From: Endomicrobiaceae bacterium
Lineage (GTDB): Bacteria; Elusimicrobiota; Endomicrobiia; Endomicrobiales; Endomicrobiaceae
Reading direction: 5' to 3'
Length of the DNA stretch: 50,374 nucleotides
Assembly: GCA_028711215.1 (NCBI GenBank)
Contig: JAQTSO010000007.1
Span: forward strand, 1-50,374
Both the position numbers and the translations under genes were made by a program. This document shows, one piece after another, positions 1 to 50,374 of the stretch. Every line of letters starts with the position of its first letter. Within the stretch, counting starts at the first letter, position 1. The notes under the pieces are model-generated. The model saw only the letters and a program-made list of their open reading frames with translations. It was not told where the DNA came from and made no database searches.

Positions 1-55
1 CTGATTTAAACATAAGTCAAAAAAAATAAAAGTGTCAACATAAAAGGAGCATATT

Positions 56-571
56 ATGAAAAGAATAGTATTAGTAATGGCAACATTGTTTTTTGTAGCA
101 GGTTTATCTTTAGCAGAAGAAAAAAAAGAAGATATTAAATTCGGTTTAGGTTATTCCCAATTTATTATAAATAATAACAATAATGATGTTGCTATTTCTC
201 AAGCTGCATACAGAATTTGGTTTAACGATACTTTAGGTGCCGATTTTACACTCGGGTTTCAAAACAGCAGCACCAATGGAGAGTCAAATAATACATTTCT
301 TCTTGGCGGAAAAGTTTTAGGAAAAATTGTAAGCGTAAAAAGTCTGGATATTTACTGGCTGGCTGGACTAAATTTCGGAAGTACAAGTGTTGCGGGTGAA
401 TCTTCATCTTTGTTTAGATTATGCGGCGGAGTCGGTGCAGAATATTATTTGCTTCCTTGTCTTTCTCTTCTTACAGAACTGGATATGTCCTATATTTCAC
501 AAAAAGATAATAATCAATTCGGTATTTTTGCAAGCTGGGTTCCACAGGCAGGTGTAAGATTTTATTTCTAA
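56..571 (+). CDS. Small outer-membrane beta-barrel protein, function unknown
   Basis: A 171-aa protein with a classic signal peptide (KR near the start, a hydrophobic core to about residue 20, cleavage near the Ala-Glu at 20-21). The mature part alternates polar and hydrophobic residues in strand-like blocks, is rich in Gly, Asn and Ser, and ends in Arg-Phe-Tyr-Phe. A terminal aromatic is typical of BAM-assembled barrels. The length would suit about eight strands, as in OmpA/OmpX-like barrels. The ATG at 56 has a GGAG ribosome site at 46-49. It precedes rpmB but lies 127 bases away, and rpmB has its own promoter, so they are probably separate units. The exact family is not recognised; the barrel call rests on composition and the C-terminus. 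Confidence 0.7.
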   Translation: MKRIVLVMATLFFVAGLSLAEEKKEDIKFGLGYSQFIINNNNNDVAISQAAYRIWFNDTLGADFTLGFQNSSTNGESNNTFLLGGKVLGKIVSVKSLDIYWLAGLNFGSTSVAGESSSLFRLCGGVGAEYYLLPCLSLLTELDMSYISQKDNNQFGIFASWVPQAGVRFYF

Positions 572-638
572 AAACATAATTTTTTTATAATAAAAAGTGG
601 CAGATATTATTTTGAGTGTTTTTGTAATTAAAAAACAA

Positions 639-667
639 TTGAAAAAAAGAGAATAATTTTGTATATT
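639..667 (+). promoter_or_regulatory. Sigma-70 promoter for rpmB
   Basis: TTGAAA at 639-644 and TATATT at 662-667 are separated by 17 bases. Each hexamer matches the consensus at five of six positions. The start of transcription would fall near 674, giving a leader of about 25 bases that includes the run of G at 684-688 used as ribosome site. Confidence 0.6.
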
Positions 668-697
668 GATTAGCTATATATTATGGGGGTGTTTTAA

Positions 698-889
698 ATG
701 TCTTACAAATGTTACGTATGTGGCAAAGGTTCTTCTTCGGGAAATACAGTCAGCCATTCAAACAAAGCAACTAAGAGATTATTCAGACCAAACTTACAAC
801 CGATTAGAATTGTTGTTGATGGTAAGAAAACAAAAGAGTATGTATGTACTTCTTGTATTCGTTCAGGAAAAGTTCAAAAAGCTATATAA
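698..889 (+). CDS. rpmB: 50S ribosomal protein L28, zinc-binding form
   Basis: A 63-aa protein of the large ribosomal subunit. The N-terminal CYVC pair (Cys5, Cys8) and the C-terminal CTSC pair form the four-cysteine zinc site of the 'C+' version of L28. Between them lies the family's stretch of basic residues, including the segment [16 protein letters not shown]. Length is normal for the family. The ATG at 698 follows a GGGGG ribosome site. The gene stands alone between its own promoter and a hairpin terminator, without rpmG. The overlapping longer reading frame in another phase (TTG start at 666) is a shadow. Confidence 0.95.
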
Positions 890-902
890 TCAAAATCAAC
901 AG

Positions 903-940
903 AAAATAAAAGGTGGCATTAATAAGACACCTTTTATTTT
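903..940. terminator. Bidirectional terminator between rpmB and rel
   Basis: Inverted repeat with arms 903-915 and 928-940 and a 12-base loop. The core is AAAAGGTG/CACCTTTT, extended by A/T pairs. It gives a U-rich tail on both strands and lies between the convergent rpmB and rel genes. Its right arm overlaps the rel stop codon at 934-936. Confidence 0.75.
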
Positions 941-2373
941 TTATTTTCCCTCAAATATTTACGTATTCTGGATCTTGCCTGCGGAGTTACAACTATATCC
1001 AACCAGTGTTCCGTAGGTTTAATGTTTTTTCTTGTTAAAACTTCACAAGTTTGTCCCGTTGTTAATTTATAATCAAGAGAAACAATTTTCCCGTCAACTT
1101 TTACGCCCATGCACATATCTCCGATATCACTGTGAACTGCATATGCAAAATCAAGTGCCGTAGCTCCTTCCGGCAACTTTATAATCCTTCCTTTGGGAGT
1201 TGAAACGTATATTTGTTCAAAATTACATTCTGTTTTTATAGCGGTTAGAAATTCGTCAGAATCTTTTGATTCCAATATGTGTTTAATAAATTCCAAATGA
1301 CTTTCTGCATCAAAGCTTTTTATCGGTTCTGTATTTTTTTTATCAAAACTTTCTTTATATCTCCAATGAGCGGCAATTCCGTATTCGGCTCTTTTGTGCA
1401 TATCTTCAGTTCTGATTTGAACTTCAACTATCATTCCGTTATCACCAAGCATTGTTGTATGTATCGACTGATACATATTGTTTTTTGGAACGGCAATATA
1501 ATCTGTAAATGAATTTTCTACCATCTCAAACTCGGACTGAACTATGCTTAAAATTTGGTAACAGTGTTCTTCCGTATCAGTAATAACTCTCATACCGAAT
1601 AAATCCTGTATTTCTGAAAAAGATTTTTCTTGTCTTTGCATTTTCATATATATGCCATACAAATTTTTTGGTCTTGCAAGTATTCTAAAATTAATTTTTG
1701 ATGAATTTATTTTTTCTGTTAGTTGTTTTTCTATATATTCCAAATTTTTTACACTGCTTTCTGTTCTCACCTGCCACTGCTCTTTGATTTCATTATATTT
1801 TTCAGTATCTAAAATTTCAAATGTTAAGTCCTCAAGCTCACCTTTCCATTTATAAATACCCAGTCTGTGAGCAAACGGAGTATATAGAGTAAGCGTTTCC
1901 TGGGCAATTTTCTCTTGTTTTTCAGGCGGAAGAAATTTGATGGTTCTCATGTTGTGTAATCTGTCTGCAAGTTTAATTATAATTACTCTTGTATCTTTAA
2001 CAACCGCTAACAACATTTTTCGCCAATTTTCAGCCTGTGCCACTTCTTGATTATCAAATTTGTATTTGTTAATTTTTGTTACACCTTCAATGAGCAAAGT
2101 TATTTCTTCTCCGAATTCATCTTTTAATTCTTCTCTGACAACCAAAGTATCTTCTAAAATATCATGAAGGAGTGCCGCACATATAGTCGGGATGTCTAAT
2201 CTCAACTCTGTTAAAATCATCGCCACTGCATAACAATGATTAATATAGGGTTCTCCGGTTGCTCTTATTTGGCAAAAATGTGCATGCGAAGCAAAATTAA
2301 ATGATTTTTCCAATAAGAAAAAATCACCATCAGGTAAGTATTCTTGGATTGTTTTTTTTAATTCTTCAATCAT
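934..2373 (-). CDS. rel: RelA/SpoT-type (p)ppGpp synthetase/hydrolase lacking the C-terminal regulatory region
   Basis: 479 aa, against about 700-750 for long Rel/RelA/SpoT proteins. The N-terminal HD hydrolase domain is intact: His in INHCYAVAMIL, the HD of LLHDILEDT, and the Asp of LADRLHNMRT. The synthetase domain follows, with the RPKNLYGIYMKM nucleotide site, DLFGMRV, MYQSIHTT and EVQIRTEDMHKRAEYG. A TGS domain (from about IYVSTPKGRIIKLPEG) ends the protein soon after. The helical, zinc-finger/RIS and ACT domains that dock long Rel on stalled ribosomes are missing. The frame stops at a terminator stem, so this is a natural end within this sequence. It is last in the lpxB-msbA-porV run, and ATG 2373 lies three bases past the previous stop. 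Both activities are expected from the motifs. Confidence 0.92.
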   Translation of the reverse strand: MIEELKKTIQEYLPDGDFFLLEKSFNFASHAHFCQIRATGEPYINHCYAVAMILTELRLDIPTICAALLHDILEDTLVVREELKDEFGEEITLLIEGVTKINKYKFDNQEVAQAENWRKMLLAVVKDTRVIIIKLADRLHNMRTIKFLPPEKQEKIAQETLTLYTPFAHRLGIYKWKGELEDLTFEILDTEKYNEIKEQWQVRTESSVKNLEYIEKQLTEKINSSKINFRILARPKNLYGIYMKMQRQEKSFSEIQDLFGMRVITDTEEHCYQILSIVQSEFEMVENSFTDYIAVPKNNMYQSIHTTMLGDNGMIVEVQIRTEDMHKRAEYGIAAHWRYKESFDKKNTEPIKSFDAESHLEFIKHILESKDSDEFLTAIKTECNFEQIYVSTPKGRIIKLPEGATALDFAYAVHSDIGDMCMGVKVDGKIVSLDYKLTTGQTCEVLTRKNIKPTEHWLDIVVTPQARSRIRKYLRENKK

Positions 2374-2376
2374 TTT

Positions 2377-3366
2377 TTAAATAACTGTTCTTAAAGATAT
2401 TATATATTTTGATACATTTTCATCGTTAATTTTATAGGACTCGTTGGCAAAAGAAAAAGAAAATGTAGAAATATTTAAAGCAAAACCGTATGTATATTTT
2501 ATATTATCTTCATTGGAAAATGACGGTCCCTGTCTTCCTAATCTTACTACCAATACTCTTGTTATATTTTGCTCTAATCCTATGCTATAAATGGTATCAT
2601 TGACATCTGCAAACCTATAAAATTTTTTATTTAAATCAGCCAACATTGTAAACCCGCCCACTTGATAACCAAGTCCTGTTCTTATACCAAACGGCAATTG
2701 TTCACTATCATAATCACTCCACCACATAAAACCCAATACGTTTTCCAAATTAACACCAAATGTTATATTGTTATGCACCGGTGCACTAAAACCTATATCA
2801 ATCGCAAAACCATTACCTGATGATGTCTGTGCGAACGGATTGCCGGATATAACAGAACTTTCTGCTAAAGTTCCATACAGATAAGAAAGTCCTATTCCAA
2901 CTGCATAATCATTATTTTGGCTCTTTTGAGAACCGGATATTGTTATGGCTTTTATATTTTCAGTTTCTCTGGACCAGTAATCTGTCCCGCTTGAAAATTT
3001 TACATTATACGATAATGTTCTCCATGAGATTGCTCCCTGCTCCTGTAAAATTACAAAAGAATTAAAACCTAAGTTGATAGGTTCCAGGGCATTTAGCGTA
3101 TCACTGGAAATATTTGATTGTCTGGAAAGCGAAAACAATGCTTCTACTTGAATGCTGTCACCCTGTATATATGCAAGACCTGCAGAATTATAAAAAATAT
3201 TATCTATACCTCCTGTCATCGCAACACCGGCACCGCCCATAGCAATACTTCTTGCACTTACAGCCATACCGTCATAACTGTTAAAACTTGTAGGGGCTTT
3301 CTGAGCATAAATATAACTGGCTGAAGAAAAAATAGTGAAAATCAGAAATATAATTTTTTTTATCAT
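2377..3366 (-). CDS. PorV/UPF0164-family outer-membrane barrel protein
   Basis: 329 aa from the chosen start, with a signal peptide (two Lys, a hydrophobic stretch, cleavage after SYIYA). The opening mature motif, SARSIAMGGAGVAMTGG followed by DNIFYNSAGLAYI, is the hallmark of the PorV/UPF0164 group of FadL-like barrels. The rest is strand-rich and ends in SLRTVI. In other bacteria PorV-type proteins act in type IX secretion or are of unknown role; no type IX genes are visible here. ATG 3366 is chosen over the in-frame ATG 3378 because GGAG lies six bases before 3366 and nothing comparable precedes 3378. It sits between msbA and rel, spaced 15 and 3 bases. Confidence 0.8.
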   Translation of the reverse strand: MIKKIIFLIFTIFSSASYIYAQKAPTSFNSYDGMAVSARSIAMGGAGVAMTGGIDNIFYNSAGLAYIQGDSIQVEALFSLSRQSNISSDTLNALEPINLGFNSFVILQEQGAISWRTLSYNVKFSSGTDYWSRETENIKAITISGSQKSQNNDYAVGIGLSYLYGTLAESSVISGNPFAQTSSGNGFAIDIGFSAPVHNNITFGVNLENVLGFMWWSDYDSEQLPFGIRTGLGYQVGGFTMLADLNKKFYRFADVNDTIYSIGLEQNITRVLVVRLGRQGPSFSNEDNIKYTYGFALNISTFSFSFANESYKINDENVSKYIISLRTVI

Positions 3367-3381
3367 TTTTATCTCCATTGT

Positions 3382-5172
3382 TTACTGCATATCGTGCAAT
3401 TTTGTATATATCCCGTTTTTTAACAAAAGTTCATCATGTGTTCCGGTTTCAGCAATATTTCCCCTGTCAATTACTATTATTTTGTCTGAATTTTTAACTG
3501 TAGTCAATCTGTGAGCAATTAATATTACCGTCCTGTTTCTCATAAGATTTTCAATAGCTTCCTGAACTAATTTTTCAGACTCTGTATCTAAGGCAGATGT
3601 TGCCTCGTCCAATATTAAAATAGGCGGATTTTTTAACATAGCTCTTGCTATGGCTATCCTCTGTTTTTCCCCGCCTGACAATTTTATTCCTCTTTCACCG
3701 ACGATTGTGTTATATTTATCCGGCATTTTTGATATAAAACTATGTGCATTTGCAGCCTTTGCAACAGATTCTATTTCCTCTTCAGATGCATTCATCTTAC
3801 CGTAAGCTATATTATACCTTACGGATTCATTGAACAATAAAACATCCTGAGAAACAACGCCTATTTGCGCTCTTAATGAATTTATTTTCACATCATTTAT
3901 ATTTTTACCGTCTATTAAAATTTCTCCGCCTTTTACATCATAAAATCTCAAAAGCAGATTTGCTATGGTAGTTTTCCCTGAACCGGAAGCACCGACAAAA
4001 GCAAAAGTCTTACCTGACGGAATAGTTACATTTATACTGTTTAATATTTGTTTCCCTGTTCCATAAGAAAAAGAAACATTTTTATATTCAATTTTATTTG
4101 AAAACTTTGGCATTACCGTTGCGTGTAACTTATCAAAAATAGTCGGTTTTTCATCCAGTATTTCAAAAACTCTTTCAGAAGCAGTAATTGCCTGTTGTAT
4201 TGTAGAATTAAGTTGTGCAAAACTCTTCAAAGGCTGATAAATTGAAAACAATGCTCCGAAAAAAGCAATAAAAGAACCGGGAGCCCACTGTCCGCTTAAA
4301 ACTTCTTTCCCTCCAAACCACAAAACAACTGCAGCAACAAAAGAACCCAAAGCTTCCATTATAGGACTTGATCTTGCCTCGACTCTTAATAATCTCTGCT
4401 GTATATGATAATAAGCATCATTATCTTTTTTGAATTTGTTTTTTTCATGCTCTTCCTGACAAAATGCTTTTATGACAGAAAAACCGCTAAGCATTTCCTG
4501 CAGAGAAGAATATATTTCTGCCATCTGAATCTGACCTTCTTTTGAGGCTTTTCTCATTTTTCTCGCAAATTGAATCAAAGGGATAGTAACAACAGGTACG
4601 ATAACTATTGCTATAAAAGCAAATTTCCAGTGCAAGTAAAATAAAAGAATTATCATTGCTATTACCGTTAACCCATCTTTAATTAAGCATGACGGAACTT
4701 TAAGCACTGCATTATAAAGGGCATTAATATCGTTTGTAACCCTTGACATTATTTTTGAACTTGAATTTCTAACATAAAAATCGTGGGATAAGTGTATAAG
4801 TTTTCCGTATAATTGGTCTCTTAAAACCCTTATAATATTTTGACCTATATAGTTTAATAAGTAATTTTTTCCGTAATCAGCTAAACTTTTTATGGAAAAC
4901 ACTATCGGTATTAAAACAATAATAATTAATAACATGTCCATTTTATCTGCTGTATTTACTAAGTTTCCCATACCGGTAAAATTTACCATTTTCGTTATAA
5001 AAGATGTGTCGGCAACACCTGTATTATTGTTGGTGAGAACTTTATCAAAGAGTACCTTTATCAAAAGCATGGACCCGCTTGTCATAGCAGCAAAAACACA
5101 CATACAAACCATAGCCCACATAAATCGGACTTTGTACGGTTTAATATAAGCAATTAATCTCTTGTAATTCAT
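3382..5172 (-). CDS. msbA: MsbA-type ABC exporter, fused membrane and ATPase domains
   Basis: 596 aa, the usual half-transporter length. The N-terminal six-helix membrane domain spans about residues 1-320. The ATPase follows with Walker A GASGSGKTT, signature LSGGEKQR, Walker B ILILDEATSALD and the switch His in LIAHRLTTV. The family flips lipid A-core or other lipids and drugs across the inner membrane. Direct linkage to lpxB (TAATG stop/start overlap at 5172) favours the lipid A flippase role over drug export. Homodimer expected. ATG at 5172 is the only sensible start. Confidence 0.85.
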   Translation of the reverse strand: MNYKRLIAYIKPYKVRFMWAMVCMCVFAAMTSGSMLLIKVLFDKVLTNNNTGVADTSFITKMVNFTGMGNLVNTADKMDMLLIIIVLIPIVFSIKSLADYGKNYLLNYIGQNIIRVLRDQLYGKLIHLSHDFYVRNSSSKIMSRVTNDINALYNAVLKVPSCLIKDGLTVIAMIILLFYLHWKFAFIAIVIVPVVTIPLIQFARKMRKASKEGQIQMAEIYSSLQEMLSGFSVIKAFCQEEHEKNKFKKDNDAYYHIQQRLLRVEARSSPIMEALGSFVAAVVLWFGGKEVLSGQWAPGSFIAFFGALFSIYQPLKSFAQLNSTIQQAITASERVFEILDEKPTIFDKLHATVMPKFSNKIEYKNVSFSYGTGKQILNSINVTIPSGKTFAFVGASGSGKTTIANLLLRFYDVKGGEILIDGKNINDVKINSLRAQIGVVSQDVLLFNESVRYNIAYGKMNASEEEIESVAKAANAHSFISKMPDKYNTIVGERGIKLSGGEKQRIAIARAMLKNPPILILDEATSALDTESEKLVQEAIENLMRNRTVILIAHRLTTVKNSDKIIVIDRGNIAETGTHDELLLKNGIYTKLHDMQ

Positions 5173-6257
5173 TATTTGTCTCCCAATATATTTTGAGCCA
5201 CTCTGTCACTGACTCCGTTTACGCCTAAAATTTGTCTAAATTTCAATAATTCCTGTCTTGTTTTATTATATATTTCAGGTTTTAATTGATTGATAACTCC
5301 GTCTACAATTTTTTCTACCTTTGCATTTTCCTGAATATATTCAGGAACAATTTCTCTGTTTGCAAAAATATTTACCATTGTTACATATTTTACTCTAACC
5401 AAACATCTTGCAATGATAGCATTTAACCAAGACATTTTATACATTATGACCATAGGAATGCCCATCAATGCATTTTCAAGACTTACCGTTCCTGACGGGC
5501 TTATTATAAAATCCATTTCATTCCTTTTTGTAAAATCACTGCCGTAAATTACAGATATAAAATCAGGCATATCAAAATCCAATTTATCCAATGAAAAAAT
5601 ATTAAACTCCGCATCTATTTTTTCTCTTAATTTTTTTACAATTTCAATAATTATAGGCAAATGTCTATTCATTACACTTTTCCTGCTTCCTGCAAAAAGA
5701 CCGATTTTTATTTTATTACCGGACATTTTTTCATGTATCGGATCCGGAACAATATCTATCAGCGGATTACCTTCAAAAACGACTCTTATATTTTCTTTTT
5801 CATATATTTCTTTTTCAAAAGGCAGTATCGGAAATACCATCTTTACATATTTAGCAATTTTCTTGATTCGTCCATATCTTGAAGCCCAAACTTGCGGACA
5901 TACGTAATAATAAACAGGAATATTTAAATCATGCGCAAGTTTTGCAACATTAATGTTAAAACCGTAATAATCTACTAATACAACTTTTGTAATTTTATTT
6001 TCAATTAAATATTTTTCAATTTTTTTGAAAACTTTTTTCAAAAAATAAATTTGTTTTATAGGAAGAAAACCAAAAGCACCGAGATTGACGATATCTTCTA
6101 TGAAGTAATCTGCTTGTTTTTTTAATTGATTACCTCCTATAGCAAAAACTTTATTTTCTGGATTAATTTTTTTTATTGACTTAACCAAATTGCCGGCATG
6201 TATGTCTCCGGAAATATCGCCTGCCGAAATAAAAATTATCTCTTTTTTATGTTCCAT
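5172..6257 (-). CDS. lpxB: Lipid-A-disaccharide synthase
   Basis: 361 aa glycosyltransferase (GT19 family) that joins UDP-2,3-diacylglucosamine to lipid X in lipid A synthesis, at the inner face of the membrane. The N-terminal AGDISGDIHAGNL matches the family's G-E-x-SGD-x-H opening, with Asp for the usual Glu. VCPQVWASRYGRIKKIAK and the ISPSGTVSLENALMGIPMV donor site are also typical. Other lipid A genes are not in the window. It heads the lpxB-msbA-porV-rel run. The ATG at 6257 has no Shine-Dalgarno site and lies 10 bases past a TATAAT box, so the transcript may be leaderless. Confidence 0.93.
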   Translation of the reverse strand: MEHKKEIIFISAGDISGDIHAGNLVKSIKKINPENKVFAIGGNQLKKQADYFIEDIVNLGAFGFLPIKQIYFLKKVFKKIEKYLIENKITKVVLVDYYGFNINVAKLAHDLNIPVYYYVCPQVWASRYGRIKKIAKYVKMVFPILPFEKEIYEKENIRVVFEGNPLIDIVPDPIHEKMSGNKIKIGLFAGSRKSVMNRHLPIIIEIVKKLREKIDAEFNIFSLDKLDFDMPDFISVIYGSDFTKRNEMDFIISPSGTVSLENALMGIPMVIMYKMSWLNAIIARCLVRVKYVTMVNIFANREIVPEYIQENAKVEKIVDGVINQLKPEIYNKTRQELLKFRQILGVNGVSDRVAQNILGDK

Positions 6258-6267
6258 AATATATGAG

Positions 6268-6296
6268 ATTATATTGAAAAATGAGAGATTTTACAA
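6268..6296 (-). promoter_or_regulatory. Promoter for the lpxB operon, near-leaderless
   Basis: On the minus strand TTGTAA (6291-6296) and a perfect TATAAT (6268-6273) are 17 bases apart. Only 10 bases separate TATAAT from the lpxB ATG at 6257, so transcription should begin within about 2-5 bases of the start codon. Confidence 0.55.
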
Positions 6297-6319
6297 TCTT
6301 AAAAACATTAAAAAATAAA

Positions 6320-6349
6320 GAAACACAAGAGAATAAACTCTTGTGTTTC
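6320..6349 (-). terminator. Terminator after pgk
   Basis: A perfect 12-bp stem (arms 6320-6331 and 6338-6349) with a 6-base loop. On the minus strand it is followed by a T-rich tract. It closes the gap-pgk unit ahead of the lpxB promoter. Confidence 0.85.
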
Positions 6350-6371
6350 AAAATTAATAAATATTTGTAAT

Positions 6372-7616
6372 TTATTTTTCAGGAAGTGCGGCAATTCCCG
6401 GAAGTTCTTTACCTTCCAAAAATTCCAATGATGCTCCTCCGCCTGTAGATATATGAGAAATTTGTTTATCTACACCTGCTTTCTTAACGGCTGATACCGA
6501 ATCTCCCCCGCCTACAACTGAAATCGCTCCGTTCTTTGTTGCTTCTGCAACCAGTTTTGCTATTTCAACCGTGCCTTTTGAAAATTGGTCTATTTCAAAT
6601 ATCCCGAGAGGTCCGTTCCAAACTATTGTTTTTGCATTTTTAACCACATCTGAAAATTCTGCGATTGTTTTTACACCGACATCTACGCCCATAAAACCCG
6701 GCTCTATGGATGTTGATGTTGTATTTTTAACAACTGCTCCTTGTGGAACAGTTTTTGTTGCAAAATCTATTTTATCAGCTATTACGTGATCTAACGGCAG
6801 TAAAAATTTAACACCTTTATCGTTTGCTTTTTTTAGTAAATCTTTAGCCAAATCTAATTTATCTTCTTCAACTAGTGATGTTCCTGTTTCAATTCCCTGC
6901 GCTTTTAAAAATGTATACGCCATTGCACCGCCGATGATAATAGCATCAACTTTATTTAACAAATTTTCAATAACATTTATTTTGTCCGAAACTTTCGCAC
7001 CGCCGAGTATTGCCAAAAAAGGTTTAACCGGATTATTTAAAGCATCTCCTAGAAATTTCAATTCTTTTTCAACTAAGAAACCTGCTCCTGCTTCCTTGAT
7101 ATATTGTACAATTCCTGCAGTTGAAGCATGAGATCTGTGTACTGTTCCGAAAGCTTCCTGAACAAATACGTCGCCTAAACTTGCAAGCTGTTTTGCAAAA
7201 CCAAGCATAGCTTCTTTATCTTTTTCACCGTTTGCATTTTTACCTTCTTCTTCAGGATGAAATCTTAAATTTTCAAGAAGTAAAATTTCGCCTGACTTTA
7301 ACTCAGATGCCATTTTTGTTGCTTCGGGACCTATACAATCTGAAGCAAATTTAACGGTTACTCCTGTTAATTCCTGTAATCTTTTTACAACAGGTTTCAA
7401 GCTCATTGTATCAACAACTTTACCTTTTGGTCTGCCCAAATGCGCCATAAGTATAATAGCCGCTTTTTGTTCTAAAAGATACTGTATTGTCGGCATCGTA
7501 GCAACAATTCTTTTATCGTTAGTTATATTCAAATCCGAATCAAGCGGAACATTATAATCAACTCTGACTAAAACTTTTTGGCCTGTTAACTGCAAATCTT
7601 TAATTGTCTTTTTCAT
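6372..7616 (-). CDS. pgk: Phosphoglycerate kinase
   Basis: 414 aa, slightly longer than the usual 390-400. Transfers phosphate between 1,3-bisphosphoglycerate and ADP in glycolysis; cytoplasmic monomer. The N-terminal RVDYNVPLD loop, LMAHLGRPKG, ENLRFHPEEEG and SHAST sugar-side motifs are present. The C-domain nucleotide motifs LGGAKVSDKI, WNGPLGIFE and VGGGDSVSAV are also present, with the C-terminal GGGASLEFLEG. The ATG at 7616 has GAGG five bases before it. It lies downstream of gap, but a hairpin terminator stands between the two and I see no promoter of its own, so it may depend on read-through from gap. Confidence 0.97.
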   Translation of the reverse strand: MKKTIKDLQLTGQKVLVRVDYNVPLDSDLNITNDKRIVATMPTIQYLLEQKAAIILMAHLGRPKGKVVDTMSLKPVVKRLQELTGVTVKFASDCIGPEATKMASELKSGEILLLENLRFHPEEEGKNANGEKDKEAMLGFAKQLASLGDVFVQEAFGTVHRSHASTAGIVQYIKEAGAGFLVEKELKFLGDALNNPVKPFLAILGGAKVSDKINVIENLLNKVDAIIIGGAMAYTFLKAQGIETGTSLVEEDKLDLAKDLLKKANDKGVKFLLPLDHVIADKIDFATKTVPQGAVVKNTTSTSIEPGFMGVDVGVKTIAEFSDVVKNAKTIVWNGPLGIFEIDQFSKGTVEIAKLVAEATKNGAISVVGGGDSVSAVKKAGVDKQISHISTGGGASLEFLEGKELPGIAALPEK

Positions 7617-7649
7617 AATTACCTCTTTTTTATTTTTAAAACTTTTATT

Positions 7650-7682
7650 AAAAAAATCGGGTCCAGCCGGAAAGCCGAACCC
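7650..7682 (-). terminator. Terminator between gap and pgk
   Basis: On the minus strand the arms GGGTTCGGC and GCTGGACCC (7659-7682) pair over nine positions with two G-U wobbles, then run into a T tract (A run at 7650-7656 on the plus strand). It stands between gap and pgk, so it may reduce rather than stop transcription into pgk. Confidence 0.7.
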
Positions 7683-7725
7683 AATTAAAATATAAAGCTA
7701 ATTTTTTACCAGAACAAACATTTTA

Positions 7726-8742
7726 TTATGCTAATTCTGCAAAATACTTAATTGTACGAACCATCTGGCTTGTATAACTGTTTTCATTATCATACCAAGA
7801 AATAACCTGAACCTGATATGTATTATCGTCAATTTTAGCGACCATAGTTTGTGTTGCATCAAACAATGAACCGTAAGAAATACCGATAACATCGCTTGAT
7901 ACCAATTCATCTTCAGTATAACCAAAAGATTCATCTGAAACTTTTTTCATAGCAGCATTTATTGCTTCTTTTGTTATATCTTTACCCTTAACAACTGCTA
8001 TTAAAATAGTAGTTGAACCTGTTATTGTCGGAACTCTTTGTGCTGAACCTATCAATTTTCCGTTTAATTCAGGAATGACCAGTCCTATTGCTTTTGCTGC
8101 ACCTGTTGAGTTTGGAACTATATTAGCTGCTGCAGCTCTTGCTCTTCTCAAATCACCTTTTGGATGCGGACCGTCAAGTGTCATTTGATCACCTGTATAA
8201 GCATGAACTGTTGTCATAATACCGCTTTGAATAGTTGCGAAATCATTAAGTGCTTTTGCCATAGGAGCTAAGCAATTTGTTGTACAAGAAGCAGCTGATA
8301 TTATTGTATCACTTGCCTTTAATACTTTATGATTTACATTAAATACAACTGTTGGAAGATCTGTACCTGCCGGAGCAGAGATAACAACTTTTTTTGCTCC
8401 TGCATTAATGTGTGCCTGTGATTTTTCTTTTGATACATAAAAACCTGTACATTCAAGAACTACATCAACACCAAGCTTTCCCCATGGAAGAGCATTGGCA
8501 TCTTTTTCTTTATAGATTATAATTTCTTTTCCATCAATTATGATAGAATTCTCTGTAGCTTTTACTTTATCAGCCAATGCATATCTGCCTTGAGCTGAAT
8601 CATACTTCAATAAGTGAGCTAACATCTTAGGACTTGTCAAATCGTTGATAGCAACAACTTCGTATCCCTTTGCACCAAACATTTGTCTGAATGCGAGACG
8701 ACCAATACGTCCAAAACCATTAATTGCAACTTTAACTGCCAT
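7726..8742 (-). CDS. gap: Glyceraldehyde-3-phosphate dehydrogenase
   Basis: 338 aa, normal length. Oxidises and phosphorylates glyceraldehyde-3-phosphate with NAD+. The Rossmann motif [14 protein letters not shown] opens the protein, and Asp in VAINDL favours NAD+. The catalytic cysteine lies in [12 protein letters not shown], the paired His in TVHAYTGDQ, and the phosphate-site motif is [20 protein letters not shown]. The ATG at 8742 follows GGAGGG. It has its own promoter at 8796-8824 and a terminator before pgk, so its transcript can be monocistronic. Confidence 0.97.
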
Positions 8743-8795
8743 TTTATTTCCCTCCGATTTTATATTTCTTACTTTTTATCAGTAAATTTCTGTTT

Positions 8796-8824
8796 ATACT
8801 ATAAAAATATTGTTTTATTGTCAA
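8796..8824 (-). promoter_or_regulatory. Promoter for gap
   Basis: Minus strand TTGACA (8819-8824, perfect) with TAGTAT (8796-8801) after a 17-base spacer. It lies in the 95-base gap between def and gap. No terminator is visible after def, so read-through from the alaS operon may add to gap expression. Confidence 0.65.
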
Positions 8825-8837
8825 ATAAAAATTTGGG

Positions 8838-9332
8838 TTAAACTCTCTTAAAAACATCTGTTTTTAATGAAGATACTTTATCCAAAAATACTATTCCATT
8901 AAGATGGTCTATTTCATGCTGAATCACGATTGATTCAAAACCGCTTGTTTTTAATGTTTTTTTTATACCGTTTATATCCGAATATTCCACTGCAATTTTA
9001 TCATTTCTTGAAACATTACCAGTAAAATTCGGAACACTTAAACAGCCTTCTCTTGATTTTAATTTTCCGGATTTATAAGTTATTACCGGATTTATCATTA
9101 CTAAAAGTCCGTTGTTCCTATGAGGTTTAGGGTTTAGCGAAACATTTACAACAATGAGTCTTAATGTTACTCCCACTTGAGAAGCTGCTATTCCGACACA
9201 ATGGCCTGAACTGTTCATTGTATCCTTCATATCATTTATAAGCTTTACTACACCGTCACTTATATTTTCAACTGATGCACAAGTTTGTTTAAGTATCGGA
9301 TTTGGAATTGTTAAAACTTTTAGGTTTGCCAC
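8838..9332 (-). CDS. def: Peptide deformylase
   Basis: 164 aa iron/zinc enzyme that removes the formyl group from nascent proteins. All three family motifs are visible: GIAASQVGV (motif 1, with Ser for the usual Pro), EGCLSVP with the metal-binding Cys, and the QHEIDHLNG metal site with catalytic Glu. The start is GTG at 9332, two bases after the stop of the upstream ACT gene, which implies translational coupling. No fmt (methionyl-tRNA formyltransferase) is next to it; its usual partner must lie elsewhere. Last gene of the alaS-ACT-def group. Confidence 0.95.
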   Translation of the reverse strand: MANLKVLTIPNPILKQTCASVENISDGVVKLINDMKDTMNSSGHCVGIAASQVGVTLRLIVVNVSLNPKPHRNNGLLVMINPVITYKSGKLKSREGCLSVPNFTGNVSRNDKIAVEYSDINGIKKTLKTSGFESIVIQHEIDHLNGIVFLDKVSSLKTDVFKRV

Positions 9333-9334
9333 TT

Positions 9335-9874
9335 TTATATCTCTGCAGTATCTGCTTGATTTATTGATATATCAACAGTTAATTTTTTAGATAAATCATT
9401 CATAGCAGATTTTAGATTTTCAATTTTAAACTTATTAGGCAACTGAATTTCCAGAAGCATTATGTAAACCTTTTCTTTTGCACCGACAACCGTAGTCTGA
9501 ACATCAGTTATATTAACTTTGTTATCTGAAAGATATTTGCTGATATTGTACACTATTCCCGGTTTATCTGCTCCGTAAACCGATATAACATAATCACCGT
9601 AAGTTTTGATATGTTTAGTATTATCATCTATCTCGTTTAGTGAAGAAAATAATCCCATTTTATTTAAACCGGATTTTAATTTTGTTTTTATTTTTGTAAC
9701 ATTCGAAGTTTTTGGATAAGCTATCAAAAGTATCATCGCAAATTGGCCTGAAAGCAAAGTCATTGTTGAATTTTCAATATTACAACCGAGTTCAAATAAA
9801 ATTTTCGATATTGAACTGACAATACCTGTCTGGTCTTTACCTATTGCCGATAACGATAATAATTTTTTACTCAT
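9335..9874 (-). CDS. Double ACT-domain protein, GcvR-like
   Basis: 179 aa made of two ACT domains, about residues 5-80 and 90-170. Each opens with a ligand-type loop: AIGKDQTGIVSSISK and VYGADKPGIVYNISKYL. This D-x-x-G-I-V arrangement resembles GcvR, the glycine-cleavage regulatory protein, and related stand-alone ACT regulators that bind small amino acids. No DNA-binding or catalytic domain is present, so it probably acts through a partner protein. It lies between alaS and def (gaps 19 and 2 bases). An alanine or glycine link to alaS is possible but not shown. Confidence 0.75.
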   Translation of the reverse strand: MSKKLLSLSAIGKDQTGIVSSISKILFELGCNIENSTMTLLSGQFAMILLIAYPKTSNVTKIKTKLKSGLNKMGLFSSLNEIDDNTKHIKTYGDYVISVYGADKPGIVYNISKYLSDNKVNITDVQTTVVGAKEKVYIMLLEIQLPNKFKIENLKSAMNDLSKKLTVDISINQADTAEI

Positions 9875-9893
9875 TTTATTTTAACCCGAATTT

Positions 9894-12527
9894 TTACTTT
9901 AAAATTTGAGTTAATTCCTCCGTATTTTTTATAATTTCCAGTGTTTTTGTTATATTTTTACTGCCACCCTGTGCAAAATCAGCTTTACCGCCGCCGGATC
10001 CGTCTATTTTTGATGCGAAAGTTTTTGCTATCTTTCCTGCACTGTATCCGTTTTTTACTAAGTCGGCAGTAACGGAAACAACAAAAGAAATCTTGTCATC
10101 TGTTTCTGTGGTTATAATTGCAATACTTGAAGGCATTTTCTCTCTGATTTTATCAGCCATATCCCTTAATGATTTAACATCTATTCCTTTAATATGAAAA
10201 GAAACAACCTTAATATCATTTATAACTTTTGTCGTTTTTATATATTCCTCAATTTCACTTGAAATTAATTTACTTTTTAGTGATGATATTTCTGATTCCT
10301 GTTGTTTTAAATCTTCCAAAAGTTTTTCAACTGAGGGGACAACTGATTTTTTAGAAATTTTTAACTTACCTGCAATATTATCAAATTGTTGCTCAAGTTC
10401 ATTAAAATATTTATCTGCTGATATGCCTGCAACAGCTTCAATTCTCCTGACTCCGCTACCGATTGAAGTCTCTGATATTATTTTAAATGTTCCGATATCG
10501 CCTGTTCTTTTAACATGTGTCCCGCCGCAAAGTTCCATAGAATAAATTTCACTGTCATCTCCGACTGAAACTGCTCTGACAATATCACCGTATTTCTCTC
10601 CGAACAAAGCTGTCGCACCCCTTTGTCTTGCTTCATCCATTGATATTTCTTCCGTTGATACCGGTAAATTTTTTCTTATACTTGAGTTTACAGTGTTTTC
10701 AACCAATAAAAGTTCATCTCTTGTTAAAGCTTTAAAATGACTGAAATCAAATCTTAAAGCATCCTCTGACACAAGAGATCCAGCTTGGGCAACATGTGTC
10801 CCTAAAACGGCTCTTAATGCTTTTTGTAGTAAATGTGTAGCCGTATGGTGTCTTGCTATTTGATTTCTTTTGGAAGTATTGATTGTTGCCGTCAAAATAT
10901 CACCTGTTTTGAATGTCCCGTTATCAACCGTAACTTTATGAACGAACAAACTTCCGATCGGCTTTAAAACCTCTGAAACGGTTATTTGAAGATTATCATT
11001 ATTTGATAAAGTTCCCATATCGGCAACCTGTCCGCCTGATTCGGCATAAAACGGAGTATTGTCCAAAATTATTTCGGCTGTTTCCCCTTTTGATATTGAA
11101 TCAACTTTCCTATCACCCTTAATTATTGCTAAAACTTTTGACTGTAGGCTGTCCTGCGTATAGCCTTTAAAATTAGTATCACCGAATTCTTTGTGCAATA
11201 TAGAATAAAAAGTTATATCCTTTTCTCCCGAACCTGCCCATGCACTTCTTGATTTGTCCTGTGCTTTTTTCTTTTCATCCAAAAAGCCCCGTTCATCTAT
11301 GTTTAAGCCTTTTTCCTGCACAATTTCTTTCGTTAATTCTTGAGGGAAACCATAAGTATCATACAATTTAAAAACATCGCTTCCGTTTATAACCTTAACT
11401 TTTTTATTTTGGTAATCGGCAATTAAACTATTTAAAATTTCCGAACCCGTATTTAATGTTTCCAAAAACTTCTCCTCTTCAACTTTTACCATAGACTTAA
11501 TGTTATCAAGTCTCTGCGAAAGTTCGGGATAAGCGGGTTTCATTATGGAATGGACAGTATCAACAAGTTTATACAAAAAAGGTTCATTCATTCCGAATAC
11601 GACACCTTGTCTTAAAGCTCTTCTTAAAATTCTTCTTAAAACATAACCTCGACCTTCATTTGAAGGCAGTATTCCGTCGGATATTAAAAATGTCACAGCT
11701 CTTGAATGATCCGCAATCATCCTTAACTTTGACAAATTATCATTTAGTGATACTTTTAATAATTCAGACGAAGCCTGCATTATAGGCACGAATAAATCCG
11801 TTTCAAAAACATTTTTCTTGCCGTTTGCCACTGCGACCAGCCTCTCGAGTCCCATACCGGTATCTATATTTTTTCTCGGAAGCGGCTTTAAACTGTTATC
11901 TTCCTGTCTGTCAAATTGTGTAAATACCAAATTCCAAACTTCAAGATATCTGTTACAGTTGCATTGCGGTCCGCAGTCAGGTTTACCGCAACTCATTTCC
12001 GGGCCTAAATCTATTAAAATTTCAGAACATGGACCGCACGGACCGGTCGGTCCCATATTCCAAAAATTTGTATCTTCTCCCATCTTTATTATCTTTGATG
12101 CAGGAATTATTTTTTTCCATATTTCACCTGCTTCATTATCATCTTTGTAAATTGTTATATAAAGTTTATCTTTAGGCAGTGCCATTACATTTGTTAAAAA
12201 ATTCCAAGCCCACTCAATAGCTTCCCGTTTAAAATAATCACCGAATGAAAAATTACCCAACATTTCAAAAAATGTTAAATGTCTGTTTGTCACACCTACC
12301 TGGTCAATATCGGATGTTCTAAAACACTTCTGTGATGTTGTTGCTTTTGTAAATTTATCGTTGCTTTGACCTAAAAAATGTTTTTTGAATTGAACCATAC
12401 CCGCAGAAGTAAAAAGCAATGATTTATCTCCTGTCGGGACCAATGAATCAGATGAAACTACCTGTGAACCTTTTTTTTCAAAAAAGTCCAAAAATGTTTT
12501 TCTTATGTTTGATGATTGTGTATTCAT
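9894..12527 (-). CDS. alaS: Alanyl-tRNA synthetase
   Basis: 877 aa, full length. The class II catalytic core holds FLDFFEKKGSQVV, FTSAGMVQFK, the MGPTGPCGPCSEI loop and a Cys-rich segment (CGKPDCGPQCNC) common in the family. The GRGYVLRRILRRALR motif follows, then the editing domain with RHHTATHLLQ and CGGTHVKRTGDIG (zinc ligands His, His, Cys, His). The C-Ala oligomerisation domain ends with GGGKADFAQGG. ATG 12527 suits the family's start, but it has no Shine-Dalgarno site and lies nine bases beyond a good -10 box, so the message is probably leaderless. First gene of alaS-ACT-def. Confidence 0.97.
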   Translation of the reverse strand: MNTQSSNIRKTFLDFFEKKGSQVVSSDSLVPTGDKSLLFTSAGMVQFKKHFLGQSNDKFTKATTSQKCFRTSDIDQVGVTNRHLTFFEMLGNFSFGDYFKREAIEWAWNFLTNVMALPKDKLYITIYKDDNEAGEIWKKIIPASKIIKMGEDTNFWNMGPTGPCGPCSEILIDLGPEMSCGKPDCGPQCNCNRYLEVWNLVFTQFDRQEDNSLKPLPRKNIDTGMGLERLVAVANGKKNVFETDLFVPIMQASSELLKVSLNDNLSKLRMIADHSRAVTFLISDGILPSNEGRGYVLRRILRRALRQGVVFGMNEPFLYKLVDTVHSIMKPAYPELSQRLDNIKSMVKVEEEKFLETLNTGSEILNSLIADYQNKKVKVINGSDVFKLYDTYGFPQELTKEIVQEKGLNIDERGFLDEKKKAQDKSRSAWAGSGEKDITFYSILHKEFGDTNFKGYTQDSLQSKVLAIIKGDRKVDSISKGETAEIILDNTPFYAESGGQVADMGTLSNNDNLQITVSEVLKPIGSLFVHKVTVDNGTFKTGDILTATINTSKRNQIARHHTATHLLQKALRAVLGTHVAQAGSLVSEDALRFDFSHFKALTRDELLLVENTVNSSIRKNLPVSTEEISMDEARQRGATALFGEKYGDIVRAVSVGDDSEIYSMELCGGTHVKRTGDIGTFKIISETSIGSGVRRIEAVAGISADKYFNELEQQFDNIAGKLKISKKSVVPSVEKLLEDLKQQESEISSLKSKLISSEIEEYIKTTKVINDIKVVSFHIKGIDVKSLRDMADKIREKMPSSIAIITTETDDKISFVVSVTADLVKNGYSAGKIAKTFASKIDGSGGGKADFAQGGSKNITKTLEIIKNTEELTQILK

Positions 12528-12536
12528 AATGGTAAG

Positions 12537-12565
12537 ATTCTATCAAAAAACAACACTGTTATCAA
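12537..12565 (-). promoter_or_regulatory. Promoter for alaS, leaderless geometry
   Basis: Minus strand TTGATA (12560-12565) and TAGAAT (12537-12542), each five of six to consensus, are spaced by exactly 17 bases. Nine bases (12528-12536) separate the -10 box from the alaS ATG, predicting a leader of about 2-3 bases. Confidence 0.65.
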
Positions 12566-12567
12566 AC

Positions 12568-12601
12568 AAAAAACACAGAGATTTTAATCTTTGTGTTTTT
12601 T
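12568..12601. terminator. Terminator after glgB
   Basis: Long inverted repeat, arms about 12568-12583 and 12586-12601, 16 pairs with one G-U wobble. It gives T-rich tails in both directions. It ends the long pheA-to-glgB run just before the alaS promoter. Confidence 0.8.
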
Positions 12602-12629
12602 GTTTTTTAAATTTATTGATTGTTAAAAA

Positions 12630-14546
12630 TTATCCTTTATGTTTTAAAAATACCGCACTTAAAGGAGGTAATGTAACTTCAAGAGTATACGGTTTTGCAT
12701 GTGTATAATATTCATGAGCATTTACCCCGCCCAGATTGCCCATATTACTGCCGAAATAATTTCCGGAATCACTGTTTAAAATTTCCTGCCAATAACCGCC
12801 GTTTGTTACACCGACTTTATAATTATGTTTTGGAACAGGATTGAAATTATATATACATAATATAACATCACCTGTAGACGGAGATTTTCTTAAGAAACTT
12901 AATACGCTGTTATCCGTATCGTTACAGTCTACCCATTCAAACCCTGCCCAGCTGTTATCATCTTCAAATAACGCTTTTTCCTGTTTATAAGCTTTATTTA
13001 CGTCTTTCACCCAATTTTGCATACCGGAATGTTGCCAAAATTGCAAAACATGCCATTCCAAACTTTCATCATGCATCCATTCTCTTACCTGTCCGAATTC
13101 AGAACCCATAAACAAAAGTTTTTTACCGGGATGTCCGTACATATAACCTATCAACAATCTTAAATTTGCAAATCTTTGCCATTCATCGCCGGGCATTTTG
13201 CCGACCAAAGAACCTTTTCCCTGGGTAACTTCATCATGTGAAAACGGCAGCATAAATTGTTCACTGAAAGCATACAATAAACTAAAAGTCAAATTGGTAT
13301 GGTTATATTTCCTAAACACCGGATCTGTTTTAAAATATCTCAATGTATCATTCATCCATCCCATATTCCATTTAAAACCAAATCCGAGTCCGCCCAAATA
13401 TGTAGGTTTTGATACCATGGGCCATGCCGTCGATTCTTCCGCTATCATCTGGACATCATTATGATTTTCATAAACGACATGATTGAGTCTTTTTAAAAAA
13501 TCTATTGCTTCTATATTTTCTTTTCCGCCGTATTTATTCGGCAGCCATTCTCCGTCTTTTCTTGAATAATCCAAGTAAAGCATTGAAGCAACCGCATCAA
13601 CTCTTATTCCGTCAATATGATATTTGTCTAACCAAAATAATGCCGAAGATATTAAAAAATTTTTAACTTCATTTCTGCCATAATTAAAAATTGCACTCTT
13701 CCAATCCGGATGAAATCCCTGTCTCTGGTCTGCATGTTCATATAGATGTGTCCCGTCAAAAAATGCCAAACCGTGCAAATCCGTCGGAAAATGCGAAGGG
13801 ACCCAATCCATTATAACACCGATATCTGCCTGATGAAGCACATCTATCATATACATTAAATCCTGAGGTGTCCCGTATCTGCTTGTCGGTGCAAAATATC
13901 CTGTTGTCTGATAGCCCCAGGAAGCATAAAACGGATGCTCCATAATAGGCATAAGTTCGACATGTGTAAAATTCATTTCAACGCAATAATCTCTTAACTG
14001 CTCTGCTATCTCTCTGTAAGATAACATTCTGTTATTTTCTTCAGGTTTTCTTCTCCATGAACCAAGATGCATTTCATAAATAGACATCGGAGCTTTTTGA
14101 TTATTGTGTTTATATCTTGTTTCCAACCAGTTGCTGTCGTTCCATTTATATTCCAAACCCCAAACTTTTGAACCGGTTTTTTTAGGAGTTTCACAATGAA
14201 AAGCAAATGGATCTGCTTTTTCAGCCGAATAATTATTATGATTAGATAATATAAAATACTTATATGTATCACCCTGTTTTAAATATGGGATAAAACCTTC
14301 CCATATACCTGAATTATCGCCTCTGGCATTAAGAGGATGTGAATATTTATCCCACGAATTAAAATCGCCTATAACAGAAACATTTTTTGCATTGGGAGCC
14401 CAAACAGCAAAATAAACTCCGTCTTCTCCCTCGTGATTAATTTGATGAGAACCTAACAGTTCATATATCTTAAATAAACTGCCTTCCTTGAAAAGATAAA
14501 TATCCTGCTGACTGAAAAGCGAATAGCCCCTAACATGATTTTCCAT
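12630..14546 (-). CDS. glgB: 1,4-alpha-glucan branching enzyme
   Basis: 638 aa GH13 enzyme that makes alpha-1,6 branches in glycogen. A CBM48-type domain (about 25-120, with FAVWAPNAKNVSVIGDFN) precedes the barrel. Catalytic residues are seen in DGIRVDAVASMLYLDY (nucleophile Asp), MIAEESTAW (acid Glu) and LPFSHDEVTQGKGSL (transition-state Asp). The C-terminal beta domain is complete. ATG 14546 follows a GGGCAGG-type ribosome site. Its first 17 bases overlap the end of the AI-2E permease gene. glgA, glgC and glgP are not nearby, so glycogen genes are dispersed. Last gene of a long operon-like run. Confidence 0.95.
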   Translation of the reverse strand: MENHVRGYSLFSQQDIYLFKEGSLFKIYELLGSHQINHEGEDGVYFAVWAPNAKNVSVIGDFNSWDKYSHPLNARGDNSGIWEGFIPYLKQGDTYKYFILSNHNNYSAEKADPFAFHCETPKKTGSKVWGLEYKWNDSNWLETRYKHNNQKAPMSIYEMHLGSWRRKPEENNRMLSYREIAEQLRDYCVEMNFTHVELMPIMEHPFYASWGYQTTGYFAPTSRYGTPQDLMYMIDVLHQADIGVIMDWVPSHFPTDLHGLAFFDGTHLYEHADQRQGFHPDWKSAIFNYGRNEVKNFLISSALFWLDKYHIDGIRVDAVASMLYLDYSRKDGEWLPNKYGGKENIEAIDFLKRLNHVVYENHNDVQMIAEESTAWPMVSKPTYLGGLGFGFKWNMGWMNDTLRYFKTDPVFRKYNHTNLTFSLLYAFSEQFMLPFSHDEVTQGKGSLVGKMPGDEWQRFANLRLLIGYMYGHPGKKLLFMGSEFGQVREWMHDESLEWHVLQFWQHSGMQNWVKDVNKAYKQEKALFEDDNSWAGFEWVDCNDTDNSVLSFLRKSPSTGDVILCIYNFNPVPKHNYKVGVTNGGYWQEILNSDSGNYFGSNMGNLGGVNAHEYYTHAKPYTLEVTLPPLSAVFLKHKG

Positions 14547-15594
14547 AATTACCTGCCCTTTTATATCTTTTTATAAAAATTAAAAATAAATTCTTCATTA
14601 AAGCTAAAACCGGAACTGAAAAAATCATTCCCATAATACCGAATATTTCAGCTCCTGCTACCAAAGCAAATATAATAGCAACCGGACTTAAATTAACATT
14701 GCGTCCGACAAAAATAGGTTGTACAACATTATTATCGACCTGCTGTATTATAAAAAACAATAATATAACTTGAAAAACCATCCCAAATGACTGAAACTGA
14801 ACCGCCGTTACAATCACACCCATAATAAAACCAACCAATGGCCCCAAGTATGGAATTAAATTACATAATCCGGCAATTACACCTATTAAAAATGCATAAT
14901 TAACGCCTAGAATACTAAGCCCTATTATTGTTGAACTTGCAACAAAAATAACTTCTATTATTTGACCTCTTATGTATTTAACCATAACTGCATTTGCTTC
15001 ATAGTAAACCGCAATTAGAGGTTCGACATATTTTGCAGGTACGGCATCTATGACTATTCTTTTTAATTTATCGTATTCTAAAAGCATAAAAAAAGTTAAG
15101 ACCGGTAAAAAAATAATAATATAAAATACGGAAAATAATTTTTTCACTAAATAAGAAAACTGTTTTATAGCACTTGAAGTTAAATCACTTGTTTTATCCG
15201 TAAATTTTGTGAAAATTTCATTTTGACTATCTACAGGGACGTATATTGCAATTTTTTGCTGAGTTGCAAGAGCAATTTTTTTTACATATTGAGTATATAC
15301 CGGAAAATTTTCAACAAAAACATTCATCTCGTCGTACATAACAGGTACAAATTTAATAACAGATAATACCAATAATAAGCTCAAAACAATTGTTAAAATA
15401 ACAACTACTACCCATCTTTTGAAACCAAAACTCATTATTTTATTTACCAACGGAGATAATAAAAAAGCAAAAAATGCAGCAATGATAAACGGCAATAAAA
15501 TTGCTCTGCATAAATATAAAAAGAAACAAAATATAACAGAAAACAATATGGAAAGAACAAAGTTCTTTGTTATAGGGCTATCATTTGAAAACAT
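14530..15594 (-). CDS. AI-2E transporter (PerM) family membrane protein
   Basis: 354 aa with about eight hydrophobic helices: two N-terminal pairs, a soluble middle section (about residues 90-150), and a C-terminal bundle. NLIPYLGPLVGFIMGV and QQVDNNVVQPIFVGRNVNLSP are the diagnostic PerM/TqsA signatures. Family members have been linked to AI-2 export, Na+/H+ antiport or unknown efflux, so the substrate cannot be read here. It overlaps glgB by 17 bases and the CNB-like gene by 14, arguing for one transcript with coupled translation. Confidence 0.88.
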   Translation of the reverse strand: MFSNDSPITKNFVLSILFSVIFCFFLYLCRAILLPFIIAAFFAFLLSPLVNKIMSFGFKRWVVVVILTIVLSLLLVLSVIKFVPVMYDEMNVFVENFPVYTQYVKKIALATQQKIAIYVPVDSQNEIFTKFTDKTSDLTSSAIKQFSYLVKKLFSVFYIIIFLPVLTFFMLLEYDKLKRIVIDAVPAKYVEPLIAVYYEANAVMVKYIRGQIIEVIFVASSTIIGLSILGVNYAFLIGVIAGLCNLIPYLGPLVGFIMGVIVTAVQFQSFGMVFQVILLFFIIQQVDNNVVQPIFVGRNVNLSPVAIIFALVAGAEIFGIMGMIFSVPVLALMKNLFLIFIKRYKRAGNYGKSC

Positions 15595-16024
15595 TTTTTA
15601 CCTTTTTAAATAATTTCTTTAATTTTTTAAATCCTATCCACGTATTGGCATTGACTAAATCGTAAAATTCCTGTTTATAGATAATATAAATAAGACTATC
15701 TTCTGTAACTTTTGCCGTAGATGTGTACATTTTTTGCGACAGAACATCAGTTTGATTAAAAAATTGGTTAGAGGAAACTTTTTTTGTGCCTGTATTTGAA
15801 TATAATTCTGCCTCACCTCTTTTTAATATAAAAAATATTTTTACATCTTCACCGCAATTATATAAAACTTCTCCTTTTATATAATTTTTTTTATAAATTA
15901 TGGAAATTATCTTACTTAATTGTTTTTCATCAAATTGTTTAAAAAAATCAATAGTTTTAAAAAAATCTCTATCATTTTCAAACTCAGAATCAATAAAAAT
16001 ACCTTTTATTATGTTTTTTATCAT
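15581..16024 (-). CDS. Degenerate cyclic-nucleotide-binding-domain protein
   Basis: 147 aa, nearly all one CNB-type beta-roll. An N-terminal helix (FKQFDEKQLSKIISIIYKK) leads into YIKGEVLYNCGEDVKIFFILKRGEAELYSN, the usual G-E-x-L-x-x-x-G-E-x segment followed by I-L-x-x-G. The phosphate cassette expected after it (F-G-E-x-x-L plus Arg-Ala) is replaced by roughly SQKMYTSTAKVTEDSL, with no Arg. True cAMP or c-di-GMP binding is therefore doubtful. No output domain or signal peptide is present, so it may be a protein-binding module. It starts one base after the ankyrin gene's stop. Confidence 0.7.
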   Translation of the reverse strand: MIKNIIKGIFIDSEFENDRDFFKTIDFFKQFDEKQLSKIISIIYKKNYIKGEVLYNCGEDVKIFFILKRGEAELYSNTGTKKVSSNQFFNQTDVLSQKMYTSTAKVTEDSLIYIIYKQEFYDLVNANTWIGFKKLKKLFKKVKNVFK

Positions 16025-16025
16025 A

Positions 16026-17372
16026 TTATTTAGCTTCTATTACGTCGAATACATACTCAAGAAATTTAATCATTTCCTCATTGCCGCTGGTTATTGCATA
16101 ATCTAATGCGTTTAACCCTTTATTATCTCTTATTCTTGCCTTTGCTTTATTTTTTATTAATATTTTAACTATATCATAATATCCTTTTGAACTTGCAATC
16201 ATTAACGGGGTGACACCGTCGGCATCTCTTGCATTTACTCTGGCTCCTTTATCTATTAAAAATACCACCATCTCAATATTATTAACATTAACAGCCATAT
16301 TTAAATATCTATCATTATTGTTTTGTTTCTCATTTATATAGGCACCTTTTTTTATCAAAATATCGGCAATCTTAATATTTCTTTTATTTACAGCTATAGC
16401 AAGCGGTGTTACACTGTTATTATCTAAGACATTTACATTTGCACCGTATTTAATTAATTCTTCAACTATTTTTTCGTTAGACTTATATATGGCATACATA
16501 ATAGCAGAAATACCATTTATGTCTTGAGCATTAACATTTGCATCATTAATTAACGCAAGTTTTACAAGCTCAATATTATTTGACAAACAGGCAGACATCA
16601 GGGGAGTCATTTTACTTGAATCTGCAACATTAACATCTGCCTGATGTGAAAGAAGGAGAAATGCCATATCAAAATTACCGTAATCAAAAGCTATTGCAAG
16701 AGGCGTTTTATCAAATGAACTTTTCTCATTTATATCTGCACCATATTTTATAAATTTTGATGCCAGGCGAATGTCAGACGTTATTACAGCCTCGGTTAAA
16801 GTTCCCGGTATGGCACCTGATTTATTTAAAAGTTTAACAATGTCAAAATTTCCTGCTCTCATTGCCAATGTGGAAGCAGTGATACCTTCATTTGTTTTGG
16901 CATTTATATTAACATCATACTTAATCATATATTTAACAATTTCAATCATACCTTTTTCAGATGCCATCATAAGCGGTGTGAATCCATTACTGCTCAATTG
17001 CAAATTAAAATCTACGCCGTAATCCATAAGAAGTTCTGCCGTTGATTCCATATTTTTGTTAATTGCAAGCATTAAAGTATTCATCCCGCCCCTGCTGTAT
17101 GAAGCATTAACGTTTGCGCCATTTTTTATTAATAATTCAGCACCTCTGGCAAAACCTTTATTTATAGCCAGTATTAAAGCTGAATTGTCGTTTGAATCTT
17201 TAGAATTTGGATTTATTTTTGCTTTTAAACATCTTATAAGTAAATCGTAATCAGCATTTTTAACTGCTTCTATTAAAGCTGTAGAAGAATAACTAAAACC
17301 AAATACATTTTGTATAGTTATACAACTAAACGAAATAAAAAAAATAAGAATTATAAGCTTTATAAATTTCAT
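16026..17372 (-). CDS. Secreted or periplasmic ankyrin-repeat protein
   Basis: 448 aa with a clear signal peptide (KFIKLIILIFFISFSC, cleavage near FG-FSYS), then about 12 ankyrin repeats running to the C-terminus. Repeats show the G/N-x-TPL-x-x-A and I-V-x-x-L-I-x-x-G-A pattern; DGVTPLMIASSKGYYDIVK near the end is the cleanest. A Cys in the signal region might be a lipobox, but the context FSCITI is weak. No enzymatic domain. Ankyrin repeats bind proteins; the target is unknown. The start overlaps the TPR gene's stop by four bases (ATGA), so the two are probably translated together. Confidence 0.88.
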   Translation of the reverse strand: MKFIKLIILIFFISFSCITIQNVFGFSYSSTALIEAVKNADYDLLIRCLKAKINPNSKDSNDNSALILAINKGFARGAELLIKNGANVNASYSRGGMNTLMLAINKNMESTAELLMDYGVDFNLQLSSNGFTPLMMASEKGMIEIVKYMIKYDVNINAKTNEGITASTLAMRAGNFDIVKLLNKSGAIPGTLTEAVITSDIRLASKFIKYGADINEKSSFDKTPLAIAFDYGNFDMAFLLLSHQADVNVADSSKMTPLMSACLSNNIELVKLALINDANVNAQDINGISAIMYAIYKSNEKIVEELIKYGANVNVLDNNSVTPLAIAVNKRNIKIADILIKKGAYINEKQNNNDRYLNMAVNVNNIEMVVFLIDKGARVNARDADGVTPLMIASSKGYYDIVKILIKNKAKARIRDNKGLNALDYAITSGNEEMIKFLEYVFDVIEAK

Positions 17373-20300
17373 GATTTTAATTGGGCAATTTTTAAATTAC
17401 ATTCTTTTGACACTTTGATATCTAGTTTAGAGGCAACAGAGTAGTTTTCTATCGCTTTATCTTTTTGATTATTTTTTTCGCATAATTGGGCATATCCCAA
17501 ATAAGCTAGCGCACTCTTTGGCTTTAATTCTATTGCTTTTTTATAATAATGTTCTGATTTAGCATAATCATTTTGCATAGCATAGGTATCTGCGATTTTA
17601 CAATTAACTATATGAGAATCAGGTAACAGTTCTAATGCTTTATTCAAATCATCTAAAGCAAGCACATTTTCTTTTAAAACTATATAAACTGCCGATCTTG
17701 CAAGATAAATTTGTGCATTACTTGGATTTAAATCTACGGCCTTTGTAAAATCATCCAATGCTTCCTGATATTTATTATTTTTAAAATTAACATTTCCCCT
17801 GTTCAAAAACACATTGGATCCCAGCAAGTCTATTTTTTTATCTTCCGTTTTAGGAATAATTTTTTGATCAAAACTCTCAACAACATTGTCCGTTACAATT
17901 TTTGAAGTATCTGAAACTGTCTCATTTTTTTGTGTATTATCTGCTGTAAATTTTAATTTATCATTAAGCAAGGCCTGATCTGTAGGATTCATTTTAATTG
18001 CTGTTTCAAAATCAAGTAATGCATTTTGATAATCATTTAATTGGGCATATATTTTTGCTCTAAACCAAACATATTTGTAATCATTTCCTGCATCTTGGGC
18101 TTTTTTTATATTTTCAAGTGCATTTAAATAGTAAGAATTATTGTCATTTTCATAATATTGGGCATAATAAAAAAGCGACTGGGCAATATAATAGTATGCT
18201 TTTTTATTTTGCGAGTCAGCTTCAATTGCTTTCTGTAAATAAATATTAGCTTTTTCATAATTTTGAACTTCAAAATAACTTACACCCAAATAATAATAAA
18301 ATAATTTTTCCTGTTTTTTGTCATTATCATGAATTTGTAAAATTACTTCTATACATTTGGCATACTCACCCATATTAAACAATATTGCGGCAAAAATAAA
18401 TTTGACGTCATCATCCGGATTTAACATCATTAATCTGTTAAGCAATTCATATGCTTGTTTATAATTTTCTTGTTTGATTAGATATTGTGCTTTAGATATA
18501 TTTGCCTGTTTATTATTTGGTTGCAATTCTATGGTTTCTGTTATATATTCCAAATATTTTTTATTTTCCCCGATGATTTCATAAATTAATGCTATTTTTA
18601 GAGTAATATCATAATTAACCGGATCTTTTTTAATGATTTGCAAATAAATTCTTAATGCATCTTTAAAATTTTTAGAGTCATACAATAAATCTGCTTCTTT
18701 CTTTAGAAAATCAATATTATCATCAATATGATTATTTATGGCAATATCAGGTTCTTCTAATTTTTTTTGTTCCGGTATTATTTCAGTTTTTTCTTTTTTA
18801 TTATCAATAGCATCTTTTTCAATCGAAGTTTCTTCTTTTGTATTGTTTTCTGTTTCAATTTTGACAATTTTCCCAGATTCTTTAACTTTTTGAACTTCCT
18901 CTTCTTTGTTTTCAACTGCAACATTTTTTTCTTTTGCATCAGGTTCTGCTTTTTCAATCAAAGATTCTTCTATTTTAATCTTTTCAACATTTTGTTGAGA
19001 CTGTTGAATCTGTAAAAGCTCTTGTTTTTTATTTTCTATTTCGGCGGCGGCTGCCTTTTTTTTGTTTTCCTCTTCCTGCTTTAATATTTTAACTTCATTA
19101 TTCAGAATATATTGTGTAGATTCTATTAAATTAATATTTATATCATTTATTTTTTGAGATTTAACCAAAAATGATATCGCTTTATCATAATTTTTTATGG
19201 CATTTAGAAAATTCCCTTTGTCTCTGTTAATCAATGCTTTATAACAATATGCCTCTACGCACTCTTCATCCGTTTGCAAAACAAATGATATGTCTTCTAA
19301 TGCCTCATCGTAACGCTCCATAATTACATATAAAGCGGCTCTCTTTAAATATAAATTTATATCTTTCGGATTAATTAAAATCATTTCGGTATAATCGGCA
19401 TGAGCCTTCGTAAATTCATTTAACTTTTCGTAAGCTGATGCTCTTATTGACAAACTTTCAACATCTTTCGGTTCTTTTATAAGAAATGCTGAAGATAATT
19501 CTACAGCTTCCTGATAACTTTGCATAATAAACTTTAATTTGGCTTTAAGAAAAATAGCCTTTAAATCATTATTGTCTTTTAACAAAACATAATCAACACT
19601 TCTTAATGCCTGATCATGTTGTTGTAGCCTGACTAATGCATTTGCTTTATCAATGTGCACTGTTAAATCCATATTATCCAAAGATAATATTTCATTGTAA
19701 TCTTCTACTGCTTTCTCATACTGTCCCAGTTTGTATAAAGCATATGCCTTATTTTTTAAAATATCTGTATTTTTAAAACCACCGTCAATAGCTATTTGAA
19801 AATTGGATAATGCAATATCATAATTTTGCAAATTGAAATTACATAAACCATAATAATAATGCGATTGATACAAGTTGTATTTTGCATCTATACATTTTTT
19901 CAAATCATTAATTGCATTGTTAAATTTTTTAATTTTTATACCGGCAACAGCTCTGTTATAATTTGCTTCTATAAAACTTTGTTTTTTATCTAAAGTCAAA
20001 GTAAAATCATTAATTGCTTGTTCATACTTATTATCCTCAAGCAAACAAATGCCTTTTGTATACAATAATTCGGGAATATCAAAACCCAATCCAAGTGCCT
20101 TATCAAAGTATTCTGCAGCTTGAGAATACTTTTTTTGTTCAAAAAAACATATACCGCATGCATAAACTATTTCAGGCATTGTTATTACATTTAATTCTGT
20201 GGATTTCTTGAAACTTAAAAATGCTCCGTCATAATTTTCCTGTATAAATTTTATAAACCCGTCGAGCATATGAGAAATAAAAGCGTTTGGCATTATGTCC

Positions 20301-21277
20301 ATAACTTGAAAGATGTCTTCGCTTGCTTTCTTAATGTTATCCTGAACAATAAACATACCGGCTCTTGCAATATATGATAATGCAAATAAATAATTAGTTT
20401 CTATAGCTTGAGAATATAATTTCAATGCCTTTTTATCATCTCCCTGTTCTCTGTATAAATTAGCTAAGTTATAATAAGCATATGCATCTTCGGGCATAAG
20501 TTCAATTGCAGATTTAAAATCTTTTTCTGCTGATTCTTCATCCAGTCTCTTCCTGTATACAACCCCTCTGCCGTTTAAAGCAAATATATCCTGTGAATTT
20601 AATTCTAAAGCTTTATTAAAATCATCAATTGCTTTATCTATATCATCCATGTTGCTATAATTAACTGCTCTGTTGGAAAATGCATAATTGTCACTTGGAT
20701 TTAACTCTACTGCTTTGTTAAAATCATCTTTCGCTTTTTTATAATTAAATAAACTTCTGTATGCCATAGCCCTGCCGTAAAAAGCTGATTCATTTGAATC
20801 ATTCAATTTTATGGCTTTATTGTAATATTCTATTGCCTCTTCAAAATTATTTTGTATTCTGTTGAGATTACCAAAACTTGTATATACGCTGGAATTTTGA
20901 GGATTAAGTTCATTTGCTTTTGTGAAATCTGCATTTGCCAAATCAAAATTTTTAAGGAGACTATATGCTTCGCCTCTTGCAATAAAGGCAAATGTAAAAT
21001 TTTTATCCAGTTCTATTGCTTTTGAAAAATCTTCTATGGCCTGTTTATACGCAGATTTTTTATGGTAAATCAACCCTCTGTTGTAATAAGCTGATGCATT
21101 TGAAGGATTGTATAAAATATTTGATGTATACTGAGATATTGATTTTGTAATTTCTTTTTGCTCAGATTTTGAAATTATTTTTTGAAATTGGATTTGATAT
21201 TTTTCAGGATGAAATTCTATATCTTGAATTATCTTATATACAAATTCTTTGATATGTTTCTTATAATCTATACTCAA
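17369..21277 (-). CDS. Giant TPR-repeat protein (1302 aa)
   Basis: Built almost entirely of 34-residue TPRs in three blocks. Block 1 (about 45-730) has many repeats with the A-Y-x-N-R-G and A-I-x-D-F-x-K-A-I-E-L pattern. Block 2 (about 865-1130) and block 3 (about 1180-1300) follow. Between 1 and 2 lies a charged Glu/Lys-rich, probably coiled-coil or disordered linker (about 733-855). A shorter polar linker separates 2 and 3. No signal peptide, membrane helix or enzyme domain. It starts at TTG 21277, supported by GGAG seven bases upstream; the next reasonable ATG lies far inside. It is probably a cytoplasmic scaffold. It lies between a 65-aa membrane protein and the ankyrin protein. Confidence 0.88.
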   Translation of the reverse strand: MSIDYKKHIKEFVYKIIQDIEFHPEKYQIQFQKIISKSEQKEITKSISQYTSNILYNPSNASAYYNRGLIYHKKSAYKQAIEDFSKAIELDKNFTFAFIARGEAYSLLKNFDLANADFTKANELNPQNSSVYTSFGNLNRIQNNFEEAIEYYNKAIKLNDSNESAFYGRAMAYRSLFNYKKAKDDFNKAVELNPSDNYAFSNRAVNYSNMDDIDKAIDDFNKALELNSQDIFALNGRGVVYRKRLDEESAEKDFKSAIELMPEDAYAYYNLANLYREQGDDKKALKLYSQAIETNYLFALSYIARAGMFIVQDNIKKASEDIFQVMDIMPNAFISHMLDGFIKFIQENYDGAFLSFKKSTELNVITMPEIVYACGICFFEQKKYSQAAEYFDKALGLGFDIPELLYTKGICLLEDNKYEQAINDFTLTLDKKQSFIEANYNRAVAGIKIKKFNNAINDLKKCIDAKYNLYQSHYYYGLCNFNLQNYDIALSNFQIAIDGGFKNTDILKNKAYALYKLGQYEKAVEDYNEILSLDNMDLTVHIDKANALVRLQQHDQALRSVDYVLLKDNNDLKAIFLKAKLKFIMQSYQEAVELSSAFLIKEPKDVESLSIRASAYEKLNEFTKAHADYTEMILINPKDINLYLKRAALYVIMERYDEALEDISFVLQTDEECVEAYCYKALINRDKGNFLNAIKNYDKAISFLVKSQKINDININLIESTQYILNNEVKILKQEEENKKKAAAAEIENKKQELLQIQQSQQNVEKIKIEESLIEKAEPDAKEKNVAVENKEEEVQKVKESGKIVKIETENNTKEETSIEKDAIDNKKEKTEIIPEQKKLEEPDIAINNHIDDNIDFLKKEADLLYDSKNFKDALRIYLQIIKKDPVNYDITLKIALIYEIIGENKKYLEYITETIELQPNNKQANISKAQYLIKQENYKQAYELLNRLMMLNPDDDVKFIFAAILFNMGEYAKCIEVILQIHDNDKKQEKLFYYYLGVSYFEVQNYEKANIYLQKAIEADSQNKKAYYYIAQSLFYYAQYYENDNNSYYLNALENIKKAQDAGNDYKYVWFRAKIYAQLNDYQNALLDFETAIKMNPTDQALLNDKLKFTADNTQKNETVSDTSKIVTDNVVESFDQKIIPKTEDKKIDLLGSNVFLNRGNVNFKNNKYQEALDDFTKAVDLNPSNAQIYLARSAVYIVLKENVLALDDLNKALELLPDSHIVNCKIADTYAMQNDYAKSEHYYKKAIELKPKSALAYLGYAQLCEKNNQKDKAIENYSVASKLDIKVSKECNLKIAQLKS

Positions 21278-21295
21278 ACTTATACTCCAAACATT

Positions 21296-21493
21296 TTATT
21301 TTTTTATATATGTGCCTATTAGTAATCCCAAAAACATACCAATAATTAAGCTCATTAAAAAATTAATTATACCTGTAAAAGAAAACAGCAGCCCCACACC
21401 GCCACCAATCAATAACCCAATAACATCGTAAGTTTCAATTATTTTCTTCTCATCTTTTGATTGTTCTTGATTTTTCCCATCATCATCGTTCAT
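21296..21493 (-). CDS. Small two-helix membrane protein with glycine-rich hairpin
   Basis: 65 aa from ATG 21493. The start is chosen because GGAGG lies five bases upstream; the in-frame TTG at 21505 overlaps that site. The first 20 residues are acidic and polar (NDDDGKNQEQSKDEKK). Two hydrophobic segments follow: one of the GLLIGGGVGLLFSF type, then FLMSLIIGMFLGLLIG, ending in YIKK. The glycine spacing resembles glycine-zipper hairpins that oligomerise in membranes. Family not recognised. It sits eight bases after cca and 18 before the TPR gene, so it may tether that protein or act with it; this is inference from position only. Confidence 0.65.
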   Translation of the reverse strand: MNDDDGKNQEQSKDEKKIIETYDVIGLLIGGGVGLLFSFTGIINFLMSLIIGMFLGLLIGTYIKK

Positions 21494-21513
21494 AATGTCC
21501 TCCAATTATAGCA

Positions 21514-22761
21514 CTATATATTCTGATTTTTCAATAATAATTTTATCTCTCTTATTATTTCATCTTTTGTAATTTTCGGATTATTATACTGCAATTCTTC
21601 AATGTGTTTTTTCACATCGGAAATCCATTTACCTCCGGGTTTATTAAATATCTCTATTAATTCGTTACCGTCAAAAACATCTTTTTCCGGTACCAGTTGA
21701 TTTTCAAAAGACATTGCATCTATTTTTTCAAACAAGTCCGGCCCCTTATCCGTCATACAACACAGATTTCTTAAATCTGCTATTATTTGTCTGTATTTCT
21801 TTTCAAATTTTCTTATTTCATAATCAGTCCACGGCTTCGTATGTGATTTTACATAATTTAAACCTTCTATTAACCAACAGACTTTTTTTATTATGTTTTG
21901 CGAATATTTTAATCTTATTAAAATATTCTCCGCACAATCAATCTGATGTAATAAAATTGTGAGTTTTAATGTCAATTCCTGCTGTATCTTATCCAAAAAC
22001 ATAATCATACTGTTAAATATATCTTCTTTTAACTCCGGCAATATAATATCCAGTAATCCGAGTTTTTTAAGCATATAAAATGCTTTTGAAGAATTATACA
22101 ACAACAACATTTTATTTATTTCATCTCTTACCCTCTCGGGAGAAACTATTTTTATTCTTTTAATATTTTTTTGCATACTTTCGTATGTTTTCTGTTCAAC
22201 TTTAAAGTCCAGTTGGACGCTTTGTCTGATTGCTCTCAAAATTCTTAACGGATCCTGCTGGAAAATTATATCCGATGCGGATTCATCCGTTACTCTGATA
22301 ATGTTGTTTCCAATATCTTTTAAACCTTTGCCTGATAAGTCTATAAGTTCCATATCATTAAGCCTTAAAAACAATGCATTTATCGTAAAATCTCTTCTTA
22401 AAGCATCCTGCCGGAGACTGCCTATTTCCGTATCGGGATTTCTTGAATTTTCATCATAGTATTCTTTTCTCGGCATTATAAATTCTATTTCCTGATTTTC
22501 AATTAATAATTTAGCCGTTCCGAACCTTTCAAAAATTACGGATTCTGAAAGATTTAATTTTTTGACCAAAAGCTGTGCAAATTCTATACCTCCGTTATCC
22601 TTTTCAACCATGATATCTAAATCATTCGGGTAACGATTAATTATCAAATCTCTTACAAAACCGCCGACAGCATAAATAATATAATTATTATCCGTAGCAA
22701 TCTTTGTAATTTTTTCAATAATACCGATATAATCTTTCGGGATTCTGCCTTTTAAATTCAT
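21514..22761 (-). CDS. cca: CCA tRNA nucleotidyltransferase / poly(A) polymerase family
   Basis: 415 aa class II nucleotidyltransferase. The N-terminal head holds YAVGGFVRDLIINR and the paired catalytic acids in NDLDIMVE. It then shows LRQDALRRDFTINAL, the RRDFT-type motif, and DPLRILRAIRQSVQLDF. The C-terminal helical part is poorly conserved, as usual, and I see no HD phosphohydrolase motif. It adds or repairs the 3' CCA of tRNAs. The tRNA-Thr gene in this window lacks an encoded CCA, which is consistent with full CCA-adding activity; a pure A-adding or poly(A) enzyme cannot be excluded by motif alone. Overlaps argB by four bases. Confidence 0.88.
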   Translation of the reverse strand: MNLKGRIPKDYIGIIEKITKIATDNNYIIYAVGGFVRDLIINRYPNDLDIMVEKDNGGIEFAQLLVKKLNLSESVIFERFGTAKLLIENQEIEFIMPRKEYYDENSRNPDTEIGSLRQDALRRDFTINALFLRLNDMELIDLSGKGLKDIGNNIIRVTDESASDIIFQQDPLRILRAIRQSVQLDFKVEQKTYESMQKNIKRIKIVSPERVRDEINKMLLLYNSSKAFYMLKKLGLLDIILPELKEDIFNSMIMFLDKIQQELTLKLTILLHQIDCAENILIRLKYSQNIIKKVCWLIEGLNYVKSHTKPWTDYEIRKFEKKYRQIIADLRNLCCMTDKGPDLFEKIDAMSFENQLVPEKDVFDGNELIEIFNKPGGKWISDVKKHIEELQYNNPKITKDEIIREIKLLLKNQNI

Positions 22762-23507
22762 TTTTTAATTATTGTTCCGTTTAATTTTTTAATTCCGCTT
22801 GCTCCGTCTATAATAAAAACTTCCTTTACTCCTTTTTGAACTGCATCTTTACAACTGTTAATTTTTGGTATCATACCGCCGGTTATAACGTTTGTTTTTA
22901 TTAAATTATCTACGTTTTTAATTTTTATTTTTTTGATCGTTTTTTTGTTAATATCAAGTACTCCTGCAACATCCGTTAAAAATATAAGTTTTGATGCTTT
23001 AAATGCTACTGCAACTGCTGTTGCAAGTAAATCTGCATTAATATTTACCGTATTTGCAGTCTTATCTATACCGACGGAAGACAAAACCGGTAAAAAACCG
23101 TTTTTCATTAAAACATCCAAAAGTTTTGTATTTATTTTTACAGGTTTACCGACAAAACCCAAACCTTTAATAAGCTGACATAATGCAATTGAACCGTCCT
23201 TTGCAGATATACCGACTGCTTTAACACCGCACTTAATAAGTTCAGCCGTAAGCATTTTGTTTACTTTGCCGCTCAATGCCATTTCTACAACTTCCAATGT
23301 CTTTTCATCCGTATATCTCAATCCGTTAACAAATTTTGATTCTATATTCAATTTTTCAAGCAAAGTATTAATTTCAGGTCCGCCGCCGTGTATCAAAATA
23401 ATATTTTCTTTTTTTGAAAGTTTTGCCAAATCTTTAATAAATTTTTTTTGTGCTTCTTGATTTTTTGTGAGACTGCCGCCAAATTTCACAACTGTAATTT
23501 TTTTCAT
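22758..23507 (-). CDS. argB: Acetylglutamate kinase
   Basis: 249 aa amino-acid-kinase fold enzyme that phosphorylates N-acetylglutamate, the second step of arginine synthesis. Motifs: KFGGSLTKN, HGGGPEINTLL, NGLRYTDEKTLEVVEMALSG, GKVNKML, NINADLLATAVA and GGMIPKINS. Short compared with about 290-300 aa arginine-sensitive versions and near the E. coli length, so it probably lacks the N-terminal arginine-binding helix. No other arg genes flank it. The ATG has GAGG upstream. It overlaps the nuclease gene (four bases) and cca (four bases). Confidence 0.92.
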   Translation of the reverse strand: MKKITVVKFGGSLTKNQEAQKKFIKDLAKLSKKENIILIHGGGPEINTLLEKLNIESKFVNGLRYTDEKTLEVVEMALSGKVNKMLTAELIKCGVKAVGISAKDGSIALCQLIKGLGFVGKPVKINTKLLDVLMKNGFLPVLSSVGIDKTANTVNINADLLATAVAVAFKASKLIFLTDVAGVLDINKKTIKKIKIKNVDNLIKTNVITGGMIPKINSCKDAVQKGVKEVFIIDGASGIKKLNGTIIKK

Positions 23508-24244
23508 TTGGTTTCCTCTTTATCATTAACAATTGAATAATCACAACTATTTTTAAAATCACAATATTGACATTTTGAAGTATTCGGGTCAAATTCTGAT
23601 TTGTTTATTTTATCGGCCACCTCAAGCGAAACATTTACTGCATGTTGTATTTTATCTTCATTTCTTGAAGTATATATCTTCCTATTGTGTGATAAAAAAT
23701 ATATAGCAATTTTTTCAGGCAAAAAACCCAGTGCCGTTTTACATGCATAACAGTATAAACTTAATTGCAAATCGTTATCTATAGTTTCCTGTGTCCAGAT
23801 TGTTTTATGCGTTTTATAATCAACTAATTCTCTTGTTCCGTCTTCAGACTCATCAATCCTGTCAATAATCCCTATAAACTGATACTGTCCTATATTTGTC
23901 TCAAATCTTTTTTCGGTTAATATATTTTTGGGTTTACTTTTACCATATGTATTCCAAAAATCTTTTAATGTTTTTTTTGCTCTTAAGTAGTATACATAAA
24001 CATCCTGTGGCGTTTCATATCCCGAACTGTCCCAATGCAAATTAAAACTATCAATCATTGACTCATATGTGTACTCTGAACTTTTATAATAATGTTCCAA
24101 TATTTTATGTATTGATAATCCGAAAGATATATCGGCATTTAACGGTATGTATTTATTATCCAAATATACCAATTTGTATTTCTGCGGACAAAATAAGTAA
24201 GTGTTTATCCTGGAATAACTGATTTTAAAAGTGTTATCTCTCAT
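23504..24244 (-). CDS. Stand-alone RecB/Cas4-like PD-(D/E)XK nuclease with four-cysteine cluster
   Basis: 246 aa. The fold motifs run in order: Cys19 in YLFCPQKYKL, then SIHKILEHYY (His-x3-Glu), GIIDRIDE (active-site Asp), ELVDYKT (D/E-x-K), and QLSLYCYA (Q-x3-Y). Last come Cys225, Cys228 and Cys234 in the C-terminal CQYCDFKNSC. One early Cys plus three late ones is the iron-sulphur arrangement of AddB, Cas4 and Dna2-type nucleases. No helicase or cas gene is nearby. It is buried in a metabolic operon between rsmD and argB (four-base overlap). A DNA repair exonuclease role is likely; the partner is unknown. Confidence 0.85.
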   Translation of the reverse strand: MRDNTFKISYSRINTYLFCPQKYKLVYLDNKYIPLNADISFGLSIHKILEHYYKSSEYTYESMIDSFNLHWDSSGYETPQDVYVYYLRAKKTLKDFWNTYGKSKPKNILTEKRFETNIGQYQFIGIIDRIDESEDGTRELVDYKTHKTIWTQETIDNDLQLSLYCYACKTALGFLPEKIAIYFLSHNRKIYTSRNEDKIQHAVNVSLEVADKINKSEFDPNTSKCQYCDFKNSCDYSIVNDKEETK

Positions 24245-24293
24245 ATTTAAATACCATTTTAATTATTTAAAATCTATGTTCTTAATCCCTGAT

Positions 24294-24857
24294 TTATTTC
24301 TTGTAAAAAGAAATAATTGTATCGCCGTATTTTTCGTTGCGAAAATTCACTAAACCGGCAACATCTCTTACAGGTTCTTTTATATGTCTTTGTGAAATAA
24401 TAATACCATCATCTTTTAGAATTGAAAATAATGCAATATTTTTTAACGTCGGATATGTTAATGCCAAAGCATTTTTAGTCATATCTTTATATGGCGGGCC
24501 CAAAAATATTATATCGTATTTGTTTTGAATTTTATGAAAACTTTTAAGAACATCACTCCTTACTATATCTGCTTTATTTTCAAATCCTATTAATTTTAAA
24601 TTATGTTTAATAAGATTTATTGATTTATCACTGATTTCGACAAAGACTACCCTGTTTGCACCTCTTGATAAGGCTTCAATCCCGACAGAACCGACTCCTG
24701 CATATAAATCCAAAAACAGACTGTCTCCTATCTTGGGAGTGATAATATCAAAAACTGATTTTTTCATCATGCCAAGCATAGGTCTTATTGATGCATCATC
24801 GTGCGGTAATGTTTTTAACTGCCTGCCTTTTGCTGTCCCGCCTATAATTTTTAACAT
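24294..24857 (-). CDS. rsmD: RsmD-like 16S rRNA (guanine-N2) methyltransferase with altered motif IV
   Basis: 187 aa, normal length. The family's opening IIGGTAKGR, the SAM site FLDLYAGVGSVGIEALSRGA, and VFVEISDKSI (motif II acid) fit RsmD, which methylates G966 of 16S rRNA. However, catalytic motif IV, normally D-P-P-Y, reads G120-P-P-Y here. A single base (GAC to GGC, codon 24498-24500 on the plus strand) would explain it. The R-P-T-x-D/G-R segment is also changed, to RPMLGMMKKS. The fold is clear, activity is in doubt. It lies five bases from hisC in the same run. Confidence 0.85.
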   Translation of the reverse strand: MLKIIGGTAKGRQLKTLPHDDASIRPMLGMMKKSVFDIITPKIGDSLFLDLYAGVGSVGIEALSRGANRVVFVEISDKSINLIKHNLKLIGFENKADIVRSDVLKSFHKIQNKYDIIFLGPPYKDMTKNALALTYPTLKNIALFSILKDDGIIISQRHIKEPVRDVAGLVNFRNEKYGDTIISFYKK

Positions 24858-24862
24858 TTATA

Positions 24863-25993
24863 CTATTTTCCCAAAACTTTTTTAAGTTTATTCAGAAATA
24901 ACTGATTTTCAGCTCTTGTACCTATAGTAACTCTGACATAATTGTTTAAATCATATTCACCCATTGCTCTGACTATAACTCCTTCTGCAAGAAGTTTTTT
25001 AAATATATCCGAACCATTTAACGGAGCAACCGAAAACAATACAAAATTTCCTACGGAATCTATATAATCAATTTTTAGTTTTTTAAGTCCGTCACATACA
25101 AATTTCATTTCTTTTCTGATATGAGTAAAACTTCTTTTAACCTGATTATTATCTTTTAAACTTGCAACACCGGCAACCTGCGCAAATACATTAAGATTAA
25201 ACGGCGGTCTTATTCTTTCAATATAATCTGCAACCTGCTGGCTTGCAAAACCATAACCTATTCTTGCACCTGCAAGAGCATAGATTTTTGAAAATGTCCT
25301 TAAAATAATTAAATTAGGATTTTTACTCAAATATTTTAATGTCTGCGGATAATCTTTTTTAAAACTCGCATATTCATAATATGCCTCGTCTATAATAACT
25401 AACGGTTTCATCCCATATTTATTTTTAGGAAGTTTTTGCAAAAAGTTTTCTATTTCTTTTGCTGTATTATATGTTCCTGTCGGATTATTGGGATTTGCAA
25501 TAAAGACTGCTTTTGTATTTTTGTTGCATGCTTTAAGCATTGCATTTAAATCATGTGTAAGCCCATCCTTCATTGAAACCACAACACTTTTTGAAGCCAT
25601 AAGCTGAACAGCCATTTTATATCTTATAAAAGCATGTTTTGAAATAACAATTTCATCAGACGACGTAAAAAACAACTTGCCTATAATTTCTATGAGTTCA
25701 TCAGAACCGGCACCAACCAAAATATTTTTTGGTGTCAATTTAAATTTATTTGCTATGGTTACTTTCAAATCGGTTGAGTTAAAATCGGGATAAAAATAAA
25801 CCTTTTTAATAACATCCTTCATTGCCTTTATTGCTTTTTTAGAAGGGCCCAAAGGATTTTCATTTGAAGCAATTTTAATTATATGTTTTAAACCTAATTC
25901 TCTTTTTAAAGTTTCAATCGGTTTACCTGCAACATAAGGTTCAAATGCCAAACAATTTTTCCTGACAAGTTTACAAACATCAAATTTTTCCAT
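24863..25993 (-). CDS. hisC: Histidinol-phosphate aminotransferase
   Basis: 376 aa from ATG 25993, preferred because AGGAG lies seven bases upstream. The longer frame from TTG 26017 would place that ribosome site inside the coding region. It is a fold-type I PLP enzyme. ASNENPLGPS is the HisC signature; FIANPNNPTG, VIDEAYYEYA, the PLP lysine in LRTFSKIYALAGARIGYG, and the C-terminal VRVTIGTRAEN with the carboxylate-binding Arg are all present. It acts in histidine synthesis and often also accepts aromatic keto acids. Its place directly after pheA suggests it may make phenylalanine or tyrosine here. No other his genes are in view. Confidence 0.9.
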   Translation of the reverse strand: MEKFDVCKLVRKNCLAFEPYVAGKPIETLKRELGLKHIIKIASNENPLGPSKKAIKAMKDVIKKVYFYPDFNSTDLKVTIANKFKLTPKNILVGAGSDELIEIIGKLFFTSSDEIVISKHAFIRYKMAVQLMASKSVVVSMKDGLTHDLNAMLKACNKNTKAVFIANPNNPTGTYNTAKEIENFLQKLPKNKYGMKPLVIIDEAYYEYASFKKDYPQTLKYLSKNPNLIILRTFSKIYALAGARIGYGFASQQVADYIERIRPPFNLNVFAQVAGVASLKDNNQVKRSFTHIRKEMKFVCDGLKKLKIDYIDSVGNFVLFSVAPLNGSDIFKKLLAEGVIVRAMGEYDLNNYVRVTIGTRAENQLFLNKLKKVLGK

Positions 25994-26042
25994 CTCGTAA
26001 CTCCTGTTTTTCATCAATTTATTTTTTATATTTATTTATAAA

Positions 26043-27110
26043 TTATCTGTCAGCCTGAGGATAAGACCCCAAAACTTTAAGAAACAAAGTATTATTTTTT
26101 ACTTTTTCTAAAACTTTTATAATTTTTTTATCACTGATATGACCGTTAAAATCAATGAAAAATACATATTCCCAAACTCTTTTCTTAGTCGGTCTTGACT
26201 CCACTTTAGTTAAATTGATACTTGCCTTGCTAAAAATTGACAGTATGTGATATAAGGTACTGACTTTATCTTTAATCGTAAAAATTATACTTGTTTTATC
26301 TTTTTCGGACTTGGTTGTATTTATATTGCCTAAAACAAAAAATCTTGTCCAATTATTTCTGTTGTCTTCTATTGATTTTGCAACTACATCTAAATTATAT
26401 AATTTAGATGAAACCTCCGATGCAATTGAAGCAGAATTTTCATTTTGGTTTGCAAGTCTTGATGCTTCTGCCGTGGAACTAACCGCAACTATTTTTGCAT
26501 TAGGCAAATTCTTTTTCAACCACATACTGCATTGAGCCAACGGTTGTTGGTGTGAATAAATTATTTTTATATTGTCCAATGTCGTCTTTGACAAAAGACA
26601 ATTCTGAATTTTTAAATTAATCTCACTAATAACATTCAAACTTGTATCAACCAACATATCAAGAGAAGTATTTACAGCCCCTTCTGTTGAATTTTCTATA
26701 GGTATTACGGCAAAATCAGCAATATTTTTTTCAACGGATAAAATAACATCGTTTATTGTCTCAAAGGGAATATATTCTGCACTCAATCCGAAATGTTTAA
26801 TTGATGCCTGATGTGAAAAAGTTCCTTGCGGTCCCAAATATGCAATCTTAATCTTAGATTCCAAACTTCTGCAAGAGCTTATAATTTCTTTAAATATATT
26901 AGCAATCTGTTCTTGGGATAACGGTCCTTTGTTCATTTTGTTCAGAGCAGTAAAAATTCTAGATTCTCTGCTTGGAACATATACGGCTTTCGTCTGTGAA
27001 TTTTTAAGTTTGCCAATTTTTACAGTATCCTTGGCTCTTTCATTGAGCAAATCTAAAACTTTTTTATCAATCGAATCTATTTTCTTTCTTATCACTTCTA
27101 TTTTTTTCAT
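26043..27110 (-). CDS. pheA: Bifunctional chorismate mutase / prephenate dehydratase
   Basis: 355 aa with three parts. An AroQ chorismate mutase (1-85; VIRKKIDSIDKKVLDLLNER) comes first. The prephenate dehydratase follows (about 88-265; IAYLGPQGTFSHQAS, IENSTEGAVNTSLDML, and the catalytic TRF of NWTRFFVLG). The C-terminal ACT domain has the phenylalanine-binding ESRP-type motif (KVESRPTKKRVWEYVFFIDF). It converts chorismate to phenylpyruvate. Feedback inhibition by phenylalanine is expected because the ESRP motif is kept. It is the first gene of the long minus-strand run; hisC next to it could supply the transaminase step. Confidence 0.95.
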   Translation of the reverse strand: MKKIEVIRKKIDSIDKKVLDLLNERAKDTVKIGKLKNSQTKAVYVPSRESRIFTALNKMNKGPLSQEQIANIFKEIISSCRSLESKIKIAYLGPQGTFSHQASIKHFGLSAEYIPFETINDVILSVEKNIADFAVIPIENSTEGAVNTSLDMLVDTSLNVISEINLKIQNCLLSKTTLDNIKIIYSHQQPLAQCSMWLKKNLPNAKIVAVSSTAEASRLANQNENSASIASEVSSKLYNLDVVAKSIEDNRNNWTRFFVLGNINTTKSEKDKTSIIFTIKDKVSTLYHILSIFSKASINLTKVESRPTKKRVWEYVFFIDFNGHISDKKIIKVLEKVKNNTLFLKVLGSYPQADR

Positions 27111-27145
27111 TTTTCCACCGCCATCTTATATTTACACACCGTTAT

Positions 27146-27151
27146 ATTATA
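27146..27151 (-). promoter_or_regulatory. Probable -10 box for the pheA operon
   Basis: A perfect TATAAT on the minus strand 35 bases before the pheA ATG, directly after the groL terminator. No good -35 hexamer lies at 16-18 bases, so the element is incomplete. The leader is too short for a classic phenylalanine attenuator. Confidence 0.4.
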
Positions 27152-27163
27152 CAATTTATAAAC

Positions 27164-27200
27164 AAAAAAAACAGCTCGCCTTTCAGGACGAGCTGTTTTT
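27164..27200 (-). terminator. Terminator after groL
   Basis: Arms AAAAACAGCTCG (27167-27178) and CGAGCTGTTTTT (27189-27200) form 12 pairs around a 10-base loop. On the minus strand the stem ends in an uninterrupted T tract. It separates groSL from the pheA operon. Confidence 0.85.
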
Positions 27201-27254
27201 GCATTTTTCTTTTTCCTAAACTTCAAAGATTTCCGACCTCTAAACTTTTGCAGT

Positions 27255-28916
<1,662 letters not shown>

Positions 28917-28927
28917 TTAAAACTAAA

Positions 28928-29215
28928 TTATTCCAGTATTCCCAATACATCTTCCTGTGACATTATTAAATAGTCAACATTTTCAATTTTTATTTCTGTT
29001 CCCGCATATTTACCATATAAAACTTTATCGCCGACTTTAACATCCATATTAATTACTTTACCGTCTTTATCAGTTTTCCCTTTACCTACTGCAATAACTG
29101 AACCTTCTTGTGGTTTTTCCTTTACTGTATCCGGAATAATAATGCCTCCGATTTTCTTCTCTTTAGGTTCTTCAACCTTAACAATAATCCTGTCTCCTAA
29201 TGGTCTGATTTTCAT
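28928..29215 (-). CDS. groS: 10 kDa co-chaperonin GroES
   Basis: 95 aa from ATG 29215. The TTG at 29221 is rejected because it abuts the AGGAGGAG ribosome site, while 29215 is spaced correctly. Family motifs: [15 protein letters not shown], the mobile loop region [33 protein letters not shown] and the C-terminal ILE. It caps the GroEL ring. The leader carries one CIRCE close to the start, and a second copy lies further upstream. Confidence 0.97.
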
Positions 29216-29256
29216 TTGCAACTCCTCCTATTTTTTACTTTCTGTAATATTTTTAA

Positions 29257-29283
29257 TTAGCACTCATGCTAATTGATTGCCAA
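29257..29283 (-). promoter_or_regulatory. CIRCE operator, start-proximal copy
   Basis: Plus-strand reading: TTAGCACTC, 9-base spacer, GATTGCCAA. The first arm matches the CIRCE consensus (TTAGCACTC-N9-GAGTGCTAA) perfectly; the second has two mismatches. It begins at the last base of the proximal -10 box, where bound HrcA repressor would block transcription start. Confidence 0.8.
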
Positions 29284-29311
29284 TTATACATCAACTTTTA
29301 AAGTTTGTCAA
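29283..29311 (-). promoter_or_regulatory. groSL proximal promoter (perfect sigma-70)
   Basis: Minus strand TTGACA (29306-29311) and TATAAT (29283-29288), both exact consensus, with a 17-base spacer (29289-29305). Housekeeping-sigma control with HrcA repression is implied. Confidence 0.85.
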
Positions 29312-29318
29312 GTATTTT

Positions 29319-29345
29319 TAAGCACTCTTGATTAGCGGGTGCTAA
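29319..29345 (-). promoter_or_regulatory. CIRCE operator, distal copy
   Basis: Plus-strand reading: TAAGCACTC, 9-base spacer (29328-29336), GGGTGCTAA. Each arm has one mismatch to the consensus. It begins at the last base of the distal -10 box, the same geometry as the proximal copy 62 bases away. Confidence 0.8.
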
Positions 29346-29374
29346 TTATATAACAAGTTTTTAAAACTTGTCAA
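29345..29374 (-). promoter_or_regulatory. groSL distal promoter (perfect hexamers)
   Basis: Minus strand TTGACA (29369-29374) and TATAAT (29345-29350) with an 18-base spacer. It is the second copy of the promoter-CIRCE unit and begins only about 20 bases after the Nudix gene's stop. Confidence 0.8.
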
Positions 29375-29393
29375 GAGTTATTTAGTCAGATGA

Positions 29394-29927
29394 TTATTGC
29401 TTGTATATAGACAGATAGGTTAAAGCTATAATTGTTTTGGAATCTTTTATTTTTCCTTTTTTAATCATTTCAATCGCTTTTTTATACGGAACAATAACTG
29501 TATTTATAAATTCATCTTCGTCGGGATTCACATTTCCCTTAGTCAAATTTGTTGCTTTGTATATATGCAAAATTTCATTTGAAAATGCCGGTGTAGGCCA
29601 GAAAGATAATAACTTTTCAATTTTTTTGGCTTTATATCCGGTTTCTTCCTGTAATTCCCTGTTAACACACTTTGCCGGCAACTCATTCCTATCAAGTTTG
29701 CCCGCCGGTATTTCATAAGTTATTTCGTTTACGGGATATCTGAATTGTCTCACAAAAACTATGTCAGTTTTATTTATAAAAGGCACAACTGCAACCGCAC
29801 CGGGATGTCCGAGATATTCTCTTGTAGCCTTTTCGTTATTCGGCAGTATTACGATATCGTTATGCATATCCACAGCCTTACCTTTATAAACACATTGTTT
29901 TTTAAAAACTTTTTCTGTTAATTTCAT
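29394..29927 (-). CDS. Nudix hydrolase, ADP-ribose pyrophosphatase type
   Basis: 177 aa. The Nudix box is perfect: G-K-L-D-R-N-E, seven residues, then RELQEETGY. FVRQFRYPVNEITYEIPAGKLD is the dimer and substrate segment of NudF/ADP-ribose pyrophosphatases, and the length fits that group. It would split ADP-ribose or related sugar nucleotides to AMP and sugar phosphate with Mg2+. It follows proB by five bases as the last gene of the ilvN-led run. No terminator is seen before the groSL promoters. Confidence 0.88.
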   Translation of the reverse strand: MKLTEKVFKKQCVYKGKAVDMHNDIVILPNNEKATREYLGHPGAVAVVPFINKTDIVFVRQFRYPVNEITYEIPAGKLDRNELPAKCVNRELQEETGYKAKKIEKLLSFWPTPAFSNEILHIYKATNLTKGNVNPDEDEFINTVIVPYKKAIEMIKKGKIKDSKTIIALTYLSIYKQ

Positions 29928-29932
29928 AATTT

Positions 29933-31033
29933 CTACTTTATAATAACCAAATTATCTTTATGAACTACTTCTTCACAATTAAGATACGGATATTGTTTTT
30001 TTATTTCGTCAGAAGATTTCCCAATAATCTTTTCTAAATCGTCAGAATCATAATTGGATAAACCTCTGGCTATTTCTTTTTTATTTTTTTTACTTACTTC
30101 AAATATACCGATTGTATCCCCTCTGCGAAAATTTCCGTTAATACTTGTTATACCTGAAGCAAGCAAACTCTTTTGCCTCTCTACAATGGCAATTGAAGCA
30201 TTTGCATCTACATTAACATTCCCATGCTTTTTTTTACCAAAGGCAATCCAAGACTTTCTTGATTTTAATATTTTATCAGGCAGAATTTCAGTGCCTATCG
30301 ATTGACCGGAAATTGCATCCGATATTAAATTCAATTTATTCCCGTTTGTTATGAATGTTTTGACTCCTGAACTTGCCGCTATTTTTGCGGCAATAAGTTT
30401 TGTCTGCATACCGCCTGTGCCTTTCCCGCTGCTTGAATTTGATGTTGCTATTTCCAAAAGTTCAGGTGTTATTTTTTTTATCTGTTTTATTATTGCAGAT
30501 TTATTTGGAGCACCTTCATAAAATCCGTCAACATCTGTTAAAATAAACAGCATATCTGTCTGAGTTGCAACAGCAACCAGGGCGCTTAAAGTATCATTGT
30601 CTCCGAAATTTATTTCATCAACGGCAATAGAATCATTTTCATTTATAACCGGAATGATATTTCTCTTCAGTAACTCTGCTATTGAATTTCTGATATTTAT
30701 GTATCTTTCCCTGTCGTCAAAATCATGCCTGGTTAAAAGAATTTGGGCAACTGCTAACTTTAGAGGTTCAAATGCTTGTCTGTATGCCTGCATTATCAGC
30801 GGTTGTCCAACCGATGCCAATGCCTGTTTTTCTCTTAAAACTGTTGGTCTTTTGGATAAATTTAAATAACCCAGTCCTGCACCTATTGCACCGGAAGTTA
30901 CTAGAATAATATCAACTTTTTTTGTTTTTTTAATATGTGCAATTTCTTTTGCAAATGAAGATATATATTGGATGTTTAATTTGCCCGCTTTATCAGTTAA
31001 TGTACTTGTACCTATTTTAATTATGATTTTCAT
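29933..31033 (-). CDS. proB: Glutamate 5-kinase with PUA domain
   Basis: 366 aa. The amino-acid-kinase domain (1-255) holds IKIGTSTLTDKAGKL, VTSGAIGAGLGYL, NENDSIAVDEINFGDNDTLSA, LTDVDGFYEG and KGTGGMQTKLIAA. A C-terminal PUA domain (about 275-355) follows, as in full-length ProB. It catalyses the first, usually proline-inhibited, step of proline synthesis. proA is not adjacent. A TATAAT at 31048-31053 (minus strand) could be an internal promoter, but no -35 matches. It lies 66 bases after the transglycosylase gene. Confidence 0.95.
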   Translation of the reverse strand: MKIIIKIGTSTLTDKAGKLNIQYISSFAKEIAHIKKTKKVDIILVTSGAIGAGLGYLNLSKRPTVLREKQALASVGQPLIMQAYRQAFEPLKLAVAQILLTRHDFDDRERYINIRNSIAELLKRNIIPVINENDSIAVDEINFGDNDTLSALVAVATQTDMLFILTDVDGFYEGAPNKSAIIKQIKKITPELLEIATSNSSSGKGTGGMQTKLIAAKIAASSGVKTFITNGNKLNLISDAISGQSIGTEILPDKILKSRKSWIAFGKKKHGNVNVDANASIAIVERQKSLLASGITSINGNFRRGDTIGIFEVSKKNKKEIARGLSNYDSDDLEKIIGKSSDEIKKQYPYLNCEEVVHKDNLVIIK

Positions 31034-31099
31034 AAAATTCCTTTGAATCTTTTAAGCATTATACTATTTTATAAAAATGTTTGTTTAATGACTTGCAAA

Positions 31100-32464
31100 T
31101 TATTTTTTTGATTCGAAATACTTTCTTCCCGGTCTGATAACAATTATTTGCCCGGGATATATATGTTTTTTCTTTTTCAACTTCGGGTTATCATTTTTTA
31201 TTTCTTTAACCGAAGTTCTGTATTTTTGCGCTATCAACTCCAGCCATTCGCCTTTTTTAACCTTATGTTTTATAAAGCCGGGGCTGGGATTCAATTCCTT
31301 TTCTTTGGCAATATTTTCTAAAAATATATCTTTTGTTCCCAACGGTATTTTTAATTCAAAATTATTATATCCGTGAGGTGTACACCATGCAAGAATTGAA
31401 GGATTTAATTGTCTGATTATTTCTACAGTAGTATTTGCACATTTTGCAACAACTTTTAAATCTATGACCTTATTAACTATTACCATATCATATTCTAAAG
31501 GACATTCGTATTGCAAGTTGTCAAAACCATATTCCTGAGGATTTTCCGCTATTTTTGTTGCTACTATAAATTGCGGAACATAATTTTGTGTTTCCTTCGG
31601 AGTTGCACTTCTTTCCTTCATTTCCTCAACACTAGAAGCATTTGAAAATTTCATATCTCTTATTATACCGAATTCGCCTCTGTTATAAGATACCAATGCA
31701 AGTTGCCAATCATTTAATAAAATAAATAATTCTTTCAGATATTTAGCGGCCGCTCTTGTTGCTTTTTCAGGATCTCTGCGCTCATCAACCCAGTAATTTA
31801 TTTGTAATCCTAAAGATTTACCTCTGTGTCCCATTATTTGCCATAATCCCACAGCTTTTGCCCTTGATACAGTACTGTTATTAAATAAGCTTTCAACTAT
31901 TGGCAAATATTCTAATTGTTCCGGTAAATCATATTCTTTTAAAACTTGCTTTATCATATCTCTGTATTTTCCGCTTCTTTGAAGGGCAAGCCTGACACTT
32001 TCTTTGCTTTTTCCTGTGGTATATATTTTCAGCCATTTATCTAAAATTTCTTGATTGTAAACCAATGAAATTTCATTTTTCTTAGTGTTTTTATTAAATT
32101 CTTTTTTGCATGTTCCTATATCATTAATGTTTTTTAATTTTATCAGTATATTTTCAAAATCCGTCAACAAAAACATTGTAACTTCCGGATCAATATCAAT
32201 GTTTTTTAATTTTTCTAAAAATTTCTGATATTCTTCTTTGGTTAATTCATAATCACCTTTATGATAGGACTCTACTACTTTTTTAAAATTTTCATCGGCA
32301 TCCATTATTTTCTGTTTTATTGTTTCATCTACTTTGTATTCTGTAGCTATAACTTCTTCCTGTTCGTTTACAGCTTGTTTTACATCACTGTCAGCAAATG
32401 AAATGTTATTACAAATTATAAAAACAGATATGATAATTATTAGAGTTTTTGATAAATAGGTCAT
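31100..32464 (-). CDS. MltD-like membrane-bound lytic transglycosylase with LysM
   Basis: 454 aa with a signal peptide (LIIIISVFIICNNISFA). An uncharacterised helical region (30-190) precedes an SLT domain (about 190-310): LPIVESLFNN with the catalytic Glu, AKAVGLWQIMGHRGKSLGL, and ALVSYNRGEFGI in place of the commoner A-Y-N-A-G. A linker and one clear LysM domain follow at about 405-450 (HKVKKGEWLELIAQKY ... YPGQIIVI). It cuts peptidoglycan glycan strands in the periplasm. No lipobox is evident, unlike E. coli MltD. It starts three bases after rpe. Confidence 0.88.
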   Translation of the reverse strand: MTYLSKTLIIIISVFIICNNISFADSDVKQAVNEQEEVIATEYKVDETIKQKIMDADENFKKVVESYHKGDYELTKEEYQKFLEKLKNIDIDPEVTMFLLTDFENILIKLKNINDIGTCKKEFNKNTKKNEISLVYNQEILDKWLKIYTTGKSKESVRLALQRSGKYRDMIKQVLKEYDLPEQLEYLPIVESLFNNSTVSRAKAVGLWQIMGHRGKSLGLQINYWVDERRDPEKATRAAAKYLKELFILLNDWQLALVSYNRGEFGIIRDMKFSNASSVEEMKERSATPKETQNYVPQFIVATKIAENPQEYGFDNLQYECPLEYDMVIVNKVIDLKVVAKCANTTVEIIRQLNPSILAWCTPHGYNNFELKIPLGTKDIFLENIAKEKELNPSPGFIKHKVKKGEWLELIAQKYRTSVKEIKNDNPKLKKKKHIYPGQIIVIRPGRKYFESKK

Positions 32465-32467
32465 AAA

Positions 32468-33124
32468 TTAGTTTATTGATTTTAATTCTTGTAAAACTTT
32501 TACAGGATTATCTGATAGAAATATATAATTACCGCTGACCAACACATCTGCTCCGGCACTAAAACATTTTTTTGCAGTGTCAAGGTTAATTCCACCGTCA
32601 ACTTCAATGAGGAAATTATATTTATCATTATCCATAATTTTTCTCAGAGTTGTTATTTTCGGCAAAACTTCATCCATAAAAGATTGTCCGCCGAACCCCG
32701 GCTCTACTGTCATTATTAATACAATATCAATAAACGGCAGTAACGGCAAAATTGTTTCAACGGGCGTATTCGGTTTTATTGATATACCGGCTTTTAATCC
32801 CGCACTTTTTATATCTGTGATTAATTTTTGTTTATTACACAAAACTTCCTGGTGAAAAACAATTGCATCTGCGCCTGCATCTTGGAAATTTTCCCAATAT
32901 TTTTCAGGATTTGTAATCATTAAATGAACATCAAAAAACAATTTAGAATGTTTTCTGATATTTTTTATAACAAGCGGACCGATTGTTATATTCGGTACGA
33001 AATGTCCGTCCATAACATCAATATGCAGCCAGTCCGCACCGGCATTTTCAATCATTGAAATATCTTTTTGTAAATCTGAAAAATCCGCTGATAAAATTGA
33101 TGGAGCTATTAGTATTTTTTTCAT
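32468..33124 (-). CDS. rpe: Ribulose-phosphate 3-epimerase
   Basis: 218 aa TIM barrel that interconverts ribulose-5-phosphate and xylulose-5-phosphate. Motifs: APSILSADFSDL, WLHIDVMDGHFVPNITIGP (metal His and catalytic Asp), FDVHLMITNPE, VEPGFGGQSFM, the second catalytic Asp in IEVDGGINLDTA, and ADVLVSGNYIF. Length is normal. It lies between a PASTA protein (35 bases) and the transglycosylase gene (three bases). Confidence 0.96.
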   Translation of the reverse strand: MKKILIAPSILSADFSDLQKDISMIENAGADWLHIDVMDGHFVPNITIGPLVIKNIRKHSKLFFDVHLMITNPEKYWENFQDAGADAIVFHQEVLCNKQKLITDIKSAGLKAGISIKPNTPVETILPLLPFIDIVLIMTVEPGFGGQSFMDEVLPKITTLRKIMDNDKYNFLIEVDGGINLDTAKKCFSAGADVLVSGNYIFLSDNPVKVLQELKSIN

Positions 33125-33159
33125 AGTAATTGGAATTTTATAGCAATTAAAATACGAAA

Positions 33160-34115
33160 TTATTTTACTTCTATATTTTCTATTGAAACATTGTTGACAA
33201 AAACTTTAACCGTCGCCTTACCTTGTACTTTTAGAGGTATTGTTATTACCGTTTCTGACTTTCTAACTCCGTTAAATATATCTTTTTCTCCCCTATCATC
33301 CGATAATATCAATCTTATTCTTTTACTGGCATTACCGACTGTTGGAACAGTATAAGTGAAAGTTTTATCTTCTTGAACCAGTGAACTTCTTTCATTAGCT
33401 ACATAAAATACAATTTTTGATGCTTGAACAAGTTTATCATCCGGTTTTGGATACTGATTAAATATGTATTCCGGATTTGCTAAATTAGTTCTCGCCGATA
33501 TAATATCAACTGCATAGCCATTTTCTATGGCCCATTGTTTTGCTTCTGTTCCCAATTTGCCTACCCAGTCAATCATCAGACTGGACCCGTCTTTAGGTTT
33601 ACCATCCGAAATTACAACGTTAATTGTTGCCTCTTTATCGACTGTTGAACCTGCAATCGGATCTTGTCCTAGAACTATTCCCTCTTCATAGTTAATTGAA
33701 GATTTTTTCAAAACTTCTCCCAATATAAGACCTACTGATCGAAGAGATATGGTTGCAGAACGAATAGAGTCACCAACTAAATTTGGAACATAAACAATTT
33801 CCCCGCCCTGACTGACAGTAATCCTTACAATTTTCCCCTCTTTTACATTCATTCCTGCTTGTGGAGACTGCCTTATTACTATCCCTGTGGGAACATCCTG
33901 ATTAAATTCTGAACCTTCTTTGAGTAGTGCTAATTTTGACTGAGACAACGCCTCTAAACTGTCAATAAGTGATTTACCTTGTAGGTCCGGAACTATAACC
34001 TCGCCTTTTTCACTTACAAATGAAGTCATTATTTTGTTAAAAGAATAATATCCCGTAGCACCCAACAAAGCAATAACCAGCACTATCTCAAAGATTATCA
34101 GAAATACTTTTTTCA

Positions 34116-34116
<1 letters not shown>
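33160..34116 (-). CDS. PASTA-domain membrane protein without kinase
   Basis: 318 aa. One N-terminal membrane helix (VFLIIFEIVLVIALLGATGYYSF) places the rest outside the cytoplasmic membrane. PASTA domains follow: one at about 40-108 (VIVPDLQGKSLIDSLEAL ... SPQAGMNVKEG), one at about 110-178 (VYVPNLVGDSIRSATISL ... DPIAGSTVDKEA), and a diverged third at about 180-245. A beta-rich tail (250-318) closes the protein. PASTA modules bind peptidoglycan or muropeptides and usually sit on Ser/Thr kinases or PBPs; neither is fused here. The start ATG shares a base with the ilvC stop (TAATG), so translation is probably coupled to ilvC. Confidence 0.85.
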
Positions 34117-35159
<1,043 letters not shown>

Positions 35160-35633
35160 TTATTTACTTGCCATAGCTATAACACCGGTTCTGCTCATCT
35201 CCTTTATTTTAAAAGGCTTAAGAACTTCAATAAATGATTCAATCTGTTTCTCATCTCCCGTAATCTCTAATATCATTGAAACATTAGTCATATCAACAAT
35301 TTTAGCTTTAAATATACCTACTATTTTTATGACTTCCGTTCTGTTTGTTTTGTTGATTGCAACTTTTATCAAAGCCAAATCTCTTTGTATATGACTTGTA
35401 CCTGCAAGATTTGTAACTCTTATAACATCAATTAGTTTATTCAATTGTTTTTCAACCTGCTCAACAATTTTTTCATCACCGTCAACGACTATAGTCATTC
35501 TTGAAATATCCGGATCTTCGGTTTCTCCGACTGCCAAAGAATCTATATTAAATCCTCTTGCAGCAAACAACGTTGCAATTCTGGCTAGAACCCCAAACTT
35601 ATTTTCAACTAATACTGATATTGCGTTTTTCAT
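35160..35633 (-). CDS. ilvN: Acetolactate synthase small (regulatory) subunit
   Basis: 157 aa from ATG 35633, chosen because GGAG stands seven bases upstream and the protein then begins MKNAISVLVENKFGVLARI, as in the family. The longer frame from 35687 adds 18 unconserved residues. An N-terminal ACT domain (binding valine, with GVLARIATLFAARGFNIDSL) is followed by the IlvH-type C-terminal domain. It activates the catalytic subunit and gives feedback control. The large subunit gene ilvB, usually just upstream, is absent here; tilS is there instead, divergent. Confidence 0.93.
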   Translation of the reverse strand: MKNAISVLVENKFGVLARIATLFAARGFNIDSLAVGETEDPDISRMTIVVDGDEKIVEQVEKQLNKLIDVIRVTNLAGTSHIQRDLALIKVAINKTNRTEVIKIVGIFKAKIVDMTNVSMILEITGDEKQIESFIEVLKPFKIKEMSRTGVIAMASK

Positions 35634-35666
35634 TTTAAAACTCCAAATATAATATACATGTTGTTT

Positions 35667-35672
35667 ATTATA
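35667..35672 (-). promoter_or_regulatory. Possible -10 box for the ilvN-ilvC operon
   Basis: A perfect TATAAT on the minus strand 33 bases before the ilvN ATG, in the 78-base divergent gap with tilS. No convincing -35 is visible. The leader is too short for a branched-chain attenuator or a T-box. Confidence 0.35.
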
Positions 35673-35693
35673 CCAAAAATATTTCACATATTG

Positions 35694-35699
35694 TATAAT
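35694..35699 (+). promoter_or_regulatory. Possible -10 box for tilS, short leader
   Basis: A perfect TATAAT on the plus strand with only 12 bases to the tilS ATG at 35712 and no Shine-Dalgarno site. The -35 region is poor. If used, the leader would be about 5 bases. Confidence 0.35.
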
Positions 35700-35711
35700 A
35701 TTACAAGAATT

Positions 35712-36683
35712 ATGTTAATATGGCAAACTTTTAAACATCATATCACTGAAAACAATCTCGTTGTAAGCGGCGATAAAATACTGCTTGCTGTGTCCGGTGG
35801 TGCTGACTCAATAGCTATGGCAGATTTATTTCATAGGTTAAAAAAAATTATAGATATTGATTTAATTCTCATCAACTTTAATCACAATCTAAGAAAAGAA
35901 TCTATCAACGAAACAAAACTGGTTGAAAACTTTGCCAAAAAATATAAAATTAAATTTATTTCAAAAACTTTAGATACAAAACAATTCGCTTTAAAAAACA
36001 ATATATCTATTGAAACTGCCGGCAGACAACTAAGATATTTTAATCTGGAAAATATTGCAAAAACAGAAAGATGTAATAAAATCGCGACCGCTCATAACAT
36101 GAATGACCAGGCAGAAACTATTTTAATGTGGTTAACCAGGGGTACAGGAACAGACGGACTCGTAGGAATACCAATACTAAGAAAATTAAACAAAAATTTA
36201 TTAATAATCAGACCATTATTGGCTATTTCAAGAGAATTAATCGAAGCTTATACAAAAAAACAAAAATTAAAATATTGCACGGACAAATCTAATTTTTCGC
36301 AAGACTTTACAAGAAATAAAATAAGACTGAATGTCTTGCCTGAACTCAAAAAAATAAACCCTCTTGTAATGGAACATATTTTTGAATTATCTAAAATCAG
36401 CACAAGAGAAAATTTATATTTTGATAAAAAGACATCAAATTTTATTCTAAAAAATACAAAAACGTCCAAAAATAAAATTATTGTTAATTTGGAATCATTT
36501 TTAAATTGTGATAAAGCACTAAGACATAGAATACTAAAAAATATATTACCTGTAAAAAAATCTTCCGGCCATATAAATGGAATTCTTAAGTGGATGGATG
36601 ACGAAAAGACTCAAAACTATATGCTTGACAAACAATGGATTGTTAAAAAAAACGCCGGTCGAATATTTTTTATAAAAAAATAA
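35712..36683 (+). CDS. tilS: tRNA(Ile)-lysidine synthase
   Basis: 323 aa from ATG 35712; upstream in-frame codons are hydrophobic and unlike the family. The PP-loop ATP site LLAVSGGADSIAM is intact, followed by NFNHNLRKES, TAHNMNDQAETILM, RGTGTDGLVGI and the TDKSNFSQDFTRNKIR motif. It converts C34 of the AUA-reading tRNA-Ile to lysidine, an essential decoding step. The C-terminal tRNA-binding region is short, as in smaller TilS forms. It is divergent from ilvN and convergent with the kinase cluster, ending eight bases from it with no visible terminator. Confidence 0.93.
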   Translation: MLIWQTFKHHITENNLVVSGDKILLAVSGGADSIAMADLFHRLKKIIDIDLILINFNHNLRKESINETKLVENFAKKYKIKFISKTLDTKQFALKNNISIETAGRQLRYFNLENIAKTERCNKIATAHNMNDQAETILMWLTRGTGTDGLVGIPILRKLNKNLLIIRPLLAISRELIEAYTKKQKLKYCTDKSNFSQDFTRNKIRLNVLPELKKINPLVMEHIFELSKISTRENLYFDKKTSNFILKNTKTSKNKIIVNLESFLNCDKALRHRILKNILPVKKSSGHINGILKWMDDEKTQNYMLDKQWIVKKNAGRIFFIKK

Positions 36684-36691
36684 TTTTTTCT

Positions 36692-37384
36692 TTATTTTAT
36701 AATTGGCAGTGTTACATAAACTGCACACCCGTTACCTTTTTCAGTTTCAATTTTAATTTTACCGCCGTGCATTTCCACAATTTGCAAAGAAACTGTTAAC
36801 CCCATTCCAACAGCTTTTGTGGTTTTAGTAGAAAACATCGGATCAAAACAATTTTCTAAAGTCTCTTCATCCATACCGATACCGTCATCCGTAATCACAA
36901 CATCAACAAAATTTTCATTGACAACCATTTTAACAGAAATTGTTCCCTTATTTTGCATTGCATCTTTTGCATTTTTAATAATACTGGAAAAAACCTGTGT
37001 CATTCTTAAGATATCAGCATGTATTTTAATATGGGATAAATTAACTTCAAAGTTAATTCCTTCAACTTTTGAATTTTCTATGGATTTTGTTAATATGCCA
37101 AATAAATCACAGCTTTCTTTTGTCAACTGTTTGACTCTTGTCATATCCAGAAGTTCTGTTACCATATTGTTTAATCTCTTAATTTCAGATGACAACAATC
37201 CCAACATTTTATTCGGCATTTCACCTTCAACTTTTAATACTTTTGTAAAATAATACGACATATTCAATAAACTGCCTAAAACGTTTTTCAAATCATGAGA
37301 AGCAACAGACGCAAATCTTCCAATAGCTTTAGATTTTTCTGTATTTAATTCTTTCTTAGTTAAACTATATTTTTTTTCTTCCAT
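36692..37384 (-). CDS. Soluble histidine kinase, NtrB-like
   Basis: 230 aa from ATG 37384; an in-frame GTG nine bases upstream is an alternative that would overlap the regulator gene. There is no membrane helix or input domain beyond about 20 residues. The H-box is ASVASHDLKNVLGSLLN, with phospho-acceptor His near residue 30. The HATPase has the N-box IIKNAKDAMQNKG, G1 ITDDGIGMDEETL and G2 AVGMGLTVSLQIVEMHGG. The H-D-L-K-N form differs from the H-E-L-R-N of the other kinase in this cluster. It sits directly after the triple-receiver gene, so it probably exchanges phosphate with it. Confidence 0.85.
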   Translation of the reverse strand: MEEKKYSLTKKELNTEKSKAIGRFASVASHDLKNVLGSLLNMSYYFTKVLKVEGEMPNKMLGLLSSEIKRLNNMVTELLDMTRVKQLTKESCDLFGILTKSIENSKVEGINFEVNLSHIKIHADILRMTQVFSSIIKNAKDAMQNKGTISVKMVVNENFVDVVITDDGIGMDEETLENCFDPMFSTKTTKAVGMGLTVSLQIVEMHGGKIKIETEKGNGCAVYVTLPIIK

Positions 37385-37385
37385 A

Positions 37386-38456
37386 TTATTCACTGGTTAT
37401 TTTATGTATTAACTCCACTATTTTATCAATATCCAACGGTTTTACAACATAAAAATAAGCTTTTTTTGCAACATTTTCAACATTAGAATTAGAATTCAAT
37501 ACATATATTGCTCCTAAATTGGGCATTTCCTGCTGTAATTTTTCATGAAAATCAGGGATATCTTTCTCAATATGTGTATTGATTAAAACTGTATCAAAAA
37601 AACAATCTTTTAATTCATCAAAAAAATCATTTGACGTATCATATTGGAACAAATTAAAACCTTTTTTCAATAATATCGATTTCAAATCCACAAATTCGTC
37701 CGCATTCATGTTAATCATAGCAACATTTGTTTTTCTTTTATCTTTATCCAAAAACTGAAAAACGTCCTTGACGCTTACGGGTCTTTTAACAAAATTAGCT
37801 ATTCCCAATTTTTTAATATCATCAATATTAATCATTTCTGATTCATCATAAACAAGTATAACTTTCGGAATTGTTCCTAACAAATCTTTTAAATTCTGAA
37901 ATATTAATTTGCTGGCTTTGAAATCTTTATCAATACCCAATATAAGCACATCGGGTTTATGGTTTAACATGAATGATATTTTTTCTATATCTTTTTGTGC
38001 GGTTGCAACATTTAATCCACTGTTTTTTAAACATATCAAAAACTTGGAATTTAATTTATCATCATCATCAACTACAACTGCAAATGGTCTTGATATAACA
38101 TCCGTTATTGTTGACAAAACGACCTCAACTTCAAAAGGTTTAGAAAGACAAGCAAAAGCACCGGCATTTAATGCCTGGGTAATTAAATCATTTAGTGCAT
38201 AAGCCGTCATCATAATACCTATAATATCGGGTTGTATTTTTCTGATTCTCTGAAAAGTTTCCGTACCTGTTATACCGGGCATTCTTATATCAGAAATCAA
38301 TATATCAAATGATTCTTTGGATGCTATTTCAATAGCTTCAAACCCGGTTGATGCAGATTTAACTTCATAGCCTTCTAATTCCAAAATACTGGCTAAAGAA
38401 AACCTTAAAGCATCTTCATCATCAACTACCAGAATTTTCATTTGTTTTGATTTCAT
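37386..38456 (-). CDS. Response regulator with one intact and two degenerate receiver domains
   Basis: 356 aa. The first receiver (6-123) has all key residues: Asp12-Asp13, phospho-acceptor Asp56, Thr84 and Lys106. The second (124-238) keeps the acidic DDDD near 129-132 and Lys224, but the acceptor position reads Gly174 in LILGID. The third (243-356) lacks the acidic pair, has Asn293 at the acceptor position and keeps Lys339. No DNA-binding, enzymatic or other output domain follows. ATG 38456 is supported by AAGGA upstream. Phosphate could enter at Asp56 only, so the other two may be protein docking or fixed-state modules. Confidence 0.82.
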   Translation of the reverse strand: MKSKQMKILVVDDEDALRFSLASILELEGYEVKSASTGFEAIEIASKESFDILISDIRMPGITGTETFQRIRKIQPDIIGIMMTAYALNDLITQALNAGAFACLSKPFEVEVVLSTITDVISRPFAVVVDDDDKLNSKFLICLKNSGLNVATAQKDIEKISFMLNHKPDVLILGIDKDFKASKLIFQNLKDLLGTIPKVILVYDESEMINIDDIKKLGIANFVKRPVSVKDVFQFLDKDKRKTNVAMINMNADEFVDLKSILLKKGFNLFQYDTSNDFFDELKDCFFDTVLINTHIEKDIPDFHEKLQQEMPNLGAIYVLNSNSNVENVAKKAYFYVVKPLDIDKIVELIHKITSE

Positions 38457-38465
38457 ATAATTCCT

Positions 38466-40022
38466 TTAATTAATGGGAAGTTTGATTGTGAATATAGTTC
38501 CGACGTTCATTGTACTTTCAACTGTAATTTGTCCGTTATGAGCATCAATAATTTCTTTTACTATCGGAAGACCGAGCCCTATCCCTTTTAATTTTGTTGT
38601 AAATAACGGCTCAAAAATACGTTTCAATGATTCAGGATCTATACCACATGCATTATCCTCAACTGTAATAACAAAAGAATCATCATCAATTTTCTTTGAT
38701 GTAACCGTTATTATTCCGCCGCTTTGAGGCATTGCATCTTTTGCATTTGAAATCAAATTTACCAAAACTTGTGTAATTCTGTCAGCATCTATCATTGCTT
38801 TAAATGACTCAAGATTTAGAACCAATTTGACATTTTCCGACAAACCTACGGTCTGAATTGATTTTTCAATAAAACTGTCTATGTCAATATCAAATTTACT
38901 TAATTTCCTGGTTTTTGAATAATCAAGCAACTCTGTAATTATTTTATTTGCTCTTTGTACTTCAGAGGATAACATTTCAACCATCTGTTTGGATTTATCA
39001 TCGGAAAAAGCACCAAGTTTTGAGAGAAAATAAGATATATTTTTTATACTGGCCAACGGATTTCTTAGTTCATGAGCAACTGAAGAAGCAAGTCTTCCGA
39101 CCGTTGCAAATTTTTCGGAACGGATTAAATCTTGTTGTATACTTTGTACTTTATCCAATGTTTCTTCAAGTTCCTGGCTTCTTTCTTCAAAAGCAACTTT
39201 AAGATTTAATAATTCTTTTTTTTCTTTGTTTAATTCTTTTATTTTAACTTCAATATCGCTAGCCATTGAATTAAAAGATATTGAAAGATTTCTAAATTCA
39301 TCTCTGGAAATCAATGGAATTCTGTACGTTAAATCACCGTTTGCAATTTTATTTGTCCCTACCATTAAATAATCTATAGGTTTTATAAGTATTTTAATCA
39401 AAAATGATGAAATAATAATACCGGCAAAAATAACGACCATTGTCAAAAACAAAATATTTTTTGTAATCTCTTTTATCTGATATTTAATTCTTTCTAATGT
39501 AAGTCCGACTCGCACAACACCAACAACATTAGCATTATCTCCTAAATTTACCCCTGTTGTAGAATCATATGATAAAATCGGAACAACTACTTCTATAATT
39601 TCGCCAACATTTGATATAAAAACAACATTTTTTTTTGTTCCTGTTTCTTTTAATGATACAAAATCAAATTGCTTTTTATCAACATCATTTAAGTAATTAT
39701 AAATTGAGCTGTCTGATACACTGGTGTCAGATAAAACATCACCCTTGTCATCATATATTAATGCATATAATACATCTTCTTCCTTTATAGTGATTTTGGT
39801 TAAATGTGATAGGAATTCTCTGCTTTGGGCAAGCACCCCATATTCACTTGACGTTGCGAGTGAATGTGCTAAAATGACTGCTCTGTTTTCAACAAAACTT
39901 TTAAGAAGTAATGTTTGGCCTTTAACAAAAAACCACGTTAATATTACAGATGTTAGGATTATAACTACGGATATGACTATTGTAAACTTAAAACCTAAGC
40001 TAAAACTCACTCTTTTTTTCAT
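38466..40022 (-). CDS. Membrane sensor histidine kinase with HAMP
   Basis: 518 aa. A TM helix at about 10-32 and another at 188-212 flank a periplasmic sensor region of about 155 residues, probably a Cache/PAS-like fold (YALIYDDKGDVLSD, then VVPILSYDS and VVGVVRVGLTL). HAMP at 210-263 and a coiled coil at about 255-305 lead to the H-box LASSVAHELRNPLASIKNIS with His317. The HATPase shows LISNAKDAMPQSGG, VEDNACGIDPESL and GIGLGLPIVKEIIDAHNG. The ligand is unknown. It is first in the kinase-regulator-kinase cluster, 48 bases downstream of tRNA-Thr, with which it may share a transcript. Confidence 0.9.
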   Translation of the reverse strand: MKKRVSFSLGFKFTIVISVVIILTSVILTWFFVKGQTLLLKSFVENRAVILAHSLATSSEYGVLAQSREFLSHLTKITIKEEDVLYALIYDDKGDVLSDTSVSDSSIYNYLNDVDKKQFDFVSLKETGTKKNVVFISNVGEIIEVVVPILSYDSTTGVNLGDNANVVGVVRVGLTLERIKYQIKEITKNILFLTMVVIFAGIIISSFLIKILIKPIDYLMVGTNKIANGDLTYRIPLISRDEFRNLSISFNSMASDIEVKIKELNKEKKELLNLKVAFEERSQELEETLDKVQSIQQDLIRSEKFATVGRLASSVAHELRNPLASIKNISYFLSKLGAFSDDKSKQMVEMLSSEVQRANKIITELLDYSKTRKLSKFDIDIDSFIEKSIQTVGLSENVKLVLNLESFKAMIDADRITQVLVNLISNAKDAMPQSGGIITVTSKKIDDDSFVITVEDNACGIDPESLKRIFEPLFTTKLKGIGLGLPIVKEIIDAHNGQITVESTMNVGTIFTIKLPIN

Positions 40023-40070
40023 AAGCTCACTTTTTTAAATTATTTTATATAGCCTAGACTGAAACAAAAT

Positions 40071-40142
40071 AGCCGACGAGAGGACTTGAACCTCCGACCA
40101 ACGGTTTACAAAACCGTTGCTCTACCACTGAGCTACGTCGGC
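40071..40142 (-). tRNA. tRNA-Thr, anticodon UGU
   Basis: A 72-base cloverleaf on the minus strand: acceptor GCCGACG/CGTCGGC (7 pairs), D-arm GCTC/GAGC, anticodon stem ACGGT/ACCGT with loop TTTGTAA (anticodon TGT), five-base variable loop, T-arm GGAGG/CCTCT with loop TTCAAGT. The discriminator base is T. The 3' CCA is not encoded, so it must be added by the cca product. Confidence 0.97.
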
Positions 40143-40165
40143 GTTACTAAGACTGAACGTGTGAA

Positions 40166-40194
40166 AGGATACAAAAATACAAGAGATTTGTCAA
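40166..40194 (-). promoter_or_regulatory. Promoter for tRNA-Thr
   Basis: Minus strand TTGACA (40189-40194, perfect) and TATCCT (40166-40171, four of six) with a 17-base spacer. This would give a precursor with about 17-20 bases ahead of the mature 5' end. The rest of the 280-base interval 40023-40302 holds the tRNA and the mreB promoter region. Confidence 0.6.
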
Positions 40195-40257
40195 TTTTTT
40201 GCATAATAATCATATTAACAACAAAATCTTTTTATATCTTTTTTTATAAATATTTTG

Positions 40258-40263
40258 TATAAT
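40258..40263 (+). promoter_or_regulatory. Probable -10 box for mreBCD
   Basis: A perfect TATAAT 39 bases before the mreB ATG in a very AT-rich tract. No clear -35 at the right distance. Ribosome site AAGG follows before the start. Confidence 0.45.
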
Positions 40264-40302
40264 GCGAAAAGTTAATAAATATTATTTTAAAGAAGGTATA
40301 AA

Positions 40303-41334
40303 ATGTTTAATTGGTTATTTAAATTGTTTTCAAATGACATGGGAATTGATCTTGGCACATCGGCAGTACTTGTGTATGTAAAAGGACAAGGTGTTGTATT
40401 AACGGAACCGTCTGTCGTCGCTATGGATAAAGATACAAAAAATGTTTTAGCTATAGGAACCGAAGCAAAAAAAATGTTAGGAAAAACACCGGCAAATATT
40501 ATTGCCGTTCGTCCTTTAAGAAACGGTGTTATTGCAGATTTTGCCGCAACTGAAAAAATGATACGTTATTTCATAAAAAAAATAAACAAATCAAAAAGTT
40601 TATTACATCCGAGAATTGTCATAGGTATTCCTTCCGGTATAACAGAAGTTGAGAGAAGAGCAGTTAAAGAGTCTGCCGAACAGGCAGGTGCGAGAGAAGT
40701 TTACCTTATAGAAGAACCGATGGCAGCCGCAATCGGAGCCGGGATTCCTATACAAGAACCTGAGGGTAGCATGATTGTTGATATTGGCGGCGGAACAACC
40801 GACGTTGCCGTAATATCATTGGGTGGAATGGTTGTCTCTAAAGCAGTGGATGTTGCCGGTGATGAAATGGATGAAGCAATTGTTCAGTATTTCAGAAGAA
40901 AATATAATTTACTTATAGGCGAAAATACGGCCGAAAACGTAAAAATGGAAATAGGTTCAGTGTTTCCTATGGAAGAAGAACTCAGCATGGAAGTTAAGGG
41001 AAGAGATCAGGTTACCGGACTTCCTAAAACAATATTAGTCACGTCAGAAGAAGTCAGATCGGCTTTGTCAGAACCGGTTAAAATAATCATTGAAGTTATT
41101 AAAGATACTCTTGAGGAAACACCTGCGGAATTGTCGGCAGATCTAGTTGACAGAGGAATTGTTTTGGCGGGTGGCGGGGCATTACTCAGAGGATTCCCGG
41201 AATTATTGGCACAAGAAACAGAATTGCCAATTAATATCGCTGATGATCCTCTAACTTGTGTTGTCAGGGGAACAGGCATTTATCTTGAAGAATTAGATAA
41301 CATTAAATTAGCCCAGAAACAAAATCTTATATAG
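40303..41334 (+). CDS. mreB: Rod shape-determining protein MreB
   Basis: 343 aa bacterial actin that directs cell-wall elongation along the inner membrane. Phosphate 1 motif [21 protein letters not shown] (split over residues 12-32), [22 protein letters not shown], the phosphate 2 motif [17 protein letters not shown], and the adenosine motif [18 protein letters not shown] are all present. Length is standard. First of three adjacent mre genes. Confidence 0.97.
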
Positions 41335-41346
41335 TTGTTCTAAACC

Positions 41347-42189
41347 ATGACAAAAAATAACGATAAGTTTAACAAAGATACAAACAAGGTTTTTTTTGTT
41401 CTTATTTTGTTGTCATTATTATTTATTTTTGCCAGAATTTCACAACCCGTTTCAATTTTAAGGAATTTAACGTATCATTTTTTAATGCCAAGCACACAAT
41501 TTACATCTGATTCATTTTCAAGTTCAAATAAATTTATCACAAACATATCAAATATTTTTCACATATATCAGGAAAACATAAAACTGCATCAACAAATTGT
41601 TCTTTTAACCGAACAATTAAGGGATTATCAGTCAGTTACGGAAGAAAATATTAAATTAAAAAATTTATTGTCCATTCCAATACCAAAAAAAACTGAATTA
41701 TTGTTTGCCAATATAATTATAAGAGAGCCGTCTCAGTGGTATAAATGGCTAATTATAAGTAAGGGACAAATTGACGGGATAAAAAAAGATATGTCGGTTG
41801 TAACAATAATGAAAGACAATAAGATATGTGTAATAGGTAAAACCGCCGAAGTCTATGATACGACGACAAAAATAGCGTTAATAACAAATTCTCTTTTTGC
41901 CGTACCGGTTCAAATTAAAAATTCAGATATTGATTGTTTAATTGAGGGAACAGATTCAGAGTATCTGAAACTTATGCACGTACCACAATCATCAAAATTG
42001 AATATTAATGACGAAATTGTAACAGGTCCCCTGAGTTCTGTTTTTAGTCAGGATATTCCTGTCGGACAAATTGCAGAAATAACAAAAACTCCATACGGCG
42101 ATTATGCCGAAATTTTAGTTTTACCATATATACAAAAACAAAGAATTCATGAAGTTGCCGTTATAATACCAAAAGAGGAAAATAACTAG
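41347..42189 (+). CDS. mreC: Rod shape-determining protein MreC
   Basis: 280 aa, normal size. An N-terminal membrane helix (VFFVLILLSLLFIFARI) and a coiled coil (about 70-105, rich in Gln, Leu and Glu) lead to the periplasmic beta-barrel domain, with ANIIIREPSQWYKWLIISKGQIDG and the glycine-containing KTPYGDYAEILVLPY near the end. It links MreB to the cell-wall synthases. It starts 12 bases after mreB and directly abuts mreD. Confidence 0.93.
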   Translation: MTKNNDKFNKDTNKVFFVLILLSLLFIFARISQPVSILRNLTYHFLMPSTQFTSDSFSSSNKFITNISNIFHIYQENIKLHQQIVLLTEQLRDYQSVTEENIKLKNLLSIPIPKKTELLFANIIIREPSQWYKWLIISKGQIDGIKKDMSVVTIMKDNKICVIGKTAEVYDTTTKIALITNSLFAVPVQIKNSDIDCLIEGTDSEYLKLMHVPQSSKLNINDEIVTGPLSSVFSQDIPVGQIAEITKTPYGDYAEILVLPYIQKQRIHEVAVIIPKEENN

Positions 42190-42684
42190 ATGATAAATTA
42201 TATTGTAATGTTTTTATTGTACATTATAATTCTTACTTTACAATTTGTATTGCCAAAATATCTTGTTTGCAATGAAATTTATCCTAATTTCATTTTAATC
42301 TACGTAGTCTATGTAGCTTTAAACAAAGGAGCCATGAAAGGACAATTGACGGGTTTCCTTTACGGATTATCATGGGATATTTTGTCCACAGATATTTTCG
42401 GAGTCAGAACTTTAACTCTTACTCTTGCCGGTTATATTGCCGGTAAATTTAACAGAAATTTAAATAAAGAACAGATTGTGATTCAAGTTATTATTATGTT
42501 TATTTGTTTAATTATTACACATTTATCTTTGGTTTTATTATATTTGTTGATACCTGATAATTTTGCGAAAAAATCAATCGAACTAAATTCTAATTTTCTG
42601 CTTTACTGCCTTGTCAATATCGTAATTACACCAATAATTTTTAAAGCACTGCCTGCTCTTAACAAAATATTTAAACAATGCTAA
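42190..42684 (+). CDS. mreD: Rod shape-determining protein MreD
   Basis: 164 aa integral membrane protein with about five or six hydrophobic helices. The segment LTGFLYGLSWDILSTDIFGVRTLTLTLAGYIAG is the family's most conserved part (G-x-x-x-D-x-x-x-x-x-x-G). It begins on the base after the mreC stop. The usual followers mrdA (PBP2) and rodA are absent: a terminator at 42696 ends the unit. Confidence 0.9.
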   Translation: MINYIVMFLLYIIILTLQFVLPKYLVCNEIYPNFILIYVVYVALNKGAMKGQLTGFLYGLSWDILSTDIFGVRTLTLTLAGYIAGKFNRNLNKEQIVIQVIIMFICLIITHLSLVLLYLLIPDNFAKKSIELNSNFLLYCLVNIVITPIIFKALPALNKIFKQC

Positions 42685-42695
42685 AGATTACAATA

Positions 42696-42732
42696 AAAAA
42701 ACACTCACTGTTTTTATCAGTGAGTGTTTTTT
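42696..42732. terminator. Bidirectional terminator between mreD and gdhA
   Basis: A perfect 15-bp stem (42696-42710 with 42718-42732) and 7-base loop, with A-rich and T-rich flanks giving U tails on both strands. It serves the convergent mreBCD and gdhA units. Confidence 0.92.
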
Positions 42733-42745
42733 ATTATCTGAAAAA

Positions 42746-44167
<1,422 letters not shown>

Positions 44168-44182
44168 TTAATATTATTAATC

Positions 44183-44210
44183 TTTACAAATATAAACACA
44201 ATTATATAGA
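44183..44210 (+). promoter_or_regulatory. Candidate promoter for the ogt repair operon
   Basis: TTTACA (44183-44188, five of six) and TATAGA (44205-44210, four of six) with a 16-base spacer. It is divergent from the gdhA promoter; the two -35 elements are about 30 bases apart. Confidence 0.4.
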
Positions 44211-44259
44211 CTAATGTTGTGCATTATTGCATTTAAACTTTAAACTACAATTATAAATT

Positions 44260-44727
44260 ATGAATAAATATATATATTGTTACACTACACTTATCGGACA
44301 AATTTTCATAGCAGAACAAAACAATGAAATTACAAACGTGTATTTCAAAAAACCTGCCGATATAAACAATTTTCTATTTTTTGAATCAGAAACTCTTAAA
44401 TATGCAAAAAAACAATTAAACTTATATTTAAGCGGAAAAATAAAAAAATTTAACCTGCGATTTAATCCGAAAGTAAGCACTTACGCAAAACTTGTATTGG
44501 ATGAGTTAACCAAAATTTCTTACGGAAAAACTATTTCGTATTCAGAATTAGCACAAAATATATCAAAACCTTCTCATTGCAGAGCCGTAGCAATGATAAA
44601 CAGCCGTAATCCTATCCCAATATTCATACCATGCCACAGAGTAATAAGAAAAAACGGTGATATCGGAGGCTATTCGGGCGGGATAAAACTTAAAAAATAT
44701 TTATTGGATTTAGAAAATGCAAAATAA
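44260..44727 (+). CDS. ogt: Methylated-DNA--protein-cysteine methyltransferase
   Basis: 155 aa suicide repair protein that takes the alkyl group from O6-methylguanine onto its own cysteine. The active-site IPCHRVIRKNGDIGGYSGG carries the acceptor Cys, and the preceding SYSELAQNISKP with SHCRAVAMINSRNPI forms the helix-turn-helix and Arg finger region (R-A-V). Size matches Ogt/MGMT rather than Ada; there is no Ada regulatory domain. Its last 11 bases overlap the next gene, a DNA alkylation repair protein, making a three-gene repair operon with nfo. Confidence 0.93.
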   Translation: MNKYIYCYTTLIGQIFIAEQNNEITNVYFKKPADINNFLFFESETLKYAKKQLNLYLSGKIKKFNLRFNPKVSTYAKLVLDELTKISYGKTISYSELAQNISKPSHCRAVAMINSRNPIPIFIPCHRVIRKNGDIGGYSGGIKLKKYLLDLENAK

Positions 44728-45400
44728 AATAATAAAACAATTGTTAAAATCAGCCGATAAAAAATATAAAGAATTCCATTCGTCCTTATGTCCCGGAACC
44801 AATAATATCATAGGCGTAAGAATTCCGCTTATCAGAAACATTGCAAAAGAAATATATAAAACAAATACTTCGAAAAAATATCTGTTAATTAAACCGAAAT
44901 ACAATGAAGAGATTATGATACAGGCAATGTTAATAGGATTTATAAAAGATGATATAAGAAAAGTATTAAAATATATATATGAATTTGTTCCGAAAATAGA
45001 TAATTGGGGTGTTTGTGATATTTTTTGCAGTAGTCTGAAAATAACAAAAAAAAATCAAGATGCCGTATGGGATTTTATACAAAAATATTCAAAATCAAAA
45101 AAAGAATTTGAACTCAGATTTATGATTGTAATGATGTTGTGTTATTTTTTAAATGATAAATATATCCGCAAGAGTTTAGAAAAAATTGACAAAATCAAAT
45201 ATGACGGTTATTATGTAAAAATGGCATCAGCATGGGCAATATCAAGTGCTTATATAAAATATCCTGACATAACAATGCATTATTTGAAAAACAATAATCT
45301 GGATACTTTTACTTTTAATAAATCTTTACAAAAAATAACTGAATCTTACAGAGTCAGCGAAAAAGATAAAAAAATAATCAAAAGGATGAAAAAATGTTAA
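44717..45400 (+). CDS. DNA alkylation repair protein, AlkD-like HEAT-repeat glycosylase family
   Basis: 227 aa, all-helical. [17 protein letters not shown] near the N-terminus and the central [14 protein letters not shown] motif identify the DNA alkylation repair (AlkC/AlkD) superfamily. These HEAT-like enzymes remove N3- and N7-alkylated bases without base flipping. The Asp of W-x-x-C-D may correspond to the catalytic Asp of AlkD, but the W-C-D subgroup is less well studied and some members may bind rather than cut. It overlaps ogt by 11 bases and nfo by seven, so the three are surely co-expressed. Confidence 0.85.
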
Positions 45401-46227
45401 ACATAGGTTGTCATCTTTCTTCTTCAGGCGGTTATGTTAATATGGCAAAAACCGCATTGAGCATAGGTGCCAATACTTTTCAATTTTTCACAAGAAATCC
45501 CAGAGGATTTAAAGCGAAAGATATTGATAAAGAAGATGTGAGTTTGTTTTTAGAGTTAATCAAAGAACATAATTTTGCAAAAATAATGGCACATGCTCCG
45601 TATACATTAAATCCATGTTCTGCAGATAAATCAATCAGGGATTTGGCAAGAATAATTTTTATTGATGATTTGTCCAGATTAGAACTTACTCCTAATAACA
45701 TGTATAATTTTCATCCCGGCAGTCATGTAGGACAAGGTGTGGAACAGGGAATAAAATATATAACCGACTTATTAAACGATGTTCTGCAACCTGATCAGAC
45801 AACTTTAGTTTTACTCGAAACAATGTCCGGCAAAGGCAGTGAAGTAGGCAGAAATTTTGAAGAATTAAAACAAATACTGGATAAAGTAAAATTAAACAAC
45901 AAAATTGGTATTTGCATGGATACCTGCCATGTACACGATGCTGGATATGATATTATAAATAAACTTGATGATGTATTGAACGAATTTGATAAAATAATCG
46001 GACTAAAACATTTAAAAGCAGTTCATTTAAATGATTCTCTTAATGAATTTTCAAGTCATAAAGACAGACATCAAAAAATAGGGCAAGGTTTTTTAGGAAT
46101 AAAAACTATAGAAAAAGTTATAAATCATAAGAGTTTATTCCACTTGCCATTTTATTTGGAAACTCCCAACGAAATTGACGGGTATGCCCAAGAAATAAAA
46201 TTATTGAAAAGTTTGTATTCACATTAA
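45394..46227 (+). CDS. nfo: Endonuclease IV (AP endonuclease)
   Basis: 277 aa TIM-barrel enzyme with three zinc ions that cuts 5' of abasic sites. The family's metal ligands are found in order: His in [23 protein letters not shown], Glu in [26 protein letters not shown], the His of KAVHLNDS, the [13 protein letters not shown] loop, and the last Glu in PFYLETPNE. Full length. The ATG lies seven bases inside the end of the alkD-like gene, with AAAGGA upstream. It would process the abasic sites left by the preceding gene's product. Confidence 0.96.
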
Positions 46228-46246
46228 ATTAATTTTGGTGTATATT
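46218..46246 (+). promoter_or_regulatory. Candidate promoter for the Wzy/WaaL-like gene
   Basis: TTCACA (46218-46223) and TATATT (46241-46246), each five of six, with a 17-base spacer. It overlaps the nfo stop codon. The leader would be about 26 bases. No Shine-Dalgarno site is seen before the ATG at 46279. Confidence 0.5.
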
Positions 46247-46278
46247 GTTATTGTTCACCATTATTTGTAAAATTTCCT

Positions 46279-47910
46279 ATGAAAAAATTGTCATACATAC
46301 TATTAATAATTCTGATATTTTTTGTTCCATTAGCCTTTGCAGGCACTGAACCTTGGTCTTTTTTAATTTTACAAACAGTATTGTTTATTATACTCTGCCC
46401 GTTGTTATTGAATAATACAAAATATGCTCTTACCAAACCCACAATTATAATAAGCTGTATGTTTATTCTGCTTATTGCTATTTCATGTATTCAAATACTT
46501 AATTACCATTCTATTATAGAAAAGGGGCAGTTTTTCCCTTTTTCTATATGCCCTATTTTTACACTTCAAGAATTAATGATGCTTGTTGTTTATTTTTCAA
46601 TATTTTTTATAATTACCCAATATTTCGAAAATAGTGAGAAACAAAATAAAATTTTGTTATTTATAATCATATCTTCTTTTATTATTACTCTCATTGGCTT
46701 ATCTTTCCCAAAGGGAGAATATGTGCAATTTTTTTTAGACAATAAATTAAACTTTGCCTTTGGTCCGTTTGTAAACAGAAATAATGCGGGTTCTTTTTTA
46801 TCTATATCTTTTTTTATTACTTTGGCTTTTGTTTTGCCAAATTTTTTAAGTCTTAACCGTATAAACAAAAATTATTTTAAATTAATTGCATTTATAATAT
46901 TTTGTTTACTGTTATTAACCGGCACAATATTTACACGTTCCAGAGGTGCTATGGTAGGCACTTTTATATCACTGTTTATTTTTCTTTTTTTAATTAATTG
47001 GTATTTGTCAAAAAACATAAAAGAAAGAATTGTAAAACTATCCTTTGTTTGTTTATTGTTTTTTATATCTTTCTTTGGATTATATAATAATATTGATACA
47101 ATAAATAAATTTACTAACCGCCATACCGGAGGTTTTTCCGAACAGGCAAGAATCTCGCTATATAAAGCCGGTCTCAATATATTAAAAGATTTTCCTGTTA
47201 CGGGCATAGGTATCGGAGCATTCTCCATAAGTGTCAACAAATACTTGAATATGGAAATAGAACAATATCCAAAAAGATTGCACAGTGACTGGCTTGAATT
47301 GCTTGTAGGTATCGGTTATCCTGCGGGGATATTATTTTTTCTGTTGGCATTTTTTACTATTTTTCTTTTTCTTAAACAAATTAAAACTTTGGATACTGCA
47401 AAAAAAATAAAATTCATAGCTCTTTTATGTGCTATTTTATCTATGTCAATTTCTTGTATGGTAGATTTTCACCTGCATATTCCGGCAAATGCCATGTTAT
47501 TTTTTATTACACTGGCATTGTTGTCATCATCTACTTTTTATAAAAATGAGGTTAAATATTACAGATTCCCTATAGTTATAAAAATTATATTTTGCTTATT
47601 ATTTGCCGTAACTATTTATTTCTCAGTAAAAGATACTACGGCATGGAGAGCAACAATTTTTGCAAAAAAATTATCACTGGAAAGTAAAATAAAAAACTAT
47701 GAATATGCCCTTAGCTTATCGAATAACCCGCGTTATGCTTATGCCCTTGGACTTTTTTATTATGATGCCACAAAAAAAGACAATTCTTTTACAAACGAAC
47801 AAAAAAAAGAATATTTTCAAAAAACACAAGATTTAACCATAAAAAACTTAAAAAAATATCCTTTCAACAAAGATTTTTCCTATTTATATCAATTGATTAA
47901 TGAAAATTAA
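46279..47910 (+). CDS. O-antigen ligase / Wzy-polymerase family membrane protein
   Basis: 543 aa with about 11-13 hydrophobic helices over residues 1-455 and a soluble C-terminal tail (about 460-543) resembling short TPR-like helices. The Wzy_C/WaaL signature is present: NRNNAGSFLSIS, then a large loop including FTRSRGAMVGTF, GIGIGAFSISVNKYL and the conserved His-containing LHSDWLELLVGIGYPAGILF. It either polymerises repeat units or ligates polymer to a lipid carrier in the periplasm. Position just before wza- and wzc-like genes favours a capsule/exopolysaccharide polymerase. No ribosome site is visible upstream of the ATG. Confidence 0.82.
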   Translation: MKKLSYILLIILIFFVPLAFAGTEPWSFLILQTVLFIILCPLLLNNTKYALTKPTIIISCMFILLIAISCIQILNYHSIIEKGQFFPFSICPIFTLQELMMLVVYFSIFFIITQYFENSEKQNKILLFIIISSFIITLIGLSFPKGEYVQFFLDNKLNFAFGPFVNRNNAGSFLSISFFITLAFVLPNFLSLNRINKNYFKLIAFIIFCLLLLTGTIFTRSRGAMVGTFISLFIFLFLINWYLSKNIKERIVKLSFVCLLFFISFFGLYNNIDTINKFTNRHTGGFSEQARISLYKAGLNILKDFPVTGIGIGAFSISVNKYLNMEIEQYPKRLHSDWLELLVGIGYPAGILFFLLAFFTIFLFLKQIKTLDTAKKIKFIALLCAILSMSISCMVDFHLHIPANAMLFFITLALLSSSTFYKNEVKYYRFPIVIKIIFCLLFAVTIYFSVKDTTAWRATIFAKKLSLESKIKNYEYALSLSNNPRYAYALGLFYYDATKKDNSFTNEQKKEYFQKTQDLTIKNLKKYPFNKDFSYLYQLINEN

Positions 47911-47975
47911 GTACAGTCTAATTTCGTTTTTTGAATAATAAGTTTAAGTATTTTTGATGTTTTTGTATTCTTTTG

Positions 47976-48005
47976 TTGTCAAATATATTTATTTTTTTAT
48001 ATAAT
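47976..48005 (+). promoter_or_regulatory. Promoter for the wza-like gene, leaderless geometry
   Basis: TTGTCA (47976-47981) and perfect TATAAT (48000-48005) with an 18-base spacer. Nine bases separate TATAAT from the ATG at 48015, with no ribosome site, predicting a leader of about 2-3 bases. Confidence 0.6.
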
Positions 48006-48014
48006 ACTTGAATT

Positions 48015-48668
48015 ATGATAAAACATTTTTATATTTTGTTGTTTGTTTTTTTATTTTCTTGTGCATCTATACCAAAGGGATTAGAAAATAAATCTCTAAG
48101 ACCGTCAGATGATAATGAAATTTTAACAAAACAAGTGGCAAGCAATATTGCTCAATTAAAAAGTTCAAGTGATTATATTTTACAATCCGGAGACTTAGTA
48201 GATATTAAAGTTTTTATGGAAACAGGCATGGACAGAACTTTAAGAATATCAGGTAGCGGAACAATAACTTTTCCTTTAATCGGAAATATCAAAATTGCAG
48301 AAAAATCAGTTTCACAAGCGGAAGAAATTCTGTCAAATGAATTGAAAAAATTTTTAAAAAATCCTCAAGTTTCTTTATTAATTAAAGAATATGGCAACAC
48401 CACTATTTATATTTTAGGAGAAGTAAAAACACCATCAGCTATACCGATACCACCCGGAAAATCTCTTACGGTACTTGAAGCAATTTCTTCCGTAGGCGGT
48501 TTTACTCCTGTTGCATCAACTTCAAAGGTAAAAGTTTTAAGAATGGAAAACGGAATACAAAAAAGCATAGAAGTTGATATATCTCAAATCACAAAACAAG
48601 GTAAAAAATCTCTGGATATTCCACTTATGCCTAATGATGTAGTATTCGTCCCACAAAGTATATTCTAA
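48015..48668 (+). CDS. Wza-like polysaccharide export lipoprotein
   Basis: 217 aa, shorter than E. coli Wza (about 380). A lipoprotein signal with lipobox LFSC (Cys16) predicts a lipidated protein. The poly-export domain follows (about 55-135: YILQSGDLVDIKVF, ISGSGTITFPLIGNIKI, LKNPQVSLLIKEY), then one SLBB domain (about 138-215: YILGEVKTPSAIPIPPG, LTVLEAISSVGGFTP). It forms the periplasm-to-outer-membrane polysaccharide conduit. The small size, with one SLBB domain and no C-terminal helix, fits the BexD/EpsA-like minimal forms. The wzc-like gene starts 16 bases later. Confidence 0.88.
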   Translation: MIKHFYILLFVFLFSCASIPKGLENKSLRPSDDNEILTKQVASNIAQLKSSSDYILQSGDLVDIKVFMETGMDRTLRISGSGTITFPLIGNIKIAEKSVSQAEEILSNELKKFLKNPQVSLLIKEYGNTTIYILGEVKTPSAIPIPPGKSLTVLEAISSVGGFTPVASTSKVKVLRMENGIQKSIEVDISQITKQGKKSLDIPLMPNDVVFVPQSIF

Positions 48669-48683
48669 AACAAGAGGAAGAAA

Positions 48684-50374
48684 ATGATAGATAATAATAC
48701 CAACAATGCCAATGATAATTTTGATTTTTCTTACTATCTAGGCATAATATTAAAGCACTTTTGGCTTATAGCAACAATAACAATTATCGGTATTTTTGGT
48801 GCTATTGTTTCAAATATTTTAATACAACCCGTTTATAAAGCTTCCGTTTTAATGATGATTGACAGAGAAGAGTCCGGTAAAATTGAAACAAATCCTTTTG
48901 GTTCATGGACCAGCGATGAAGATTATTACAGAACCCAATATAAACTGCTTGAATCCAGAACTTTGCTGGAAAAAGTTCATAAAGCTTTAAATTTAGACAC
49001 TTATGAAGAATTTAAAAACCCGAATGGTTGGATTAAATTAAAGGACAGAATGGAAATCAGTCCGATAGTCAGAAGCCGTCTAGTCAATTTAGAGGTATCC
49101 TCATATGAAAAAAATCTAACGGCAAAAATTGCCAATTCTGTTGCTAAAACTTTTGTAACTGATAATATAAGCAATCGTGTTGTTATAGCTCAAGATGTAA
49201 TTAACGCACTGGAAAGTTCTGAAAAAAGTCACCAACAGGAAGAACTTCTTAATTCTCTTCCTCAGGTTGTAAACAGTGATTTTATTAAAAATTTAAAAAG
49301 TAGAGAAATTTCATTGCAAGGCGAATATGCAAAATTAAAAGCAAAATATACAGAAAATCATCCTGATGTAATATCCGTAAGAAACCAAATATATTCTATC
49401 CAAACAAAAATAGAAATAGAAACAAAACGAATAATACAAAGTTTAAAAATAGAACTTTCCGGACAGTTTTCCGGAAATAACATAAGAATAATTGATGAAG
49501 CAATAACTCCAAATTATCCTTATATTCCAAGAAAACTTATTAACCTGACAATCGGTTTTTCTGCAGGTTTATTAATAGCATTATTAATAATATTTTTAAT
49601 GGAATTCATAGATAAAAGTATTAAAAATTCTGAAGATCTGGAAAGAGAACTTCATTTACCATTTTTGGGATTCGTTCCTTTTGAAAAAACAAAAAATTCA
49701 AAAAAAGAATATGAAAGTATGCTGAAAGACGGCAACCATATAATGTCAGAACAAATCCGTAATATAAGAACCATGTTAAATTTTACACTGGCCGATAATC
49801 AAAAAACACCTATATTAATAGTAAGTTCTCTTCAGGGAGAGGGTAAAACCCATCTTGCAACAAATTTGGCAATTGCAATTGCGCAAATAGGAAAAAGAGT
49901 CTTACTCATTGACGGTGATTTTAGAAGGTCAAGATTACATAAAATATTTAAATTAACTACCGAAAAGGGTTTAAGCAATATTTGGAATATCGCTTCTCAA
50001 AAATCTGATTTCTCTTCAAATATTCAAGAAACCGAAATTGAAAATTTATTTGTTATGACTTCCGGAATTCGTCCTCCAAACCCTTCAGAATTATTAAATA
50101 CACCTATGCTATCTGAATTTATCAAGTGGACTGAACAGCGTTATGATAATGTTATAGTGGACTGTCCTGCCGTCGTTCCTGTCAGTGATACTTTGTTATG
50201 GGGACATGTGATAAATAAAGCAATATTTGTTGTTAAACATAATAAAACCAATGCTAAACTATCAAAGTTGGCAATTGATAAATTACAAAAAGCCAATATA
50301 AAAATACTTGGTGCGGTTATTACTCATTTTAAACAGGAAGGTTTAACTTACGGTAAGTACGGCTATTACAAAAA
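48684..50374 (+). CDS. Wzc-like polysaccharide co-polymerase / tyrosine autokinase, cut by window end
   Basis: Open frame of 563 codons running off the window edge. ATG 48684 follows GAGG. An N-terminal Wzz domain has TM1 at about 26-47, a periplasmic part of about 240 residues (shorter than in E. coli Wzc), a proline motif (NYPYIPRKL) and TM2 at about 288-310. The cytoplasmic BY-kinase has Walker A SSLQGEGKT (381-389), Walker A' VLLIDGDFRR and Walker B VIVDCPA. The visible end, LTYGKYGYYK, is the beginning of the C-terminal tyrosine cluster, so little should be missing. It controls polymer length and export through cyclic tyrosine phosphorylation with the Wza-like partner. Confidence 0.9.
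   Translation, partial: MIDNNTNNANDNFDFSYYLGIILKHFWLIATITIIGIFGAIVSNILIQPVYKASVLMMIDREESGKIETNPFGSWTSDEDYYRTQYKLLESRTLLEKVHKALNLDTYEEFKNPNGWIKLKDRMEISPIVRSRLVNLEVSSYEKNLTAKIANSVAKTFVTDNISNRVVIAQDVINALESSEKSHQQEELLNSLPQVVNSDFIKNLKSREISLQGEYAKLKAKYTENHPDVISVRNQIYSIQTKIEIETKRIIQSLKIELSGQFSGNNIRIIDEAITPNYPYIPRKLINLTIGFSAGLLIALLIIFLMEFIDKSIKNSEDLERELHLPFLGFVPFEKTKNSKKEYESMLKDGNHIMSEQIRNIRTMLNFTLADNQKTPILIVSSLQGEGKTHLATNLAIAIAQIGKRVLLIDGDFRRSRLHKIFKLTTEKGLSNIWNIASQKSDFSSNIQETEIENLFVMTSGIRPPNPSELLNTPMLSEFIKWTEQRYDNVIVDCPAVVPVSDTLLWGHVINKAIFVVKHNKTNAKLSKLAIDKLQKANIKILGAVITHFKQEGLTYGKYGYYK

Follow-up and report, generated by a model that had tools for sequence, protein, structure and literature searches.

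The HrcA/CIRCE system is among the most widespread heat-shock switches of bacteria and is usually drawn with one operator. The closest described systems are given here as they stand in the available portions of the cited papers. HrcA/CIRCE controls the groESL and dnaK operons, the class I heat-shock genes (PMC1676014). Two CIRCE elements overlap the promoter of the dnaK operon of Lactococcus lactis (PMC1676014), two lie upstream of hrcA in Lactobacillus plantarum (PMC3842655), and two lie upstream of dnaK and of clpB in Spiroplasma melliferum, whose CIRCE copies are mostly disrupted (PMC5138195). One CIRCE at dnaK and one at groESL are given in PMC3192767. A search of the open-licence literature on tandem promoters with CIRCE and groESL, and on multiple CIRCE, returned only PMC5138195, and a search of the same literature on CIRCE/HrcA of Elusimicrobia, or heat shock or groEL of Endomicrobium, returned no paper.

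The window, which is the whole stretch of DNA analysed (50,374 nucleotides), is contig C31 of a 2.21-Mb draft genome labelled G000. The nearest named records to its GroEL were 'Candidatus Endomicrobium macrotermitis' (87%) and Endomicrobiia bacterium MS502-33 (83%), and the source organism therefore appears to be an Endomicrobium-like member of Elusimicrobiota. The features of the groS-groL region are listed below.

29369..29374 (read 29374-29369), minus strand: -35 box TTGACA of the distal promoter P1, exact consensus
29345..29350 (read 29350-29345), minus strand: -10 box TATAAT of P1, with an 18-base spacer from the P1 -35 box
29319..29345, minus strand: O1, the distal CIRCE, a predicted HrcA operator (pattern match)
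29306..29311 (read 29311-29306), minus strand: -35 box TTGACA of the proximal promoter P2, exact consensus
29283..29288 (read 29288-29283), minus strand: -10 box TATAAT of P2, with a 17-base spacer from the P2 -35 box
29257..29283, minus strand: O2, the proximal CIRCE, a predicted HrcA operator (pattern match)
29255..29274, minus strand: 8-bp inverted repeat AATTAGCA-TGAG-TGCTAATT inside O2 (from the sequence)
29224..29229, minus strand: ribosome-binding site AGGAGG of groS (from the sequence)
28928..29215, minus strand: groS (GroES), ATG at 29215; Cpn10, 118.3 bits (Pfam)
27255..28889, minus strand: groL (GroEL); Cpn60_TCP1, 267.2 bits (Pfam)
27167..27200, minus strand: terminator-like hairpin 3' of groL (consensus scan)

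The preliminary description had placed two complete promoter-operator units ahead of groSL. Both were found, each with exact TTGACA and TATAAT hexamers and a CIRCE, and the positions, hexamers, spacers, arms and mismatches it gave were reproduced to the base on re-scanning. O1 reads TTAGCACCC-N9-GAGTGCTTA with one mismatch in each arm; its first base is the last base of the P1 -10 box and its end lies 7 bp above the P2 -35 box. O2 reads TTGGCAATC-N9-GAGTGCTAA with two mismatches in the left arm and none in the right, and its first base again coincides with the final base of a -10 box, here that of P2. The distance between O1 and O2 is 62 bp, the same as that between the -10 ends, and the -35 boxes are 63 bp apart.

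The chance level of these motifs was estimated using the CIRCE consensus TTAGCACTC-N9-GAGTGCTAA with at most 3 mismatches. The window contained 2 matches, where 100 dinucleotide shuffles gave 0.01 on average, and the 2.21-Mb genome contained 4 sites against 0 for the reversed pattern, namely O1, O2, one before hrcA and one before clpB. The exact promoter TTGACA-N16-18-TATAAT occurred 30 times in the genome, compared to 8 for the reversed pattern, and in 3 of the 30 (P1, P2 and the hrcA promoter) a CIRCE lies on the last -10 base.

Like the class I systems, the groE region of G000 has a CIRCE with the 9-9-9 inverted repeat and its hrcA lies behind a CIRCE of its own; unlike them, groE has two promoter-operator units in series. 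The CIRCE begins inside the -10 box in G000, while that of L. plantarum groESL begins four bases after the transcription start (available text of PMC1676014). Two CIRCE at one heat-shock promoter, as at L. lactis dnaK, are seen at groE in the phylum and at hrcA in G000. This likeness is by description and not by sequence, and it differs in the gene, which is groE here, in the second complete promoter and in the phylum. A doubled CIRCE before a chaperone operon is shared also with L. plantarum hrcA and with S. melliferum dnaK and clpB, for which the available portions of the sources describe no tandem promoter pair, unlike G000 groE. Two promoter-CIRCE units before groES are found, as in G000, in the relatives G084/G085 and G025/G016/G022/G044/G017, but at 112-178 bp compared to 62 in G000, and on separate branches of the GroEL tree. 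The tandem arrangement at groE is a true, conserved and unusual variant of the familiar HrcA/CIRCE switch.

Control of groE by HrcA/CIRCE had been taken in the preliminary description as well known, with absence of hrcA from the genome counting against it. One hrcA gene was found in G000 (contig C72; PF01628, 192.6 bits), with grpE following it. The presence of hrcA, together with a CIRCE at hrcA-grpE, which stands behind an exact promoter, and another at clpB, argues for this control of groE. Of the marks of the class I regulon, CIRCE, the groS-groL target and a sigma-70-type promoter were found at groE, and hrcA in the same genome. The gene read as clpB encodes a Clp ATPase (Clp_N, AAA); the CIRCE before it, at L005 1501-1527 (G000:C102), overlaps a TATACT -10 box and ends 15 bases before the start codon; because of this placement clpB of G000 is a likely HrcA target. 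Sigma-32 control of groE was also considered and was rejected, as no match above the RpoH cut-off was obtained in G000, the three weaker matches being to sigma factors. This result is consistent with HrcA as the main control. In the congener G074 an extra CIRCE was observed before an Hsp20 gene (L244 1501-1527, G074:C25), downstream of a MerR-family gene which is HspR-like by eye.

The distribution of hrcA was then compared with that of CIRCE. The gene was found in 80 of 95 genomes of the class and in 270 of 294 in the phylum sample. For 80 class upstreams, one shorter than 120 bases having been left out, both hrcA and CIRCE were present in 59, CIRCE only in 8, hrcA only in 8 and neither in 5. 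The association is moderate (Fisher p 0.03), and some of the genomes are incomplete. In family f10 both hrcA and the groES CIRCE were missing in 5 of 5 genomes. The HrcA matches of family f12 (G095, G098, G102, G104, G106, G108, G110 and G112) were very weak, with E values from 2.2e-6 to 1.5e-10 in these eight, and 5 of 5 sampled groES upstreams of this family had no CIRCE module, which suggests that HrcA or its site may have changed there.

The preferred reading, considered probable, is that groS-groL would form a heat-inducible region with P1 and P2 in series, each repressed by HrcA through its own CIRCE, P1-O1 being old and P2-O2 added by duplication. The motifs, their geometry, their retention in the congener and an hrcA gene in the genome are read directly from the sequences, and the mechanism beyond that level is drawn from the known HrcA/GroE feedback (available text of PMC1676014). 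P1 and P2 would be sigma-70-type promoters in which the predicted CIRCE covers the -10 box and the start region. Without heat stress HrcA would occupy O1 and O2, its activity being maintained by GroEL as described in other bacteria. Bound at O2 it would block P2 and also act as a roadblock to transcripts from P1, and bound at O1 it would block P1 and flank P2 from above. P2 would then be bracketed by two operators, like the single groE promoter of many members of the phylum. Heat would inactivate or release HrcA, P1 and P2 would both fire and groE output would be high. P2-O2 would have been added downstream of P1-O1, most likely through a local duplication that preceded the divergence of the two known species of the genus, and P1-O1 is taken as old because of its resemblance to the single modules of sister genera.

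The genus comparison covered two species, G000 and one congener, G074. Alignment with relatives had been proposed as a way of dating the doubling; both units are kept in G074 at the same positions as in G000, -130 (O1) and -68 (O2), so the doubling predates the split of the two species. The O1 arms are identical in both, while O2 of G074 carries three mismatches, and the arm that is perfect in G000 accounts for two of these. P1 is exact (12/12) in both species and all four hexamer pairs of the two genomes are exact. The exact spacing of the units is retained, though the spacer sequences differ.

Across the class, 81 groES upstreams were scored, of which 62 had one promoter-CIRCE module, 11 had two and 8 had none; the chance rate of a module was 15 in 4050 letter-shuffled class upstreams. 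Nine of the 11 are true tandems (G000, G074, G085, G084, G044, G025, G016, G022 and G017), the second copy of G017 being degenerate-looking. G069 and G067 were excluded, as their second module has a poor -35 box and 5 mismatches. Two CIRCE without a second good promoter were found in G088, G087, G011, G012 and G090. The distance between tandem units is 62 bp in G000/G074, 112 in G085, 116 in G084 and 140-178 bp in G044/G025/G016/G022/G017. A GroEL tree was made by a quick search without bootstrap for 67 of the 81 genomes with a groES upstream, those with a groL sequence available. Tandem modules fall in three of its branches; 4 changes are required to explain the two-module state, and branches with support of at least 95 force no fewer than 3 of them. 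These changes fit losses of the second module as well as gains, so that tandem doubling in the family recurs or is repeatedly lost. Separate gains appear the simpler reading since the unit distances differ between the branches.

This spread of distances over three branches would also suit added strength over fixed geometry. A real though lesser possibility is accordingly framed by dosage, in which two promoters would raise the maximum groE output and the operators would be carried along with no graded or cooperative logic. The exact spacing kept in the congener despite the changed spacer sequences speaks against it.

The preferred reading, with two HrcA-repressed units, further holds that the second unit came by duplication. 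The preliminary description had drawn this from the likeness of the spacers and from the identical geometry of the units. The likeness is real: outside the motifs the distal and proximal units of G000 are identical at 19 of 33 positions, compared to a shuffled mean of 11.1, a value reached by 0.25% of 20,000 shuffles. It is also modest, being equalled by the single module of G077, with which the proximal unit shares 20 of 33 positions. In G074 the two units agree at 14 of 33 (3.4% of shuffles). The geometry is a weak sign of duplication, since most CIRCE of the class are placed in this way, 62 of 81 matches beginning on the last -10 base and 11 more one base earlier. Tandem duplication stands as plausible, given the recurrence or repeated loss of tandems in the tree, while the sequence evidence within the genus is modest. 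P2-O2 likely arose by local duplication, though duplication is not demonstrated within this genus.

The single modules of G071, G072 and G077 were used for comparison of the two units. The distal unit of G000 matched them at 20, 23 and 23 of 33 positions, and the proximal unit at 12, 16 and 20; being closer to the sister genera, the distal unit probably represents the long-standing module of the family, to which the proximal one was added later. The corresponding counts in G074 were 15, 17 and 16 for the distal unit, lowered by its one-base-shorter spacer, and 9, 13 and 18 for the proximal unit, so which unit of G074 is older is less clear from the counts than in G000. In G085 the two units share 27 of 33 positions and its distal unit shares 26 with the G077 module. 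Duplication appears clearer in G025 than in the window genus, the two spacers and CIRCE sites of G025 being nearly identical. Of the 33 positions, the proximal unit of G000 shares 12-20 with the groE modules found in relatives and 11-12 with hrcA modules, among which a single row is displaced by one base; these counts tilt slightly towards a groE rather than an hrcA origin.

The weak likeness of the units within G000 and within G074 would fit a stepwise gain of a CIRCE and a promoter, perhaps from an older two-operator layout, and such layouts are common in the phylum, as described below. This origin of the second unit is doubtful, as the proximal unit is slightly nearer to groE than to hrcA modules and the near-identity of the two G025 units is a case of the opposite kind.

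The local duplication preferred above concerns the genus, and the wider phylum presented another form of doubling. The preliminary description is correct on the doubled CIRCE at this locus, but it had missed that a second CIRCE is widespread across the phylum, in most cases unaccompanied by a second promoter. Outside the class, the 77 rows listed, none of them from family f13, supplied 75 groES upstreams, all but G110 and G208 (near contig starts). With at most 4 mismatches, 45 of these had two CIRCE-like elements, 21 had one and 9 had none. The class and the rest of the phylum were pooled into 156 groE upstreams, 136 of them with a module. A second CIRCE 44-66 bp above that of the best module was found in 41 of the 156 and in none over 100 control passes, in which the DNA above the -35 box was shuffled and the promoter kept. 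When all modules were counted, which brought in G074 and two f18 genomes, 44 of the 156, from 44 different genomes, had a further CIRCE located 47-62 bp above that of the promoter, against 0.02 per pass in the shuffled control (50 passes, distances 30-69). The families are f16 (24), f21 (12), f1 (3), f22 (2), f18 (2) and f24 (1). The hrcA matches listed include 42 of these 44 genomes, all but G012 and G274. The layout is not universal, being present in 12 of 25 upstreams of f21 and in none of f14, f17, f19 and f25. In a broad set of 76 groES upstreams, which includes four Elusimicrobia (4 of 80 loci gave no usable upstream), 28 had no CIRCE, 47 had one and a single case, L058 from Clostridia, had two, 92 bp apart.

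The position of the upper CIRCE was analysed in relation to the promoter. It overlaps the -35 box in 39 of the 44, by 7 bases in 14 of 14 of f21 and f22, and by 1 base in 22 and 3 bases in 2 of the 24 in f16. Its offset to the -35 box is constant in f21 (-7 in 12 of 12) and is -1 in 22 and -3 in 2 of the 24 in f16. The operator distance follows the promoter spacer, with a correlation of 1.0 in f21 and 0.76 in f16; in these relatives each operator is thus fixed to its promoter hexamer and not to the other operator. The preliminary description had suggested that the two copies could give a graded or cooperative heat-shock output; such locking would lean mildly towards each operator blocking on its own and away from a phased, cooperative action. 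A cooperative arrangement with both operators on the same face of the helix was also considered, since the distances of 62 bp at groE and 52 bp at hrcA would correspond to roughly 6 and 5 turns, and was rejected: the commonest operator distances, 49 bp in f21 and 53 bp in f16, are about 0.4 turn apart, and with the distance tracking the spacer the helical phase is not conserved in relatives. In all 12 cases of f21 the left arm of the upper CIRCE shows at most 1 mismatch, and the right arm, with 3 or 4 mismatches in each case, is largely the -35 box itself, for which reason this element may be a half site. The arms in f16 have 0-2 and 1-3 mismatches.

The hrcA promoter of the window genome presents the compact form of this layout. 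In G000 (L004 1501-1579, G000:C72, minus strand) a degenerate upper CIRCE with 4 mismatches lies 52 bp above the main CIRCE, and its right arm enters the -35 box TTGACA with an overlap of 3. The hrcA promoter of G074 has the same form, with 3 mismatches in the upper CIRCE. Among 33 class hrcA loci only these two are compact and 14 are single; the other 17 had no scorable module under the rules used and are hence uninformative. At groE of G000 the upper CIRCE does not overlap the -35 box, O1 standing clear of that of P2.

From these layouts it is proposed, with belief and doubt evenly balanced, that groE of Elusimicrobiota would commonly be under two HrcA operators, each sharing letters with a promoter hexamer. 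One operator would have an arm in the -35 box (GATTGACA or GAGTGCTATTGACA) and the other CIRCE would start in the -10 box. HrcA would clamp both promoter ends by double occlusion and not as a phased complex, since the operators are locked to the hexamers. The window genus would have two serial promoters at groE and would keep the clamp at hrcA.

The same layouts bear on the role of P1. The functional unit at groE might be P2 alone, with O1 near its -35 box and O2 on its -10 box, P1 being secondary or incidental and O1 strengthening the repression of P2. The frequency of a second CIRCE without its own promoter agrees with this, as a promoter module at O1 was found in only 4 of the 44 upstreams (2 in f1 and 2 in f18), and so do the compact hrcA promoter of G000 and the genome G202, in which O1 lies at 61 bp and ends 6 bp above the -35 box with no promoter at O1. 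It is judged unlikely in the window genus, in which P1 is exact in both species, and the distal rather than the proximal unit of G000 is closer to the single modules of sister genera. That one of the two units is a non-functional, decaying copy is improbable, as the mismatches (two in each CIRCE of G000, three in O2 of G074) and the degenerate-looking tandem copy of G017 are set against exact hexamer pairs throughout and O1 arms identical in both species.

Repression of both serial promoters through their own operators is kept as the probable reading of this groE locus. Of greater interest than the tandem unit is the second operator, which recurs over much of the phylum sample, and the two-operator bracketing is a little-described variant of a well-known switch. 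The several geometries of the phylum, with -35 overlaps of 7, 3 or 1 bases or none, together with the tandem branches, form a natural comparison series. Such a series could be used to ask what the second operator brings, whether tighter repression, a steeper response or more output, and would provide an early view of how heat-shock genes are controlled in Elusimicrobiota. In G151 and G126 (L307 and L308, family f18) a strong promoter with a CIRCE was observed at about -154, with a second CIRCE 62 bp further down and only a weak promoter between them; transcription through the leader may there meet the lower operator as a roadblock.

The inverted repeat inside O2 was analysed as a possible, and speculative, 5'-terminal hairpin of the P2 transcript. 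The stem is retained in G074, where two A-U pairs are changed to G-C on both sides. In 75 distinct loops of class groES CIRCE, stems of at least 6 Watson-Crick pairs between N9 and the transcribed right arm numbered 5 against 0.55 in shuffles (fraction 0.003). For the left arm the long stems numbered 1 against 0.45, and the mean stem was slightly high (fraction 0.037). With one row per genus (23 rows) the median fraction was 0.01 for the right arm and 0.12 for the left, and when loops at least 5 letters apart were taken (17 rows) the right-arm pairing weakened (0.09). No such pairing was seen at class hrcA sites (15 loops), and in 45 loops from other phyla it was weak, with one long stem against 0.41 in shuffles and a fraction of 0.02 for the mean stem. 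It was not replicated in 99 loops from the remainder of the phylum, with long stems 1 against 0.38 (fraction 0.31) and mean stem fractions of 0.084 for the right and 0.032 for the left arm. A general mRNA 5' hairpin at groES CIRCE is retained as an observation only, as the signal was not replicated outside the class. Palindromic promoter spacers, the distal one a palindrome by eye and the proximal one 82% complementary, were rejected, not being kept in G074.

Overlapping CIRCE-like repeats were observed in G068 (L115) at -111 and -94 from groS, where three successive arms, TTAGCATTC, GAGTGCTAA and GAGTGCTAA, follow one another.
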